A stretch of DNA of 42,661 bases from a virus. Positions 1 through 42,661 of the stretch are shown piece by piece. The notes under the pieces are model-generated. The model was not told the DNA's origin. It made no database searches and saw nothing but the letters and a program-made list of their open reading frames with translations. Where the stretch lies: positions 1-42,661 of IMG/VR virus record IMGVR_UViG_3300028024_000014. One strand, 5' to 3'. The position numbers and the translations under genes were made by a program. Numbering within the stretch: position 1 is the first letter of the stretch; the number at the start of each line of letters is the position of its first letter.

Positions 1-2
1 AT

Positions 3-539
3 GATGCATTGTGCGTGTTCGTTGCGGGTATGCTCAATCGGGCGCGCATCGATCAAACGACGTTTCTCGCGACCATCGCAGACAACATGCCGGTTAAAGC
101 GGTCATGCGCGCTAGTGAATTCTTTGCATGCTTGCATGCGAAAGATTACACCAAGCTGGATGGTGTAACTGCGCTTTCCCTGTTGAGCGCGATTCATGCG
201 GGCGCAGTCACACGAAGCGCGCTTATCTTTGCGACGACCGGCAAGGGTGACGACACAACGAGCGATGTCGTGCGGGATATTTCCCTTGTTCGCAAGCTGC
301 AAAAAGCGCTTAAAAAGACTGTCGGTGTTACCACTGAGGGAACGCAGAATTCCCGCTCTTTCGGGTCTAACGGATTCTGTCGCTATCTCGACATGGGCAA
401 AATGGTGAAAGCAAAGGGCGCGACCGAATCGAGTCTTGAAGTCAACGCGCGTTCGCCCTTTGTTGCTGCAATCGCTAAGATGGTCGAGCAAGCAAGCGAG
501 GACACGCTCTCACTCGTCAAAGGTGCAAAGAAAGAGTAA
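3..539 (+). CDS. Hypothetical protein, 5'-truncated by the window edge
   Basis: The reading frame is already open at the first complete codon (position 3) and ends in TAA at 537-539, so the true start lies upstream. About 178 residues are visible. They are mixed helical in character, with a lysine-rich C-terminus and no signal peptide, membrane segment or motif that I recognise. The stop codon is also the first three bases of an 18-bp operator-like palindrome. The function is unknown. The frame is supported by its length and by the regulatory site and gap that follow. Confidence 0.7.
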   Translation, partial: DALCVFVAGMLNRARIDQTTFLATIADNMPVKAVMRASEFFACLHAKDYTKLDGVTALSLLSAIHAGAVTRSALIFATTGKGDDTTSDVVRDISLVRKLQKALKKTVGVTTEGTQNSRSFGSNGFCRYLDMGKMVKAKGATESSLEVNARSPFVAAIAKMVEQASEDTLSLVKGAKKE

Positions 540-554
540 GTAACGAGTGACGTA
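537..554. promoter_or_regulatory. 18-bp palindromic operator-like site (copy 1)
   Basis: TAAGTAAC-GA-GTGACGTA matches the recurring consensus TAAGTMACNNGTKACTTA with one mismatch in the right arm. It starts on the stop codon of the preceding gene. No convincing -35 and -10 pair is seen here. Confidence 0.7.
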
Positions 555-614
555 TTAAACGGGCGCAAGGCGCGCCCGCTTCAACCTTGCCCACACTTGA
601 CCCTTGCCCGCACC

Positions 615-815
615 ATGAAAACCGCTCATATCGCCCGCATTGCTGAATTCTCCCGTTTCGTATCAGGTGCACACCATGCACACACGACCATGCACGACGC
701 GCACGACGCACACGCCCTGGACCCGGTTCGTTTCGACTCGCGCGCATACGAGCAAGCGGACCTACATACCCTTTCAATGGATCGTTTCTCGCTACAGATT
801 GATACGCTGATCTAA
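615..815 (+). CDS. Small histidine-rich hypothetical protein (doubtful)
   Basis: This 66-residue frame starts at ATG 615 and lies between the first operator-like palindrome and an intrinsic terminator 14 bases after its stop, which is the main support. The middle is rich in His, Ala and Asp. There is no clear ribosome binding site before the ATG; a TTG at 597 is also in frame. No family is recognised. A reverse-strand frame over the same bases looks less protein-like. It could be a genuine small phage protein or chance. Confidence 0.4.
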   Translation: MKTAHIARIAEFSRFVSGAHHAHTTMHDAHDAHALDPVRFDSRAYEQADLHTLSMDRFSLQIDTLI

Positions 816-829
816 CCAATGTATTACAT

Positions 830-854
830 GGGATTGCTATGCAATCCCTTTCTT
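830..854 (+). terminator. Intrinsic terminator
   Basis: A perfect 8-bp stem (GGGATTGC / GCAATCCC) with a TAT loop is followed by TTTCTT. It lies just after the small gene ending at 815 and closes the leftmost plus-strand unit before the convergent minus-strand genes. Confidence 0.75.
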
Positions 855-1170
855 CGGACGCTCACCCGCCCGCGTGAATCGCCCGGGCTGGAGACGTCGA
901 TGGTCTTAGAAGGATTCGACTACCTGGTGGGGCCTCGCGCCTAATTTTTTGCCACGCGAGACCCGATCCTTATACAGCCAGGAAGTGCCGAATTCGAGAT
1001 CCTTATAGGGCAAGACCAGCGTGGGGAAGTGGGGCTTAGGAGAGGGGGGGGGAGGGCAGACGGGGAAGGTGGGGCTTGGGGAAGGGAAATCCGACAGGGA
1101 GCGGCCCCTCGCGGGGCAGGCAGACGGCGCTAGGGGCGCTGGCGCGCCCCGTAGCTACCGTCAGTGCCCG
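855..1170. other. Gene-free convergent gap with hairpins and a G-rich direct repeat
   Basis: No convincing gene is seen here. The stretch holds an imperfect stem (GGGCCTCGCG near 920 and CGCGAGACCC near 955) with a T-rich loop, a short direct repeat GATCCTTATA near 964 and 1000, and a G-rich tract from about 1021 to 1090 in which a GGGGAAG-TGGGGCTT-like unit occurs twice. Two GC-rich hairpins follow, GCCCC-TCGC-GGGGC (1104-1117) and GGGGCGC-TGGC-GCGCCCC (1133-1150). The last lies downstream of the minus-strand genes and may end their transcript, although it has no U-tract. Confidence 0.6.
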
Positions 1171-1497
1171 TCAGTTCTGCGCGCCGTGCAGATAACGCAC
1201 CGCATTGTCCAGGCAATACAGCCCGCCCATCTGCGCCGCCGACTGCAGGTCGTAGCGATCCGTGTGGTCGAAAATCTCGTTCTCGATGTGCCGTCGCATG
1301 GGCTCAGACCAGCCCGTCTTGTGCTCGATCTGCGAGCGATCGCCTTTCGACGACGCGACGCGGTAGTAGAGCGCGCCGAGGTCCGCGTAGTGCTTGCACA
1401 TGCGACCCCGTGCGTTGAGCTCCTCAGCGGAGCCTTCTTCGAATGCGTGCGCGCTACCCGCGGCGGCCAGCAGTGCCACCAGAATCAGTTTTTTCAT
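1171..1497 (-). CDS. Small secreted (periplasmic) hypothetical protein
   Basis: The protein has 108 residues. It begins with a classic signal peptide: a lysine pair, a hydrophobic run of Leu, Val and Ala, and an AHA-type cleavage site near residues 18-19. The mature part is short and carries two cysteines, which could form a disulfide in the periplasm. I chose the ATG at 1497 because GGGGGAA lies at good distance upstream, whereas the GTG one codon earlier is too close. It is the last gene of a minus-strand run and is separated by 32 bases from its upstream neighbour. The family is unknown. Phage periplasmic proteins of this size often act in superinfection exclusion or lysis, but nothing here proves that. 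Confidence 0.75.
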   Translation of the reverse strand: MKKLILVALLAAAGSAHAFEEGSAEELNARGRMCKHYADLGALYYRVASSKGDRSQIEHKTGWSEPMRRHIENEIFDHTDRYDLQSAAQMGGLYCLDNAVRYLHGAQN

Positions 1498-1529
1498 CAC
1501 TTCCCCCGTTGCGTATTGCGCCGGCGATT

Positions 1530-2033
1530 CTACCAGCCGCCCCAGCGCGCGTCGTCGAGTGGCGCTGTCTCAAGTAGCCTGTCGACAACACCCTCGATGG
1601 TCTGATCATGGGCGACGGCTGCCCGCTCGATGTCGAGCTGCGCCTTCAGCTTGTCGGTCCCGATCGCGACGTGCGTGTCGCTCTCGTGGTCATACTTCCA
1701 CTCGATGATGATCGACCAGTCCATCGGCGGAAAGCCAGCGGCGCGCCGCTTCAATGCCGCCATCAGCGAGTCCACCATCTGCTGATTCATGTCGTCAGCG
1801 AGCTGTGAATATTGCCGCTTCGCCGATTTCGGGTTAGCAATCGGCTGCACGAATACGCCGCGCCAGCGCCCGCGGCTGCCAACAAGGTCGCGCGGGTCCG
1901 GGTTGTAGTTGATCCGCCGCATGATCTCGGCGATTGCCGTCGTTTCGGTAGAGCGGCTCTGCACCTCAATGTCACCAAATTCCGCTGACATCGAGGTGCG
2001 CGCGTAATCGATGACGCCCTTCAGCATGCTCAT
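1530..2033 (-). CDS. Hypothetical protein
   Basis: This 167-residue soluble protein has no motif I recognise. Its start ATG overlaps the stop of the upstream gene (ATGA, 2030-2033), so the two are translationally coupled and probably work together. The C-terminal third is acidic and ends in a tryptophan-rich tail. It is read from the same transcript as the gene starting at 2326, which has its own promoter. The function is unknown; it is a typical early-region accessory gene. Confidence 0.7.
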   Translation of the reverse strand: MSMLKGVIDYARTSMSAEFGDIEVQSRSTETTAIAEIMRRINYNPDPRDLVGSRGRWRGVFVQPIANPKSAKRQYSQLADDMNQQMVDSLMAALKRRAAGFPPMDWSIIIEWKYDHESDTHVAIGTDKLKAQLDIERAAVAHDQTIEGVVDRLLETAPLDDARWGGW

Positions 2034-2326
2034 GGCTTGTCCTTCTTCACGGCCTGCGCCATGCTCATGAGCATGCGCTGCTCTTCGGGCGAAAGTGCCT
2101 TGAGCTGTTCGAGCAGCCCGGACTTCGCCGCGAGGCGCTCGCCCTTGTCCCGCTTGAGCTGCGCGACGCCCCTGCGGATCAGCGCCTCAGTCTCGGGCGT
2201 CGCCGGTAGCGCGACCAGCAGCGCCTCGAGCACCTGGTTTTGCGGCAGCTCCGTCATGTCGGCCAATGCCGCGAGGTGCTTGCGTGCCCGATCCTCGAAT
2301 GCGAACCCCAGTCTTATCCGTGTCAT
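2030..2326 (-). CDS. Hypothetical small helical protein
   Basis: The protein has 98 residues and is strongly helical and charged. The N-terminal 45 residues (a short basic strand, then two helices) loosely resemble a ribbon-helix-helix arrangement, but I cannot confirm this. It is the first gene of a two- or three-gene minus-strand unit with a plausible promoter (TTGGCC, 18 bp, TACAAT) directly upstream and a terminator isolating it from the next unit. The stop overlaps the following start by four bases. If the fold guess is right it could be a DNA-binding regulator of this unit. Confidence 0.65.
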   Translation of the reverse strand: MTRIRLGFAFEDRARKHLAALADMTELPQNQVLEALLVALPATPETEALIRRGVAQLKRDKGERLAAKSGLLEQLKALSPEEQRMLMSMAQAVKKDKP

Positions 2327-2358
2327 GTTATGCGTTCAAAAAGTTATGTATGTTTTCG

Positions 2359-2388
2359 ATTGTAGCGACGCCCCGTGAATGCGGCCAA
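2359..2388 (-). promoter_or_regulatory. Sigma70-like promoter for the 1171-2326 unit
   Basis: Read on the minus strand: -35 TTGGCC (2383-2388), an 18-bp spacer and -10 TACAAT (2359-2364). It lies immediately downstream of the terminator of the neighbouring minus-strand unit and about 33 bases before the ATG at 2326. It has no copy of the repeated palindrome. Confidence 0.5.
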
Positions 2389-2413
2389 AGAAAAACGGCG
2401 CTTGCGCGCCGTT
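2387..2413 (-). terminator. Intrinsic terminator
   Basis: On the minus strand AACGGCGC-GCAA-GCGCCGTT forms a perfect 8-bp stem followed by TTTCTTT. It ends the transcript that contains the membrane protein at 2455-2682 and possibly the toxin-antitoxin pair. Confidence 0.85.
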
Positions 2414-2454
2414 CGGGAGTGGATCTGGGATTCAGGGTTTCGGCAGCTTGTCCG

Positions 2455-2682
2455 TCACACGAACCCCATCGGGTTTCCTGAGCCGTCGGCATCCTCGAGC
2501 TCGCGCTCGATACCCTGGATGCGTGCGACCTGCTCGGGGTCTTGCATAAGCGGCACATCGGGCAGCAAGTTCAGCGCGAGCAGTGCCAGTGGGTTACTGG
2601 TCCAGATGACCACGAGCGCAACGAGTCCGACGACACAGGCGATCTGGAACAGATACAGCGCCGGGATGCGCGAGGGGAACAT
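2455..2682 (-). CDS. Small membrane protein
   Basis: The protein has 75 residues. A long hydrophobic stretch covers about residues 7-41, with a tryptophan in the middle that may divide it into two short membrane segments, and is followed by an acidic soluble tail. The ribosome binding site AAGGAGA at ideal distance before ATG 2682 makes the start firm. It has its own promoter overlapped by a palindrome of the compressed type. The function is not known. Small inner-membrane proteins in phage accessory regions often change the host envelope or block superinfection; that is inference only. Confidence 0.8.
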   Translation of the reverse strand: MFPSRIPALYLFQIACVVGLVALVVIWTSNPLALLALNLLPDVPLMQDPEQVARIQGIERELEDADGSGNPMGFV

Positions 2683-2696
2683 GGCTTCTCCTTAAA

Positions 2697-2740
2697 AGTA
2701 AGCTGACGCTTACTCTATGCGAAACTATCAGGAGCGTCCA
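2697..2740 (-). promoter_or_regulatory. Promoter overlapped by a compressed palindrome (AGTAAGC-TGAC-GCTTACT)
   Basis: On the minus strand: -35 TGGACG (2735-2740), a 17-bp spacer and -10 TAGAGT (2712-2717). The perfect palindrome at 2697-2714 overlaps the -10 and the predicted start point, an arrangement typical of a repressor site. The arms keep TAAG and CTTA of the main repeat but are only six bases apart instead of ten. Confidence 0.6.
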
Positions 2741-2747
2741 TATAAGT

Positions 2748-3008
2748 TCAATAGTGGCGGCGGCATTGAATGATGATTATGTGGTCCTTGAGGACGCCGT
2801 AGACGAGGCGGTGCTCGTCGCTGATTCGGCGTGACCAATAGCCTTTCAGGTCGTTCTTGAGACCCTCGGGCTTTCCCAAACCCTTGAACGGATCCCTCAG
2901 ACAGTCGTTAACAAGGTCATTGACCTTGCCAAGCTCGGTCCGATTGTCCGCGCACCAGAAAAGATAATCGCGCCACCCCGGTGGCGCGAACAAAACCGAT
3001 CGAGTCAT
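2748..3008 (-). CDS. yoeB: YoeB-family mRNA interferase toxin
   Basis: The 86-residue length is close to E. coli YoeB (84). The family pattern is clear: a WRDYLFW-like start, LRDPFKGLGKPE in the middle, YWSRRI-DEHRLVY and a terminal RRHY. The residues known to matter in YoeB for ribosome-dependent mRNA cleavage (E46, R65, H83, Y84) are all present, here as E48, R67, H85 and Y86, so the toxin looks intact. It begins directly after the stop of its antitoxin (TAA then ATG, no gap), the usual antitoxin-first order. On a phage such a pair may serve abortive defence against other phages or stable carriage. The assignment is strong. Confidence 0.93.
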   Translation of the reverse strand: MTRSVLFAPPGWRDYLFWCADNRTELGKVNDLVNDCLRDPFKGLGKPEGLKNDLKGYWSRRISDEHRLVYGVLKDHIIIIQCRRHY

Positions 3009-3614
3009 TTAGCCGTGGCGAGTTTTCGGCGTCTTGCGAAGGGCGCCTTCTTTTGGATGTTCGAGCTTTGCGGCATGCCGCGGCGTTCTCTTGATCTGCT
3101 CGGCCGTCTCAAGGAGGTGTGTTCTCGCAATCAATTCGGCCGCCGCAGATTGCTTCTCAATGTCGTGCAACCCGGCCTTGATACCGGCCTTCATAATCTC
3201 CAGCCAGTCGGCTTCGCCCTTCGCGGCGCACAAGGCTTCGTAAGGGGGGAACGCTAACGGCGAGGCTACACCAAGGACCGGGTAGTTGAAGTAAGTCGGC
3301 CCGTAAACGCGCCCGCTGCCCAGTATCGCGGCCTTCAGCAATGCCGCTCGCTCGATACCGCCTTGCTCTTCGCTGGCGTGTTCAGGTCCTTCGATCAACG
3401 ATTCACGACCAAAGGCTTTGTCGACCCAGGCCAAGCCCTCGCTCAATTCTTGAATATTCGCCTGGCTGCCCATCAGATGCGCAGTTTCGACGAGACTGTC
3501 ATACTCCGCAGCGGGCATGACCACATACTGTTTGCCGTCTTTTTCGACCCGCGTGACAGTGCCTTCCCGCCAATCGTCGGGGAAAATCGGGTCGTTCGCG
3601 GTGCCTGGGCTCAT
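3009..3614 (-). CDS. YefM/Phd-like antitoxin with a long C-terminal extension
   Basis: The protein has 201 residues from the ATG at 3614, which has GGAGG eight bases upstream; the frame continues further upstream into the helicase gene but without good initiation signals. Residues around 30-65 (AAEYDSLVETAHLMG, then a helix ending in LAWVDKAFG) match the YefM core that dimerises and binds the operator and YoeB. Ordinary YefM proteins are about 80-90 residues, so some 120 residues here are extra and basic at the very end. The extension may be a fused domain of unknown role. The antitoxin call rests on the motif and on the adjacent intact toxin. Confidence 0.8.
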   Translation of the reverse strand: MSPGTANDPIFPDDWREGTVTRVEKDGKQYVVMPAAEYDSLVETAHLMGSQANIQELSEGLAWVDKAFGRESLIEGPEHASEEQGGIERAALLKAAILGSGRVYGPTYFNYPVLGVASPLAFPPYEALCAAKGEADWLEIMKAGIKAGLHDIEKQSAAAELIARTHLLETAEQIKRTPRHAAKLEHPKEGALRKTPKTRHG

Positions 3615-3687
3615 GCGCTTGTCCTCCATTCGTCGATATATTACCCGATGCGAGCAAAAATGAGGTTTTGTCAAGAGCTGTCGCAGA

Positions 3688-5418
3688 TCAGGCCGCCTTC
3701 CTGAACTGCGAGTAGTCGAAGTCATTGACGATGTTCTCGGCGAAGCCCGGCGTGCCGCGAATGATCGAAATCCGCTCATTCTGGTGGTCGCGCAGCGTCG
3801 TGTTGGCCGCCTCGATAAAGTCGACCACGAACGCCACGTTCGGCCCGGCCTTCTTTTTCCGCAGCCCGCGGCCGATCCGCTGCCGTGTCTGCACTTCGGC
3901 CTTCCCGGCGCCGGCGAGCACGATCAGGCCCACCGCCGGCACGTCCACGCCCACATCCATGATCGACGTGCCGATTACCGCATCGACCCTGCCGGCGCCG
4001 AGTGCATTGAGTGCCGCCTTGCGCTCTTTCTGGTCATTGGCACCTTGGATGAACGCGACCCGCACGCCCGCCTGCGTCAGCATGTCCGACAGGATGCGGC
4101 CGTGCTCGGTGCGCGAGACGAGAATCATCGCCGGCAGCCCGAACTGCGTCGCGCGCTGGACCTCGTAGACGATCGCGCGGTTGCGCTCATCGTTGTTGAC
4201 GACGCCGACCTCGTAGCATTTCGGCCACGGGGTCGAGCGGAAGAGCCGGTGCGTGACCTGGCGGTTCATGCTCGCCTTCGTGACCAGCTCGGTGTATTGG
4301 GGCGCCGGGTTCTGCAGCTGGATGAACTTGAAGAACGGCTTCGCAAGCACGCCCAGGTCGATCAGCTGCTTCTCGGTGACGGTGATCGCGACCGGGCCGC
4401 TGCATGCCTCGAGGCGCAGGTTGTCTTCCGGCGAGTCCTTCATGAACGGCGTCGCGGTCAGCGCGAGCCGGTAGTGCGCGTTCACGCAGTGGCGCATCAC
4501 CTCGTAGAAGCCGTTGCCCGACGCCTCGTGCGCCTCCTCGAGGATCACGAACTCGATGGTCGCCAGAAACGCGATCATTTCCGCACGCTTCCTGTTGTGT
4601 TCCTTCACCTTCGCCTGGATGTCGGCCACCACCTGCGCGTCGGGCGGGCGCTTGGCCTCCAGCGTCTTGCGCAGCGCGGTCGTCGCCTCCGCGACCTGGG
4701 CGGCCGGCACCTTCTGCTTTTTCAGGCGCGACTGCAGCTTCTCGACCTCGCGATCTTCGGCCGCGTCCCGGTTCTTGATGTAGGCGAGCATTTCGCCGTC
4801 GTCGGTCCATGCTTCGATCGCCTGGCTGATCGTCTGCACCATGCCGAGCGTGAACTTGCGCCCAAACTCGCGCTGGCTGTCGCCCACGATGCCCACGCGC
4901 TCGCCGAGGTTCTCGGTGACGGCTTCGCCCATCTGATAGAGCAGGATGCCCCGCGTCGTCAGGAAGAGCGTCGGGCGGTCGATGCGCTTGTAGCAGATGC
5001 GCGCGATGCGCGACTTGCCGCCGCCGGTCGCGACGCGCGCAATGATGGCGCGATGCTTGATGAGCTTGTCGGCCACCTCGGGCTGATAGTTGTAGGCAGG
5101 GTCATAGCCGAAGTCGTCGACCACCGGTCGCTCCGGGCCGAGCGGGGCGGGTGCAGGCTTGCGCACCAGATTGACCTTGTAGCCAGCCTTGAGCAGCAGC
5201 GCATAGACCTTGTAGGTGAAGCCTGCCGGGAAAGTGTCGGTCGAGAAGTCGTAAAAGCTCGACGAGCCGTCCCACGACGATCCCTTGAACGCCTGCGAGT
5301 AGCTCGCCCCGTCCACGAGATAGGAGAGCTTGTCACGCACCAGCAGCTTCACCTCGCGCGACGCGCCGATCAGTTTTGCGTTCACCGCTCCCGCGGCGAG
5401 TGTTAATCCAGTGGTCAT
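3688..5418 (-). CDS. Superfamily 2 DNA helicase (UvsW/ERCC3-like)
   Basis: The protein has 576 residues. Motif I ATGGGKS lies at residues 130-136, motif II EEAH at 294-297, motif III TATP at 321-324, and motif VI QRIGRGLRKK near residue 520. The order and the RecA-like C-terminal half fit SF2 helicases such as T4 UvsW, which remodels branched replication and recombination DNA. The first 110 residues resemble the substrate-binding domain that precedes the ATPase in UvsW-type enzymes. A charged coiled-coil insertion at about 212-282 splits the first ATPase domain and is unusual. It is transcribed away from the ParB operon, with a promoter and palindrome shared in the 61-base divergent gap. Confidence 0.9.
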   Translation of the reverse strand: MTTGLTLAAGAVNAKLIGASREVKLLVRDKLSYLVDGASYSQAFKGSSWDGSSSFYDFSTDTFPAGFTYKVYALLLKAGYKVNLVRKPAPAPLGPERPVVDDFGYDPAYNYQPEVADKLIKHRAIIARVATGGGKSRIARICYKRIDRPTLFLTTRGILLYQMGEAVTENLGERVGIVGDSQREFGRKFTLGMVQTISQAIEAWTDDGEMLAYIKNRDAAEDREVEKLQSRLKKQKVPAAQVAEATTALRKTLEAKRPPDAQVVADIQAKVKEHNRKRAEMIAFLATIEFVILEEAHEASGNGFYEVMRHCVNAHYRLALTATPFMKDSPEDNLRLEACSGPVAITVTEKQLIDLGVLAKPFFKFIQLQNPAPQYTELVTKASMNRQVTHRLFRSTPWPKCYEVGVVNNDERNRAIVYEVQRATQFGLPAMILVSRTEHGRILSDMLTQAGVRVAFIQGANDQKERKAALNALGAGRVDAVIGTSIMDVGVDVPAVGLIVLAGAGKAEVQTRQRIGRGLRKKKAGPNVAFVVDFIEAANTTLRDHQNERISIIRGTPGFAENIVNDFDYSQFRKAA

Positions 5419-5440
5419 TTCTTGCCTTAGATGGAGCCTG

Positions 5441-5469
5441 AATATATAGTAACGACTGACTTATTTCAG
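5441..5469 (-). promoter_or_regulatory. Promoter with operator-like palindrome in its spacer (copy 2)
   Basis: On the minus strand: -35 CTGAAA (5464-5469), 17 bp, -10 TATATT (5441-5446), aimed at the helicase gene. The palindrome at 5446-5463 (ATAGTAAC-GA-CTGACTTA, read on the plus strand) fills the spacer exactly. It is also the only regulatory signal seen before the plus-strand operon starting at 5480, so it may control both directions. Confidence 0.6.
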
Positions 5470-5479
5470 TGGATGCATT

Positions 5480-6142
5480 ATGGCAGGCAACCCTACGAAG
5501 TTCCAGGTCGAGCAGCGCAGCGTGTCTGTCGATATGCTGAGACCGAACAGCTGGAACACCAACCAGATGACCCCGGAGAACGAGGCCAAGCTCGATGTCT
5601 CCGTCGACCGCTTCGGCGTTTACAAGCCGATCGTCGTGCGCCCCCATCCGAGTGGTGAGGGCTACGAAATCCTGGGCGGTCAGCATCGCTGGGAGGCAGC
5701 GTGCCGCAAGGGCATGCTCGAAGTGCCGATCGTCAACGTCGGCCCGGTGACCGACACCGTAGCGAAGGAGATCGGCCTCGTCGATAACGGCCGCTACGGT
5801 GAAGACGACACCCTGGCCCTCTCGCGCCTGCTCAAAGAGCTGGGCGCCGAGGACGTCGGCAGTTTCCTGCCCTATACCGACTCCGAGCTCGAAAACATTC
5901 TCGCAGCGTCAAGTATAGATTTGGACGACCTTGACAAGCTGGATCAGACCGAAATGCCTGACCTGTCAGGCGCGGGCATCGGCGCCACCCATCAGGTGAT
6001 GCGCTTCAAGGTGCCCGTCGAGGACGTCGCATGGGTCACAAGCGCCATCGAGCGCCGGCAGCGCGAGAAGGGTTTCACCACCGAAGACTCCATGACGAAT
6101 GCCGGCATGGCCTTCGTCGATCTCATGAAGGCTTACAAATGA
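5480..6142 (+). CDS. ParB-like (ParB/Srx-fold) protein 1
   Basis: The protein has 220 residues. An N-terminal ParB-type domain is seen at residues 14-110, with the conserved box GGQHRWEAA at 66-74 and the preceding FGVYKPIVVR strand. The C-terminal half is unrelated to chromosome-partition ParB and lacks an evident helix-turn-helix. ParB/Srx-fold domains bind or cleave CTP or ATP or act as nucleases, and in phages they are frequent in DNA-modification and host-takeover clusters. It is the first gene of an operon in which nearly every start overlaps the previous stop. No clear ribosome binding site precedes ATG 5480; the palindromic site lies just upstream. Confidence 0.85.
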   Translation: MAGNPTKFQVEQRSVSVDMLRPNSWNTNQMTPENEAKLDVSVDRFGVYKPIVVRPHPSGEGYEILGGQHRWEAACRKGMLEVPIVNVGPVTDTVAKEIGLVDNGRYGEDDTLALSRLLKELGAEDVGSFLPYTDSELENILAASSIDLDDLDKLDQTEMPDLSGAGIGATHQVMRFKVPVEDVAWVTSAIERRQREKGFTTEDSMTNAGMAFVDLMKAYK

Positions 6143-6612
6143 CACAGATGACACGCTACGTCGGCACCAAAGCCGTCATGGCCCGCGCGATGACGCGCGG
6201 CGAATACAACGCCTACCGCGGGTGGACCATCCCCGCGAACGAAGACCCAAACGAGCCGGGCTACCTGGTCGAGTATCTCGACGGTGGCAAGCCGAACATC
6301 GAAGGTCATCAGGGCTACGTCAGCTGGTCGCCGGCCGATGTGTTCGAGCGCTCATATCAGCTAGGCGCCGCGAAGAGCTTTGGCGATGCGCTGATCGCGT
6401 TGAAAGCGGGGATGCGCGTCGCACGCGTGGGCTGGAATGGGAAAGGCTTGTGGCTTTCGCTGCGGCTCGCGAAGGGTGACGTGATGGACTGCGGCACGGG
6501 TGGTGAGTTTCCCGAGGCAGACTGGATCGGCATGAAAACCGCAGACAACAAATTCGTGCCTTGGCTTGCATCGCAGACCGACGTGCTCGCAAACGACTGG
6601 GTGACCCTGTGA
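6139..6612 (+). CDS. DUF2829 / Thoeris anti-defence Tad2-like protein with an extra N-terminal domain
   Basis: The protein has 157 residues, starting at ATG 6139, which overlaps the previous stop. The last 80 residues follow the DUF2829 pattern closely: SFGDALIALKAGMRVARVGW, a glycine-rich NGKG turn, and IGMKTADNKFVPWLASQTD ending in DW. Tad2 of phage SPO1 belongs to this family; it binds and sequesters the cyclic ADP-ribose-type signal made by the Thoeris TIR enzyme, and some homologues bind CBASS signals. The first 75 residues (GEYNAYRGW, then DEPGYLVEYLDGG-like and YVSWSPADVFERSY) form a second conserved phage module often seen before this domain. The family assignment is strong; the anti-defence role is inferred. 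Confidence 0.85.
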   Translation: MTQMTRYVGTKAVMARAMTRGEYNAYRGWTIPANEDPNEPGYLVEYLDGGKPNIEGHQGYVSWSPADVFERSYQLGAAKSFGDALIALKAGMRVARVGWNGKGLWLSLRLAKGDVMDCGTGGEFPEADWIGMKTADNKFVPWLASQTDVLANDWVTL

Positions 6613-6884
6613 GCAAGCCGACCGGCTTCGCGCGCATCCCGCGCGCCGAATTTCTCTACCCCGAATGCCAGAGCTGCTATTTCCATAACCGGGAACCGGC
6701 GATCTGCGAGAACTGCGACAACGGCTCGGAATTCGACCCGGACGATGATCTCGAGGACAAGCTCTCGGCGCGCAAGGCCGCCGTCGTGAGGTTCTTTCGC
6801 AAGATCCAGACACCCCTGCCGCCCGGGTTCCTGCCCGATGTGCTGGATCCGGCGATCCAAGAAAAGGAGCTCGAAGCAGCATGA
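6609..6884 (+). CDS. Small zinc-ribbon-like protein
   Basis: The protein has 91 residues, starting at GTG 6609 in a GTGA overlap with the stop before it. Two CxxC pairs, C20/C23 and C33/C36, separated by nine residues, are typical of a structural zinc-binding knuckle. A very acidic stretch follows (residues 41-50), then a helix. It could be an adaptor or nucleic-acid-associated factor for the surrounding ParB/ABC operon. The stop overlaps the next start (ATGA). No specific family is recognised, but the coupling on both sides makes it a real gene. Confidence 0.75.
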   Translation: MSKPTGFARIPRAEFLYPECQSCYFHNREPAICENCDNGSEFDPDDDLEDKLSARKAAVVRFFRKIQTPLPPGFLPDVLDPAIQEKELEAA

Positions 6885-7522
6885 GCGTTACCCGCACAGA
6901 AGAAACGCGCCGCGTCGCGGACCTTGTTCCCTACGCGAAGAACGTCAAGAAGCACGACGCCGCGCAGGTCGCGAAGATCGTGGAGTCAATCCAGCAGTTC
7001 GGCTGGACCCAGCCCGTCGTCATCGATGAAAGCAACGTGATCATTGCCGGCCACGGCCGGCGGCTCGCTGCCATTCAGCTCTCCATCCCCGAAGTGCCTG
7101 TCGTCGTGCTGTCGGGCCTGACCGACGAGCAGAAGCGCGCGCTGCGCCTGGCGGATAACCGCACCAACGAGGGCGGCATCGACACGCTCATGTTCCGCGA
7201 CGAGATCGAGGGCATCGAGGGTCTGCTGGTCGGCATTTTCGACACGAAGGAGCTGGAGTTCTCCGTCGCCGATCTGGGCGAGCTGAACGAAGCCGCGTTC
7301 GTGCCGGACGTGGCCGAAGCAGTCGAGGCGCAGGAGCAGGCCGCGCACGCGAAGGCAGACGAGATCGGGTCGCGCCGCGTGCCGCTCACGAAGGTGTTCG
7401 GCTTCAAGGACATCGCGGGCGCCGACGAGATCCACGTCTCGCGCTTCATGGCGCGCGCCCAGGCTGTCACGGGTCTCGCTGGCGCCGATGCGTTGGTGGC
7501 CTTCCTGCAAACCCTCGAATAA
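6881..7522 (+). CDS. ParB-like (ParB/Srx-fold) protein 2
   Basis: The protein has 213 residues. The ParB N-terminal domain spans residues 9-105: LVPYAKNVKKHD, a helix, FGWTQPVVID, then the phosphate-binding box AGHGRRLAA at 56-64 and a RLADNRTNE stretch near 85-92. This last part is typical of the ParB-like domains that are fused to or sit beside phage DNA methyltransferases. The remainder is helical and of unknown role. It is distinct from the first ParB-like protein in this operon, so there are two non-identical copies of the fold. Its stop codon is the first three bases of a perfect 18-bp palindrome, which separates it from the ABC gene. Confidence 0.87.
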   Translation: MSVTRTEETRRVADLVPYAKNVKKHDAAQVAKIVESIQQFGWTQPVVIDESNVIIAGHGRRLAAIQLSIPEVPVVVLSGLTDEQKRALRLADNRTNEGGIDTLMFRDEIEGIEGLLVGIFDTKELEFSVADLGELNEAAFVPDVAEAVEAQEQAAHAKADEIGSRRVPLTKVFGFKDIAGADEIHVSRFMARAQAVTGLAGADALVAFLQTLE

Positions 7523-7537
7523 GTCACATGTGACTTA
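7520..7537. promoter_or_regulatory. Perfect 18-bp palindromic operator-like site (copy 3)
   Basis: TAAGTCAC-AT-GTGACTTA is fully self-complementary and is one of the best matches in the window. A weak TCGAAT -10 (7515-7520) and TTGGTG -35 (7493-7498) sit just before it. It lies six bases ahead of the ABC ATPase gene. Confidence 0.75.
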
Positions 7538-7543
7538 CAAGAT

Positions 7544-8260
7544 ATGACGACATACACAATCGACAAGCGTTTCCATACCCGCGTGGCGCGCAGCCAGCGG
7601 GTCGTGGAAGTCGCTGAAGCGTTCGGGCTCGGCCTGGACGACAAGGAGTTCGTGATCTTCGACGACCTGAAGCTCGACGTGGCGCAGGGCGACGTGATCT
7701 ACATCACCGGCCAGTCCGGCAGCGGCAAATCGCTGCTGCTGCGCGAGCTCTCGGCCCAGATGGCAAGGGAAGGGCAGAAGGTCGCCAACCTGGATGAGGT
7801 GGCGATTGACGCGGACGTGCCGCTCATTGACCAGATCGGCACGTCGACCAACGACGCGATCCGGCTGCTGTCGATCGCCGGCCTGAACGATGCCTACCTC
7901 TTCATTCGCAAGCCCGGCGAGCTCTCCGACGGCCAGCGCTACCGCTTCAAGCTCGCGAAGGCGATCGAGAGCGAGGCCGACGTGTGGGTCGCCGACGAGT
8001 TCATGGCCGTGCTCGACCGCACCGCGGCCAAGGTGATCGCCTACGCGCTGCAGAAGACCGCGCGCAAGGTCAACGCGACCGTGATCGTTGCGACCACCCA
8101 CCTCGATCTCGTGGAAGACCTGCAGCCGTCTCTCTACATCGAGAAGCGCTACCGGGAGAAGCTGCGCATCGAAGCGTTCACAGCGCTTTCTGACGCGTCG
8201 GAGGGGCATCGCGCGATGACACGCGACGAAGCCTATGAACTTTTGAAAAGGATGGCCTGA
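7544..8260 (+). CDS. Soluble ABC-type ATPase of a phage operon
   Basis: The protein has 238 residues. Walker A GQSGSGKS lies at 56-63, the ABC signature LSDGQ at 127-131, Walker B VWVADEF at 147-153, the D-loop AVLD at 155-158 and the H-loop histidine at 186. All parts of a working ABC nucleotide-binding domain are therefore there. No membrane subunit is encoded nearby, so a transporter role is unlikely; it resembles the stand-alone ABC ATPases found beside acyltransferase and ParB genes in phages. It overlaps the thioredoxin gene by one base (TGATG). It may drive or regulate the acyltransferase-like partner encoded two genes downstream. Confidence 0.88.
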   Translation: MTTYTIDKRFHTRVARSQRVVEVAEAFGLGLDDKEFVIFDDLKLDVAQGDVIYITGQSGSGKSLLLRELSAQMAREGQKVANLDEVAIDADVPLIDQIGTSTNDAIRLLSIAGLNDAYLFIRKPGELSDGQRYRFKLAKAIESEADVWVADEFMAVLDRTAAKVIAYALQKTARKVNATVIVATTHLDLVEDLQPSLYIEKRYREKLRIEAFTALSDASEGHRAMTRDEAYELLKRMA

Positions 8261-8589
8261 TGAACACGCTTTACGAAACGACCGTTGCCGCCTCGAAGCA
8301 GGTGCCGCAGGTCGTGATTTTTACGGCACCGTGGTGTGGCCCGTGCAAGATGCTCAAGCCCGCGCTCGCGGCACTGAAGGCCAATTACGGCTTCGCGCTC
8401 ACCGAGCTGAACGTCGAGGACTTCGACGCGGCCGAGCTGCAAACGCTCGGCGTGCGCAATGTGCCTAACGTGCGGGTGCTCCACAACACGGTCGTGAAGG
8501 CCCAGTTCGTCGGCGCGCGCACGAAGGCGCAGGTCGAGGAATGGCTCACGGCACATGGCGTGATCGCACGCGGGTTGAGCTTCGAATGA
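8260..8589 (+). CDS. Thioredoxin
   Basis: The protein has 109 residues, the usual thioredoxin length. The redox centre WCGPC lies at 25-29 after a FTAP strand, and the later NVPN turn supplies the expected cis-proline. Thioredoxins keep protein thiols reduced in the cytoplasm; some phages use one as a polymerase processivity factor (host thioredoxin in T7) or to support nucleotide reduction. Neither a polymerase nor a ribonucleotide reductase is visible here. Its tight position between the ABC ATPase and the acyltransferase-like gene suggests it serves that module. Confidence 0.92.
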   Translation: MNTLYETTVAASKQVPQVVIFTAPWCGPCKMLKPALAALKANYGFALTELNVEDFDAAELQTLGVRNVPNVRVLHNTVVKAQFVGARTKAQVEEWLTAHGVIARGLSFE

Positions 8590-9566
8590 CTGCGCCGGCC
8601 ACCGCCCTGAACCTCGCCGGGCCGATCACTGCGTCCGACGACCCGGATTCCCCGATCCTCGCCTGGCGTGACCCGGCGGCCGGCACGCGCCCGCTCTCGC
8701 TGATGAAGCACATGTATGTCGAGCGCGGCACCCTCGAAGACTGGCAGCTGCTCCACGAGCTGCACTACAAGGCGAGTCAGAACGGGATTGGCCCGCGCTA
8801 CGTGCGCCTCGTGATCGATGATGGCGTCGCGCCCGCGCAGACGATCGGCGTGATGGTGTTCACCGTGCCCAAGCCGCTCGATTCTGGCCGCAATCAGGTG
8901 TTCCCGCACATGCGACCGAACCAGAACGGGCGCGACAACCAGCTCATCAACGTGCAGCGCATGGCGTGGATCAACAAGAACCTGATCCTCTCGTCGCGCA
9001 CGGTGCTCGACACCATGTATCGCGGCGGCGGCATTGCCTACCGGTTCAAGAACATCGGCTACCGCCTGATGGGTTTTCGCTACGTCGAGAGCCGCAGTTC
9101 GATGAGCCGCTACAACCCGTTCTCGATCAAGGCCGGCATGCGCTTCGTGAAGCCGAAATCAGCGCCCGCCTTCGAAACGGGCCTGGCCTTCTTCGCGCGC
9201 CACTTCAAGAGCCCGGCCTACGACTACGTGGCGATCAAGCAGGAGATCGAGGCGATGCCCGATTACCTGCGCGAGCACACGTTGAAGGAGCTGCGTGCCT
9301 TTTACTACCGCAACAGCTCGATGGAAAAGTCGGGCGACAACCGGCTGAACGGCACCTCGCGCGTCGAGCAGATGGAGCTTGGCTACCTCCTGAAGCAGAC
9401 CCAGCAGCTCGTGTTCGGCGCAACGGTGTATGCCGCTTGGACCAATCCTGACTGGGACTCGGACACGCGTGCCATGCGGCCGCTGCCCGCGCGCATCCCG
9501 CTTTCCGCTTTCGAAAACCAGGGCGTCAACGAGCCGTTGCGCCTCGACCTTCTGGAGACTCGATGA
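8586..9566 (+). CDS. GNAT/Mom-like acyltransferase-type protein
   Basis: The protein has 326 residues from ATG 8586, which overlaps the thioredoxin stop by four bases. The central part reads like a GNAT fold: a LHYKAS helix after the first strand, IGVMVF as strands 2-3, NVQRMAWINKNLILSSRTV, then RGGGIAYRFKNIGYRLMGF at about 145-163, where RGGGIA resembles the acyl-CoA loop (R/Q-x-x-G-x-G/A). The same layout is seen in Mu Mom, an acyltransferase-fold enzyme that modifies adenine in phage DNA. The C-terminal 120 residues are extra. The fold call is moderate; the DNA-modifying role is inferred from the ParB, ABC and thioredoxin neighbours. Confidence 0.6.
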   Translation: MTAPATALNLAGPITASDDPDSPILAWRDPAAGTRPLSLMKHMYVERGTLEDWQLLHELHYKASQNGIGPRYVRLVIDDGVAPAQTIGVMVFTVPKPLDSGRNQVFPHMRPNQNGRDNQLINVQRMAWINKNLILSSRTVLDTMYRGGGIAYRFKNIGYRLMGFRYVESRSSMSRYNPFSIKAGMRFVKPKSAPAFETGLAFFARHFKSPAYDYVAIKQEIEAMPDYLREHTLKELRAFYYRNSSMEKSGDNRLNGTSRVEQMELGYLLKQTQQLVFGATVYAAWTNPDWDSDTRAMRPLPARIPLSAFENQGVNEPLRLDLLETR

Positions 9567-9784
9567 AAACGACCGTCAGCACGCTGTGCATCGTCGGCAC
9601 CAAGGGCGCGCTGTCGCCCTGGACGATGGAGCCGATCGAAGACGCGAACGCGGTGCGCGGCATGTCCTACGACTTCGTGATGTGGGTGCGCACGCCCACG
9701 CCCGAGGAATACCGCACGGTGAACGCGACGCTGAAAACGTCGGAGGTGGGCGATCATTTCTGGCTGTGCCGGCGGCCGCGATGA
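9563..9784 (+). CDS. Small hypothetical protein
   Basis: This 73-residue protein is coupled on both sides by ATGA overlaps, with the acyltransferase-like gene before it and the next gene after it. It appears to be a compact alpha/beta protein with a DFVMWVRT strand in the middle. It has no membrane segment and no known motif. Its coupling suggests a role tied to its neighbours, but no function can be assigned. Confidence 0.7.
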   Translation: MKTTVSTLCIVGTKGALSPWTMEPIEDANAVRGMSYDFVMWVRTPTPEEYRTVNATLKTSEVGDHFWLCRRPR

Positions 9785-10224
9785 ACCTCACGACCAAGCA
9801 GATCGAGATCATGAAGGTGGTCGCCGCGGGCGCCATCGCGGGCGCCGTGGTCGACCTCGATCAGCTGCTCGAGCGCCTGCCTTACACGACCACGAAGGAA
9901 AGCCTGCAGTTCTCGCTGCGCGCAATCGAGCGGCACGGGCTCATTGACCGGTCGATGTCCGAGCACCGCCGCGGCCGCGCGCGGCGCCTGGTGAAGCCGA
10001 CGGATCTCGGCATGGCCGTCATCAATGGCACAGGCCGGCCGCCGCCGGGTCCGGGCGCCGCGGTGGGTTCGCGATCGGAAAAGATCCTTCCCGAGCCGGT
10101 GTCTCACGGGAAAGCAGAGGATCTGCCGGTAAGCGAAGACTTACCCCAGCCGGCGATCCTTTCCCTCCCGGAGCTGACTTTCTCCGAGCCGGAGCTGGTC
10201 CTCGAAGAGCAGTTCATTGGTTAA
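9781..10224 (+). CDS. Putative winged-helix DNA-binding protein
   Basis: The protein has 147 residues from ATG 9781, which overlaps the previous stop. Residues 1-80 form a helical domain ending in a basic patch: LTTKQIEIMKVV, DLDQLLERLPYTT, a recognition-like helix LQFSLRAIERHGLI, then a Ser/Arg-rich hairpin with RRGRARR. That is the expected layout of a winged helix. The last 60 residues are proline- and glutamate-rich and probably disordered. It is the last gene of the operon and lies directly before the inverted-repeat element at 10247, so it could bind there or act as a regulator of the palindromic sites. This is inference only. Confidence 0.6.
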   Translation: MNLTTKQIEIMKVVAAGAIAGAVVDLDQLLERLPYTTTKESLQFSLRAIERHGLIDRSMSEHRRGRARRLVKPTDLGMAVINGTGRPPPGPGAAVGSRSEKILPEPVSHGKAEDLPVSEDLPQPAILSLPELTFSEPELVLEEQFIG

Positions 10225-10246
10225 AAAGCGAGCAGATTTTGTAAAT

Positions 10247-10361
10247 CTTACCACTTGTCACTTTTCAGGGGTTCCCTCTATATATAACCCTTCTTTTTAA
10301 AACCTACAAAAACTACATTCAAAAAGCTAAGGGAACCCCCGAAAAGTGACAAGTAAGTAAG
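10247..10361. repeat. Long inverted repeat with AT-rich loop (element A)
   Basis: Left arm 10247-10277 and right arm 10330-10361 pair over about 31 bases with few mismatches, including ACTTGTCACTTTTC and GGGGTTCCCT. The 52-base loop is AT-rich. The inner edge of the left arm plus the first part of the loop (10272-10296) recurs with one mismatch at 41913-41937. Such structures are candidates for replication origins, primase sites or recombination sites. Confidence 0.8.
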
Positions 10362-10405
10362 GTCTGTGAAAGGTTTATCCCGGTTAGGGGAAGGAAGTAG
10401 TTGTG

Positions 10406-10564
10406 ATGAAGAGAAGCGCGCGGGTGGATAAGTCCGTTCACAAAAATAAGTCACAGGTTATTTACAAGTCCGCTGCGGCCGGCTATAGTGAGCTCCTCAA
10501 GCATCACCTCCAAGGGGCAGACCACAAAGGCTGCCCCATTTTTTTTACGGGAATCCAATCGTGA
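10406..10564 (+). CDS. Possible 52-residue leader ORF coupled to the small terminase gene
   Basis: ATG 10406 follows GGAAGGAAG by about nine bases, and the frame ends in TGA at 10562-10564, overlapping the GTG start of the next gene (GTGA). These two signals support translation and would explain how the terminase gene, which has only a weak ribosome binding site, is initiated. Against it, the ORF spans an operator-like palindrome, a promoter and an intrinsic terminator, and the peptide has no recognisable features. It could be a leader peptide whose translation affects terminator folding, or it could be chance. Confidence 0.35.
   Translation: MKRSARVDKSVHKNKSQVIYKSAAAGYSELLKHHLQGADHKGCPIFFTGIQS
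10447..10489 (+). promoter_or_regulatory. Operator-like palindrome (copy 4) with overlapping promoter
   Basis: The palindrome TAAGTCAC-AG-GTTATTTA covers 10447-10464. The -35 TTTACA (10461-10466) overlaps its right arm, followed by a 17-bp spacer and -10 TATAGT (10484-10489). This promoter points at the packaging genes but has an intrinsic terminator 25 bases downstream. Confidence 0.7.
10514..10546 (+). terminator. Intrinsic terminator upstream of the terminase genes
   Basis: GGGGCAG (10514-10520) pairs with CTGCCCC (10531-10537), and after one A come eight Ts. It lies between the promoter at 10461 and the terminase start at 10561, so it would attenuate or gate late transcription rather than end a gene. 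Confidence 0.9.
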
Positions 10565-11226
10565 CCGAAACGACGACGCTCCCGAAAAAGACCGGGGGCC
10601 GCACCGCAGGCAGCAAGTCGCTGACCGAGAAGCAGAAGGCGGAAGCCTGTGCGCTCTATCAGGCAGGCGAACTGACGCTCGACCAGCTCGCCAAGCGCTA
10701 CGGGCGCACGCCGCGCGCGATGAGTGCGCTGTTTGCGAAGGAGGGCGTCAAGAAGGGCGAGAAGCGCGCAGAAGTGCACGCCGCGATCACCCAGCAGGTC
10801 AACCAGCAGATCGCGGGTGACGCGAACCTCATCGCGGCCAAGATTCGCGAGACGAAAGACTCGCACTACGCCGCGGCGAAGGTCATCGCGGGCCTGATCC
10901 AGCGCCAGCTCGTTGACGCCCAGAAGAAAAACCAGCCGTTTGCGACTGTCCAGAACGAAATCAAGACGCTCAAGCTCGCGGCCGAGGCGCTCGCGACGCT
11001 GCGCGAGGAGCGGTTCGTGATTCTGGGCATTGCCGACGGCGAGAAGGATGACGCCGAAGACCTGCCGGAGCTCGGCATTCAGGAAATGACCGCCGACCAG
11101 ATCCTCGAGATGCAGCAGCGTCAGGACGATAGTGGTCTCGACATGGGCGACGCCGAGGCGATGCCGGTCGCGCCAGAGGGCGATGACGATGTGATCGACG
11201 TCGAGGACGGCAATGCAGCTGCGTGA
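10561..11226 (+). CDS. Terminase small subunit
   Basis: The protein has 221 residues from GTG 10561. The N-terminal part has a helix-turn-helix type region: LTEKQKAEACALYQAGELTL, then DQLAKRYGRTPRAMSALF. This is typical of small terminases that bind the packaging site on concatemeric phage DNA. A long helical middle region (probably oligomerisation) and a very acidic tail (from about residue 165) follow. The last 14 bases overlap the large-subunit gene. The ribosome binding site is weak, so initiation may depend on coupling from upstream. Order and fold make the call good. Confidence 0.85.
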   Translation: MTETTTLPKKTGGRTAGSKSLTEKQKAEACALYQAGELTLDQLAKRYGRTPRAMSALFAKEGVKKGEKRAEVHAAITQQVNQQIAGDANLIAAKIRETKDSHYAAAKVIAGLIQRQLVDAQKKNQPFATVQNEIKTLKLAAEALATLREERFVILGIADGEKDDAEDLPELGIQEMTADQILEMQQRQDDSGLDMGDAEAMPVAPEGDDDVIDVEDGNAAA

Positions 11227-12499
11227 ACCGGGGCTGCCGACCGTTACGGCGATCGCGAGCGAGCTGCAAACCATTTTCCTTCATCCGAAGCAGATGGAGG
11301 TGTTCCGCTCGCCGCACCGCTTCCGCGTCGTCACGGCCGGCCGGCGCTGGGGCAAGACGCAGCTGGCGAAGGTCTCGCTGATCAAATACGCGAAGGTCAA
11401 GAACCGGCTCGTGTGGTATGTCGCGCCGTCTTACCGGATGGCGAAGCAGATCATGTGGCCGGATCTGGTCGCCTCGATTCCGAAGCGCTGGATCAAAAAG
11501 ATCAACGAGACGACGCTCACCATTATCCTGGTGAACAACACGCGCATCGAGCTGAAGGGCGCCGACAACCCCGACTCGCTGCGCGGCGTGGGTGTGCACT
11601 TTCTCGTCATGGACGAAGTGCAGGACATCAACCCCGAAGCCTGGAAAAAAGTGCTGCGCCCGACGCTCGCGTCGACCGGCGGCCACGCGCTTTTCATCGG
11701 CACACCCAAGTCCTACAACTTCCTCTACGACCTGCACGTTCTCGGCCAAGACCCGAAGAACCAGATTCTCGGGCGGTGGAAGAGCTGGCAGTTCCCGACG
11801 ATCACGTCGCCGTTCATCCCGGCCTCTGAAATCGAAGCCGCGCGCGCCGACATGGACGACAAGTCGTTCAAGCAGGAGTTCGAAGCCTCGTTCGAGACGA
11901 TGAGCGGCCGCGTGTATTACCCGTTCGACCGCAAGGTCCATGTGGGGAGCTATCCGTTCAACCCGTCGCTGCCGATCTGGGTGGGGCAGGACTTCAACAT
12001 CGATCCGATGAGTTCCTGCATTCTCCAGCCGCAGGAAAACGGCGAGGTGTGGGTGGTCAACGAGCTGAGCCTGAAGTCCTCGAACACCGAGGAGGTCTGC
12101 GACGAGCTCGAGCGCCTCTACTGGAAACTGGTCAAGCGCGTGACGATCTTCCCCGATCCGGCCGGCGGCTACCGGCAGCACGCGCGCGGCGAATCCGACG
12201 TCGAGATTTTCCGCCAGAAGGGCTTCAAGAACGTGGTCTACCACAAGAAGCACCCGCCGGTGGCAGACCGCGTGAACGCCGTAAATCGCATGCTCAAAAG
12301 CGCCGACGGCAAGATCCGACTCAGGGTCGACAAGTCGTGCAAGGAAGTGATCCGCGCGCTCGAGCAAACGATCTACGAGGCGGGCGGCCGCGAAGTGGAC
12401 AAGAGCATGGGTGTCGATCACATGGGCGATGCGCTGGGCTATCCGGTCCAATACATGTTCCCGGTGCGCGAAGTGACCATTGCAGGCGTCTCCATTTAA
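11213..12499 (+). CDS. Terminase large subunit
   Basis: The protein has 428 residues. Its ATPase domain has the Walker A-type GRRWGKT at 43-49 and Walker B LVMDE at 131-135, followed by a coupling motif near residue 162 (FIGTPKS). The C-terminal RNase H-like nuclease has D260 in VGQDFNIDP and the D402/D406 pair in VDHMGDALGY. The protein cuts concatemeric DNA and pumps it into the procapsid through the portal. The start ATG 11213 lies inside the end of the small-subunit gene. All catalytic elements look intact. A promoter for the portal genes is embedded in its last codons. Confidence 0.95.
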   Translation: MQLREPGLPTVTAIASELQTIFLHPKQMEVFRSPHRFRVVTAGRRWGKTQLAKVSLIKYAKVKNRLVWYVAPSYRMAKQIMWPDLVASIPKRWIKKINETTLTIILVNNTRIELKGADNPDSLRGVGVHFLVMDEVQDINPEAWKKVLRPTLASTGGHALFIGTPKSYNFLYDLHVLGQDPKNQILGRWKSWQFPTITSPFIPASEIEAARADMDDKSFKQEFEASFETMSGRVYYPFDRKVHVGSYPFNPSLPIWVGQDFNIDPMSSCILQPQENGEVWVVNELSLKSSNTEEVCDELERLYWKLVKRVTIFPDPAGGYRQHARGESDVEIFRQKGFKNVVYHKKHPPVADRVNAVNRMLKSADGKIRLRVDKSCKEVIRALEQTIYEAGGREVDKSMGVDHMGDALGYPVQYMFPVREVTIAGVSI

Positions 12500-12525
12500 C
12501 ACTAGAATAAGTCACCAGTGACTTA
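12480..12525 (+). promoter_or_regulatory. Promoter with operator-like palindrome at its start point (copy 5)
   Basis: -35 TTGCAG (12480-12485), a 17-bp spacer and -10 TAGAAT (12503-12508). The palindrome TAAGTCAC-CA-GTGACTTA (12508-12525, perfect arms) shares the last base of the -10 and covers the predicted +1. It lies 18 bases before the portal gene. Confidence 0.75.
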
Positions 12526-12543
12526 TCGAAGCACAAGGCATAC

Positions 12544-14109
12544 ATGGCAGGCTTCTCCCAGAAACAGCTGAAGGATTTCATCAAGCGCCGACATCCGCTC
12601 TACGAGGCGATGGAGGCCCATTGGGATTTCCTCGAGGCGACGTATGAAGGTGGTCGCGCCTGGTTCCAGCAGAACCTCCACAAATACGTGAAGGAGGGCG
12701 ACCAGGAGTTTCGCCATCGCCTGCAGCGCGCATACCGGTTCAACCACACGCGTGAGGTGGTCGATCTGCTGGACAAGTATGTCTTCAAGATGGACATCCA
12801 GCGCAACGACGATGCACCCGACTACCTGAAGGAGTTCTGGAAGCGCTCGACGCTCAACGGCTCGCCGATCGTCGATTACATGAAGCGCATCAGCAACCGG
12901 ACTTCGACGCTGGGTCGCGTGTGGATCGTGGTCGATTCGACGAAAACCGAAGAGGTGCAGTCCAAGGCCGATGAGAAGGCGGTAGACGCGCGCGTCTACT
13001 CCTACATCGTCAAGCCGCAGCACGCGCTCGACATGAGCTACGACGAGCTCGGACAGCTGCGCTGGGTGCTCTTCTACGAGACCTCACGCGATGACGCTGA
13101 TCCGATCACCTCGTCAGGTGTCGTGGCCGATCGCTATCGCCTGTGGACGCGCACGACGTCGCAGGTCTTCACGGTTGACACGAGCAAGCGCGGTGCGCCG
13201 CAGATCATCCCGGGTCCGGTGGTTGAGCACAAACTCGGCGTCGTGCCGGTGTTTGCGGCCGACAACGTGATCTCAGACGACCCTTACACGTCGCCGGCGC
13301 TGATCGCCGACGTCGCGTATCTGGACCGCGCGGTTGCGAACTACCTGTCGAACCTCGACGCGATCATCCAGGACCAGACGTTCAGCCAGCTGGTCATCCC
13401 TGCACAGGCTTTGATGGCCGGCGAAGAGGCGTTCGACAAGCTGGTGGAAATGGGCACGAAGCGCATTTTCACCTACGACGCCTCTGGCAACGGCAAGCCC
13501 GAATTCATTTCGCCGGACGTGAAGCAGGCGCAGCTAATCCTCTCGGTCATCAACAAGACGATCAACGAGATCTACCACTCCACGGGCCTCGCCGGCGAGC
13601 GCACGAAGGAGGACAACTCGCAGGGCATCGACAACAGTTCGGGCGTCGCCAAGGCGTATGACTTCGAGCGCGTGAACTCGCTGCTCGCGGCCAAGGCCGA
13701 CTCGCTGGAACAGGTCGAGCGGAAGCTCTGCGAACTGGTCGCGCTCTACAACAGCAAGAAGCTGGATACGGCGCCCGACGCAACCGCGACGACATCGACG
13801 AAGCCGATGGTCGCCTACCCGAAGAACTTCGACGTTCGCGGGCTCTACGACGAATTCGACATTGCCGCGCGCCTCGCGCTGATCGAAGCACCCGATGGTG
13901 TGCGCCGTCAGCAGATGGAAGCGGTGATCGAAAAGCTCTTCCCGATGGTCAAGGATTCGATCATCAGCAAGATGAAGGATGAGCTAGAGACCTGGCCGCC
14001 AGTGGACGCACTGGCAGAACCAGGCGCCGGCGCATCACCGATGTCCACCGGCGAGATTCAGAAGATGGGCGGAAAGACCATTTCCAACCAGATGTTGAAG
14101 TCCACGTAA
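12544..14109 (+). CDS. Portal protein
   Basis: The protein has 521 residues, placed directly after the terminase and before the scaffold and capsid genes. It has the features of the SPP1 gp6 / DUF4055-type portals: a helical start rich in aromatic residues, an RVWIVVD strand near residue 125, the wing and stem region, a long helix region (about 350-410), and a flexible C-terminus rich in Pro, Gly and Ala. Twelve copies form the DNA channel at one capsid vertex and dock the terminase during packaging. Start ATG 12544 follows the palindrome. The identity is secure from position and general sequence character. Confidence 0.9.
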   Translation: MAGFSQKQLKDFIKRRHPLYEAMEAHWDFLEATYEGGRAWFQQNLHKYVKEGDQEFRHRLQRAYRFNHTREVVDLLDKYVFKMDIQRNDDAPDYLKEFWKRSTLNGSPIVDYMKRISNRTSTLGRVWIVVDSTKTEEVQSKADEKAVDARVYSYIVKPQHALDMSYDELGQLRWVLFYETSRDDADPITSSGVVADRYRLWTRTTSQVFTVDTSKRGAPQIIPGPVVEHKLGVVPVFAADNVISDDPYTSPALIADVAYLDRAVANYLSNLDAIIQDQTFSQLVIPAQALMAGEEAFDKLVEMGTKRIFTYDASGNGKPEFISPDVKQAQLILSVINKTINEIYHSTGLAGERTKEDNSQGIDNSSGVAKAYDFERVNSLLAAKADSLEQVERKLCELVALYNSKKLDTAPDATATTSTKPMVAYPKNFDVRGLYDEFDIAARLALIEAPDGVRRQQMEAVIEKLFPMVKDSIISKMKDELETWPPVDALAEPGAGASPMSTGEIQKMGGKTISNQMLKST

Positions 14110-14118
14110 CACGACACC

Positions 14119-14136
14119 GGGCCGAGTGAGCGGCCC
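14119..14136 (+). other. Short hairpin between portal and scaffold genes
   Basis: GGGCCG-AGTGAG-CGGCCC is a perfect 6-bp stem in the 77-base gap, with no U-tract behind it. A second small stem, GAGCG-AGAGAA-CGCTC, follows at about 14150-14165. They may stabilise or process the mRNA, or pause transcription. Confidence 0.5.
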
Positions 14137-14186
14137 ACCTTAAACCCCGAGCGAGAGAACGCTCAAACCGAAAGGCAGTGAAGAAG

Positions 14187-15071
14187 ATGAACAAGTTCCT
14201 GAAAAAGTTGATGGTGCACGGCGGCTACATGTCACCGGAGGGCGATGTGCCTAACGGCGGTGGTGGCGGTGGTGCTCCCAACGGCGACGGCGACGATGCG
14301 GCCAAGCGCGCAGCGGCAGCCAAGGAAGCCGAGCGGGCTGATGCCGAACGCCGGGAAGCCGAGCGCACGCGCGGCAAGAAGCCCACCGACGAAGAAGCCG
14401 CGCTACTGCGCGAAGTGATGGACAAAAAGGCCAAGTTGCAGGCAACGAACGATGAGCTGGCGCAAGCGAAAGCGCGACTCGCCGAGTTCGATGGCCTCGA
14501 CGCTGCCGAGCTTCGCAAGCTGCTTCAGGAAAAGAAGGATGCCGAAACCGCGCAACTGGAGGCCAAGGGCCAGTGGGATGCCCTTAAAGGCCAGATGGTC
14601 GAGCAGCATACCGCCGCGCTGAAAGAGCGCGACGAGAAGCTGTCGGCTGCCGATCAGCGCGCGCTGGATCTGCAGAACCAGATCGCTGAGCTGACCGTGG
14701 GCAATGCGTTCGGCACCTCGAAGTTCATCGCTGACGAAATGACCCTTTCGGTTGCAAAGGCGCGTCGCGTCTATGGCGGCCACTTCGAGTTCAAGGACGG
14801 CGCAGTCGTGGCGTTCGACAAGCCGGCGGGCTCGAAAGACCGCAGTGTGCTGGTCGATGCCAAGGGCGAGCCGCTGGGCTTCGATGCGGCACTCGCCAAG
14901 CTCGTCGACGCGGACCCGGACAAGGACACGCTGATCAAGTCCAAGCTGAAGATTGGCGCGGGCTCGAGCACGAATCCGGCATCGACGCCGAACGCGAAGC
15001 CGAACGCGAACACGGTCGGCACCGGCCGCTCGAAGATCGCAGCAGGATTGGCGAAGTCCGGCCTGAAGTAA
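14187..15071 (+). CDS. Capsid scaffolding protein
   Basis: The protein has 294 residues, lies immediately upstream of the major capsid gene, and is almost entirely helical. A Gly/Asn-rich start is followed by a long charged coiled coil (about residues 30-165) rich in Lys, Glu and Ala, then a small conserved domain with NAFGTSKFIADEMTLS and a Ser/Asn/Pro-rich basic tail. This is the usual scaffold layout, in which the C-terminal tail binds the coat. The start is uncertain: GTG 14178 has AAAGG only two bases before it, while ATG 14187 has the same AAAGG 11 bases before it; I chose the ATG. No protease gene lies next to it. Confidence 0.8.
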   Translation: MNKFLKKLMVHGGYMSPEGDVPNGGGGGGAPNGDGDDAAKRAAAAKEAERADAERREAERTRGKKPTDEEAALLREVMDKKAKLQATNDELAQAKARLAEFDGLDAAELRKLLQEKKDAETAQLEAKGQWDALKGQMVEQHTAALKERDEKLSAADQRALDLQNQIAELTVGNAFGTSKFIADEMTLSVAKARRVYGGHFEFKDGAVVAFDKPAGSKDRSVLVDAKGEPLGFDAALAKLVDADPDKDTLIKSKLKIGAGSSTNPASTPNAKPNANTVGTGRSKIAAGLAKSGLK

Positions 15072-15086
15072 GGCGGGAACACTCGC

Positions 15087-15132
15087 TTGTAAACCCGTGG
15101 CTTTCCTGGTAAAGTAAGTCATGGGTTACTCA
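15087..15132 (+). promoter_or_regulatory. Promoter with operator-like palindrome at its start point (copy 6)
   Basis: -35 TTGTAA (15087-15092), a 17-bp spacer and -10 TAAAGT (15110-15115). The palindrome TAAGTCAT-GG-GTTACTCA (15115-15132) shares the last -10 base and covers +1. It controls the major capsid gene. Confidence 0.7.
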
Positions 15133-15160
15133 CCCTATTTCTTTTCGAAAGGAAACAGAC

Positions 15161-16069
15161 ATGCCATTGCTGCAAGCAGAAGCCGACAAGCTGAGTAACA
15201 ACCAGCTTGTCGCAGGCGTTATCGAAGAAATCATCGAAAAGGATGAGCTCTTCGCGTTGCTGCCGTTCGTCGGCATCAACGGCAAAGCCTACGTGTATGA
15301 CCGCGAAAACACGCTGCCGGACGCCGAGTTCCTCTCGCCGAACGACGAAGTGGAAGAAAGCGCGGGCACCTTCACGGAAGTCGTGTCCAAGCTGCGCATC
15401 CTCGCGGGCGACGTGGACGTCGACAAGTTCCTGCAGGAAACCGAGTCCGACACGAACGACCAGCGCGCGACGCAGATCGGTCTGAAGGCCAAGGCTGTGG
15501 GCCGCAAGTTCAAGAAGACCATCGCGCAGGGCAATGCCGCCGTGAACGCGAAGGAATTCGACGGCCTGCCGCAGCTGGTGTCGGCCGCGCAGACGATCGA
15601 CGCGGGCGGCGCAGCGAACGGCACGGCGCTCACGCTGAACATGCTCGACGAGCTGGCCGACGCTGTGATCAACGGCGCCGACGCATTCGTCATGCGTGCG
15701 GGCACGATCCGCGCCTACCGCGCGCTGCTGTATGCAACCGGCGGCATCCAGCCGGCGATGGTCGAGATTCCGAATTTCGGCCAACCGGTGCTGGGCCACA
15801 ACGGCATTCCGATTCTGCGTAACGACTGGCTCGGCGCGGACGAGGACATGGGCACGAACAGCAACACCTGTTCGGTCTATGCCGTTCGCCTGAACGAGCT
15901 GGACGGTTTCCACGGCCTGTGGGGCGGCAAGGAAGCGGGCATTCGCGTGGAAGACATCGGCACGGTCCAGAACAAGGACGCCGACCGTATCCGCGTGAAG
16001 TGGTATTGCGGCTCGGCGCTGAAGTCCACGCGCTCGCTGGCACGTCTGCGCGGTATCACGAACGTCTAA
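15161..16069 (+). CDS. Major capsid protein
   Basis: The protein has 302 residues and is preceded by AAAGGAA at good distance from ATG 15161. It follows the scaffold, and the composition is that of a HK97-fold coat: an N-terminal helix segment, a Gly/Ala-rich middle (DAGGAANGTALTLNMLDELADAV pattern, spine helix) and a C-terminal strand ending in RSLARLRGI. Hundreds of copies build the icosahedral shell. It is the only gene in its unit: a promoter and palindrome precede it and a palindrome plus strong terminator follow, so it can be made in excess over its neighbours. Confidence 0.92.
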   Translation: MPLLQAEADKLSNNQLVAGVIEEIIEKDELFALLPFVGINGKAYVYDRENTLPDAEFLSPNDEVEESAGTFTEVVSKLRILAGDVDVDKFLQETESDTNDQRATQIGLKAKAVGRKFKKTIAQGNAAVNAKEFDGLPQLVSAAQTIDAGGAANGTALTLNMLDELADAVINGADAFVMRAGTIRAYRALLYATGGIQPAMVEIPNFGQPVLGHNGIPILRNDWLGADEDMGTNSNTCSVYAVRLNELDGFHGLWGGKEAGIRVEDIGTVQNKDADRIRVKWYCGSALKSTRSLARLRGITNV

Positions 16070-16084
16070 GTTCGCGGCGATAGA

Positions 16085-16102
16085 TAAGTCACAAGTGACT
16101 TA
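16085..16102. promoter_or_regulatory. 18-bp palindromic operator-like site (copy 7)
   Basis: TAAGTCAC-AA-GTGACTTA has perfect arms. It lies 15 bases after the capsid stop and 13 bases before an intrinsic terminator. A TAAAAT at 16110-16115 could be a -10, but I see no matching -35. Confidence 0.75.
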
Positions 16103-16115
16103 CGTCTCGTAAAAT

Positions 16116-16147
16116 AAAGGGCATGAGCTTCACGGCTCATGCCCTTT
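16116..16147 (+). terminator. Intrinsic terminator after the capsid gene
   Basis: AAAGGGCATGAG pairs with CTCATGCCCTTT over 12 bp with an 8-base loop and runs into TTTTCT. It lies inside the late operon, so it should reduce read-through into the connector genes and keep the capsid mRNA stable. Confidence 0.9.
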
Positions 16148-16167
16148 TCTCTTGAGGAAGACAGCAC

Positions 16168-16611
16168 ATGAAGATTCGATTGTTGCAGCCCGGCTGGGAG
16201 ACCTACACGGGCAATTTCGGCGGTGTCGAGTTCGTCGACGGCCTTTCGGTTGCCGACGCCCACACCCGCGAAGCCGCGCGCCTGGCAAACGTCGTGCGCT
16301 GCGAGCTGGAAGACGGCACCAACCCAAGCGCGTCACAGGCGGCACTCGACAGCCAAGGCACCGTGATGCAGGTCGGCAGTGACCGCGCGCCAGCGCCAGC
16401 GCCCGTCAAATACAGCCGCGAAGCGCTCGAAGAGATCGCGGGCGCGAAGGGCATCAAGGGGCTGCGTGAAATCGGCGACCCGCTCAGCGTGAAGGCGAGC
16501 GGCATCGCTGACCTGATCGACCTGATCCTGAAGGCACAGCAGCCCGCGACGGCAGAAACCCCGGCTACCGAGCCGGCCGCTGCTGAGGTCGTTGCACCGG
16601 CTGCGGAGTAA
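16168..16611 (+). CDS. Head protein with C-terminal HeH/SAP-like motif
   Basis: The protein has 147 residues; ATG 16168 has GAGGAAG upstream. The first 75 residues are a small alpha/beta domain (GGVEFVDGLSVADA and so on). A Pro/Ala-rich linker and a helix-extended loop-helix motif follow at about 82-120: YSREALEEIAGAKGIKGLRE, then ASGIADLIDLIL. This last motif is common in phage head-associated proteins and may bind nucleic acid or act as a small interaction domain. The tail is Ala/Pro/Thr-rich. The position after the capsid gene suggests a head accessory or decoration role. Confidence 0.6.
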   Translation: MKIRLLQPGWETYTGNFGGVEFVDGLSVADAHTREAARLANVVRCELEDGTNPSASQAALDSQGTVMQVGSDRAPAPAPVKYSREALEEIAGAKGIKGLREIGDPLSVKASGIADLIDLILKAQQPATAETPATEPAAAEVVAPAAE

Positions 16612-16614
16612 AGC

Positions 16615-17403
16615 ATGGAAAAGTATCTCGCCGGGGCAGACGTCACCGTGACGATTCCCCTCGTGGACAGTGCGGGCAACGCGATCAAGCCGGCCTCGGC
16701 GAGTTACCGCGTGCTCGATGAGAACGGCACCGTGCTGATCGACACGATTCCCGTGCCGTATCTGAGCCCCAATGGTGACCCGCTCGGGATTCTGGTCGGC
16801 GCGGGCGAGAACGGCCTGCCTGCCGGCGCAGTGCGCGCGTTACGCACGGTCGAAGTGCTGGCTGTGACCGACGCGGGCACGCGCCTGTTGACCGCGAACT
16901 ATGTGATCGAGGCAACCGAGCCGCTCGTGCCCGGCACCAACTCGTTCCAGACGATCAACAAGGCCGAACTCGTCGCGCTCGACATCCCGAACCTGAACGG
17001 CTGGAACAACGCCACGCGTGACGAGCGCGTCGCGGCGATGATCCAGGCGCGCCTGAACATCGGCCAGATGAGCTACCGCTACCGGTGGTCCGAGAACTGG
17101 CAGAACTTCATCTACCCCGAGTTCGGCATCTACTCGATCATCCAGTTCACGCAGGGGCAATACCTGTCGCTGCCGATCGATTTCCGGCAGACGTGCGAGC
17201 GCGCCCAGATCATCGAGGCGGACGACCTGCTCGGCGCTGACCCGGTGCTCGCCAAGCGCGCGCAGGGCATCGTGTCCGAGACGGTCGGCGACTCCACCAC
17301 GATGTTCAGCCCTGTGCGCCCGGCGCGGCAGCTGCTCTGCGCGCGCGCGATGCACGAACTCGCGCGCTACATCGTCAAACGCATCCGGTTGAGCCGCTCA
17401 TGA
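16615..17403 (+). CDS. Head-tail connector-region protein with an Ig-like N-terminal domain
   Basis: The protein has 262 residues. Residues 5-105 read as a beta-sandwich (ADVTVTIPLVDSAGNAI, ASYRVLDENG, TANYVIEATEPLV), similar to the Ig-like domains added to phage virion proteins. The C-terminal 150 residues are helical (ARLNIGQMSYRYRWSENW, FRQTCERAQIIEADDLLGADPVL) and fit a connector (head completion) protein that joins portal and tail. The stop overlaps the next start (ATGA). The function is inferred from its place between capsid and tail terminator; I do not recognise a precise family. Confidence 0.5.
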   Translation: MEKYLAGADVTVTIPLVDSAGNAIKPASASYRVLDENGTVLIDTIPVPYLSPNGDPLGILVGAGENGLPAGAVRALRTVEVLAVTDAGTRLLTANYVIEATEPLVPGTNSFQTINKAELVALDIPNLNGWNNATRDERVAAMIQARLNIGQMSYRYRWSENWQNFIYPEFGIYSIIQFTQGQYLSLPIDFRQTCERAQIIEADDLLGADPVLAKRAQGIVSETVGDSTTMFSPVRPARQLLCARAMHELARYIVKRIRLSRS

Positions 17404-18137
17404 AAAACGTCATCATCGATACGCTCGGCGACTTTGCCGCAGGTCAGATCACGGGCTACCAGACGGCGCTCGCGGGCCTCGTCTCCGACGCCATGAACCC
17501 GAGCGCGCCGACGCGCCGGGAGCTCATGGCGAGCCTGCAGCGCCTCCAGGTCTCATGCCTGACAGCGCTCGCGCAGGCGTTCGACGTGGCGGTCGCCGAC
17601 GTCTCGCACAACGGCGCGCTGAACGCAAACGCCGATGCAGACCTGTCCGTGCGCACGCAGATCGCCACCGACGCGCAGATCGCTCGCAACGCCGCGCTGG
17701 CGACGGTTGCGCAGGCGCTCGCACGCGACGCAGAAGCCGCTCATGCGCGCGTGCGTGACTTCGGCCTGAAGGTGCAGCTCATGCTCAGTGCCGGCGGGCG
17801 CAGCTACAGCTCCGCGGTGATCGCCGCAAGCATCCCCGAGCGCGCGCGCGGCATTACCTTTGGGCAAACCGACGCCGCGGGCCGCCGCTGGAAGACAGGC
17901 ACCTTTGTCGCCGCGACGCTCAAGGGCGCCTTGCAGGGCATCTACGCCGACGCGTTCGTGCGCGCTGCCGCGGCAGACGGGGCAACCGGTGTCGTCTTGC
18001 AATACGCGGACCCTGAGCACGAGGGCCACGGGCGCGTGATCCCGTTTGTCGATACCGACGAAACCCCGGGTTACCTGACCGTGCGTAACGACATGTTCCA
18101 CCCGAACTCGCGCGCGACGCTCGCGCGTCAGGAGTAA
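17400..18137 (+). CDS. Putative minor capsid (MuF / minor capsid 2-like) protein
   Basis: The protein has 245 residues, coupled to the previous gene by ATGA. The N-terminal 150 residues are helical and Ala-rich. The last 100 residues resemble the end of the phage minor capsid 2 / MuF group: RGITFGQTDAAGRRWKTGTF, a helix with IYADAFVRAAAADGATGVV, and a final DMFHPNSRATLARQE where related proteins have a CHPxC-type motif. The cysteines usual in that motif are missing. MuF-type proteins lie inside or on the head near the portal. The call is moderate; an alternative is a generic connector. Confidence 0.45.
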   Translation: MKNVIIDTLGDFAAGQITGYQTALAGLVSDAMNPSAPTRRELMASLQRLQVSCLTALAQAFDVAVADVSHNGALNANADADLSVRTQIATDAQIARNAALATVAQALARDAEAAHARVRDFGLKVQLMLSAGGRSYSSAVIAASIPERARGITFGQTDAAGRRWKTGTFVAATLKGALQGIYADAFVRAAAADGATGVVLQYADPEHEGHGRVIPFVDTDETPGYLTVRNDMFHPNSRATLARQE

Positions 18138-18141
18138 CGCG

Positions 18142-18483
18142 ATGTTCACACCGAACCAGTGGTGCACCATCACGCCGCCGGCCGCGCGCAACATCTACGG
18201 TGAGGACATTGACGGCGTGCCCGTGCGCGAGCGCTGCGCGGTCGTGCAGCTGCTCTCCAAGGCGCAGGCCACGAACTCGCGCGCGCAGCTCGCTGGCTCG
18301 CAGACGCATGCCGAGGATCTCGTGATCACCGGCAAGCTGCTGCTCCCGCCGAAGACCATCGCGAAGCTGGGTGACAAGCTGACCGTCGCAGGCATCGAGC
18401 TGCGCATTGTCTCGAGCACGCCGAAATTCAACACCTTTGGCGTGCTCGATCACTACGACGTGGAGGGCACACCGTGGGTCTAG
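18142..18483 (+). CDS. Head closure / head-tail joining protein
   Basis: The protein has 113 residues, beta-rich, with few helices (a TPNQWCTI start, a LLLPPKTIAKLGDKLTV middle and a VLDHYDVEG end). Size, fold type and position directly before an HK97 gp10-like gene match head-closure proteins of the SPP1 gp16 / HK97 type, which seal the DNA exit after packaging. It overlaps the next gene by 10 bases. ATG 18142 lies four bases after the previous stop. Confidence 0.6.
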   Translation: MFTPNQWCTITPPAARNIYGEDIDGVPVRERCAVVQLLSKAQATNSRAQLAGSQTHAEDLVITGKLLLPPKTIAKLGDKLTVAGIELRIVSSTPKFNTFGVLDHYDVEGTPWV

Positions 18484-18932
18484 TCAAAAGCAACTTCAAC
18501 CCGGAGCTGCTCGCTATCAAGATGAACCGGCTCGGCGACACCGCGGCGCGCCGCATTCTGGGCGTAATGCGCGAAGAGGGCGACACGATCGCGGAGCTCG
18601 CGCGCGAGAACGCGCCGGTGGACGACGGCGAGCTCGAGGACGCAATCCAGGTCGTCGAAGACCGCGGCGGCGTCAATAACCGCGTGCAGGTCACCGTGCA
18701 GGTGGACCCGGGCGCCATCGACAGCAAGGGCGTCCCCGTGATGAGCTACGCACGCGTCATGCACGAGGCACTCGCGCCATACGGCACCGGCGCCTTTCAC
18801 CTCGGGCCGGAGTCGCAAGCCAAGGACGGGGGCTCGGGCAAGGTGGGCGGCAAGTTCATGGAGCGCGCGATGCGTTCGCGGATCGGCGAAATGGGCAAGC
18901 GTGTGAAACAGATCGTGAAGGAGTCGACGTAA
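18474..18932 (+). CDS. HK97 gp10-like tail completion protein
   Basis: The protein has 152 residues from GTG 18474 inside the end of the preceding gene. The pattern is that of the gp10-like / lambda gpZ group: a helix ending in a LARENAPVDDGELEDAIQV box, a strand (NRVQVTVQVD), then YARVMHEALAPYG and FMERAM near the end. These proteins help attach the finished tail to the head. The stop overlaps the next start by one base (TAATG). Confidence 0.75.
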   Translation: MGLVKSNFNPELLAIKMNRLGDTAARRILGVMREEGDTIAELARENAPVDDGELEDAIQVVEDRGGVNNRVQVTVQVDPGAIDSKGVPVMSYARVMHEALAPYGTGAFHLGPESQAKDGGSGKVGGKFMERAMRSRIGEMGKRVKQIVKEST

Positions 18933-19315
18933 TGCACCTGGAACCGATTGCCGCACTGCTCGAGGCAAACAACTGCGGCGTGCGCGGCGAGAGCATTTTC
19001 ATTAACGAAATGCGGGTAGAGGACTCCGGTCTGCTGCTCAAGGCAAGCTACAAGGGCACGCCGATCGACCCGGAGCTGCCCGACTACTACAAGGGCACGT
19101 TTGCGCTCATCGCGCGCGGCAAAGGCTACGCCAATACAAAGGCAGTGATCGAGGCGGCCATGACCGTGCTGAAGATCGAGCAGGAGACGCAGGTTGGCGA
19201 GCTCTTCGTGAAGTATCTGCGCGCGAAGACGCTGCCGATCAGCTATCCGATCCCGTCGAGCGGCATGATCGAGTTCGTGACCAACATTGACTGCGCCTAC
19301 GTCCTTACCGTATAG
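18932..19315 (+). CDS. Tail terminator protein (gpU-like)
   Basis: The protein has 127 residues. The alpha/beta arrangement (a starting helix LEPIAALLEANN, strands with ALIARGKG, a central helix and a final strand ending in AYVLTV) and its position just before the tail tube gene fit the tail terminator that caps the growing tube and sets its length with the tape measure. The -35 (19287-19292) and -10 (19311-19316) of the following promoter lie in its last codons. The call depends mainly on gene order. Confidence 0.6.
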   Translation: MHLEPIAALLEANNCGVRGESIFINEMRVEDSGLLLKASYKGTPIDPELPDYYKGTFALIARGKGYANTKAVIEAAMTVLKIEQETQVGELFVKYLRAKTLPISYPIPSSGMIEFVTNIDCAYVLTV

Positions 19316-19338
19316 TGGCATAAGTAACGAGTGACTTA
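19287..19338 (+). promoter_or_regulatory. Strong promoter plus operator-like palindrome (copy 8) before the tail tube gene
   Basis: -35 TTGACT (19287-19292, 5 of 6), an 18-bp spacer, -10 TATAGT (19311-19316, 5 of 6), then palindrome TAAGTAAC-GA-GTGACTTA (19321-19338) covering the expected +1 region. This is the best promoter match among the palindrome sites. Confidence 0.75.
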
Positions 19339-19376
19339 CTGTCACCGTTCAAACCTCTTTGCAAAGGAGTTTTCGA

Positions 19377-19898
19377 GTGGCAAGCGATACAAAGAACGTA
19401 AAGATGGGCGTTTGCCTGGTCTACTACAAGGGCATCGATCTGGGCTACACCCAGGGCGGCGTCCAGGTGACGGTGACCACGCAGACCCATAAGACCAACG
19501 TCGACCAGTTCGGCAAGACGACCGTCAACGAACAGATCATGTCGCGTGACGTGTCGGTCAAGGTGCCGCTGGCAGAAACGACGCTGGACAACCTGGTTGC
19601 AACGATGCCGGGCGCGTCGATCGTCGGCACGGGCACCGACAAGAAGGCGATCGTGACCTCCGGCGTGGGCGTGTCCCTGCTGGACCTCGCGGGCGAGCTG
19701 CGCCTGCACCCGAAGGGCCGCGCGGCCGACGACTACAGCGAAGACTTCGTGATTCCGCTGGCAGCGACCTCGGGCGGTCTGTCGTTCGCTTACGAAGTCG
19801 AAAAGGAACGCATTTTCGACACGACCTTCACTGGCTACCCGGACCCGGTTACCGAAGAGCTGTTCGCGATCGGTGGCGCGCCCGTCGTCGCGCCGTAA
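19377..19898 (+). CDS. Major tail tube protein
   Basis: The protein has 173 residues from GTG 19377, which has a perfect AAAGGAG seven bases upstream; a longer frame from 19359 lacks such a site. It is a beta-rich protein with the pattern of phage tube subunits: LGYTQGGVQVTVTTQ, MSRDVSVKVPLAETTLDNL, then a long C-terminal beta section with KERIFDTTFTGYPDP. Hexameric rings of it stack into the tail tube. It stands alone between two palindromes, with a strong promoter and ribosome binding site, as suits a very abundant virion protein. Confidence 0.85.
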   Translation: MASDTKNVKMGVCLVYYKGIDLGYTQGGVQVTVTTQTHKTNVDQFGKTTVNEQIMSRDVSVKVPLAETTLDNLVATMPGASIVGTGTDKKAIVTSGVGVSLLDLAGELRLHPKGRAADDYSEDFVIPLAATSGGLSFAYEVEKERIFDTTFTGYPDPVTEELFAIGGAPVVAP

Positions 19899-19909
19899 CA
19901 GGCAAGAAA

Positions 19910-19950
19910 TAAGTAACAAGTGACTGACCAAGGCCGGCTGATGCCGGCCT
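19910..19950. promoter_or_regulatory. Operator-like palindrome (copy 9) followed by a hairpin
   Basis: TAAGTAAC-AA-GTGACTGA at 19910-19927 is followed at 19931-19950 by a perfect 8-bp stem AGGCCGGC-TGAT-GCCGGCCT with no U-tract. The pair separates the tail tube gene from the G/GT chaperones. Confidence 0.65.
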
Positions 19951-19972
19951 GCCCACATCGGAGTAAAGGCAC

Positions 19973-20341
19973 ATGAGCAAGAACGCCGGAAATATCAAGA
20001 TTCTGAACCTCGACACGCTGCCGACGAAGGCACCGCAACGCCAGATCACGCTGGGCGGCGTCTCGTATGACGTGCGCGAAATGAACGTCGAGGACTTCAT
20101 CGAAACGAACCTCGCGGCCGAGCGCCTCGAAGGGGTGACCGATCCGAAGATCCAGCTCGCCGAAATGATCGCGTCGATCCGCCGCGCGGTGCCGGACGTG
20201 CCGGAAGACGTGCTGAACAAGCTGCCGCTCGAAAAGCTCGGTGTGCTGAGCGCGTTCATTCGCGGCATGTTCGACCCGGATGCGACTGACGTCGAAGGCG
20301 CCGCGCCTGCCGGCGAAGCTGAAGGCGACACAAAAAAGTAA
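19973..20341 (+). CDS. Tail assembly chaperone G-like protein
   Basis: The protein has 122 residues. It has a beta-type N-terminus (QRQITLGGVSYDVREM), then helices, then an acidic Gly/Ala tail, like other G-type chaperones that bind the tape measure protein. It ends in AAA AAG TAA, and the heptamer A AAA AAG at 20332-20338 is a textbook -1 slippery site, so a fraction of ribosomes make a longer G-T fusion. The gene lies between the tube and tape measure genes as in lambda. Confidence 0.88.
   Translation: MSKNAGNIKILNLDTLPTKAPQRQITLGGVSYDVREMNVEDFIETNLAAERLEGVTDPKIQLAEMIASIRRAVPDVPEDVLNKLPLEKLGVLSAFIRGMFDPDATDVEGAAPAGEAEGDTKK
20332..20338 (+). promoter_or_regulatory. Programmed -1 ribosomal frameshift site (A AAA AAG)
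   Basis: The heptamer is in the correct phase for the upstream frame (codons AAA AAG followed by the stop TAA). After a one-base slip, translation continues from 20338 in the -1 frame, which is open to 20676. Confidence 0.9.
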
Positions 20342-20676
20342 GCGCAGCTGGGGAAGGCAAGCCCGATGAACTCGACTTCGGGCTCGTCTTCACCCGGGTC
20401 CAGCTGCACTACGGCCTGACCTATTGGGAAGTGATGGAGCTTCCCATTCGCGCTTTCTGGACCCTGAACCGCAACATCAACCGGCTGCTCGCGGAGACCG
20501 ATCTCCGTGCCCTGATGTTGCACGTATCCCGCCAGAGCAGTGAAGGCTGCGCGGCATACGAAGCCAAGCTCCGAGCCGAGGTGTATGCGGCGAAAGAAAC
20601 CGATCCGCTGAACGCGGAGCGGGACGAAGCGGGCTTCGCGGAGCTGAAGGCGATGGTGGCCCGTCCAGCACAGTAA
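20338..20676 (+). CDS. T-like extension of the tail chaperone, made by -1 frameshift (G-T fusion)
   Basis: From 20338 the -1 frame is open without its own good start and adds 112 residues to the 122 of the G protein, giving a 234-residue fusion. The added part begins with a charged linker and has DFGLVFTRVQLHYGLTYWE, MELPIRAFWTLNRNINR and a helical C-terminus, the expected form of gpT-like parts that recruit tube subunits to the tape measure. The stop is 10 bases before the tape measure start. Confidence 0.88.
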   Translation, partial: VSAAGEGKPDELDFGLVFTRVQLHYGLTYWEVMELPIRAFWTLNRNINRLLAETDLRALMLHVSRQSSEGCAAYEAKLRAEVYAAKETDPLNAERDEAGFAELKAMVARPAQ

Positions 20677-20686
20677 CAGGACGACG

Positions 20687-23600
20687 ATGAACAACCTCGA
20701 GAACATTGGCTACAACCTGATTCTGGATGACTCGGGTTTCCGGGTCACCGCGCAGGCCACCAACGCACAGCTAAAGGCACTCGAAGCGCAGTTTGCCTCC
20801 ACCGGGCAGGGTGTGAAGGCGATCGAGGACAAGATCAACTCCGCGGGTGTGACCTTCCACCAATGGGTCACCACCATCGGCGCGCTCAAGTTCGCGCTGA
20901 TGGACCTCGATAGCGTCTTTCTGTCGCTGCCCAAATCCATCCTCGAAACCGCCGGCGAGATCGAAAAACTCCAGGTCGTCCTGAAGGGTCTCTCCACGGC
21001 CGCTGACGACGCCGGCCGCGCGGCCGACGCGACGATCGGCAAGAACTTCATCCTGAACCTCGAGCAGAACGTCCCGTTCAAGCTCCAGGCGCTCACCGAC
21101 ACATTCGTCAAGCTGAAGACGGTCGGCATCGACCCGATGAACGGCTCGATGGAGACGCTGCTTAACGAGGTCGCCAAATACGGCGGTAGTTCCGAACAGC
21201 TCAAGAGCGCCTCGCTCGCTATTCAGCAGATGGCCGGCAAGGGCGTCGTCTCGCTGCAGGAGTTGCGCATGCAGCTCTCGCAGGCGATCCCGGGCGCCGC
21301 GCAGCTGATGGCTGATGCGATGGGTATGTCGATGGGCGACCTGACCAAGGCGATCAGCAAGGGCACGGTCGCCTCCGAGGGCGCCATCAAGAAGATGCTG
21401 GCCGCCTTCTCGCTCGACTCGATGGGCGCCGGCCGCGCGCAGATGGAAACCTGGGTGGGCACGCTGGAGAAGCTGAACACCAAGTGGGATCTGTTCAAGG
21501 TGGACGTGGCCGATGCCGGGCTCTTCGCCGCGGCCAAGGCCGAGCTGAACGACATGATGTCGCTCTTCGGCACGTCGCAGGCGAAGGAGTGGGCGCGCAG
21601 CCTGTCGAGCGAGTTTGTCTCGATGATCAACCTCTTTCACGATGGTCGCGTCGCTCTACAGGAATACCTGCCGCAGCTCATCGAGCTCGGCAAGGTCGTC
21701 CTCACGGTGTTCTCGATAACGGTCGTCGCGAGCTGGCTCGGCGGGATGCGCAACGCGCTGACGGGCATCGTCACGGCCTACCAGGAATACGCGGCCAATG
21801 CGATCGCCGCGGAGGGCGTGGTCGCTGCCAAGAAGCTGTCGGTGACCGAGCAGATCCTTGCGGCCGACGCCAAGCGCCGCGAGTCGATCGCGATGGAAAG
21901 CGAACTGCGGCAGGAAGCGCTCGCGCGCGAGATCGCGAATAACCAGCGCATGATCGTCGAGAACGACAAGCGCGTCGCGGCGATCGACGCCGCGCGCCAG
22001 GCAGAGCGCGCCGCGGAAATCGAGAACAACGCGCAGATCCTCGCCTCGAAGATCGCACTCTACGAAGAACTCACGGCCCGCGAAGTCGAGGCAACGGCCT
22101 TCGTGCAGGCCGAGCAATACAAGCGCGCCCAGATGGGGCTCGCGAGCAACGCGGCGACCGCGGCCGAATACGCCGCGCAGGCAAAGTTCACAGCAGAGGT
22201 GGAAGGTCGTCTCGCGTCGATGCGCGCCGAGATCGGGCTGCTGGAGGCCGAAGCCATTGCACTGCGCGAGCGCAACGCGCTGCTGATGGCAGCCACTGCT
22301 GCTGAAATCGAGAATGCCGGCGCCATGTCGAGCTCGAACGCCGCGCTTGTCGAAAAGAACGCCGCGCTTGCGACGGCCATCGGCGCCGAGCGCGTCGCGA
22401 TCGCCAACATGGCCGAAATGACCTTCGGCACCGCGGCGCTCAAGACGGGCCTGATGGGCTTGCAGTTCGCGTTCAACGCGGTCGGCGGCTGGCTCACGGT
22501 GCTCGCGGGCATCATCATCGGCGGCATCGCGCTGTGGGACCGCTACGCAGAAGCGTCCAAGCGTGCGGCCAACGCAGCGCTCGACGCGGCCAATCTGAAG
22601 CGTTCCATCGCGCAGGGCGACGTCAGCAAGGAGCAGCTCGATAAGTCTGACGCTCACATCGGCGACCAGAAAAGCAAGATCGCCGGGCTCGAAAACCAGC
22701 TGTGGGAGGCGGAGAACGCCCACTCGGGCACGAACGGCGAATATGTGCCGGCCGACCCGACACGCGCCAACCAGCTGCGCGCCCAGCTCGCGGCGGAAAA
22801 GTCGGCGTTGGCTGATCTCGTTGCCCAGCGCGCGGAAGCGAAGAAGACTCTCGACGAGAGCGACGCGAAGCTCCAGGCATCCAAATACGCCACGAGGTAT
22901 CAGGGCGACACCGACGCGCAGATCGAGCAAATCGCGAAGTCCGGCCAGAACCAAGTCTCGGCGATCAAGAAGCGCTACGACGACCTGATGCAGACCATGG
23001 ACAGCCAGTCGCCGGCCTACAAGGCGGCGGCCGACAAGCGCGCGAAGGAGGTCCAGGCTGCCATCCAGAAGGGCACCGCGGACATCGCGGCGGCATACGA
23101 CGCGCGCGACAGGGAACTGCGCACGAAGATCGACAACGTGTCAGGCCCGGACGCGTCGTTGCAGAAGGCTGCGCTCGAGAAGGAGCTCGCGCGCGTGCGG
23201 CAGGAGGCGCAGAACGCCCAGAGCACGATGAATAACGCGCTCGCGCCGAACCAGTTCCTTGCGCCGAAGAATACCGGCGGCCACGTCGCGGCGCCGACCG
23301 ACTTTCTGGAAAAGGCGCTGGACCATGTGAAGGTCCAGCTCGCGGGCGCGACCGAGCAGCTGCGCCAGATCCAGACCGGCGCGACCGAATACGACAAGCT
23401 GCGCAAGGGCGTCGAAATCCAGGTCAAGGAAATGGTCGACGCCGGCCAGCTCGATTACGTCACGCACGGCAAAAACGGCAAGCGCAACACGCCGAGCATG
23501 GATGACGCTGACGTCCAGCAGCTCATTGACGACAAGACGGCGCTCGCGATCGTCAACAACGCCAAGCAGCAGCTCGCGCAGATCAAGCAGAAGCTCGCGC

Positions 23601-25144
23601 CGGCCGAGGAAGAGCTCAAGCGCTCGCTCGCGCTGTTGCAGTCGGGCGACTACACGACCAAGCCCGGCGCTGCTAACGAGCGTGTGCTGAACTTCCTCGA
23701 CAAGATCAATGTGAAGGGCTTCGAAGCGTCGAGGGCAGTCGCGAGCATCACCGAGGAAGAGAAAAAGCTGTTGCTCGTCGCGCCGACGAAGGATCTGGTC
23801 GACTACACGCGCAACCTGATGTCCGGGTATGAGGCACAGAAGGCGCAACTCATCCAGAACAAGAAGGATCAGCTCGACGAAGAGTATCGGATCGCCAAAC
23901 AGGCGTGGGAGCGCGAAGACGCGGCGAAGCTGAACGCGGTCAAGAAGCTCGGCGGCGACGTGGCACTCGAGGAAGCGGCCATTGCTCAGAAGCGCGCGAT
24001 CGATGAGGAAGCGTGGGCGAAGAAGCTGGAAACGCCGATGGAGTCGCTCGCGAAGAAGTGGGGCGACACGACGGCCGAAATGCAGAACGCGTCGACCAGC
24101 TGGGCCAGCAGCACCATCGACGTGTTCGTGAACGCGGTCAAGACTGGCAAGGTGCAGTTCGGCTCACTGCTGGAGACCATCGCGACCGACATGCTGAAGA
24201 TCTCGCTCCAGAAGTCGATGGGCACCGGGCTTCAGCAGATGTTCGACGGACTGACCAAGGGCTTCGTTGGTGTCGCGGGCGGCAACGGCAAGGGTGAGAC
24301 GGGGCTCGCAGGCAGCGCGATGAATGCGGGCGACCAGGCCGCGGCGAGCGCACTGCCGGCCATCCTTAAAGCGCCGATGGAAGCCGTCGGCAGCATGTTC
24401 ACCAAGCTCTTCGGGACGGGCCAGCAATACAGCACGACCCTCGAAGACAACGTGAAGAACCTGATCGTCGGCGAGACCGCGCAGCAGACCACGCAAACCT
24501 CGCTGGTGACACTCGCCCAGGCTGCGCAATACGCCGCAGCCGCACTCGCCTCGATTCAGGGTGGCGCCTCCGGCGGAAGTGGCATCGGCGGGGCGCTCAT
24601 GTCGATCGCCGGTTCGATGGCGGCGGCCTATTTCGGCGGCTCGTCGAGCGCCACTGCCGGAATGCTCTCGCAGACCTCTTCGATGGGCTCCAGCAGCACG
24701 CTGATGGGCGTGCAGGGCGGCACCAACACGCTTGGCAACTGGAACTACACCGGCGGCCAGATGAGCAACCAGTATGCGTTCGCCGATGGCGGTGTGATGA
24801 CGCAATTCGGTCCGCTCGCGCTGCGCAAGTATGCCAACGGCGGTGTCGCCGACAGCCCGCAGGTCGCGGTCTACGGCGAAGGCTCGATGACAGAAGCCTA
24901 CGTGCCGCTGCCGGACGGTCGCTCGATTCCGGTGACGATCACCGGCGGCAACAGCGGGCAGCCGGCTTCGGGCACGCAGTCGAACATCGTTGTCAACGTG
25001 ATCAATCAGTCGGGCCAGCAGGTCGAGGGCAAGCAGGCGGGCTCGCCGCGCTTCGACGGCAAGCAGATGGTCCTCGACATTGTGCTGACTGCGGCGACGC
25101 AGCCGGGCAGCTTCCGTGATGGATTGAAAGGCGCACTGAAATGA
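20687..25144 (+). CDS. Tape measure protein
   Basis: The protein has 1485 residues and is the second-longest gene in the window. Its length fixes tail length, and part of it is ejected with the DNA. The N-terminal third has the conserved tape-measure domain (a LKALEAQFASTGQGVKAIED start; QQMAGKGVVSLQELRMQLSQ near 185; PGAAQLMADAMGMSMGDL near 205). Hydrophobic segments at about 335-352 and 590-615 are candidates for membrane insertion. The centre is long charged coiled coil. The C-terminus is Gly/Ser-rich and ends in the common box YANGGVADSPQVAVYGEGSM. AGGA precedes ATG 20687. Confidence 0.95.
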   Translation: MNNLENIGYNLILDDSGFRVTAQATNAQLKALEAQFASTGQGVKAIEDKINSAGVTFHQWVTTIGALKFALMDLDSVFLSLPKSILETAGEIEKLQVVLKGLSTAADDAGRAADATIGKNFILNLEQNVPFKLQALTDTFVKLKTVGIDPMNGSMETLLNEVAKYGGSSEQLKSASLAIQQMAGKGVVSLQELRMQLSQAIPGAAQLMADAMGMSMGDLTKAISKGTVASEGAIKKMLAAFSLDSMGAGRAQMETWVGTLEKLNTKWDLFKVDVADAGLFAAAKAELNDMMSLFGTSQAKEWARSLSSEFVSMINLFHDGRVALQEYLPQLIELGKVVLTVFSITVVASWLGGMRNALTGIVTAYQEYAANAIAAEGVVAAKKLSVTEQILAADAKRRESIAMESELRQEALAREIANNQRMIVENDKRVAAIDAARQAERAAEIENNAQILASKIALYEELTAREVEATAFVQAEQYKRAQMGLASNAATAAEYAAQAKFTAEVEGRLASMRAEIGLLEAEAIALRERNALLMAATAAEIENAGAMSSSNAALVEKNAALATAIGAERVAIANMAEMTFGTAALKTGLMGLQFAFNAVGGWLTVLAGIIIGGIALWDRYAEASKRAANAALDAANLKRSIAQGDVSKEQLDKSDAHIGDQKSKIAGLENQLWEAENAHSGTNGEYVPADPTRANQLRAQLAAEKSALADLVAQRAEAKKTLDESDAKLQASKYATRYQGDTDAQIEQIAKSGQNQVSAIKKRYDDLMQTMDSQSPAYKAAADKRAKEVQAAIQKGTADIAAAYDARDRELRTKIDNVSGPDASLQKAALEKELARVRQEAQNAQSTMNNALAPNQFLAPKNTGGHVAAPTDFLEKALDHVKVQLAGATEQLRQIQTGATEYDKLRKGVEIQVKEMVDAGQLDYVTHGKNGKRNTPSMDDADVQQLIDDKTALAIVNNAKQQLAQIKQKLAPAEEELKRSLALLQSGDYTTKPGAANERVLNFLDKINVKGFEASRAVASITEEEKKLLLVAPTKDLVDYTRNLMSGYEAQKAQLIQNKKDQLDEEYRIAKQAWEREDAAKLNAVKKLGGDVALEEAAIAQKRAIDEEAWAKKLETPMESLAKKWGDTTAEMQNASTSWASSTIDVFVNAVKTGKVQFGSLLETIATDMLKISLQKSMGTGLQQMFDGLTKGFVGVAGGNGKGETGLAGSAMNAGDQAAASALPAILKAPMEAVGSMFTKLFGTGQQYSTTLEDNVKNLIVGETAQQTTQTSLVTLAQAAQYAAAALASIQGGASGGSGIGGALMSIAGSMAAAYFGGSSSATAGMLSQTSSMGSSSTLMGVQGGTNTLGNWNYTGGQMSNQYAFADGGVMTQFGPLALRKYANGGVADSPQVAVYGEGSMTEAYVPLPDGRSIPVTITGGNSGQPASGTQSNIVVNVINQSGQQVEGKQAGSPRFDGKQMVLDIVLTAATQPGSFRDGLKGALK

Positions 25145-25506
25145 CCTACACGACCATGCCGTTTTGCGACCTGCTGGACAGCTCCAAGTTCCAGCCGGAG
25201 AAAGAGAACCCCGCGCTTGCCTCGAAGATGGACGGCGGCTATGTAGTCACGCGGCCGCGGCACACGCGTCGCCCGCGTCGCACCTTCACGCTGGGCTTTA
25301 CCGACTTCTCGGACGCCCAGCGCGCCGCCGTAGACCAGCACTTCGATGACATGCACGGCGGGTCTTCGATCTTTTACTTCGTTCACCCCGTGAGCAAGGA
25401 AACGATCCTGGCCCGCTACACCACCGACACCACGCTTCAGTGGACTTACAGCGGCTCCGGGCATACGCCATTGTGGAGCGTCACTTTCAAGGTTCAGGAG
25501 GCATGA
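25141..25506 (+). CDS. Minor tail protein M-like
   Basis: The protein has 121 residues, coupled to the tape measure by ATGA. It is beta-rich, with RRTFTLGFTDFSDAQ followed by HFDDMHGGSSIFYFVHP and a last strand LWSVTFKVQE, as in lambda gpM-type proteins of the tail tip that sit between the tape measure and gpL. The order tape measure, M, L, K, J supports it. One base separates it from the next start. Confidence 0.78.
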   Translation: MTYTTMPFCDLLDSSKFQPEKENPALASKMDGGYVVTRPRHTRRPRRTFTLGFTDFSDAQRAAVDQHFDDMHGGSSIFYFVHPVSKETILARYTTDTTLQWTYSGSGHTPLWSVTFKVQEA

Positions 25507-25507
25507 C

Positions 25508-26143
25508 ATGCCAAATCCGCTTTCCGTAGCAAGCATCATCGAAAAGAACAAGCTCGGCAGTGACGTGCCGTATCTCGCGTTCCTCGATGTGGGTGTGATC
25601 GACCCGACGACGGGGACCGTCACGGAGACCCTGCACTTCGTCAACAACACCGAGGACATTGTGCGCGCGGGCGTGACATACACCGCAATGCAGTTTTCGC
25701 TGGAGCTCAAGTCGAAGGCGGGCGCAGCGCCGCAGATCGACCTGTCGATTCTCGACTACACGCGGATGGTCATTCAGAAGATGAATGACTATGGTGGCGG
25801 GGCGGGGTTTCCGGTAACGGTCATTGTCTGCGAGACGGATGCGCTCAACGAGCAGCCGGACATCCAGGAGTATTTCGAGATCGTCACTGCCACGGCAGAC
25901 AACTACGTCACGACCTGGACGCTGGGCGCTGAGAATGCGCTCACAAAGCAGTTCCCCCGACGCATGCAGCGCCGCGACTTCTGCCAGTGGCAATACCGCG
26001 ACGGGCGCACCTGCCGCTATAACGGCGCACTGCCAGCGTGTGACCACACCTTCAGCGGTCCGCTCGGTTGCAAGATGCACGACAACGTGATCAATTTTGG
26101 CGGCCAACCGAATCTGGTGTCCAGCAACATCTTTGTGGCGTAA
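25508..26143 (+). CDS. Minor tail protein L-like with iron-sulfur cysteines
   Basis: The protein has 211 residues. The N-terminal 140 residues are beta-rich tail-tip material. The C-terminal domain has four cysteines, C159, C169, C178 and C188, spaced as in lambda gpL, whose C-terminal domain holds a [4Fe-4S] cluster. Sequence around them (RRDFCQWQYRDGRTCRYNG, PACDHTF, PLGCKMHDN) agrees with the family. A further cysteine lies at 108. The protein forms part of the tail-tip ring under the J hub. ATG 25508 follows AGGAGGC. Confidence 0.85.
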   Translation: MPNPLSVASIIEKNKLGSDVPYLAFLDVGVIDPTTGTVTETLHFVNNTEDIVRAGVTYTAMQFSLELKSKAGAAPQIDLSILDYTRMVIQKMNDYGGGAGFPVTVIVCETDALNEQPDIQEYFEIVTATADNYVTTWTLGAENALTKQFPRRMQRRDFCQWQYRDGRTCRYNGALPACDHTFSGPLGCKMHDNVINFGGQPNLVSSNIFVA

Positions 26144-26144
26144 A

Positions 26145-26540
26145 ATGAATAAGTCACACATGACTTACACAGACTTGCTCGGCCGACCGTTTTCGATGGG
26201 CGGCCGCGGACCCGACGAATTCGATTGCTATGGGCTCGTCAAGTTTCTGATCGAACGCGACACGGGGCACTCAGTGCCGGATTACGTCACCCCGGCGGCA
26301 ATGGGCGCGGTGCACGCGCTGATGATTGTCTCGCGCGAGTTCTGGACTCGGCTGCCGGGGCCGAAGGTGGGCTCGATGGTGTTCTTCAGGCTCGGGCGCC
26401 AAGTCTGCCACGTTGGCTATGTGATAAGTCACACGTTATTTATTCATGCGTGGGAAAAATCAGGCGGCGTGACGATCGAACGGCTCGCCGCCTGGGAAAA
26501 ACGGATTGATGGATTCTATGAATACACCGAAAAAGCGTAA
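26145..26540 (+). CDS. NlpC/P60 tail-tip peptidase (lambda gpK-like, peptidase domain only)
   Basis: The protein has 131 residues. The papain-like NlpC/P60 core has catalytic C28 in DEFDCYGLV, H89 in VCHVGYV and a further histidine H101 in FIHA. Lambda gpK also has an N-terminal JAB/MPN domain, absent here. The enzyme probably cuts peptidoglycan stem peptides as the tail tip passes the wall. ATG 26145 is the likelier start, but ATG 26160, inside a palindrome, is possible; neither has a good ribosome binding site. Two palindromes lie in the gene: one at its start and one encoding residues 94-99. Confidence 0.85.
   Translation: MNKSHMTYTDLLGRPFSMGGRGPDEFDCYGLVKFLIERDTGHSVPDYVTPAAMGAVHALMIVSREFWTRLPGPKVGSMVFFRLGRQVCHVGYVISHTLFIHAWEKSGGVTIERLAAWEKRIDGFYEYTEKA
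26150..26167. promoter_or_regulatory. 18-bp palindromic operator-like site (copy 10) at the K gene start
   Basis: TAAGTCAC-AC-ATGACTTA. A TAAAAT (26141-26146) four bases upstream may be a -10, with a poor -35. The site overlaps both possible start codons of the NlpC gene or its first codons. Confidence 0.7.
26425..26442. promoter_or_regulatory. 18-bp palindromic operator-like site (copy 11) inside the K gene
   Basis: TAAGTCAC-AC-GTTATTTA lies inside the NlpC coding region and encodes ISHTLF between the catalytic and second histidine. It is 84 bases before the start of the J gene, and its right arm equals that of the site at 10447. I see no clear promoter with it. Confidence 0.6.
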
Positions 26541-29500
26541 GGCAGCACCGCAGTTTGTCAGGGTCCGCCGCATCACCAATCCGTTCGAGCCGATGCGCGA
26601 TCTGCGCGACGAGCAGTGGAAGTGGCGCAAGACCTACACGCTCGCTGACTATCTGCCGCTCGGTGAGACGGCCGACGTAGTGCTTTCCGTGAACGGACAG
26701 GTGGTCGAGCGCGAGCACTTTGCAAAGACGAAACTCCAGCCGACCGACTTCGTGGTGATCTGCCCGGTGCCACGCGGCGGTGACGGCGGCAAGGGCATTT
26801 TGCGCATTATCGGCATGATCGTAATCGCGGTGGCTTCCGTCTACACGGGCGGCGCAGCATCGGCCGCGTATGGCCCGATGGCAGGTGCCGCCGCGGCAGC
26901 CGCCGTTACGGTCGCGGGCACATTGCTGCTGAACGCGATCCTGCCGCCTGCGGCAGCGACCAACAGCATGAATGGCGGGCTGGCGAGCAGCTCTAGCTAC
27001 GGCGTCGACGGCGCAAAGAACACCAGTTCCGAAATGATCCCGGTGCCTGTCCCATACGGCACTTTCCGCACCGCGGGCAACGTGATCGGCGTGCACACCG
27101 AGGCAAATGGCAACGACCAGATCCTCTATATGCTGATCAACGCCGGCGAGGGGCCGATTGCGTCTATCACCGACATCGAGATCAATGGCCGCAAGATCAA
27201 TGAGTTCGCAGAAGTGTCCGTGCAGACGCGGCTCGGCGACCCTTTGCAAACGCCAATCGACTGGTTTTCGTCGGTCATCACGCCCTACCAGAAGAACCAG
27301 GAGATTCCGAAAGATGGCAGCTACCTGACGTTCGCGACCGAGGGTGACGTTGAGGCAGTTCGCCTCGACATCAATTTTCCTTCGGGCCTGTATGCGGTCG
27401 ATATGAAGTCCGGCTCGGTCGTCGAGAACAAGATTGCTCTCGAGGCCGACTACCGTATCGCTGGCAGCAACGGCAGCTGGACACCCTTCAGCTCGCAGCC
27501 TGCCACTTACGAGATGGTGCAGGTCCAGCCGGTCACCAGCGTCGGCATTGGCAACCTCCCGGATCAGCGTCTCGCGTATGTCGATGGTGATTCGGGTATC
27601 CCGTGGGATGGGACACAAGTCATCACGGACCTGCACATCACTACACCGGTCGGCACTGTCCTCGACACCACGCGCGATGCCATTTTTGCGAAGTTCGGCA
27701 GCTATATCGGGCAGAACATTGGAAGCTGGCCTGTCGGCTCTGGCGGCATAGTGGCGACTTCGGTGGCGATTCCGCCACAACCGGGCGCGCTCGTGATCAA
27801 AGAAAAGCTGCGCAGCGTTGTGCGCCGCAGCTACACGTCCCCGCAGTTGCCGATGGGCAAGTATGAGGTTCGGTTGCGCCGCGACGCGAACTACATCGAC
27901 TATGGCGCGAACAAGGCGGGGGTTGGGCTGACGAACACCGAAGCAACGTCGTCATCCGACTGCTACGTGTCCGATCTCAATGAAATTGTTTACGCCGGGG
28001 TCGGCCATAACCACACGGCACTGCTTGCGCTGCGCGTGAAGCTCGATGAGCAGCTTTCCGGTATTCCAACCGTCACGTTCGTGAACGGCGGCCGGATCAT
28101 TACGACGTTCCAGCGCGCGAACGGCGTCATCACGACGAAGGAAGCGGCAACCAACAACGCGGCATGGGTGCAGTGGGACGCGCTCACGCACTGGCGCTAT
28201 GGCGCGGGCATCGACGGGGGCCGCCTGGATCTCTCGGCGTGGATCGACTGGGCCGAGTATTGCGCGGCGAATGGCCTCACGTTTGACGGTGTGTTCGACA
28301 CGACCATGAACGCGTGGGACGCCTCGAACTACATCGCGCGCGCTGGCCACGCGCAGCTGGTCCCGGTCGGCACACGCTATTCGATCATTATCGAGCGCCC
28401 TTCCGAGCCTGTGATGCTCTTCGGCATGGGCAACATCGTCGAGGGCACGTTCAAGCAGAGCTGGATGTCGCGCACTGACCGTGCGACCGAAGTGGACGTC
28501 ACGTTTTTCGACAAGACGGACAGCTACAAGCAGAAGACGGTGAAGGTGACCGATTCCGCCGCAGCGCTCGAGGGGCGTCCGCAGAACCCGTCGGCGATCA
28601 CGGCCTATGGCGTAGTGGACATCAAGCGTGCCTATCTCGAAGGCGCGCTGCAGATGAACATCAACCGCTACCTGACTCAGACGTGCGAGTGGGATTCGCC
28701 GATCGAGGCGCTCGCGTGCACGCACGGCGACGTCGTGCTTGTGCAGCACGACCAGCCGGCGTGGGGCTTCTCAGGACGAACGGAGAGCGGCAGCACCGCG
28801 AGCGTGGTGAAGCTCGACAAGCTCGTCACGATGGAGGCGGGCAAGACCTACAAGCTCCTGCTCCTCGGTAGCACCGCGGTGCGTGGCACGGGCACCATTG
28901 GCAGTGTGTCGGGCACCTTCATCGCCGTGCCAACGCCGCCCAATGTGCGCATTCGCCGCATTCGCAATGCCGCAGGAGTGGAGACGGCAGTTAAAACAGT
29001 CGTGAGCGATGGCGTCTATGCTGAATCGACGACCGGGTTTGCTCCGGGGCAGCGCGTCACGTTCTATGACACGGACGTCATCGAGGAACACGACGTCGTG
29101 GTGCAGCCCGGCGAAACGGATGCCGTCACGGTGACCGCACCCCTGTCGTTCGTGCCCGATGTGTTCACGAATTACCTGTTTGGCGAGACGACGAAGGTCA
29201 AGAAGCCTTTCCGCATCACCTCGATCACGCTGGGCTCGACCGACATGCAGCGGCATCTCTCGGCGCTTGAATACCGCGCGGAGGTGTATGACCTGTCGAG
29301 CTATGCCGATGTTGCGAACACGCTCACGCCGCCGTTGCTCGATCCGCGGCAGGCAGCGATCGGCGTCGTGCAGAACCTCTCCGTGTATGAGGAGACCTAC
29401 GTCGCTGGCGCGCTGATCCTGACGGACGTGCGGGCATCGTGGGTGCAGCCGTTGATCGGTAACTATGCCGGCGCCGACGTCTTCCTCCAGATCAACGGGG

Positions 29501-32091
29501 GTGACTTCAACAAGGTCGGCACCGTCAAGGTCGGCACGAGCTATGTGCTGCCGGGCGTGAAGAAGGGCGACAACCTCGCGGTGCGCGTCCAGTCGTTTGA
29601 CATCTGGGGCAAATACTCCGCCTATGACCAGGCGCCTACGGTCAACTACAAGGTCGTGGGCAACGTGACGAACCTGTCGTCGGCCGTCGTGTCGGGTGCG
29701 GATTTCTACTGGTCCGGGCGTGATTGCAAGCTCTTCTGGAACTACAACTCGACGACCGCATCCTTTGAATTCGGTTCCGAGCCAGAAGGCGCGCCGGGCA
29801 CGCGCGACCCGCACTTCCAGGACTACGAGATCCGCATCTACGACCTGCAGCACAAGCTGTTGCGCACCGAACATACGACGGACAACAGCTACGTCTACAC
29901 GTATGAGAAGAACTTCTCGGACGGACTGCACCGGCACGTCACCTTCGAAATTGCTGTGCGTGATATTTTCGGCAATATTGGCAAGCCGGCGGTGCTCGAT
30001 GCCTATAACCCGCCGCCGACCGTGGTAACTGCGGCGACCAACGCGGCCTTCGATCGTATCCAGATCAACTTCACGCACAGCGACGACCCGGACTACGCCG
30101 GGGCGCGGGTTTTCCTGCGCTGGTCGGGCGACGTAGGGACGACGCCGACACTCGCCTACGACGGCCCGGACACAGCCGTGCTGATGTCGAATCTGATGTT
30201 CAATACGGACTATTACATCACGATCGTCCCGTATGACGCGTTCGGGTTGGACGAGACTATCCCGAGCAACGAGATCCACGTCCACACGCCGTTTCTCGAT
30301 GTGGAGGCCATCGCGGAGGGCGTGCTCAAGGACTCACAGCTGATTCCGGCGCTGCAAACCCGCATCGACCTCGTGGATGCGCCTGAGTCGATCATCGGCT
30401 CGGTGAATCAGCGCCTGGCTGACGCGAAGGCCAAGCTCTCGGGCGATCTGACAGCCGCAATCACACAAGAACAGCAGCTCCGGCAAGGCGCGGACGATAG
30501 CCTCGCCTCTCAGGTGACGACGCTCGTGTCGGCGAGCAACGCGAATACTGCGGCAATCACCTCCGAACAGACAGCACGCACGACCGCCGATCTGGCACTT
30601 GGCACACGCATCGACACAGTTGCGGCAAGCACGGGCAACAACACCGCGGCGGTTCAGACGGAGATCACCGCACGCACGTCAGCCGACGCAGCGCTTGGCA
30701 CCCGCATCGACACGGTGGCGGCTGCATACGGGATGGACGCCACGAACCTGTGCGCGAATCCGGTGGCGGCCGGCGGGCTCACGACTGGATGGGACACACC
30801 GACGGCAGTCTTGGGCACTGCGCTTGACGTGCCTGCCGCGGCACCAGCGGCGTATGTGTTCCGCCAGAACATCCGCGATGCGCGCTATACGACGCGCGTC
30901 GTGTCTGTTACTGGCGGCCAGCAGCATTACCTCGAAATGCGCGCGGCCACGCCGGTCGCCGCGGTTCCGATCAGCATCGGCATGCGCTTCACGGCGCCCG
31001 GCAAGACGGACGTCTATGCCTGGGCGGCGACGCTTAACTCGACGTCGGTGTGGACGCGTCTCGCAGGCATGGTTACGGTCCCGGATGGCTACACGAGCGC
31101 CGAGCTGAGGGTGATGATCGACTTCGGCGCAGGCGTCACCAACGACAAGAACCGCTGGTATTACACGGACGTCGAGTGGCGCCCGGCAAGCCTGACGCAG
31201 CCGGCGATGGCCGCGATCAGCGTCGAGCAGACGGCGCGCGCGAGCGCGGACGGTGCGCTTTCAACCCGCATCGACAGCGTGAATGCGTCGCTCGGCACGA
31301 CCAACGCAAACGTGCAGACCGAGATCAACGCGCGCGCGGCGGGTGACTCCGCAAACGCCAGTGCGATCTCGCAGCTGACCACCACGGTCAACGGCCACAC
31401 GACCTCGATCCAGACCGCGCAAAGCTCGCTCAATGGCCTGAGCGCGCAATACACGATCAAGATCGACAACAACGGCCATGTGTCGGGCTTTGGCCTCGCG
31501 TCGTATCCGATCAATCAGGGCATCGTGAGCGAGTTCGCCGTGCGCGCGGACACGTTCTCGATCCAGCTGCCCGGCTATCCCGGTGTGCACCCGTTCACGG
31601 TGGGCGGCGTCGATGGTCAGGCTCGCGTGATCATCAGCAGCGCGCTGATCGGCGACGCCGCCATCAGCACGGCCAAGATCGGCGACGCACAGATCAACTC
31701 CGCAAAGATCGCCTACGCGGCGATCAACACCGCGCACATCGGCACCGCGCAGATCGACACACTGCGCATCGGCGCGAACGCCGTGTCGACGCTCGCCATC
31801 TGGGGTCTAGGCTCGGGCGGCACGGTCCAGTATCAGGCGGGCGGCGGCACGCTGATGGTGTTTGTCAGCGCGGTCATCGGTAGCCATTCCGGTTCTGACG
31901 GCGGCCAGGACTTCGCTGGCTCTGTCGTCGTCCAGATCAACGGACAGACCATCGTGACCATTTCGAATGGGTCACCCGCCTTCCAGACGAACTTCGGCAT
32001 GACTGGGTTGGCTCCCGGGGTTTACAACGTGACCGCGAGCGGTAGCAACGCGCGAGGCATCACGGTCGCGGTTTTTGAATCGAAGCGATAA
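26509..32091 (+). CDS. Tail tip / host specificity protein (I-J fusion)
   Basis: The protein has about 1860 residues. The first 145 residues look like the tail assembly protein I: a beta-grasp-like start with VLSVNGQVVEREHF and LQPTDFVVICPVPRGG, then a hydrophobic segment (about 100-145). The rest is a J-type central hub: PVPVPYGTFRTAGNVIGVH, baseplate-like domains, fibronectin type III-like repeats (about 1000-1260), coiled linkers with a repeated LGTRIDTVAA unit, a carbohydrate-binding-like beta domain (about 1410-1560) and a DUF1983-like part (GLSAQYTIKIDNNGHVSG). It binds the host receptor. The start could be ATG 26509 or 26518; both overlap the K gene. Confidence 0.88.
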   Translation: MDSMNTPKKRKAAPQFVRVRRITNPFEPMRDLRDEQWKWRKTYTLADYLPLGETADVVLSVNGQVVEREHFAKTKLQPTDFVVICPVPRGGDGGKGILRIIGMIVIAVASVYTGGAASAAYGPMAGAAAAAAVTVAGTLLLNAILPPAAATNSMNGGLASSSSYGVDGAKNTSSEMIPVPVPYGTFRTAGNVIGVHTEANGNDQILYMLINAGEGPIASITDIEINGRKINEFAEVSVQTRLGDPLQTPIDWFSSVITPYQKNQEIPKDGSYLTFATEGDVEAVRLDINFPSGLYAVDMKSGSVVENKIALEADYRIAGSNGSWTPFSSQPATYEMVQVQPVTSVGIGNLPDQRLAYVDGDSGIPWDGTQVITDLHITTPVGTVLDTTRDAIFAKFGSYIGQNIGSWPVGSGGIVATSVAIPPQPGALVIKEKLRSVVRRSYTSPQLPMGKYEVRLRRDANYIDYGANKAGVGLTNTEATSSSDCYVSDLNEIVYAGVGHNHTALLALRVKLDEQLSGIPTVTFVNGGRIITTFQRANGVITTKEAATNNAAWVQWDALTHWRYGAGIDGGRLDLSAWIDWAEYCAANGLTFDGVFDTTMNAWDASNYIARAGHAQLVPVGTRYSIIIERPSEPVMLFGMGNIVEGTFKQSWMSRTDRATEVDVTFFDKTDSYKQKTVKVTDSAAALEGRPQNPSAITAYGVVDIKRAYLEGALQMNINRYLTQTCEWDSPIEALACTHGDVVLVQHDQPAWGFSGRTESGSTASVVKLDKLVTMEAGKTYKLLLLGSTAVRGTGTIGSVSGTFIAVPTPPNVRIRRIRNAAGVETAVKTVVSDGVYAESTTGFAPGQRVTFYDTDVIEEHDVVVQPGETDAVTVTAPLSFVPDVFTNYLFGETTKVKKPFRITSITLGSTDMQRHLSALEYRAEVYDLSSYADVANTLTPPLLDPRQAAIGVVQNLSVYEETYVAGALILTDVRASWVQPLIGNYAGADVFLQINGGDFNKVGTVKVGTSYVLPGVKKGDNLAVRVQSFDIWGKYSAYDQAPTVNYKVVGNVTNLSSAVVSGADFYWSGRDCKLFWNYNSTTASFEFGSEPEGAPGTRDPHFQDYEIRIYDLQHKLLRTEHTTDNSYVYTYEKNFSDGLHRHVTFEIAVRDIFGNIGKPAVLDAYNPPPTVVTAATNAAFDRIQINFTHSDDPDYAGARVFLRWSGDVGTTPTLAYDGPDTAVLMSNLMFNTDYYITIVPYDAFGLDETIPSNEIHVHTPFLDVEAIAEGVLKDSQLIPALQTRIDLVDAPESIIGSVNQRLADAKAKLSGDLTAAITQEQQLRQGADDSLASQVTTLVSASNANTAAITSEQTARTTADLALGTRIDTVAASTGNNTAAVQTEITARTSADAALGTRIDTVAAAYGMDATNLCANPVAAGGLTTGWDTPTAVLGTALDVPAAAPAAYVFRQNIRDARYTTRVVSVTGGQQHYLEMRAATPVAAVPISIGMRFTAPGKTDVYAWAATLNSTSVWTRLAGMVTVPDGYTSAELRVMIDFGAGVTNDKNRWYYTDVEWRPASLTQPAMAAISVEQTARASADGALSTRIDSVNASLGTTNANVQTEINARAAGDSANASAISQLTTTVNGHTTSIQTAQSSLNGLSAQYTIKIDNNGHVSGFGLASYPINQGIVSEFAVRADTFSIQLPGYPGVHPFTVGGVDGQARVIISSALIGDAAISTAKIGDAQINSAKIAYAAINTAHIGTAQIDTLRIGANAVSTLAIWGLGSGGTVQYQAGGGTLMVFVSAVIGSHSGSDGGQDFAGSVVVQINGQTIVTISNGSPAFQTNFGMTGLAPGVYNVTASGSNARGITVAVFESKR

Positions 32092-32102
32092 GCGAGAGAA
32101 CG

Positions 32103-32522
32103 ATGAACGAACAGACGACTGAAGATCAAACGCAGGAGGTGCCGGACCGGAGCTGGGTTCGCACCGACTACGTGGTGGCCGAGAATGCGACGGGCCGCAT
32201 CCTCTACACCGGCACCGTGCCGCGCAAGATGATCGACATCCAGATCCCGCCCGAAGGCGCGTCGGTCGTGATCGGCATGGGTGCGCCCGAGACGCACTAT
32301 GTCGTGAACGGCGCAGTTGTGCCTCGCCCGGTGAATACGGCCACGCCAACGGGCAACACGCTCACGAACCTGCCCGTGCCGTGCACGATCAGCATCGACG
32401 AGACGGCGCACGACTGCGCGGACGACCATTGCGAGCTGTCGTTCTCGCATCCGGGCACCTACAACGTCACGGTGTCGGCGTGGCCGATGCTCGACGTAGC
32501 CTTCGAGGTCACACAGCCATGA
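32103..32522 (+). CDS. Tail-associated hypothetical protein
   Basis: The protein has 139 residues, acidic at the start, mostly beta (RILYTGTVPRKMIDIQIPPEG, ASVVIGMGAPETHYVVNG, then TISIDETAHDCADDHCELSF and TVSAWPMLDVAFEV). It lies 11 bases after the J gene and is coupled to the next by ATGA. The C-terminal half reads like an Ig-type beta-sandwich. It probably belongs to the tail tip or fibre attachment; the exact role is not known. Confidence 0.65.
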   Translation: MNEQTTEDQTQEVPDRSWVRTDYVVAENATGRILYTGTVPRKMIDIQIPPEGASVVIGMGAPETHYVVNGAVVPRPVNTATPTGNTLTNLPVPCTISIDETAHDCADDHCELSFSHPGTYNVTVSAWPMLDVAFEVTQP

Positions 32523-32707
32523 AGATTCACACGCAGATCGACGTGCGCCCGCGACGCGCGGCCGACTACATGGACATCGGCGCGCAGCTCGACGCGCTGA
32601 TGAAGGGCTTCGCCGCGCTGGCAGAGCAGGGCGTCCAGCTGCCATCCGAGACTGTCACATGGATTGAGCACTGCCAGGCGGTCAAGGCGCGCCATCCCAA
32701 ACGCTGA
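32519..32707 (+). CDS. Small tail-fibre-region protein
   Basis: The protein has 62 residues, starting at ATG 32519 in an ATGA overlap. The short motif DYMDIGAQLDALMKGF is widespread in small phage proteins next to tail fibre genes, where related sequences have DIGDQLDA. It is a helical protein that may be a virion or assembly factor. It is too small for further assignment, but the overlap and motif make it a real gene. Confidence 0.7.
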   Translation: MKIHTQIDVRPRRAADYMDIGAQLDALMKGFAALAEQGVQLPSETVTWIEHCQAVKARHPKR

Positions 32708-32716
32708 CGCTTTAGA

Positions 32717-32745
32717 TTGCAGATAAGTCAACAGTTACTTATAAT
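32717..32745 (+). promoter_or_regulatory. Promoter with operator-like palindrome in its spacer (copy 12)
   Basis: -35 TTGCAG (32717-32722), 17 bp, -10 TATAAT (32740-32745, perfect). The palindrome TAAGTCAA-CA-GTTACTTA (32724-32741) fills the spacer, so a bound protein would exclude RNA polymerase. It drives the tail fibre gene. Confidence 0.78.
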
Positions 32746-32781
32746 CGGAGCGGATAACGTCTCTCCGACAAGGGTTTCTGC

Positions 32782-35700
32782 ATGGCTCAGCTCAAACAGG
32801 TTTGCACCGTCACCAACGGCTCGCAAACCGTAGCGGTGATCGGCGTAAATGTGGCTTACCGCATTCTCGCCAACAGCATCTTCATGACGTCGCCCGACTT
32901 TGTGCCCTACACGGTTGCGAAGGATGCGCAATTCGACGGCACGAACACGGTGGTCACGCTCGCGGCTGAGTATCAGGGCGACAGCGGCGCAATGGCGCAG
33001 GGCGTGTTCGTTACCGACTTCACCTACCCGGACAATATCCCGCTCATCAGCCAGGGCGACGTCGGCACTGCCGCGATCTGGACGAAGGCGATGTATACAC
33101 TGCAGGCCATGATCGGCTCGGTAACGCCCGCCGGCCTGAACGCGTTCATCGCGCAGATCAACCAGACGCAGGCTGCCGCTGATGCTGACGCTGCCGCAGC
33201 GCTGGCCTCGCAGAACGCGGCCAAGACGTCGGAAACGAACGCGAAGACATCGGAGACCAGTGCCGCCGCAAGCCAGTCGGCGGCGGCCACCAGTGCGACC
33301 AACGCAAAAACGTCCGAGACAAACGCGAAGACCAGTGAGACGAACTCGGCTGCGTCGGCCAGTGCGTCTGCGGGCTCCGCGACGGCATCGTCGAACTCGG
33401 CGACGGCTGCCGCCGGCTCCGCGAGTGCGGCATCGACGAGCGCAAGTAATGCGAGCGGCTCGGCGTCGGCCGCTGCCGCGTCGAAGACGGCAGCCGGCAC
33501 GAGTGAAGCCAACGCGAAGACGTCGGAAACGAACGCCGCGGGCTCTGCAGCAGCGGCGCTTGCTTCGCAGGACGCGGCGAAGACCAGCGAAACGAACTCG
33601 AAAACCTCCGAGACCAACGCAAAGACTTCGGAAACCAACGCCAAGACGAGCGAAACGAACGCGAAAACGTCAGAGACCAATGCGGCCGCATCTGCAACTA
33701 ACGCCGCGGTTGACCGCGCGACGGTGCAGGGCATTCTGACGACGATGAATGCGCTGTATCTCGGCAATAAGGCGAGCGACCCTACTGTCGACAACAGCGG
33801 CAATGCGCTCAAGCAGGGCGCCGAATATTTCAACACGACCACGCAACTGCTGCGCGTCTACACGAGCACGGGCTGGCAGGACTACGACAAGGACGCGCAG
33901 ACGCAGGCAACCAACGCGACCGCGAGTGCTGCGGCCGCGGCAGGTTCGGCGTCGGGCGCTGCCACGTCGGCGACGAACGCACACACCAGTGAGACTAATG
34001 CAGCAGCATCGGCGGCGGCCGCGCTCGCGTCGCAGAATGCCGCCAAGACCAGCGAGACGAACGCCAAGACGTCTGAGACGAACGCGAAAAGCTCTGAGAC
34101 GAACGCGCAGACTAGCGAATCGAACGCCAAGACGAGCGAGACGAACGCCGCGGCGAGCGCTGCCCATGCCGATCAGGTCGCCCAGACCATCGGCAACCCA
34201 GTGTCCAAGAATGGCGACACGATGACGGGCCAGCTCGGCATCGCGTATGCGGGCGCGACGGAGATCCTGAACGACACCTCCGGCTCGACCCAGTTCGGCT
34301 ATGGTTACCAGTCGGGCGGCACGCCGCTCTGGGCGATGTGGGTTGCGACGTCGAAGAACTGGCTGCTGCAGCGCTACGCGAATGGCGTGGCCGTCGATAA
34401 CCCGATCTCGGTATCTGGCTCGACCGGTGTCGTCAGCATGCCGAGCCGCGTGCTAGTCGGCGCAGGGGCAGACGACGGCTCAAATTCGCTGCAGGTTGGC
34501 GGCAGCATGCGCGCCGACAACTACTACATGCTGGCTCAGGGCACCGGCGACGCAGGCACGATTGGGTGGGGCAACAGCAACGGCCCGGCAATCGGCATGT
34601 ATGGGAGCGCAACGGGGTCTGCAGGCGCGTTTGTGCTCAAGACTGCCGGTGTGGAGCGAGTGCGTCTGAATGGGGCAGGCCGTTTGCTCGTTGGCACTGC
34701 CACCGATGACGGCGCGAACCTGATGCAGGTGAACGGCAACGTCTCGCTCGTCGGCGCCGGCCCGAAGATCACGTTCAACGCAGCTGGCCCATTTGTCAAC
34801 TCGCCGGCCGCGAACGTGCTGGCGCTCTCGAATGGCTCGGCCGAAGTCTTCCGTCTGAGCGCGGGCGGCCGCCTGCTGGTTGGAACGACGACTGACGACG
34901 GCGCGAACGTGTTGCAGGTAGCCGGCGCCGCAAAGGTCAGCGGAGTGCTGACGGCAACTGCCGGTGGCACTTTCTCCGCGGCCGCCTTCGTTGACATGGT
35001 GTCCACCGCTACGACCGCACAGCTCAGCTTGAAAGGATCGAGCGGTGCGCTCAGCACCGAAAGCAAACTGCGCTTCTATGGCACCTTCGGCACGGGTTCG
35101 GATCTGGGCACGCGTCTGGTCGCGTCCATGCGCGCCGGCTTCAATGCGGGGACGTGGGGTAAGGAATACCTCGACTTTTACCTGAACAGCGCGAGCAACG
35201 ACGCGCAGAGCGACGCCAACCAGTCGCGCGTGCTGCGACTGGCATATGGCGGTCGCGTGATCGTCGGCACCAATGCGGTCGACGACGGAGTCAACCGTCT
35301 CCAGGTCAGCGGTAACGTGGCGCTCTCTGGCGCCATGAAGGTCGGCACCTACACGCAGCAGGTCGAGATCAACGGCGACTCTTACACGGCCGTCAACGCC
35401 TATTACGACGGCACGAACTGGCAGCGCATCGACACAACCAAGCCAGCGTGGCTGTTCCAGAGCAACGTCACGAACGACATGACGTTCGAAGGCTACAAGG
35501 GGCTGTCGTGGTGGGTGTGCCAGCCGGGCACGAACCCGATTGGTAACTGGGGCGTGGCTAACGGCTGGACGCTGATTCAAAGCTATTCGCAATACCACGA
35601 CGTCACGCTCGGCGGGAACGGTTTTGAAATCGACGGTAACGGCACGCTGCCGTATGGTCGTTTCCAGCACGCGACCGTCGGAGGCCTGAAGCGAACCGGC

Positions 35701-37080
35701 GTGATGACCAACGCCTACATCGATGAGTCCGGGCGCGACGACACGACCAAGAACTCCTGGTGGTTTGGCGTGAGCGATGACGGCACTGCGTCGGGTGACA
35801 AGTGGAAGATCCAGCGCGCGGCGAGTGGCACTACGTTTGCGTGGTCCGATCTGATCACAGTAACCGGCGCCGGCCGTGTGCTTGTTGGCACGTCGACGGA
35901 CGACGGGTCGAACGTGCTGCAAGTGAATGGCCCGACGAAAATCACTGGAGCGCTTTCAGTTACAGGGACATCGGCGCTCGGCACCGTGAACATGAGCGGC
36001 ACCCTGAATATGACAGGCGGAGCAGTCGAGTTTGGCTCGACTACTGCCGTCATGACGCCGTTTATTGACTTCCACAGCTCTGGCACGGGTAACGACTACG
36101 ACGCACGCATCATCGCAAGCGGCGGCAGTGCAACAGTGGGCGCCGGGGCGCTCACCTATGTCGGCTCGAGCGGGCACTATTTTACGGGCAACGTTACGAT
36201 CCAGCCCCCTTCCTCGTTTGCCATTATCACGCTCAAGACAGGGACGTATCAGCCGGTCATTCGTTCGAACGCTGCAACGGCATCGATTGAATTCGTCAAC
36301 AGTGCCAACAGCGCAGTCAACCTGACGGTCTACGACTCGGGCACCGTCGCCGCACGTGGGCAGCTCGTCGCGCCTACCGTGTCCGCGACTGGTGGGACTT
36401 CACAGTTTGCCGGGGCCGCGGTCAACGGCACCCTCTGGATTCAGAACCAAAACCAGATCGCACTGCAAGGAACAACCTACACAGCTTATTTGCGTGGCGA
36501 CAACCAAGGCCTGTGCGGCTTCATCAATCAGGCTGGGAGCAACTGGAACTTCCAGATTTGGGATGATGGTCGCACGGTCCACCGTGGGTTGGCGACCTTC
36601 AACGGGAATGTCGCGCAGAGCTACCAGAACTTTGGCTACCTGAACTTCAGCGGCTCGGCTGTGAACAACGCGGCGGGATCGTGGGCCGTAGGCGTCAACG
36701 TAGACCAAGCGGTCACGGCCAACCAGTTCTTCGCACTATCCGACAGACGCCTGAAAACAGAGATCAAGGCACTGGATGAGGCTGAAGCGATCCGGTTTGT
36801 GGAACAGGTCGAACCCAAGACCTATCTGAAGGAAGGCGTGCGGGAGCGCGGCTATCTCGCGCAAGACGTGGGCAAGGCGCTCGACGGCAGCGGCTGCGAG
36901 CTCCTGACCGTGAGCGAGCGCAAGGGCCTTGCCGAGGAGATCGATGAGGACGGCTTTGTGTCACCCGAGGATCACGTTCTGAACGTGGCACACAACCAGA
37001 TCATCCCAATCCACTCCGCCGTGCTTCGCAATCTGTTGCGTCGTGTAGCGGAACTTGAAGCATTCAGGCAGGCGAAATGA
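32782..37080 (+). CDS. Long side tail fibre with C-terminal S74 intramolecular chaperone
   Basis: The protein has 1432 residues. An attachment domain covers about 1-125. Two low-complexity segments (131-312 and 373-465) of repeated KTSETNA units, as in lambda Stf, flank a small folded module (LGNKASDP to TGWQDYDKD). From about 480, a beta-helical shaft holds five copies of a GRxLVGTxTDDGxNxLQVxG motif, starting near 555, 633, 696, 824 and 1032. The end is a peptidase S74 domain with SDRRLKTEI; Ser 1320 and Lys 1325 form the usual self-cleavage dyad, which would release the last 113 residues after trimer folding. The ATG follows palindrome copy 12. Confidence 0.92.
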   Translation: MAQLKQVCTVTNGSQTVAVIGVNVAYRILANSIFMTSPDFVPYTVAKDAQFDGTNTVVTLAAEYQGDSGAMAQGVFVTDFTYPDNIPLISQGDVGTAAIWTKAMYTLQAMIGSVTPAGLNAFIAQINQTQAAADADAAAALASQNAAKTSETNAKTSETSAAASQSAAATSATNAKTSETNAKTSETNSAASASASAGSATASSNSATAAAGSASAASTSASNASGSASAAAASKTAAGTSEANAKTSETNAAGSAAAALASQDAAKTSETNSKTSETNAKTSETNAKTSETNAKTSETNAAASATNAAVDRATVQGILTTMNALYLGNKASDPTVDNSGNALKQGAEYFNTTTQLLRVYTSTGWQDYDKDAQTQATNATASAAAAAGSASGAATSATNAHTSETNAAASAAAALASQNAAKTSETNAKTSETNAKSSETNAQTSESNAKTSETNAAASAAHADQVAQTIGNPVSKNGDTMTGQLGIAYAGATEILNDTSGSTQFGYGYQSGGTPLWAMWVATSKNWLLQRYANGVAVDNPISVSGSTGVVSMPSRVLVGAGADDGSNSLQVGGSMRADNYYMLAQGTGDAGTIGWGNSNGPAIGMYGSATGSAGAFVLKTAGVERVRLNGAGRLLVGTATDDGANLMQVNGNVSLVGAGPKITFNAAGPFVNSPAANVLALSNGSAEVFRLSAGGRLLVGTTTDDGANVLQVAGAAKVSGVLTATAGGTFSAAAFVDMVSTATTAQLSLKGSSGALSTESKLRFYGTFGTGSDLGTRLVASMRAGFNAGTWGKEYLDFYLNSASNDAQSDANQSRVLRLAYGGRVIVGTNAVDDGVNRLQVSGNVALSGAMKVGTYTQQVEINGDSYTAVNAYYDGTNWQRIDTTKPAWLFQSNVTNDMTFEGYKGLSWWVCQPGTNPIGNWGVANGWTLIQSYSQYHDVTLGGNGFEIDGNGTLPYGRFQHATVGGLKRTGVMTNAYIDESGRDDTTKNSWWFGVSDDGTASGDKWKIQRAASGTTFAWSDLITVTGAGRVLVGTSTDDGSNVLQVNGPTKITGALSVTGTSALGTVNMSGTLNMTGGAVEFGSTTAVMTPFIDFHSSGTGNDYDARIIASGGSATVGAGALTYVGSSGHYFTGNVTIQPPSSFAIITLKTGTYQPVIRSNAATASIEFVNSANSAVNLTVYDSGTVAARGQLVAPTVSATGGTSQFAGAAVNGTLWIQNQNQIALQGTTYTAYLRGDNQGLCGFINQAGSNWNFQIWDDGRTVHRGLATFNGNVAQSYQNFGYLNFSGSAVNNAAGSWAVGVNVDQAVTANQFFALSDRRLKTEIKALDEAEAIRFVEQVEPKTYLKEGVRERGYLAQDVGKALDGSGCELLTVSERKGLAEEIDEDGFVSPEDHVLNVAHNQIIPIHSAVLRNLLRRVAELEAFRQAK
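33172..34176 (+). repeat. Tandem degenerate repeats encoding KTSETNA units
   Basis: Two blocks (33172-33717 and 33898-34176) of 21-base units encode KTSETNA and close variants, mixed with Ala/Ser-rich stretches. The codons vary between copies, which shows selection on the peptide rather than recent DNA amplification. The number of units can change by recombination and alter fibre length. Confidence 0.85.
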
Positions 37081-37637
37081 CCATGTATTTCTTCCTTTAT
37101 GACGACTCTGGCACGGTGCGCGGCTCAATGGACTTTCCTGACGGGACAGCCGCGCCTATGTCGAAAATGGTCGCCTGCACCGCAGAGCAGGCCGCGGCGA
37201 TGTATCGCTACCGGGTGGACCTGACAGACACGCCCGCCGTCGTTGAGATTGATCCGGTCACCCTGCTCAAATCGCTCACGACCGATCTTGCTGCGTCGAT
37301 CGACGCGAAGGTGGCGACAGTCTATGCGAACTGGACGCGCTTCCAGCAGGAGTATCTACAGCGTGAAGCGGCCGCGCGCGCATACAAGGCGGCCGGCTAC
37401 ACCGGAGACGTCTCGATCTGGATCTCAGGATTTGCCAACGCCGCCGGCAAGACATCGCAGGAAGCTGCGGATCTCATCGTTGCGCAGGCAGATGGACTCT
37501 ACGCAGCACTGTCGTCGCTCGGCGCGCTGCGTATGCGCAAATACGAAGTCTTCACCGCGTCGGATTGCGACGCTGCATTCGCCGCACACGATGCGATTTC
37601 TGCCGAAATCGACACAGTTGCAGCAACCATCCAGTAA
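37077..37637 (+). CDS. Putative tail fibre assembly or fibre-associated protein
   Basis: The protein has 186 residues and overlaps the fibre stop by four bases. The start reads YFFLYDDSGTVRGSMDFPDGTA, a beta unit like those of Tfa-type and other small fibre partners. A helical region follows with ATVYANWTRFQQEYLQREAAARAYKAAGY, which is common in phage fibre-adjacent proteins. It may help fold or cap the fibre tip, or be a virion component. Tfa identity is not proven. Confidence 0.55.
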   Translation: MTMYFFLYDDSGTVRGSMDFPDGTAAPMSKMVACTAEQAAAMYRYRVDLTDTPAVVEIDPVTLLKSLTTDLAASIDAKVATVYANWTRFQQEYLQREAAARAYKAAGYTGDVSIWISGFANAAGKTSQEAADLIVAQADGLYAALSSLGALRMRKYEVFTASDCDAAFAAHDAISAEIDTVAATIQ

Positions 37638-37646
37638 AGGAGTCAC

Positions 37647-38111
37647 ATGAAGGTCGCATTTTTCAAAGGGCGCCATCCGGGTATCAAGGGCTGGCTGGGC
37701 GTCTTGACGAAGTGGTGGACACGCGGACCGTATAGCCACGCCGAGCTCGTCATGGCCTATGAGAGCGGCATGGCGGTCTGCTGGTCGTCTGCGTATCTCG
37801 ACAAGGGCGTGCGCCGCACGGTGATCAAGCTCGACCCCGCCGACTGGGACATCGTGGAGATCCCAACCACGTCCGAGCAGGAAGCCACAGCAAGTGCGTG
37901 GTTTGAGGCGCATGTCGGGCAGCCGTATGACGTGGCGGGCCTCTTCGGCTTCGTGTTCCGGCACCTCGAGGGTGAGAAGAGCAAATGGTTCTGCTCGGAA
38001 GCCGTCGCTGAGGCGCTGGGCTACGCCGAATCCTGGCGCTACGACCCGAATACCTTCGCGGCGGTGCTCGGCCACTGGGAGCACCAGAGCGCGCTTCAAT
38101 CACCGACGTAG
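37647..38111 (+). CDS. Permuted NlpC/P60 (YiiX-like) papain-fold enzyme
   Basis: The protein has 154 residues from ATG 37647, nine bases after the previous stop, with AAAGGAG upstream. It has the permuted papain-like order, histidine first and cysteine later: H31 in GPYSHAELV and C116 in WFCSEAV. Such enzymes act on peptidoglycan-type amides or on acyl groups. The last gene before a palindrome, it shares the fibre transcript. It could loosen the cell wall in infection or be a lysis accessory; the substrate is unknown. It has no signal peptide. Confidence 0.75.
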   Translation: MKVAFFKGRHPGIKGWLGVLTKWWTRGPYSHAELVMAYESGMAVCWSSAYLDKGVRRTVIKLDPADWDIVEIPTTSEQEATASAWFEAHVGQPYDVAGLFGFVFRHLEGEKSKWFCSEAVAEALGYAESWRYDPNTFAAVLGHWEHQSALQSPT

Positions 38112-38112
38112 A

Positions 38113-38137
38113 TAAGTCATACGATACTTACTATAAT
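38113..38137 (+). promoter_or_regulatory. Operator-like palindrome (copy 13) with perfect -10
   Basis: TAAGTCAT-AC-GATACTTA (38113-38130) is followed after one base by TATAAT (38132-38137). The matching -35 position (38109-38114, TAGATA) is poor, so the promoter may need an activator, or the palindrome may itself be the activator site. Confidence 0.65.
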
Positions 38138-38199
38138 CTACGGAACAGCGGTCATCCCGGCCGCCTCCCACTTCTTCGTTTCACCTTCAGGAGTTTCAC

Positions 38200-38547
38200 A
38201 TGGCAATCAGCAAGCAGATCACCCAGGATGCGACCGGCGTCGTCGTCGGCTACCACGTTGTGCTGAGCGTAACGCTCGACAAGGCGAGCAAGATGACGAC
38301 CGGCGCGGTGTCGAGTTTTGTCTCGGCCGATGCCAAGTCCGCTGGCAAGCAACCGGTCGGCTATCCGGTGCACATCACGGTGCCCGGTCTACCCGGCGCG
38401 AAGGAAGAGGCGTTCAACTTCTTCGAGAAGCAGGTGACGGCAGCGCAACCTACCGACGGCGACGGCGGCGGCAATCCGATGGCGGTCAATTCCTTCGGCG
38501 ACGTGCGCTACGTGTTCGCCGACGGCACGGTCGTCGCGGACGTTTGA
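38200..38547 (+). CDS. Hypothetical protein (possible virion or lysis-region accessory)
   Basis: The protein has 115 residues with a strong CAGGAGTTTC site before ATG 38200. It is a beta-rich, neutral protein (ATGVVVGYHVVLSVTLDKASK, GYPVHITVPGLPG, and a last RYVFADGTVV strand). It is a single-gene unit bracketed by two palindromes (38113 and 38550), like the capsid and tail tube genes, which suggests a product needed in its own amount, perhaps a structural one. No family is recognised. Confidence 0.7.
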   Translation: MAISKQITQDATGVVVGYHVVLSVTLDKASKMTTGAVSSFVSADAKSAGKQPVGYPVHITVPGLPGAKEEAFNFFEKQVTAAQPTDGDGGGNPMAVNSFGDVRYVFADGTVVADV

Positions 38548-38549
38548 AA

Positions 38550-38567
38550 TAAGTAAGCGGTGACTGG
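38550..38567. promoter_or_regulatory. 18-bp palindromic operator-like site (copy 14)
   Basis: TAAGTAAG-CG-GTGACTGG is a weaker match. It starts on the last base of a TGAAAT that could be a -10 and lies two bases after the preceding stop, ahead of the lysis genes. Confidence 0.6.
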
Positions 38568-38571
38568 ACAT

Positions 38572-38599
38572 AGGCGATGGTGTCTTGTTAACATCGCCT
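38572..38599 (+). terminator. Weak terminator-like hairpin before the lysis genes
   Basis: AGGCGATG (38572-38579) pairs with CATCGCCT (38592-38599) over 8 bp with a 12-base loop; only CTT follows. It may attenuate transcription into the lysis genes. Confidence 0.45.
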
Positions 38600-38630
38600 C
38601 TTACACACCATTCTGCGAGAGAGCGACGGC

Positions 38631-38963
38631 ATGGGCTTCACTGACCCGAAAGACCAGGAGAACCTGATGACCATCGCGAAGGAAGTAGCGAAGGCCACCG
38701 TCGAAGAGATGGGGCTAAAGCTGCGCGAGCGGGATGAGGAGCTCCGCGAAAGCATCGTCGAAGACGTGCGCAAAGAGCTCAAGTCGTATTTTGGCGACCA
38801 GTCACCTTCAGACCACCTAATCCAGCACAACCGCATCGACAAGCTGCTCAACTGGATCGACAACCTCGGGAAGAACTTCTGGGGCGGGCTCATCGCCGGC
38901 ACGGTCAAGTTCCTTGTGGTCGCGATCATCGGCGCGGCTGTCTTCTCGAAATACAAAGGCTGA
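38631..38963 (+). CDS. Tail-anchored membrane protein of the lysis region
   Basis: The protein has 110 residues. A charged helical or coiled-coil stretch covers about 8-55, and one membrane segment lies near the C-terminus (about 85-105: GLIAGTVKFLVVAIIGAAVF), followed by a short basic tail. It is the first gene of the lysis region and is three bases before the next, so it may be a holin partner or antiholin. GAGAGAG precedes ATG 38631. The holin call is uncertain. Confidence 0.6.
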   Translation: MGFTDPKDQENLMTIAKEVAKATVEEMGLKLRERDEELRESIVEDVRKELKSYFGDQSPSDHLIQHNRIDKLLNWIDNLGKNFWGGLIAGTVKFLVVAIIGAAVFSKYKG

Positions 38964-38966
38964 CAC

Positions 38967-39290
38967 ATGCGCTTCATCCAAACCCTCAAGACCCTCGTCG
39001 ACGATCGCCTGCTGATCATGCTGATCCCGGCGCTCATCGTGCTCACGTTCGACACGGCGGTGCTCTTCAGCCTCGCCTACGCGATCGCCATCGTTGTCGC
39101 CATCGTCGCAGTGGCCCATTCGCTGCGCCTGCTGCTGCTGCCCTACGTGAGCATGCGCCAGCTGGTCGACATGGCGTCGCAGTCGCCCGTCTCCTCGGCA
39201 TGCGTGTTCATCGCCGTTCTCTGCTTCATGGGCCTCGTCGTGCATTCGATGGTCGCCTGGATTCAGGCCGCTGCCGGTCATGTTGCCTAA
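38967..39290 (+). CDS. Putative holin
   Basis: The protein has 107 residues, with about three hydrophobic segments (about 14-33, 34-52 and 76-100). It lies directly before the endolysin gene and overlaps it by 11 bases. Holins form the lethal membrane lesions that set lysis time. Size, segment number and position fit a class I type holin. No family motif is recognised, and the membrane protein encoded upstream is a competing candidate. Confidence 0.65.
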   Translation: MRFIQTLKTLVDDRLLIMLIPALIVLTFDTAVLFSLAYAIAIVVAIVAVAHSLRLLLLPYVSMRQLVDMASQSPVSSACVFIAVLCFMGLVVHSMVAWIQAAAGHVA

Positions 39291-39894
39291 ACTCGCCGCC
39301 CTTTACGCGCCGGTGCTCGCAGCGCAGATCGTCGCGCTGTGGCCGGCGATGCCCGCACCCTCCACGCTCGCCGCGCAGGTGGAGCAGGAGACGTGCGTGT
39401 GGCTGACGTCGAAGGGCTGCTGGAACCCGAAGACCGAACTGAAGACGAGCCGCGAATACGGTTTCGGCCTCGGACAGTTGACGGTCACGCCGAAGTTCAA
39501 CAACTTCGAGGCAGCAAAGGGCTGGGACAAGTCGCTCAGGGACTGGAAGTGGGAAGACCGGTTCGACCCGAAGATGCAGCTCGCCGCGCTTGTCGCCTAC
39601 GACCGCAATCTCTTCCGGTCGATCAGCTTTGCCGCGACGCCGGAAGACCGGCTTCAGTTCACCTTTAGTGCCTACAACGGCGGTCTGGGCGGCGTCATCA
39701 ACGACCGGCACGTCTGCATGGCGACCAAGGGCTGTGACCCGAGCAAGTGGTTCGGCAACGTCGAACTCACGAGCCTGAAAGCGCGCACTGCCGTCAAGGG
39801 CTACGGCCAGTCGTTCTATCAAATCAACCGCGGCTATGTTCGATCGATCTGGTTCGATCGGCGCCAGCGCTACCTGTTCATGGATGCGAAATGA
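39280..39894 (+). CDS. Endolysin (lytic transglycosylase-like)
   Basis: The protein has 204 residues. The soluble-lytic-transglycosylase pattern is seen: a QVEQETCVW helix with catalytic Glu (E35 or E37), then REYGFGLGQLTVTPKFN, and later FTFSAYNGGLGGV. It cleaves the glycan strands of peptidoglycan at the end of infection. The hydrophobic first 24 residues, rich in Ala and Leu, could be a signal-arrest-release anchor that would let the Sec system export it, but this is not certain. The gene overlaps the holin before it and the Rz gene after it. Confidence 0.85.
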   Translation: MLPKLAALYAPVLAAQIVALWPAMPAPSTLAAQVEQETCVWLTSKGCWNPKTELKTSREYGFGLGQLTVTPKFNNFEAAKGWDKSLRDWKWEDRFDPKMQLAALVAYDRNLFRSISFAATPEDRLQFTFSAYNGGLGGVINDRHVCMATKGCDPSKWFGNVELTSLKARTAVKGYGQSFYQINRGYVRSIWFDRRQRYLFMDAK

Positions 39895-40481
39895 GAACTC
39901 TGGCTCTGCAGATCCTTCTCGCCATCGCCGTCTTCGCCGGCGGCTACGCGTGCGGGCACCACGGCGCACAGGTCGGGCAGCTCAAGGCGGAAGTGAAAGC
40001 CGATCACGTCGTCGCGCAGGAGAACGCCACCGGCGTGCAGAAAGCGCAGGTGCAGAGCGTGAAAACCGAGACGAAGGTGGCCGCCATCGCCACCAACGTT
40101 GACACCAACAAGGCAGCCATCGCCAGGCGCGTCACGGCCTCGATCAAGCGCCAGGCGCCTGCCGTCACCACGGAGAAACACGATGAAACGACACCTGCTG
40201 AGTCTGGTTGTGGCTTTTATCTCGACACTGGCACTGTGCGCATGCTCAACGCCAGTCGTCAGGGAGCCGCTTTTCATTCCGCCGGCGGCGGGGATGAAGC
40301 GCTCGACGCCGCTCCAGCCCTTTGCTTTACCGACTTCATCGACGCAGACCAAGACCTGACGAAGCTCTACCTCGACCTCGCCGCACGCCACGACGCGCTG
40401 GTCGAGTCGGTGGAGGAGTTCCAGGCAGGGCAGCGCAAACGGCTCGGGATCAAGGAGTCCGCTGACGCGTCGCGCGAGTAA
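39891..40481 (+). CDS. Rz: i-spanin (Rz-like)
   Basis: The protein has 196 residues from ATG 39891, overlapping the endolysin stop (ATGA). An N-terminal membrane anchor (residues 4-22, LALQILLAIAVFAGGYACG) is followed by a long helical periplasmic domain, as in Rz. With the outer-membrane lipoprotein encoded inside it (Rz1), it spans the periplasm and fuses the two membranes in the last step of lysis. It is longer than lambda Rz (153). The C-terminal part from about 95 on is partly shaped by the overlapping Rz1 frame, then returns to a helix with DLTKLYLDLAARHDALVE. Confidence 0.85.
   Translation: MRTLALQILLAIAVFAGGYACGHHGAQVGQLKAEVKADHVVAQENATGVQKAQVQSVKTETKVAAIATNVDTNKAAIARRVTASIKRQAPAVTTEKHDETTPAESGCGFYLDTGTVRMLNASRQGAAFHSAGGGDEALDAAPALCFTDFIDADQDLTKLYLDLAARHDALVESVEEFQAGQRKRLGIKESADASRE
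40183..40359 (+). CDS. Rz1: o-spanin lipoprotein (Rz1-like), nested in Rz
   Basis: The protein has 58 residues in the +1 frame inside the Rz gene. CGGAG lies eight bases before ATG 40183. It begins KRHLLSLVVAFISTLALCAC; the lipobox is LCAC or LALC (lipidated Cys 21 or 19), followed by a proline-rich short mature part (about 37 residues), as usual for Rz1. It is anchored in the outer membrane and pairs with Rz. The nested design, as in lambda, supports both calls. Confidence 0.88.
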   Translation: MKRHLLSLVVAFISTLALCACSTPVVREPLFIPPAAGMKRSTPLQPFALPTSSTQTKT

Positions 40482-40485
40482 CGAC

Positions 40486-40509
40486 ACGGCCCCACGCGGG
40501 CCGTTTTTC
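40486..40509 (+). terminator. Intrinsic terminator after the lysis genes
   Basis: ACGGCCC-CACGC-GGGCCGT with a 7-bp perfect stem followed by TTTTC. It lies five bases after the Rz stop and before the PhoH gene. Confidence 0.88.
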
Positions 40510-40535
40510 ATTTCCCCAAGGCAGGAGTAACACAG

Positions 40536-41324
40536 ATGGCAAAGCAGCAGAGCAAGCGCTTCGAGGCGCGCGAGACGAGGCGGCGTGGTGACGTCCAGGC
40601 CCAGCCCACCGACTATGAGGCACGGGGTAAAGTCGTCAAACCCTGCAATGAGCCGATCCGGGCACGCACCGACGCGCAGGCCCGCTACATCGCGTCCATC
40701 AAGGGCAAGACCATCACCTTCGCAACGGGACCAGCAGGCACGGGCAAGACTTGGTTGTGCGCGTCGCTGGCCGCAGATGCGCTGCGCGACAAGCAGATCG
40801 AAAAGATCATCGTCACGCGGCCGGCGGTCGAAGCGGGCGAGAGTCTCGGCTTCTTGCCGGGCGAAATGGAAGACAAATTCGGCCACTACCTGATCCCGTT
40901 CGAGGAAGCGCTGATCGAGCGGCTCGGCACGGGTGCCTACGAGTATCACAAGCGCATGGGCAATATCGAGGGCGCGCCGCTCGCCTACATGCGCGGTCGC
41001 ACGTTCAAGAACGCATTGGTCATCCTCGACGAGGCACAGAACACGACGCCCGAGCAGATGAAGATGTTCCTCACGCGCATCGGCGAGGGCTCCCGGATGG
41101 TGGTCAATGGCGACACCGGTCAGGTCGACATTCGCGGCAAATCGGGCCTGCAGGATGCGGTCGAGCGCGTGACGTGGATTCCGACGATCGGACATGTCCG
41201 CTTTGAGCGGAAGGATGTGGTGCGACACGGGGTGATCCAGGAAATCCTTGAAGCCTACGAAAAAGGAGTCGGCATAGGTCAAATCTTGAGCCAAAAGCCG
41301 ACGATTGTGCCGGCGGCGGCATAG
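40536..41324 (+). CDS. phoH: PhoH-like ATPase
   Basis: The protein has 262 residues; CAGGAG precedes ATG 40536. Walker A GPAGTGKT lies at 65-72 and Walker B LVILDEAQN at 162-170, with the family signatures TRPAVEAGESLGFLPG, then LIPFEEAL, and GDTGQVD near 195. PhoH proteins are cytoplasmic P-loop NTPases linked with RNA metabolism and very common in phages, where their task is not settled. The gene is preceded by a terminator and has no palindrome directly upstream. Its last 46 bases overlap the convergent gene on the other strand. Confidence 0.94.
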   Translation: MAKQQSKRFEARETRRRGDVQAQPTDYEARGKVVKPCNEPIRARTDAQARYIASIKGKTITFATGPAGTGKTWLCASLAADALRDKQIEKIIVTRPAVEAGESLGFLPGEMEDKFGHYLIPFEEALIERLGTGAYEYHKRMGNIEGAPLAYMRGRTFKNALVILDEAQNTTPEQMKMFLTRIGEGSRMVVNGDTGQVDIRGKSGLQDAVERVTWIPTIGHVRFERKDVVRHGVIQEILEAYEKGVGIGQILSQKPTIVPAAA

Positions 41325-41587
41325 GCCCAATCCTTAACCGAAGTCTCGGCGTCGTGCATGAACACAATTATGTAGAGCGCGGCGCCGAGAACACCAACCG
41401 AAATCAACACTTTCATGAATGGTTTGGTCAGCGCATCCAGCCATTCGACCAGGCTGGTGTCATCACTCGGTCCTCCGACCGCGTTAAGCGCCCTTGGCTC
41501 ACGGCGACCGCTCATGAATTTGCCATAGACATGCATCGCAATCAGCAAAACCACTCCGCCGATCATGATTTTCTCTGCGTCGACCAT
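41279..41587 (-). CDS. Two-segment membrane protein, convergent to phoH
   Basis: The protein has 102 residues. GGGAGAA before ATG 41587 gives a firm start. Membrane segments lie at about 7-23 (IMIGGVVLLIAMHVYG) and 61-77 (VLISVGVLGAALYIIVF), with a charged loop between; a third, weaker hydrophobic helix is at the end. It is the only minus-strand gene right of 5418 and runs into the end of the phoH gene. A TACACT (41600-41605) may be its -10. It could be a second holin-type protein or a superinfection exclusion protein expressed apart from the late genes. Its function is unknown. Confidence 0.72.
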   Translation of the reverse strand: MVDAEKIMIGGVVLLIAMHVYGKFMSGRREPRALNAVGGPSDDTSLVEWLDALTKPFMKVLISVGVLGAALYIIVFMHDAETSVKDWAYAAAGTIVGFWLKI

Positions 41588-42001
41588 CGGATTCTCCCTA
41601 GTGTAGTTGGGGCTCGATGTCTACCTGAACGATACGGATAAGCACTCGGGCACCATGTCGTTTCTATATATATTAAAGAACACGAAAGCTAAATTTGAAT
41701 ATGAATTTTTGTTGAGGCGAAAAGGATTCCCTAGTCCTTGTCAGCGAACGCCAGTTCCGGGAATGGTTTGGCGAGTTATTCTTCGGACACGACCTGTAGT
41801 TTCTGCAGAGATCAAGGCAATCGTCCGATGCTGCACAGCGTTATAACCAGCGTGGCTTTCCTTGGCCGCCCTTCACAGGAAGGGAAGTGAAGCACTTGGG
41901 GCTCGGCAGCACTTCCCTCTATATCTAACCCTTCTTTGAATCTTTCTATACTGATAAGCATTGACTTATCTTAATTTTAGGGAACCGCGAGGAAGCCCCA
42001 A
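41588..42001. other. Gap of 414 bases with AT-rich patch and inverted repeat
   Basis: I see no gene that I can support. The stretch at about 41655-41735 is much more AT-rich than the rest of the window. The only frame over 70 codons (41607-41846) starts with TTG, lacks a ribosome binding site and has a poor second half. A small stem with TTCAC and GTGAA arms lies near 41870-41892. The right end holds the inverted repeat and compressed palindrome listed separately, leading into the gene at 42002. Confidence 0.6.
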
Positions 42002-42004
42002 GTG
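41893..42004. repeat. Inverted repeat with AT-rich loop (element B)
   Basis: Outer arms CACTTGGGGCT (41893-41903) and its complement (41994-42004), and inner arms TTCCCT (41913-41918) and AGGGAA (41979-41984), enclose a 60-base AT-rich loop. Bases 41913-41937 match 10272-10296 of element A in 24 of 25 positions. The right outer arm includes the GTG start of the next gene. Confidence 0.7.
41953..41970. promoter_or_regulatory. Compressed palindrome GATAAG-CATTGA-CTTATC
   Basis: It keeps TAAG and CTTA with six bases between, like the site at 2697. It lies in the loop of element B, just after a TATACT (41947-41952) that could be a -10 for the gene at 42002. Confidence 0.55.
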
Positions 42005-42661
42005 ATACAACCCACGTTTTACGGCAGCGCGCTCACCGTAGCGGACTGCGAAATGCTTGCGCTGACCCGCATAGATCCCTCGCTGCGGGTGGCAGAAGCG
42101 TTGCTCTATACCCGCAAGTGGTTCGATACGCGCCACCTGCACCCGGTGCAGGCCACCTATCTGTTTGCCCACGAATACGCCGAAGCGGTGCGCCGTGCGT
42201 ATGCCCGGCAGAAAGACATTCGCACGCTCGAGAAGGTCCGTGGTTTTGACGTGGAGGGTCTGTTTGCATCACGCGAGCTGACGGCGATGTGGCGAGCCCG
42301 CCAAGCCTTTGACGCGATCGGCTGCCGCTATGAGTTCGCGCTCGAATTCATCATGAAGCGATTCTGTGACCGCGGCTGGCGAGTCTTCCCGCGGCCCAAC
42401 CAACTCTACGCCGAAGAGATCGTCCTCGACGTGCGCGACGCGTGGCACCGGGAGTGCAAGGCGGTCACGCAGCTGGCAAAGCATGAGCGCTTTGACACGC
42501 GCAACTTCACGGGCCACCCCGACCAGCTGGCCTACCAGGCATGGCAGATCGAGCAGGTCGGGACTCGCGGCGGCAACCGGGCGATGCTGCTTGGCCGGCT
42601 GCTGCAGGAGCGCGCGCTGTCCGAGCAGACCGTCACCGAGGCATTCGGTGCGTCCGTGCTC
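42002..42661 (+). CDS. Hypothetical protein, 3'-truncated by the window edge
   Basis: From GTG 42002 the frame is open for 220 codons to the window end without a stop. AGGAAG lies about eight bases before the GTG and supports this start. The visible part is helical and rich in Arg, Ala and Trp (VAEALLYTRKWFDTRH, TYLFAHEYAEAVRRAYARQ, FIMKRFCDRGWRVFPRP), with no motif I recognise. It could be the first gene of a replication or DNA-metabolism region, since it directly follows an AT-rich inverted-repeat element of origin-like form. That role is inference. Confidence 0.75.
   Translation, partial: MIQPTFYGSALTVADCEMLALTRIDPSLRVAEALLYTRKWFDTRHLHPVQATYLFAHEYAEAVRRAYARQKDIRTLEKVRGFDVEGLFASRELTAMWRARQAFDAIGCRYEFALEFIMKRFCDRGWRVFPRPNQLYAEEIVLDVRDAWHRECKAVTQLAKHERFDTRNFTGHPDQLAYQAWQIEQVGTRGGNRAMLLGRLLQERALSEQTVTEAFGASVL

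Follow-up and report, generated by a model that had tools for sequence, protein, structure and literature searches.

A ParB-ABC-GNAT gene system beside the viral terminase genes: a candidate for acyl-type modification of viral DNA

Background

The closest described relative of the locus studied here is the system in which an ABC-type ATPase is coupled to a GNAT-fold acyltransferase. According to section 3.4.7 of PMC7824862, Iyer et al. (gkt573) predicted in 2013 that a GNAT coupled to an ABC ATPase acylates a DNA base in a way yet to be characterised. A more remote relative is the Mom family, named after Mom of phage Mu, which also has the GNAT fold. In addition, ParB domains are frequent companions of base-modification genes in phages (PMC12783734).

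In this paper, we have analysed a virus record of 42,661 bases, the whole of which is hereafter called the window. Its genes form a ParB-ABC-GNAT system of the 'ABC-type ATPase fused to a predicted acyltransferase' type (MK0520/COG2401), with the ABC and GNAT parts split into separate genes. A sequence-only reading of the window had suggested that these genes may make an acyl- or amide-type DNA modification that blocks restriction; as far as the cited section goes, acyl modification of DNA by the ABC and GNAT pair is already published as a prediction. What we add is a count of ABC-GNAT adjacency (109/114), the near-constant presence of ParB, the linkage to the terminase, and constraint on GNAT and ABC that is near that of the terminase large subunit (TerL). 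The linkage to the terminase across phyla, which our survey adds, may or may not be contained in Iyer et al. 2013.

Results

Gene organization

A near-identical virus of 106 kb, IMGVR_UViG_3300025735_000007, shares 98-100% identity with the window. The module lies on the plus strand and is flanked on the minus strand by a divergently transcribed SF2 helicase gene (UvsW/RNA-helicase-like, 3688..5418), which tblastn and HMM synteny place at 95 of the 109 loci having both ABC and GNAT. The first module gene encodes ParB1 (5480..6142), and is followed by two accessory genes, one for a Tad2-like protein (6139..6612, possible start at the ATG at 6139) with a Thoeris anti-defence 2-like domain (PF11195, E 4e-21), the presence and placement of which vary among relatives, and the other for a small protein with two CxxC pairs (6609..6884), zinc-ribbon-like in sequence, for which Pfam and PHROG-type profile searches returned no family match. 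Next come ParB2 (6881..7522), the ABC ATPase (7544..8260), the thioredoxin (8260..8589), the GNAT protein (8586..9566) and a subclade-specific protein of 73 aa (9563..9784), syntenic in close relatives only. The conserved unit extends past GNAT to a small phrog_900 protein (9781..10224; E 8e-22; 115 loci), a small terminase-like DNA-binding protein, TerS (10561..11226; PHROG match to phrog_867; 110 loci), and TerL (11213..12499), the constant downstream neighbour, which is 57-62% identical to distant annotated terminases and is present at 108 loci.

The sequence-only reading had listed two ParB-fold proteins, a soluble ABC ATPase with all its motifs and no membrane partner, a thioredoxin and an acyltransferase-like protein with an RGGGIA loop, encoded by genes that overlap by one to four bases except at a palindrome at 7520. 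The coordinates and frames proved right on checking, and these assignments were borne out by the analyses below; the Tad2-like and Cys-rich genes between the two ParB genes come in addition to that list. The overlaps are of 4 bases (ATGA or GTGA) or 1 base (TGATG), at 6139-6142 (ATGA, ParB1/Tad2-like), 6609-6612, 6881-6884, 8260 (the 1-base TGATG), 8586-8589, 9563-9566 and 9781-9784, and the sole gap, 7523-7543, is where the palindrome (7520-7537) lies. The reading frames are real, as the core ones have syntenic relatives in about 110 loci.

The palindrome itself, TAAGTCACATGTGACTTA (7520..7537, no strand), is a perfect one of 18 bp. Including this one, the window has 15 copies of AAGTNACNNGTNACTT (at most 2 mismatches; 0.67 expected), 14 of which are intergenic in a surveyed region that is 95% coding. 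The repeat occurs 31 times in the 106-kb relative and 32 times in Rhizobium phage RHph_X66; SSU5, hairong and BUCTxx99 have only 2-5 copies. It resembles an operator or stoperator, and it is not specific to the module.

The two ParB proteins

ParB1 matches the ParB_N model (PF02195, E 6e-13) and phrog_723 (E 2e-53). The ParB domain of ParB2 scores under the Pfam cut-off; this protein matches phrog_930 (E 2e-68), and its profile matches ParB/Noc/Spo0J proteins in the PDB (E 3e-8). Its AlphaFold2 model (pLDDT 91) aligns with ParB N-domains, CTP-analogue-bound structures included, with a Z of 13. Across 61 sequences the GHGRR and LADNR motifs show little or no variation, with GHGR, R89 and N93 invariant. 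ParB2 has the ParB N-terminal (ParB/Srx) fold with the motifs of the NTP pocket. ParB2 also aligns with the N-terminal ParB domain of ParB-DNA methyltransferase fusions, namely the ParB portions of the phrog_498 'DNA methyltransferase' (E 5e-35) and PADLOC MTase_II (E 2.4e-21); unlike these fusions, the window system has no methyltransferase domain.

Public annotations would instead give the ParB proteins a role in segregating a phage-plasmid and make a transporter subunit of the ABC protein, and some relatives are indeed phage-plasmids (SSU5, B1VFA; PMC12509600). However, in all of the 15 relatives checked there are exactly two ParB_N genes per genome, both inside the module, whereas ParA occurs in only 6 of the 15 genomes and never within the module, that of SSU5 lying about 70 kb away. 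With ParA absent from 9 genomes and outside the module in the other 6, a ParABS partition system was rejected.

The ABC ATPase and its coupling to GNAT

The ABC protein (PF00005, E 6e-13; phrog_293, E 7e-47) is 57-64% identical to proteins of distant phages, and in the alignment its Walker A (GQSGSGKS), signature (LSDGQ), Walker B (VWVADEF) and H-loop (ATTH) motifs are all intact. The name 'ABC transporter' in annotations is what speaks for a role in transport. Against it, no module protein has a strongly hydrophobic segment, no permease was found in the annotated operons of relatives, and distant relatives carry ABC and GNAT as a fusion. A transporter was rejected on these grounds, and partition and transport taken together are, in our judgement, very improbable functions of the locus.

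The ABC gene is next to the GNAT gene in 109 of 114 phage and prophage GNAT loci, and the contigs of the remaining 5 begin 0-0.9 kb upstream; in the window, the thioredoxin gene alone separates the two. ABC and GNAT are fused in archaeal proviruses and other distant relatives; wherever this can be tested, the two are fused or adjacent. The label of phrog_886 is 'ABC transporter ATP-binding subunit', yet the product of 8586..9566 has no ATPase motif; in phage records, orthologues of this product go by the name 'MK0520 protein, ABC-type ATPase fused to a predicted acetyltransferase domain'.

The GNAT protein and its kinship with Mom

The product of 8586..9566 belongs to phrog_886 (E 1.7e-100). 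Its AlphaFold2 model, built with 100 homologues (pLDDT 92.2), has a GNAT fold, with Z of 10-11 to many GNATs by VIA-align; the crystal structure of Mu Mom (8bv8, S124A) is within the joint-top PDB group (Z 10.6, rmsd 3.6), with the longest alignment among the best six (146 residues). In 100 phage, planctomycete and archaeal sequences, H60, Y61, R102, R138, R146, E168, M173 and G184 are invariant. RGGGIA occupies residues 146-151, and R146-G147-x-G149 is conserved throughout these sequences, in agreement with the CoA pyrophosphate loop (R/Q)xxGx(G/A), as is the CoA-loop pattern RVxxPxYRGxG.

The protein itself matches neither a GNAT model nor Mom (PF25680) in Pfam. Among its relatives, fused proteins pass the curated cut-off of PF00583 (20.7 bits), with Jace at 37.6, Pmp13 at 29.1 and L128 at 25.1, and none reaches the PF25680 cut-off of 27.1 bits, Pmp13 being the best at 15.2. 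The profile of the phrog_886 subfamily aligns in register, weakly, with an 11-member Mom alignment (E 5e-4, probability 31). A wider profile, made from the window protein, members from archaea and planctomycetes, and the GNAT domains of fused ABC-GNAT proteins, aligns in register with the Mom profile over 120 columns by hhalign (probability 94, E 1.6e-7), these E-values being those of pairwise comparison and not equivalent to those of a database search. No sequence in either of these two profiles lacks the HY motif. H60-Y61, present in 100 of 100 family sequences and located in the helix region ahead of the central sheet, falls in register with H48-Y49 of Mom, present in 11 of 11; the other invariants of Mom (D139, Y149, N153) lie beyond beta-4, where the alignment is uncertain. 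These data support a remote relationship to Mom, and do not support membership in the Mom family. The weak subfamily match and the lack of a PF25680 or GNAT match in Pfam count against DNA modification as the function.

Thioredoxin and other cargo

The thioredoxin (WCGPC; PF00085, E 5.5e-16, 58.9 bits against a cut-off of 23.5) separates ABC from GNAT at 57 of 109 loci, and its CxxC is kept in 58 of 58 relatives. A wider search, from which this count comes, led us to reject the view that it is limited to near relatives. Its distribution on the GNAT tree is strongly clustered (11 changes against 34 in shuffles), for which reason it was probably acquired at the level of a clade, with losses. Since the slot is elsewhere empty or filled by Tad2-like, polynucleotide-kinase-like or unknown genes, the thioredoxin is recurrent accessory cargo rather than core, and perhaps serves a redox-sensitive step. 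Hence, of the biochemical unit of ABC, thioredoxin and acyltransferase that had been proposed from the sequence, the ABC-GNAT part stands, on the strength of their adjacency and fusions, and the thioredoxin is not supported as an essential part.

Pairwise dN/dS values are 0.10-0.14 for GNAT, 0.10-0.14 for TerL and 0.13-0.27 for ABC, and are looser for the thioredoxin (0.20-0.49); the constraint on GNAT and ABC is about equal to that on TerL. The varied cargo of the ABC-GNAT gap, polynucleotide-kinase-like genes included, and the recurrence of Tad2-like domains would suit an operon that is a counter-defence island, in which GNAT acylates a host protein or RNA to serve takeover or counter-defence; Rac is an example of a phage GNAT whose target is the RNA polymerase of the host (PMC7824862). 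We consider this unlikely, as the core genes stay constant in the loci compared while the cargo varies, and one would hardly expect an enzyme of host takeover to be always paired with ABC and almost always accompanied by ParB and terminase genes.

Neighbourhood and distribution

Among 113 non-redundant loci from phages and prophages, the genes are usually arranged as helicase (minus strand), ParB1, ParB2, ABC, GNAT, phrog_900, TerS, TerL, and a ParB gene is nearly always beside ABC and GNAT. Planctomycete proviruses have the order S24 repressor, HTH, ABC, GNAT, ParB, small gene, TerL; in archaeal proviruses the two are fused and located near TerL; upstream of the terminase in distant phages of Lactococcus, Streptococcus, Leptospira, Pasteurella and Rhodococcus, ParB comes first and ABC(-GNAT) next; and in Gordonia phage AnClar the ABC-GNAT gene is one gene upstream of the terminase. 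The module lies just upstream of the terminase in phages of Proteobacteria, Firmicutes (P335, Javan523), Spirochaetes (LE4), Actinobacteria (AnClar, Jace) and Planctomycetota and in viruses of archaea, and one viral scan met 322 relatives. The exception is the T4-like Vibrio phage vB_VmeM-32, whose fused ABC-GNAT gene has neither ParB nor terminase nearby.

Such near-universal retention beside the terminase in several phyla exceeds what is expected of an optional anti-restriction gene, and a function in packaging itself is suggested by a module kept about as strictly as the terminase, which is the chief reason to be cautious about DNA modification. ParB and ABC might accordingly form a core machine of the packaging stage that works on concatemeric DNA near the packaging start, with GNAT acylating a packaging protein (TerS, TerL or portal) or licensing the DNA, rather than giving general protection from restriction. 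Both the constant place directly upstream of TerS/TerL, across bacterial phyla and archaea, and the TerL-like constraint fit this proposal. However, most tailed phages package without the module, vB_VmeM-32 has the fused gene away from any terminase, and the kinship with Mom and the methyltransferase-linked ParB point to DNA modification, so that we hold it to be the main, though rather unlikely, alternative.

Discussion

A possible role in DNA modification at packaging

The explanation that we favour, to which we give about half of our belief, is that the module modifies viral DNA with an acyl-type group and acts at packaging. The data show directly the order of the genes, the folds, the conserved motifs, the coupling of ABC to GNAT, the linkage to the terminase and the remote kinship with Mom. 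We infer DNA as the substrate from this kinship, the relationship of ParB2 to methyltransferase-linked ParB domains, the association of ParB with base-modification genes, and the adjacency to the terminase, the last of which also fits modification before packaging, the timing that the Mu record annotates for Mom. The ParB proteins, as DNA clamps of the CTPase fold, and the ABC ATPase would load on or scan the viral DNA, and the ABC protein would hold the GNAT enzyme. With a CoA thioester as the donor, this enzyme would place an acyl-type group on the exocyclic amine of bases at selected sites. It would do so late in infection, immediately before packaging, as with Mu Mom, and the modified DNA, once injected, would be protected from host nucleases.

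The literature searched contained no measurement of modified bases or restriction resistance in any relative, nor were modification data found in the papers on nickie-like, B1VFA, SSU5-like and LE3/LE4 phages. Stenotrophomonas phage DLP3, which is restriction-resistant (PMC7326821), was rejected as support, being absent from the tblastn matches, as are the phages of the nanopore study PMC11780129.

More tentatively, and with greater doubt than confidence, we suggest that a packaging-coupled DNA acylation machine may be ancestral to many of the tailed viruses that infect bacteria and archaea, and that in this machine ParB clamps and an ABC motor would present DNA to a Mom-like, CoA-dependent acyltransferase as the terminase loads, and that the resulting new base modification was overlooked for being sparse and site-specific. 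If so, a packaging-linked DNA modification yet to be characterised would be encoded in hundreds of phage and provirus genomes, among them phage-plasmids from clinical bacteria and classic model phages like lactococcal P335; the widely misannotated 'ABC transporter' pair beside the terminase would be explained; and Mom, with its unusual chemistry, would gain a wider family having an intact CoA site. Modification of DNA by the module is directly testable in laboratory phages.

Comparison with known systems

Salmonella phage SSU5 and Pseudomonas phage nickie/hairong share with the window the order helicase-ParB-ParB-ABC-GNAT-terminase and orthologous proteins (60-64% identity for ABC, 37-45% for GNAT), but have neither a thioredoxin nor a Tad2-like gene amid the core genes. 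With the Mom family (Mu Mom, PF25680, phrog_1384), the GNAT family of the window has in common the fold, the in-register profile similarity, the invariant HY motif and, in one Mom phage, a ParB neighbour, as a Mom-family gene overlaps a ParB gene in Microbacterium phage Appa. It differs from Mom in forming a separate PHROG, in scoring, as the window protein does, under the Mom profile threshold, in its constant ABC partner and in an additional C-terminal helical region. Moreover, it retains the RGxG of the CoA loop, whereas Mom is without the RxxGxG loop, and for this reason the donor or the chemistry may differ from that of Mom.

The ABC+GNAT system (MK0520/COG2401; phrog_293 and phrog_886), as far as its account by Iyer et al. 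2013 is covered here, resembles the window in the ABC and GNAT families, in their pairing and in the adjacent ParB. Unlike its fused type, the window has separate ABC and GNAT genes, two ParB genes, and a thioredoxin between ABC and GNAT, and is a split-gene, thioredoxin-bearing addition to the MK0520/phrog_886 family.

Dispersed palindrome and inverted repeat

A 16-bp palindrome, AAGTNACNNGTNACTT, is scattered over the window, in which 15 copies were found at up to two mismatches versus 0.67 expected, i.e. at positions 538, 5447, 7521, 10344, 10448, 12509, 15116, 16086, 19322, 19911, 26151, 26426, 32725, 38114 and 38551. All but one of these copies (14/15) are intergenic, and several relatives carry ~30 copies per genome. 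The palindrome is a candidate operator, stoperator or other protein-binding site. In addition, the gap upstream of TerS contains a long imperfect inverted repeat (10250-10360; arms ACTTGTCACTTTTCAGGGGTTCCC ... GGGAACCCCCGAAAAGTGACAAGT) with a DNA fold z of -5.2; it may serve in packaging, as an origin or in regulation.

Accessory genes and related loci

The module operon includes a gene for a protein with a Tad2-like (Thoeris anti-defence 2) domain (6139-6612), and Tad2-like genes were found repeatedly in the relatives' versions of this island, at variable positions. Elsewhere, on the minus strand (2748-3779), a putative YoeB-like toxin gene (2748-3008) with an antitoxin-like gene upstream was recognised by eye.

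The module is also present in Halomonas sulfidaeris (L107) as a decayed prophage copy, in which the homologies to the helicase, GNAT, TerS and TerL are split across several frames; the ParB and ABC frames are still open. In Microbacterium phage Appa (L225:969-2121), a Mom-family gene is overlapped by a ParB-like gene, and this ParB-Mom pairing is an independent case. In Enterococcus phage Vaquero (L223:374-1198), a thioredoxin-domain gene lies directly 3' of a Mom-like gene, an order resembling the GNAT-thioredoxin pairing of the window module.
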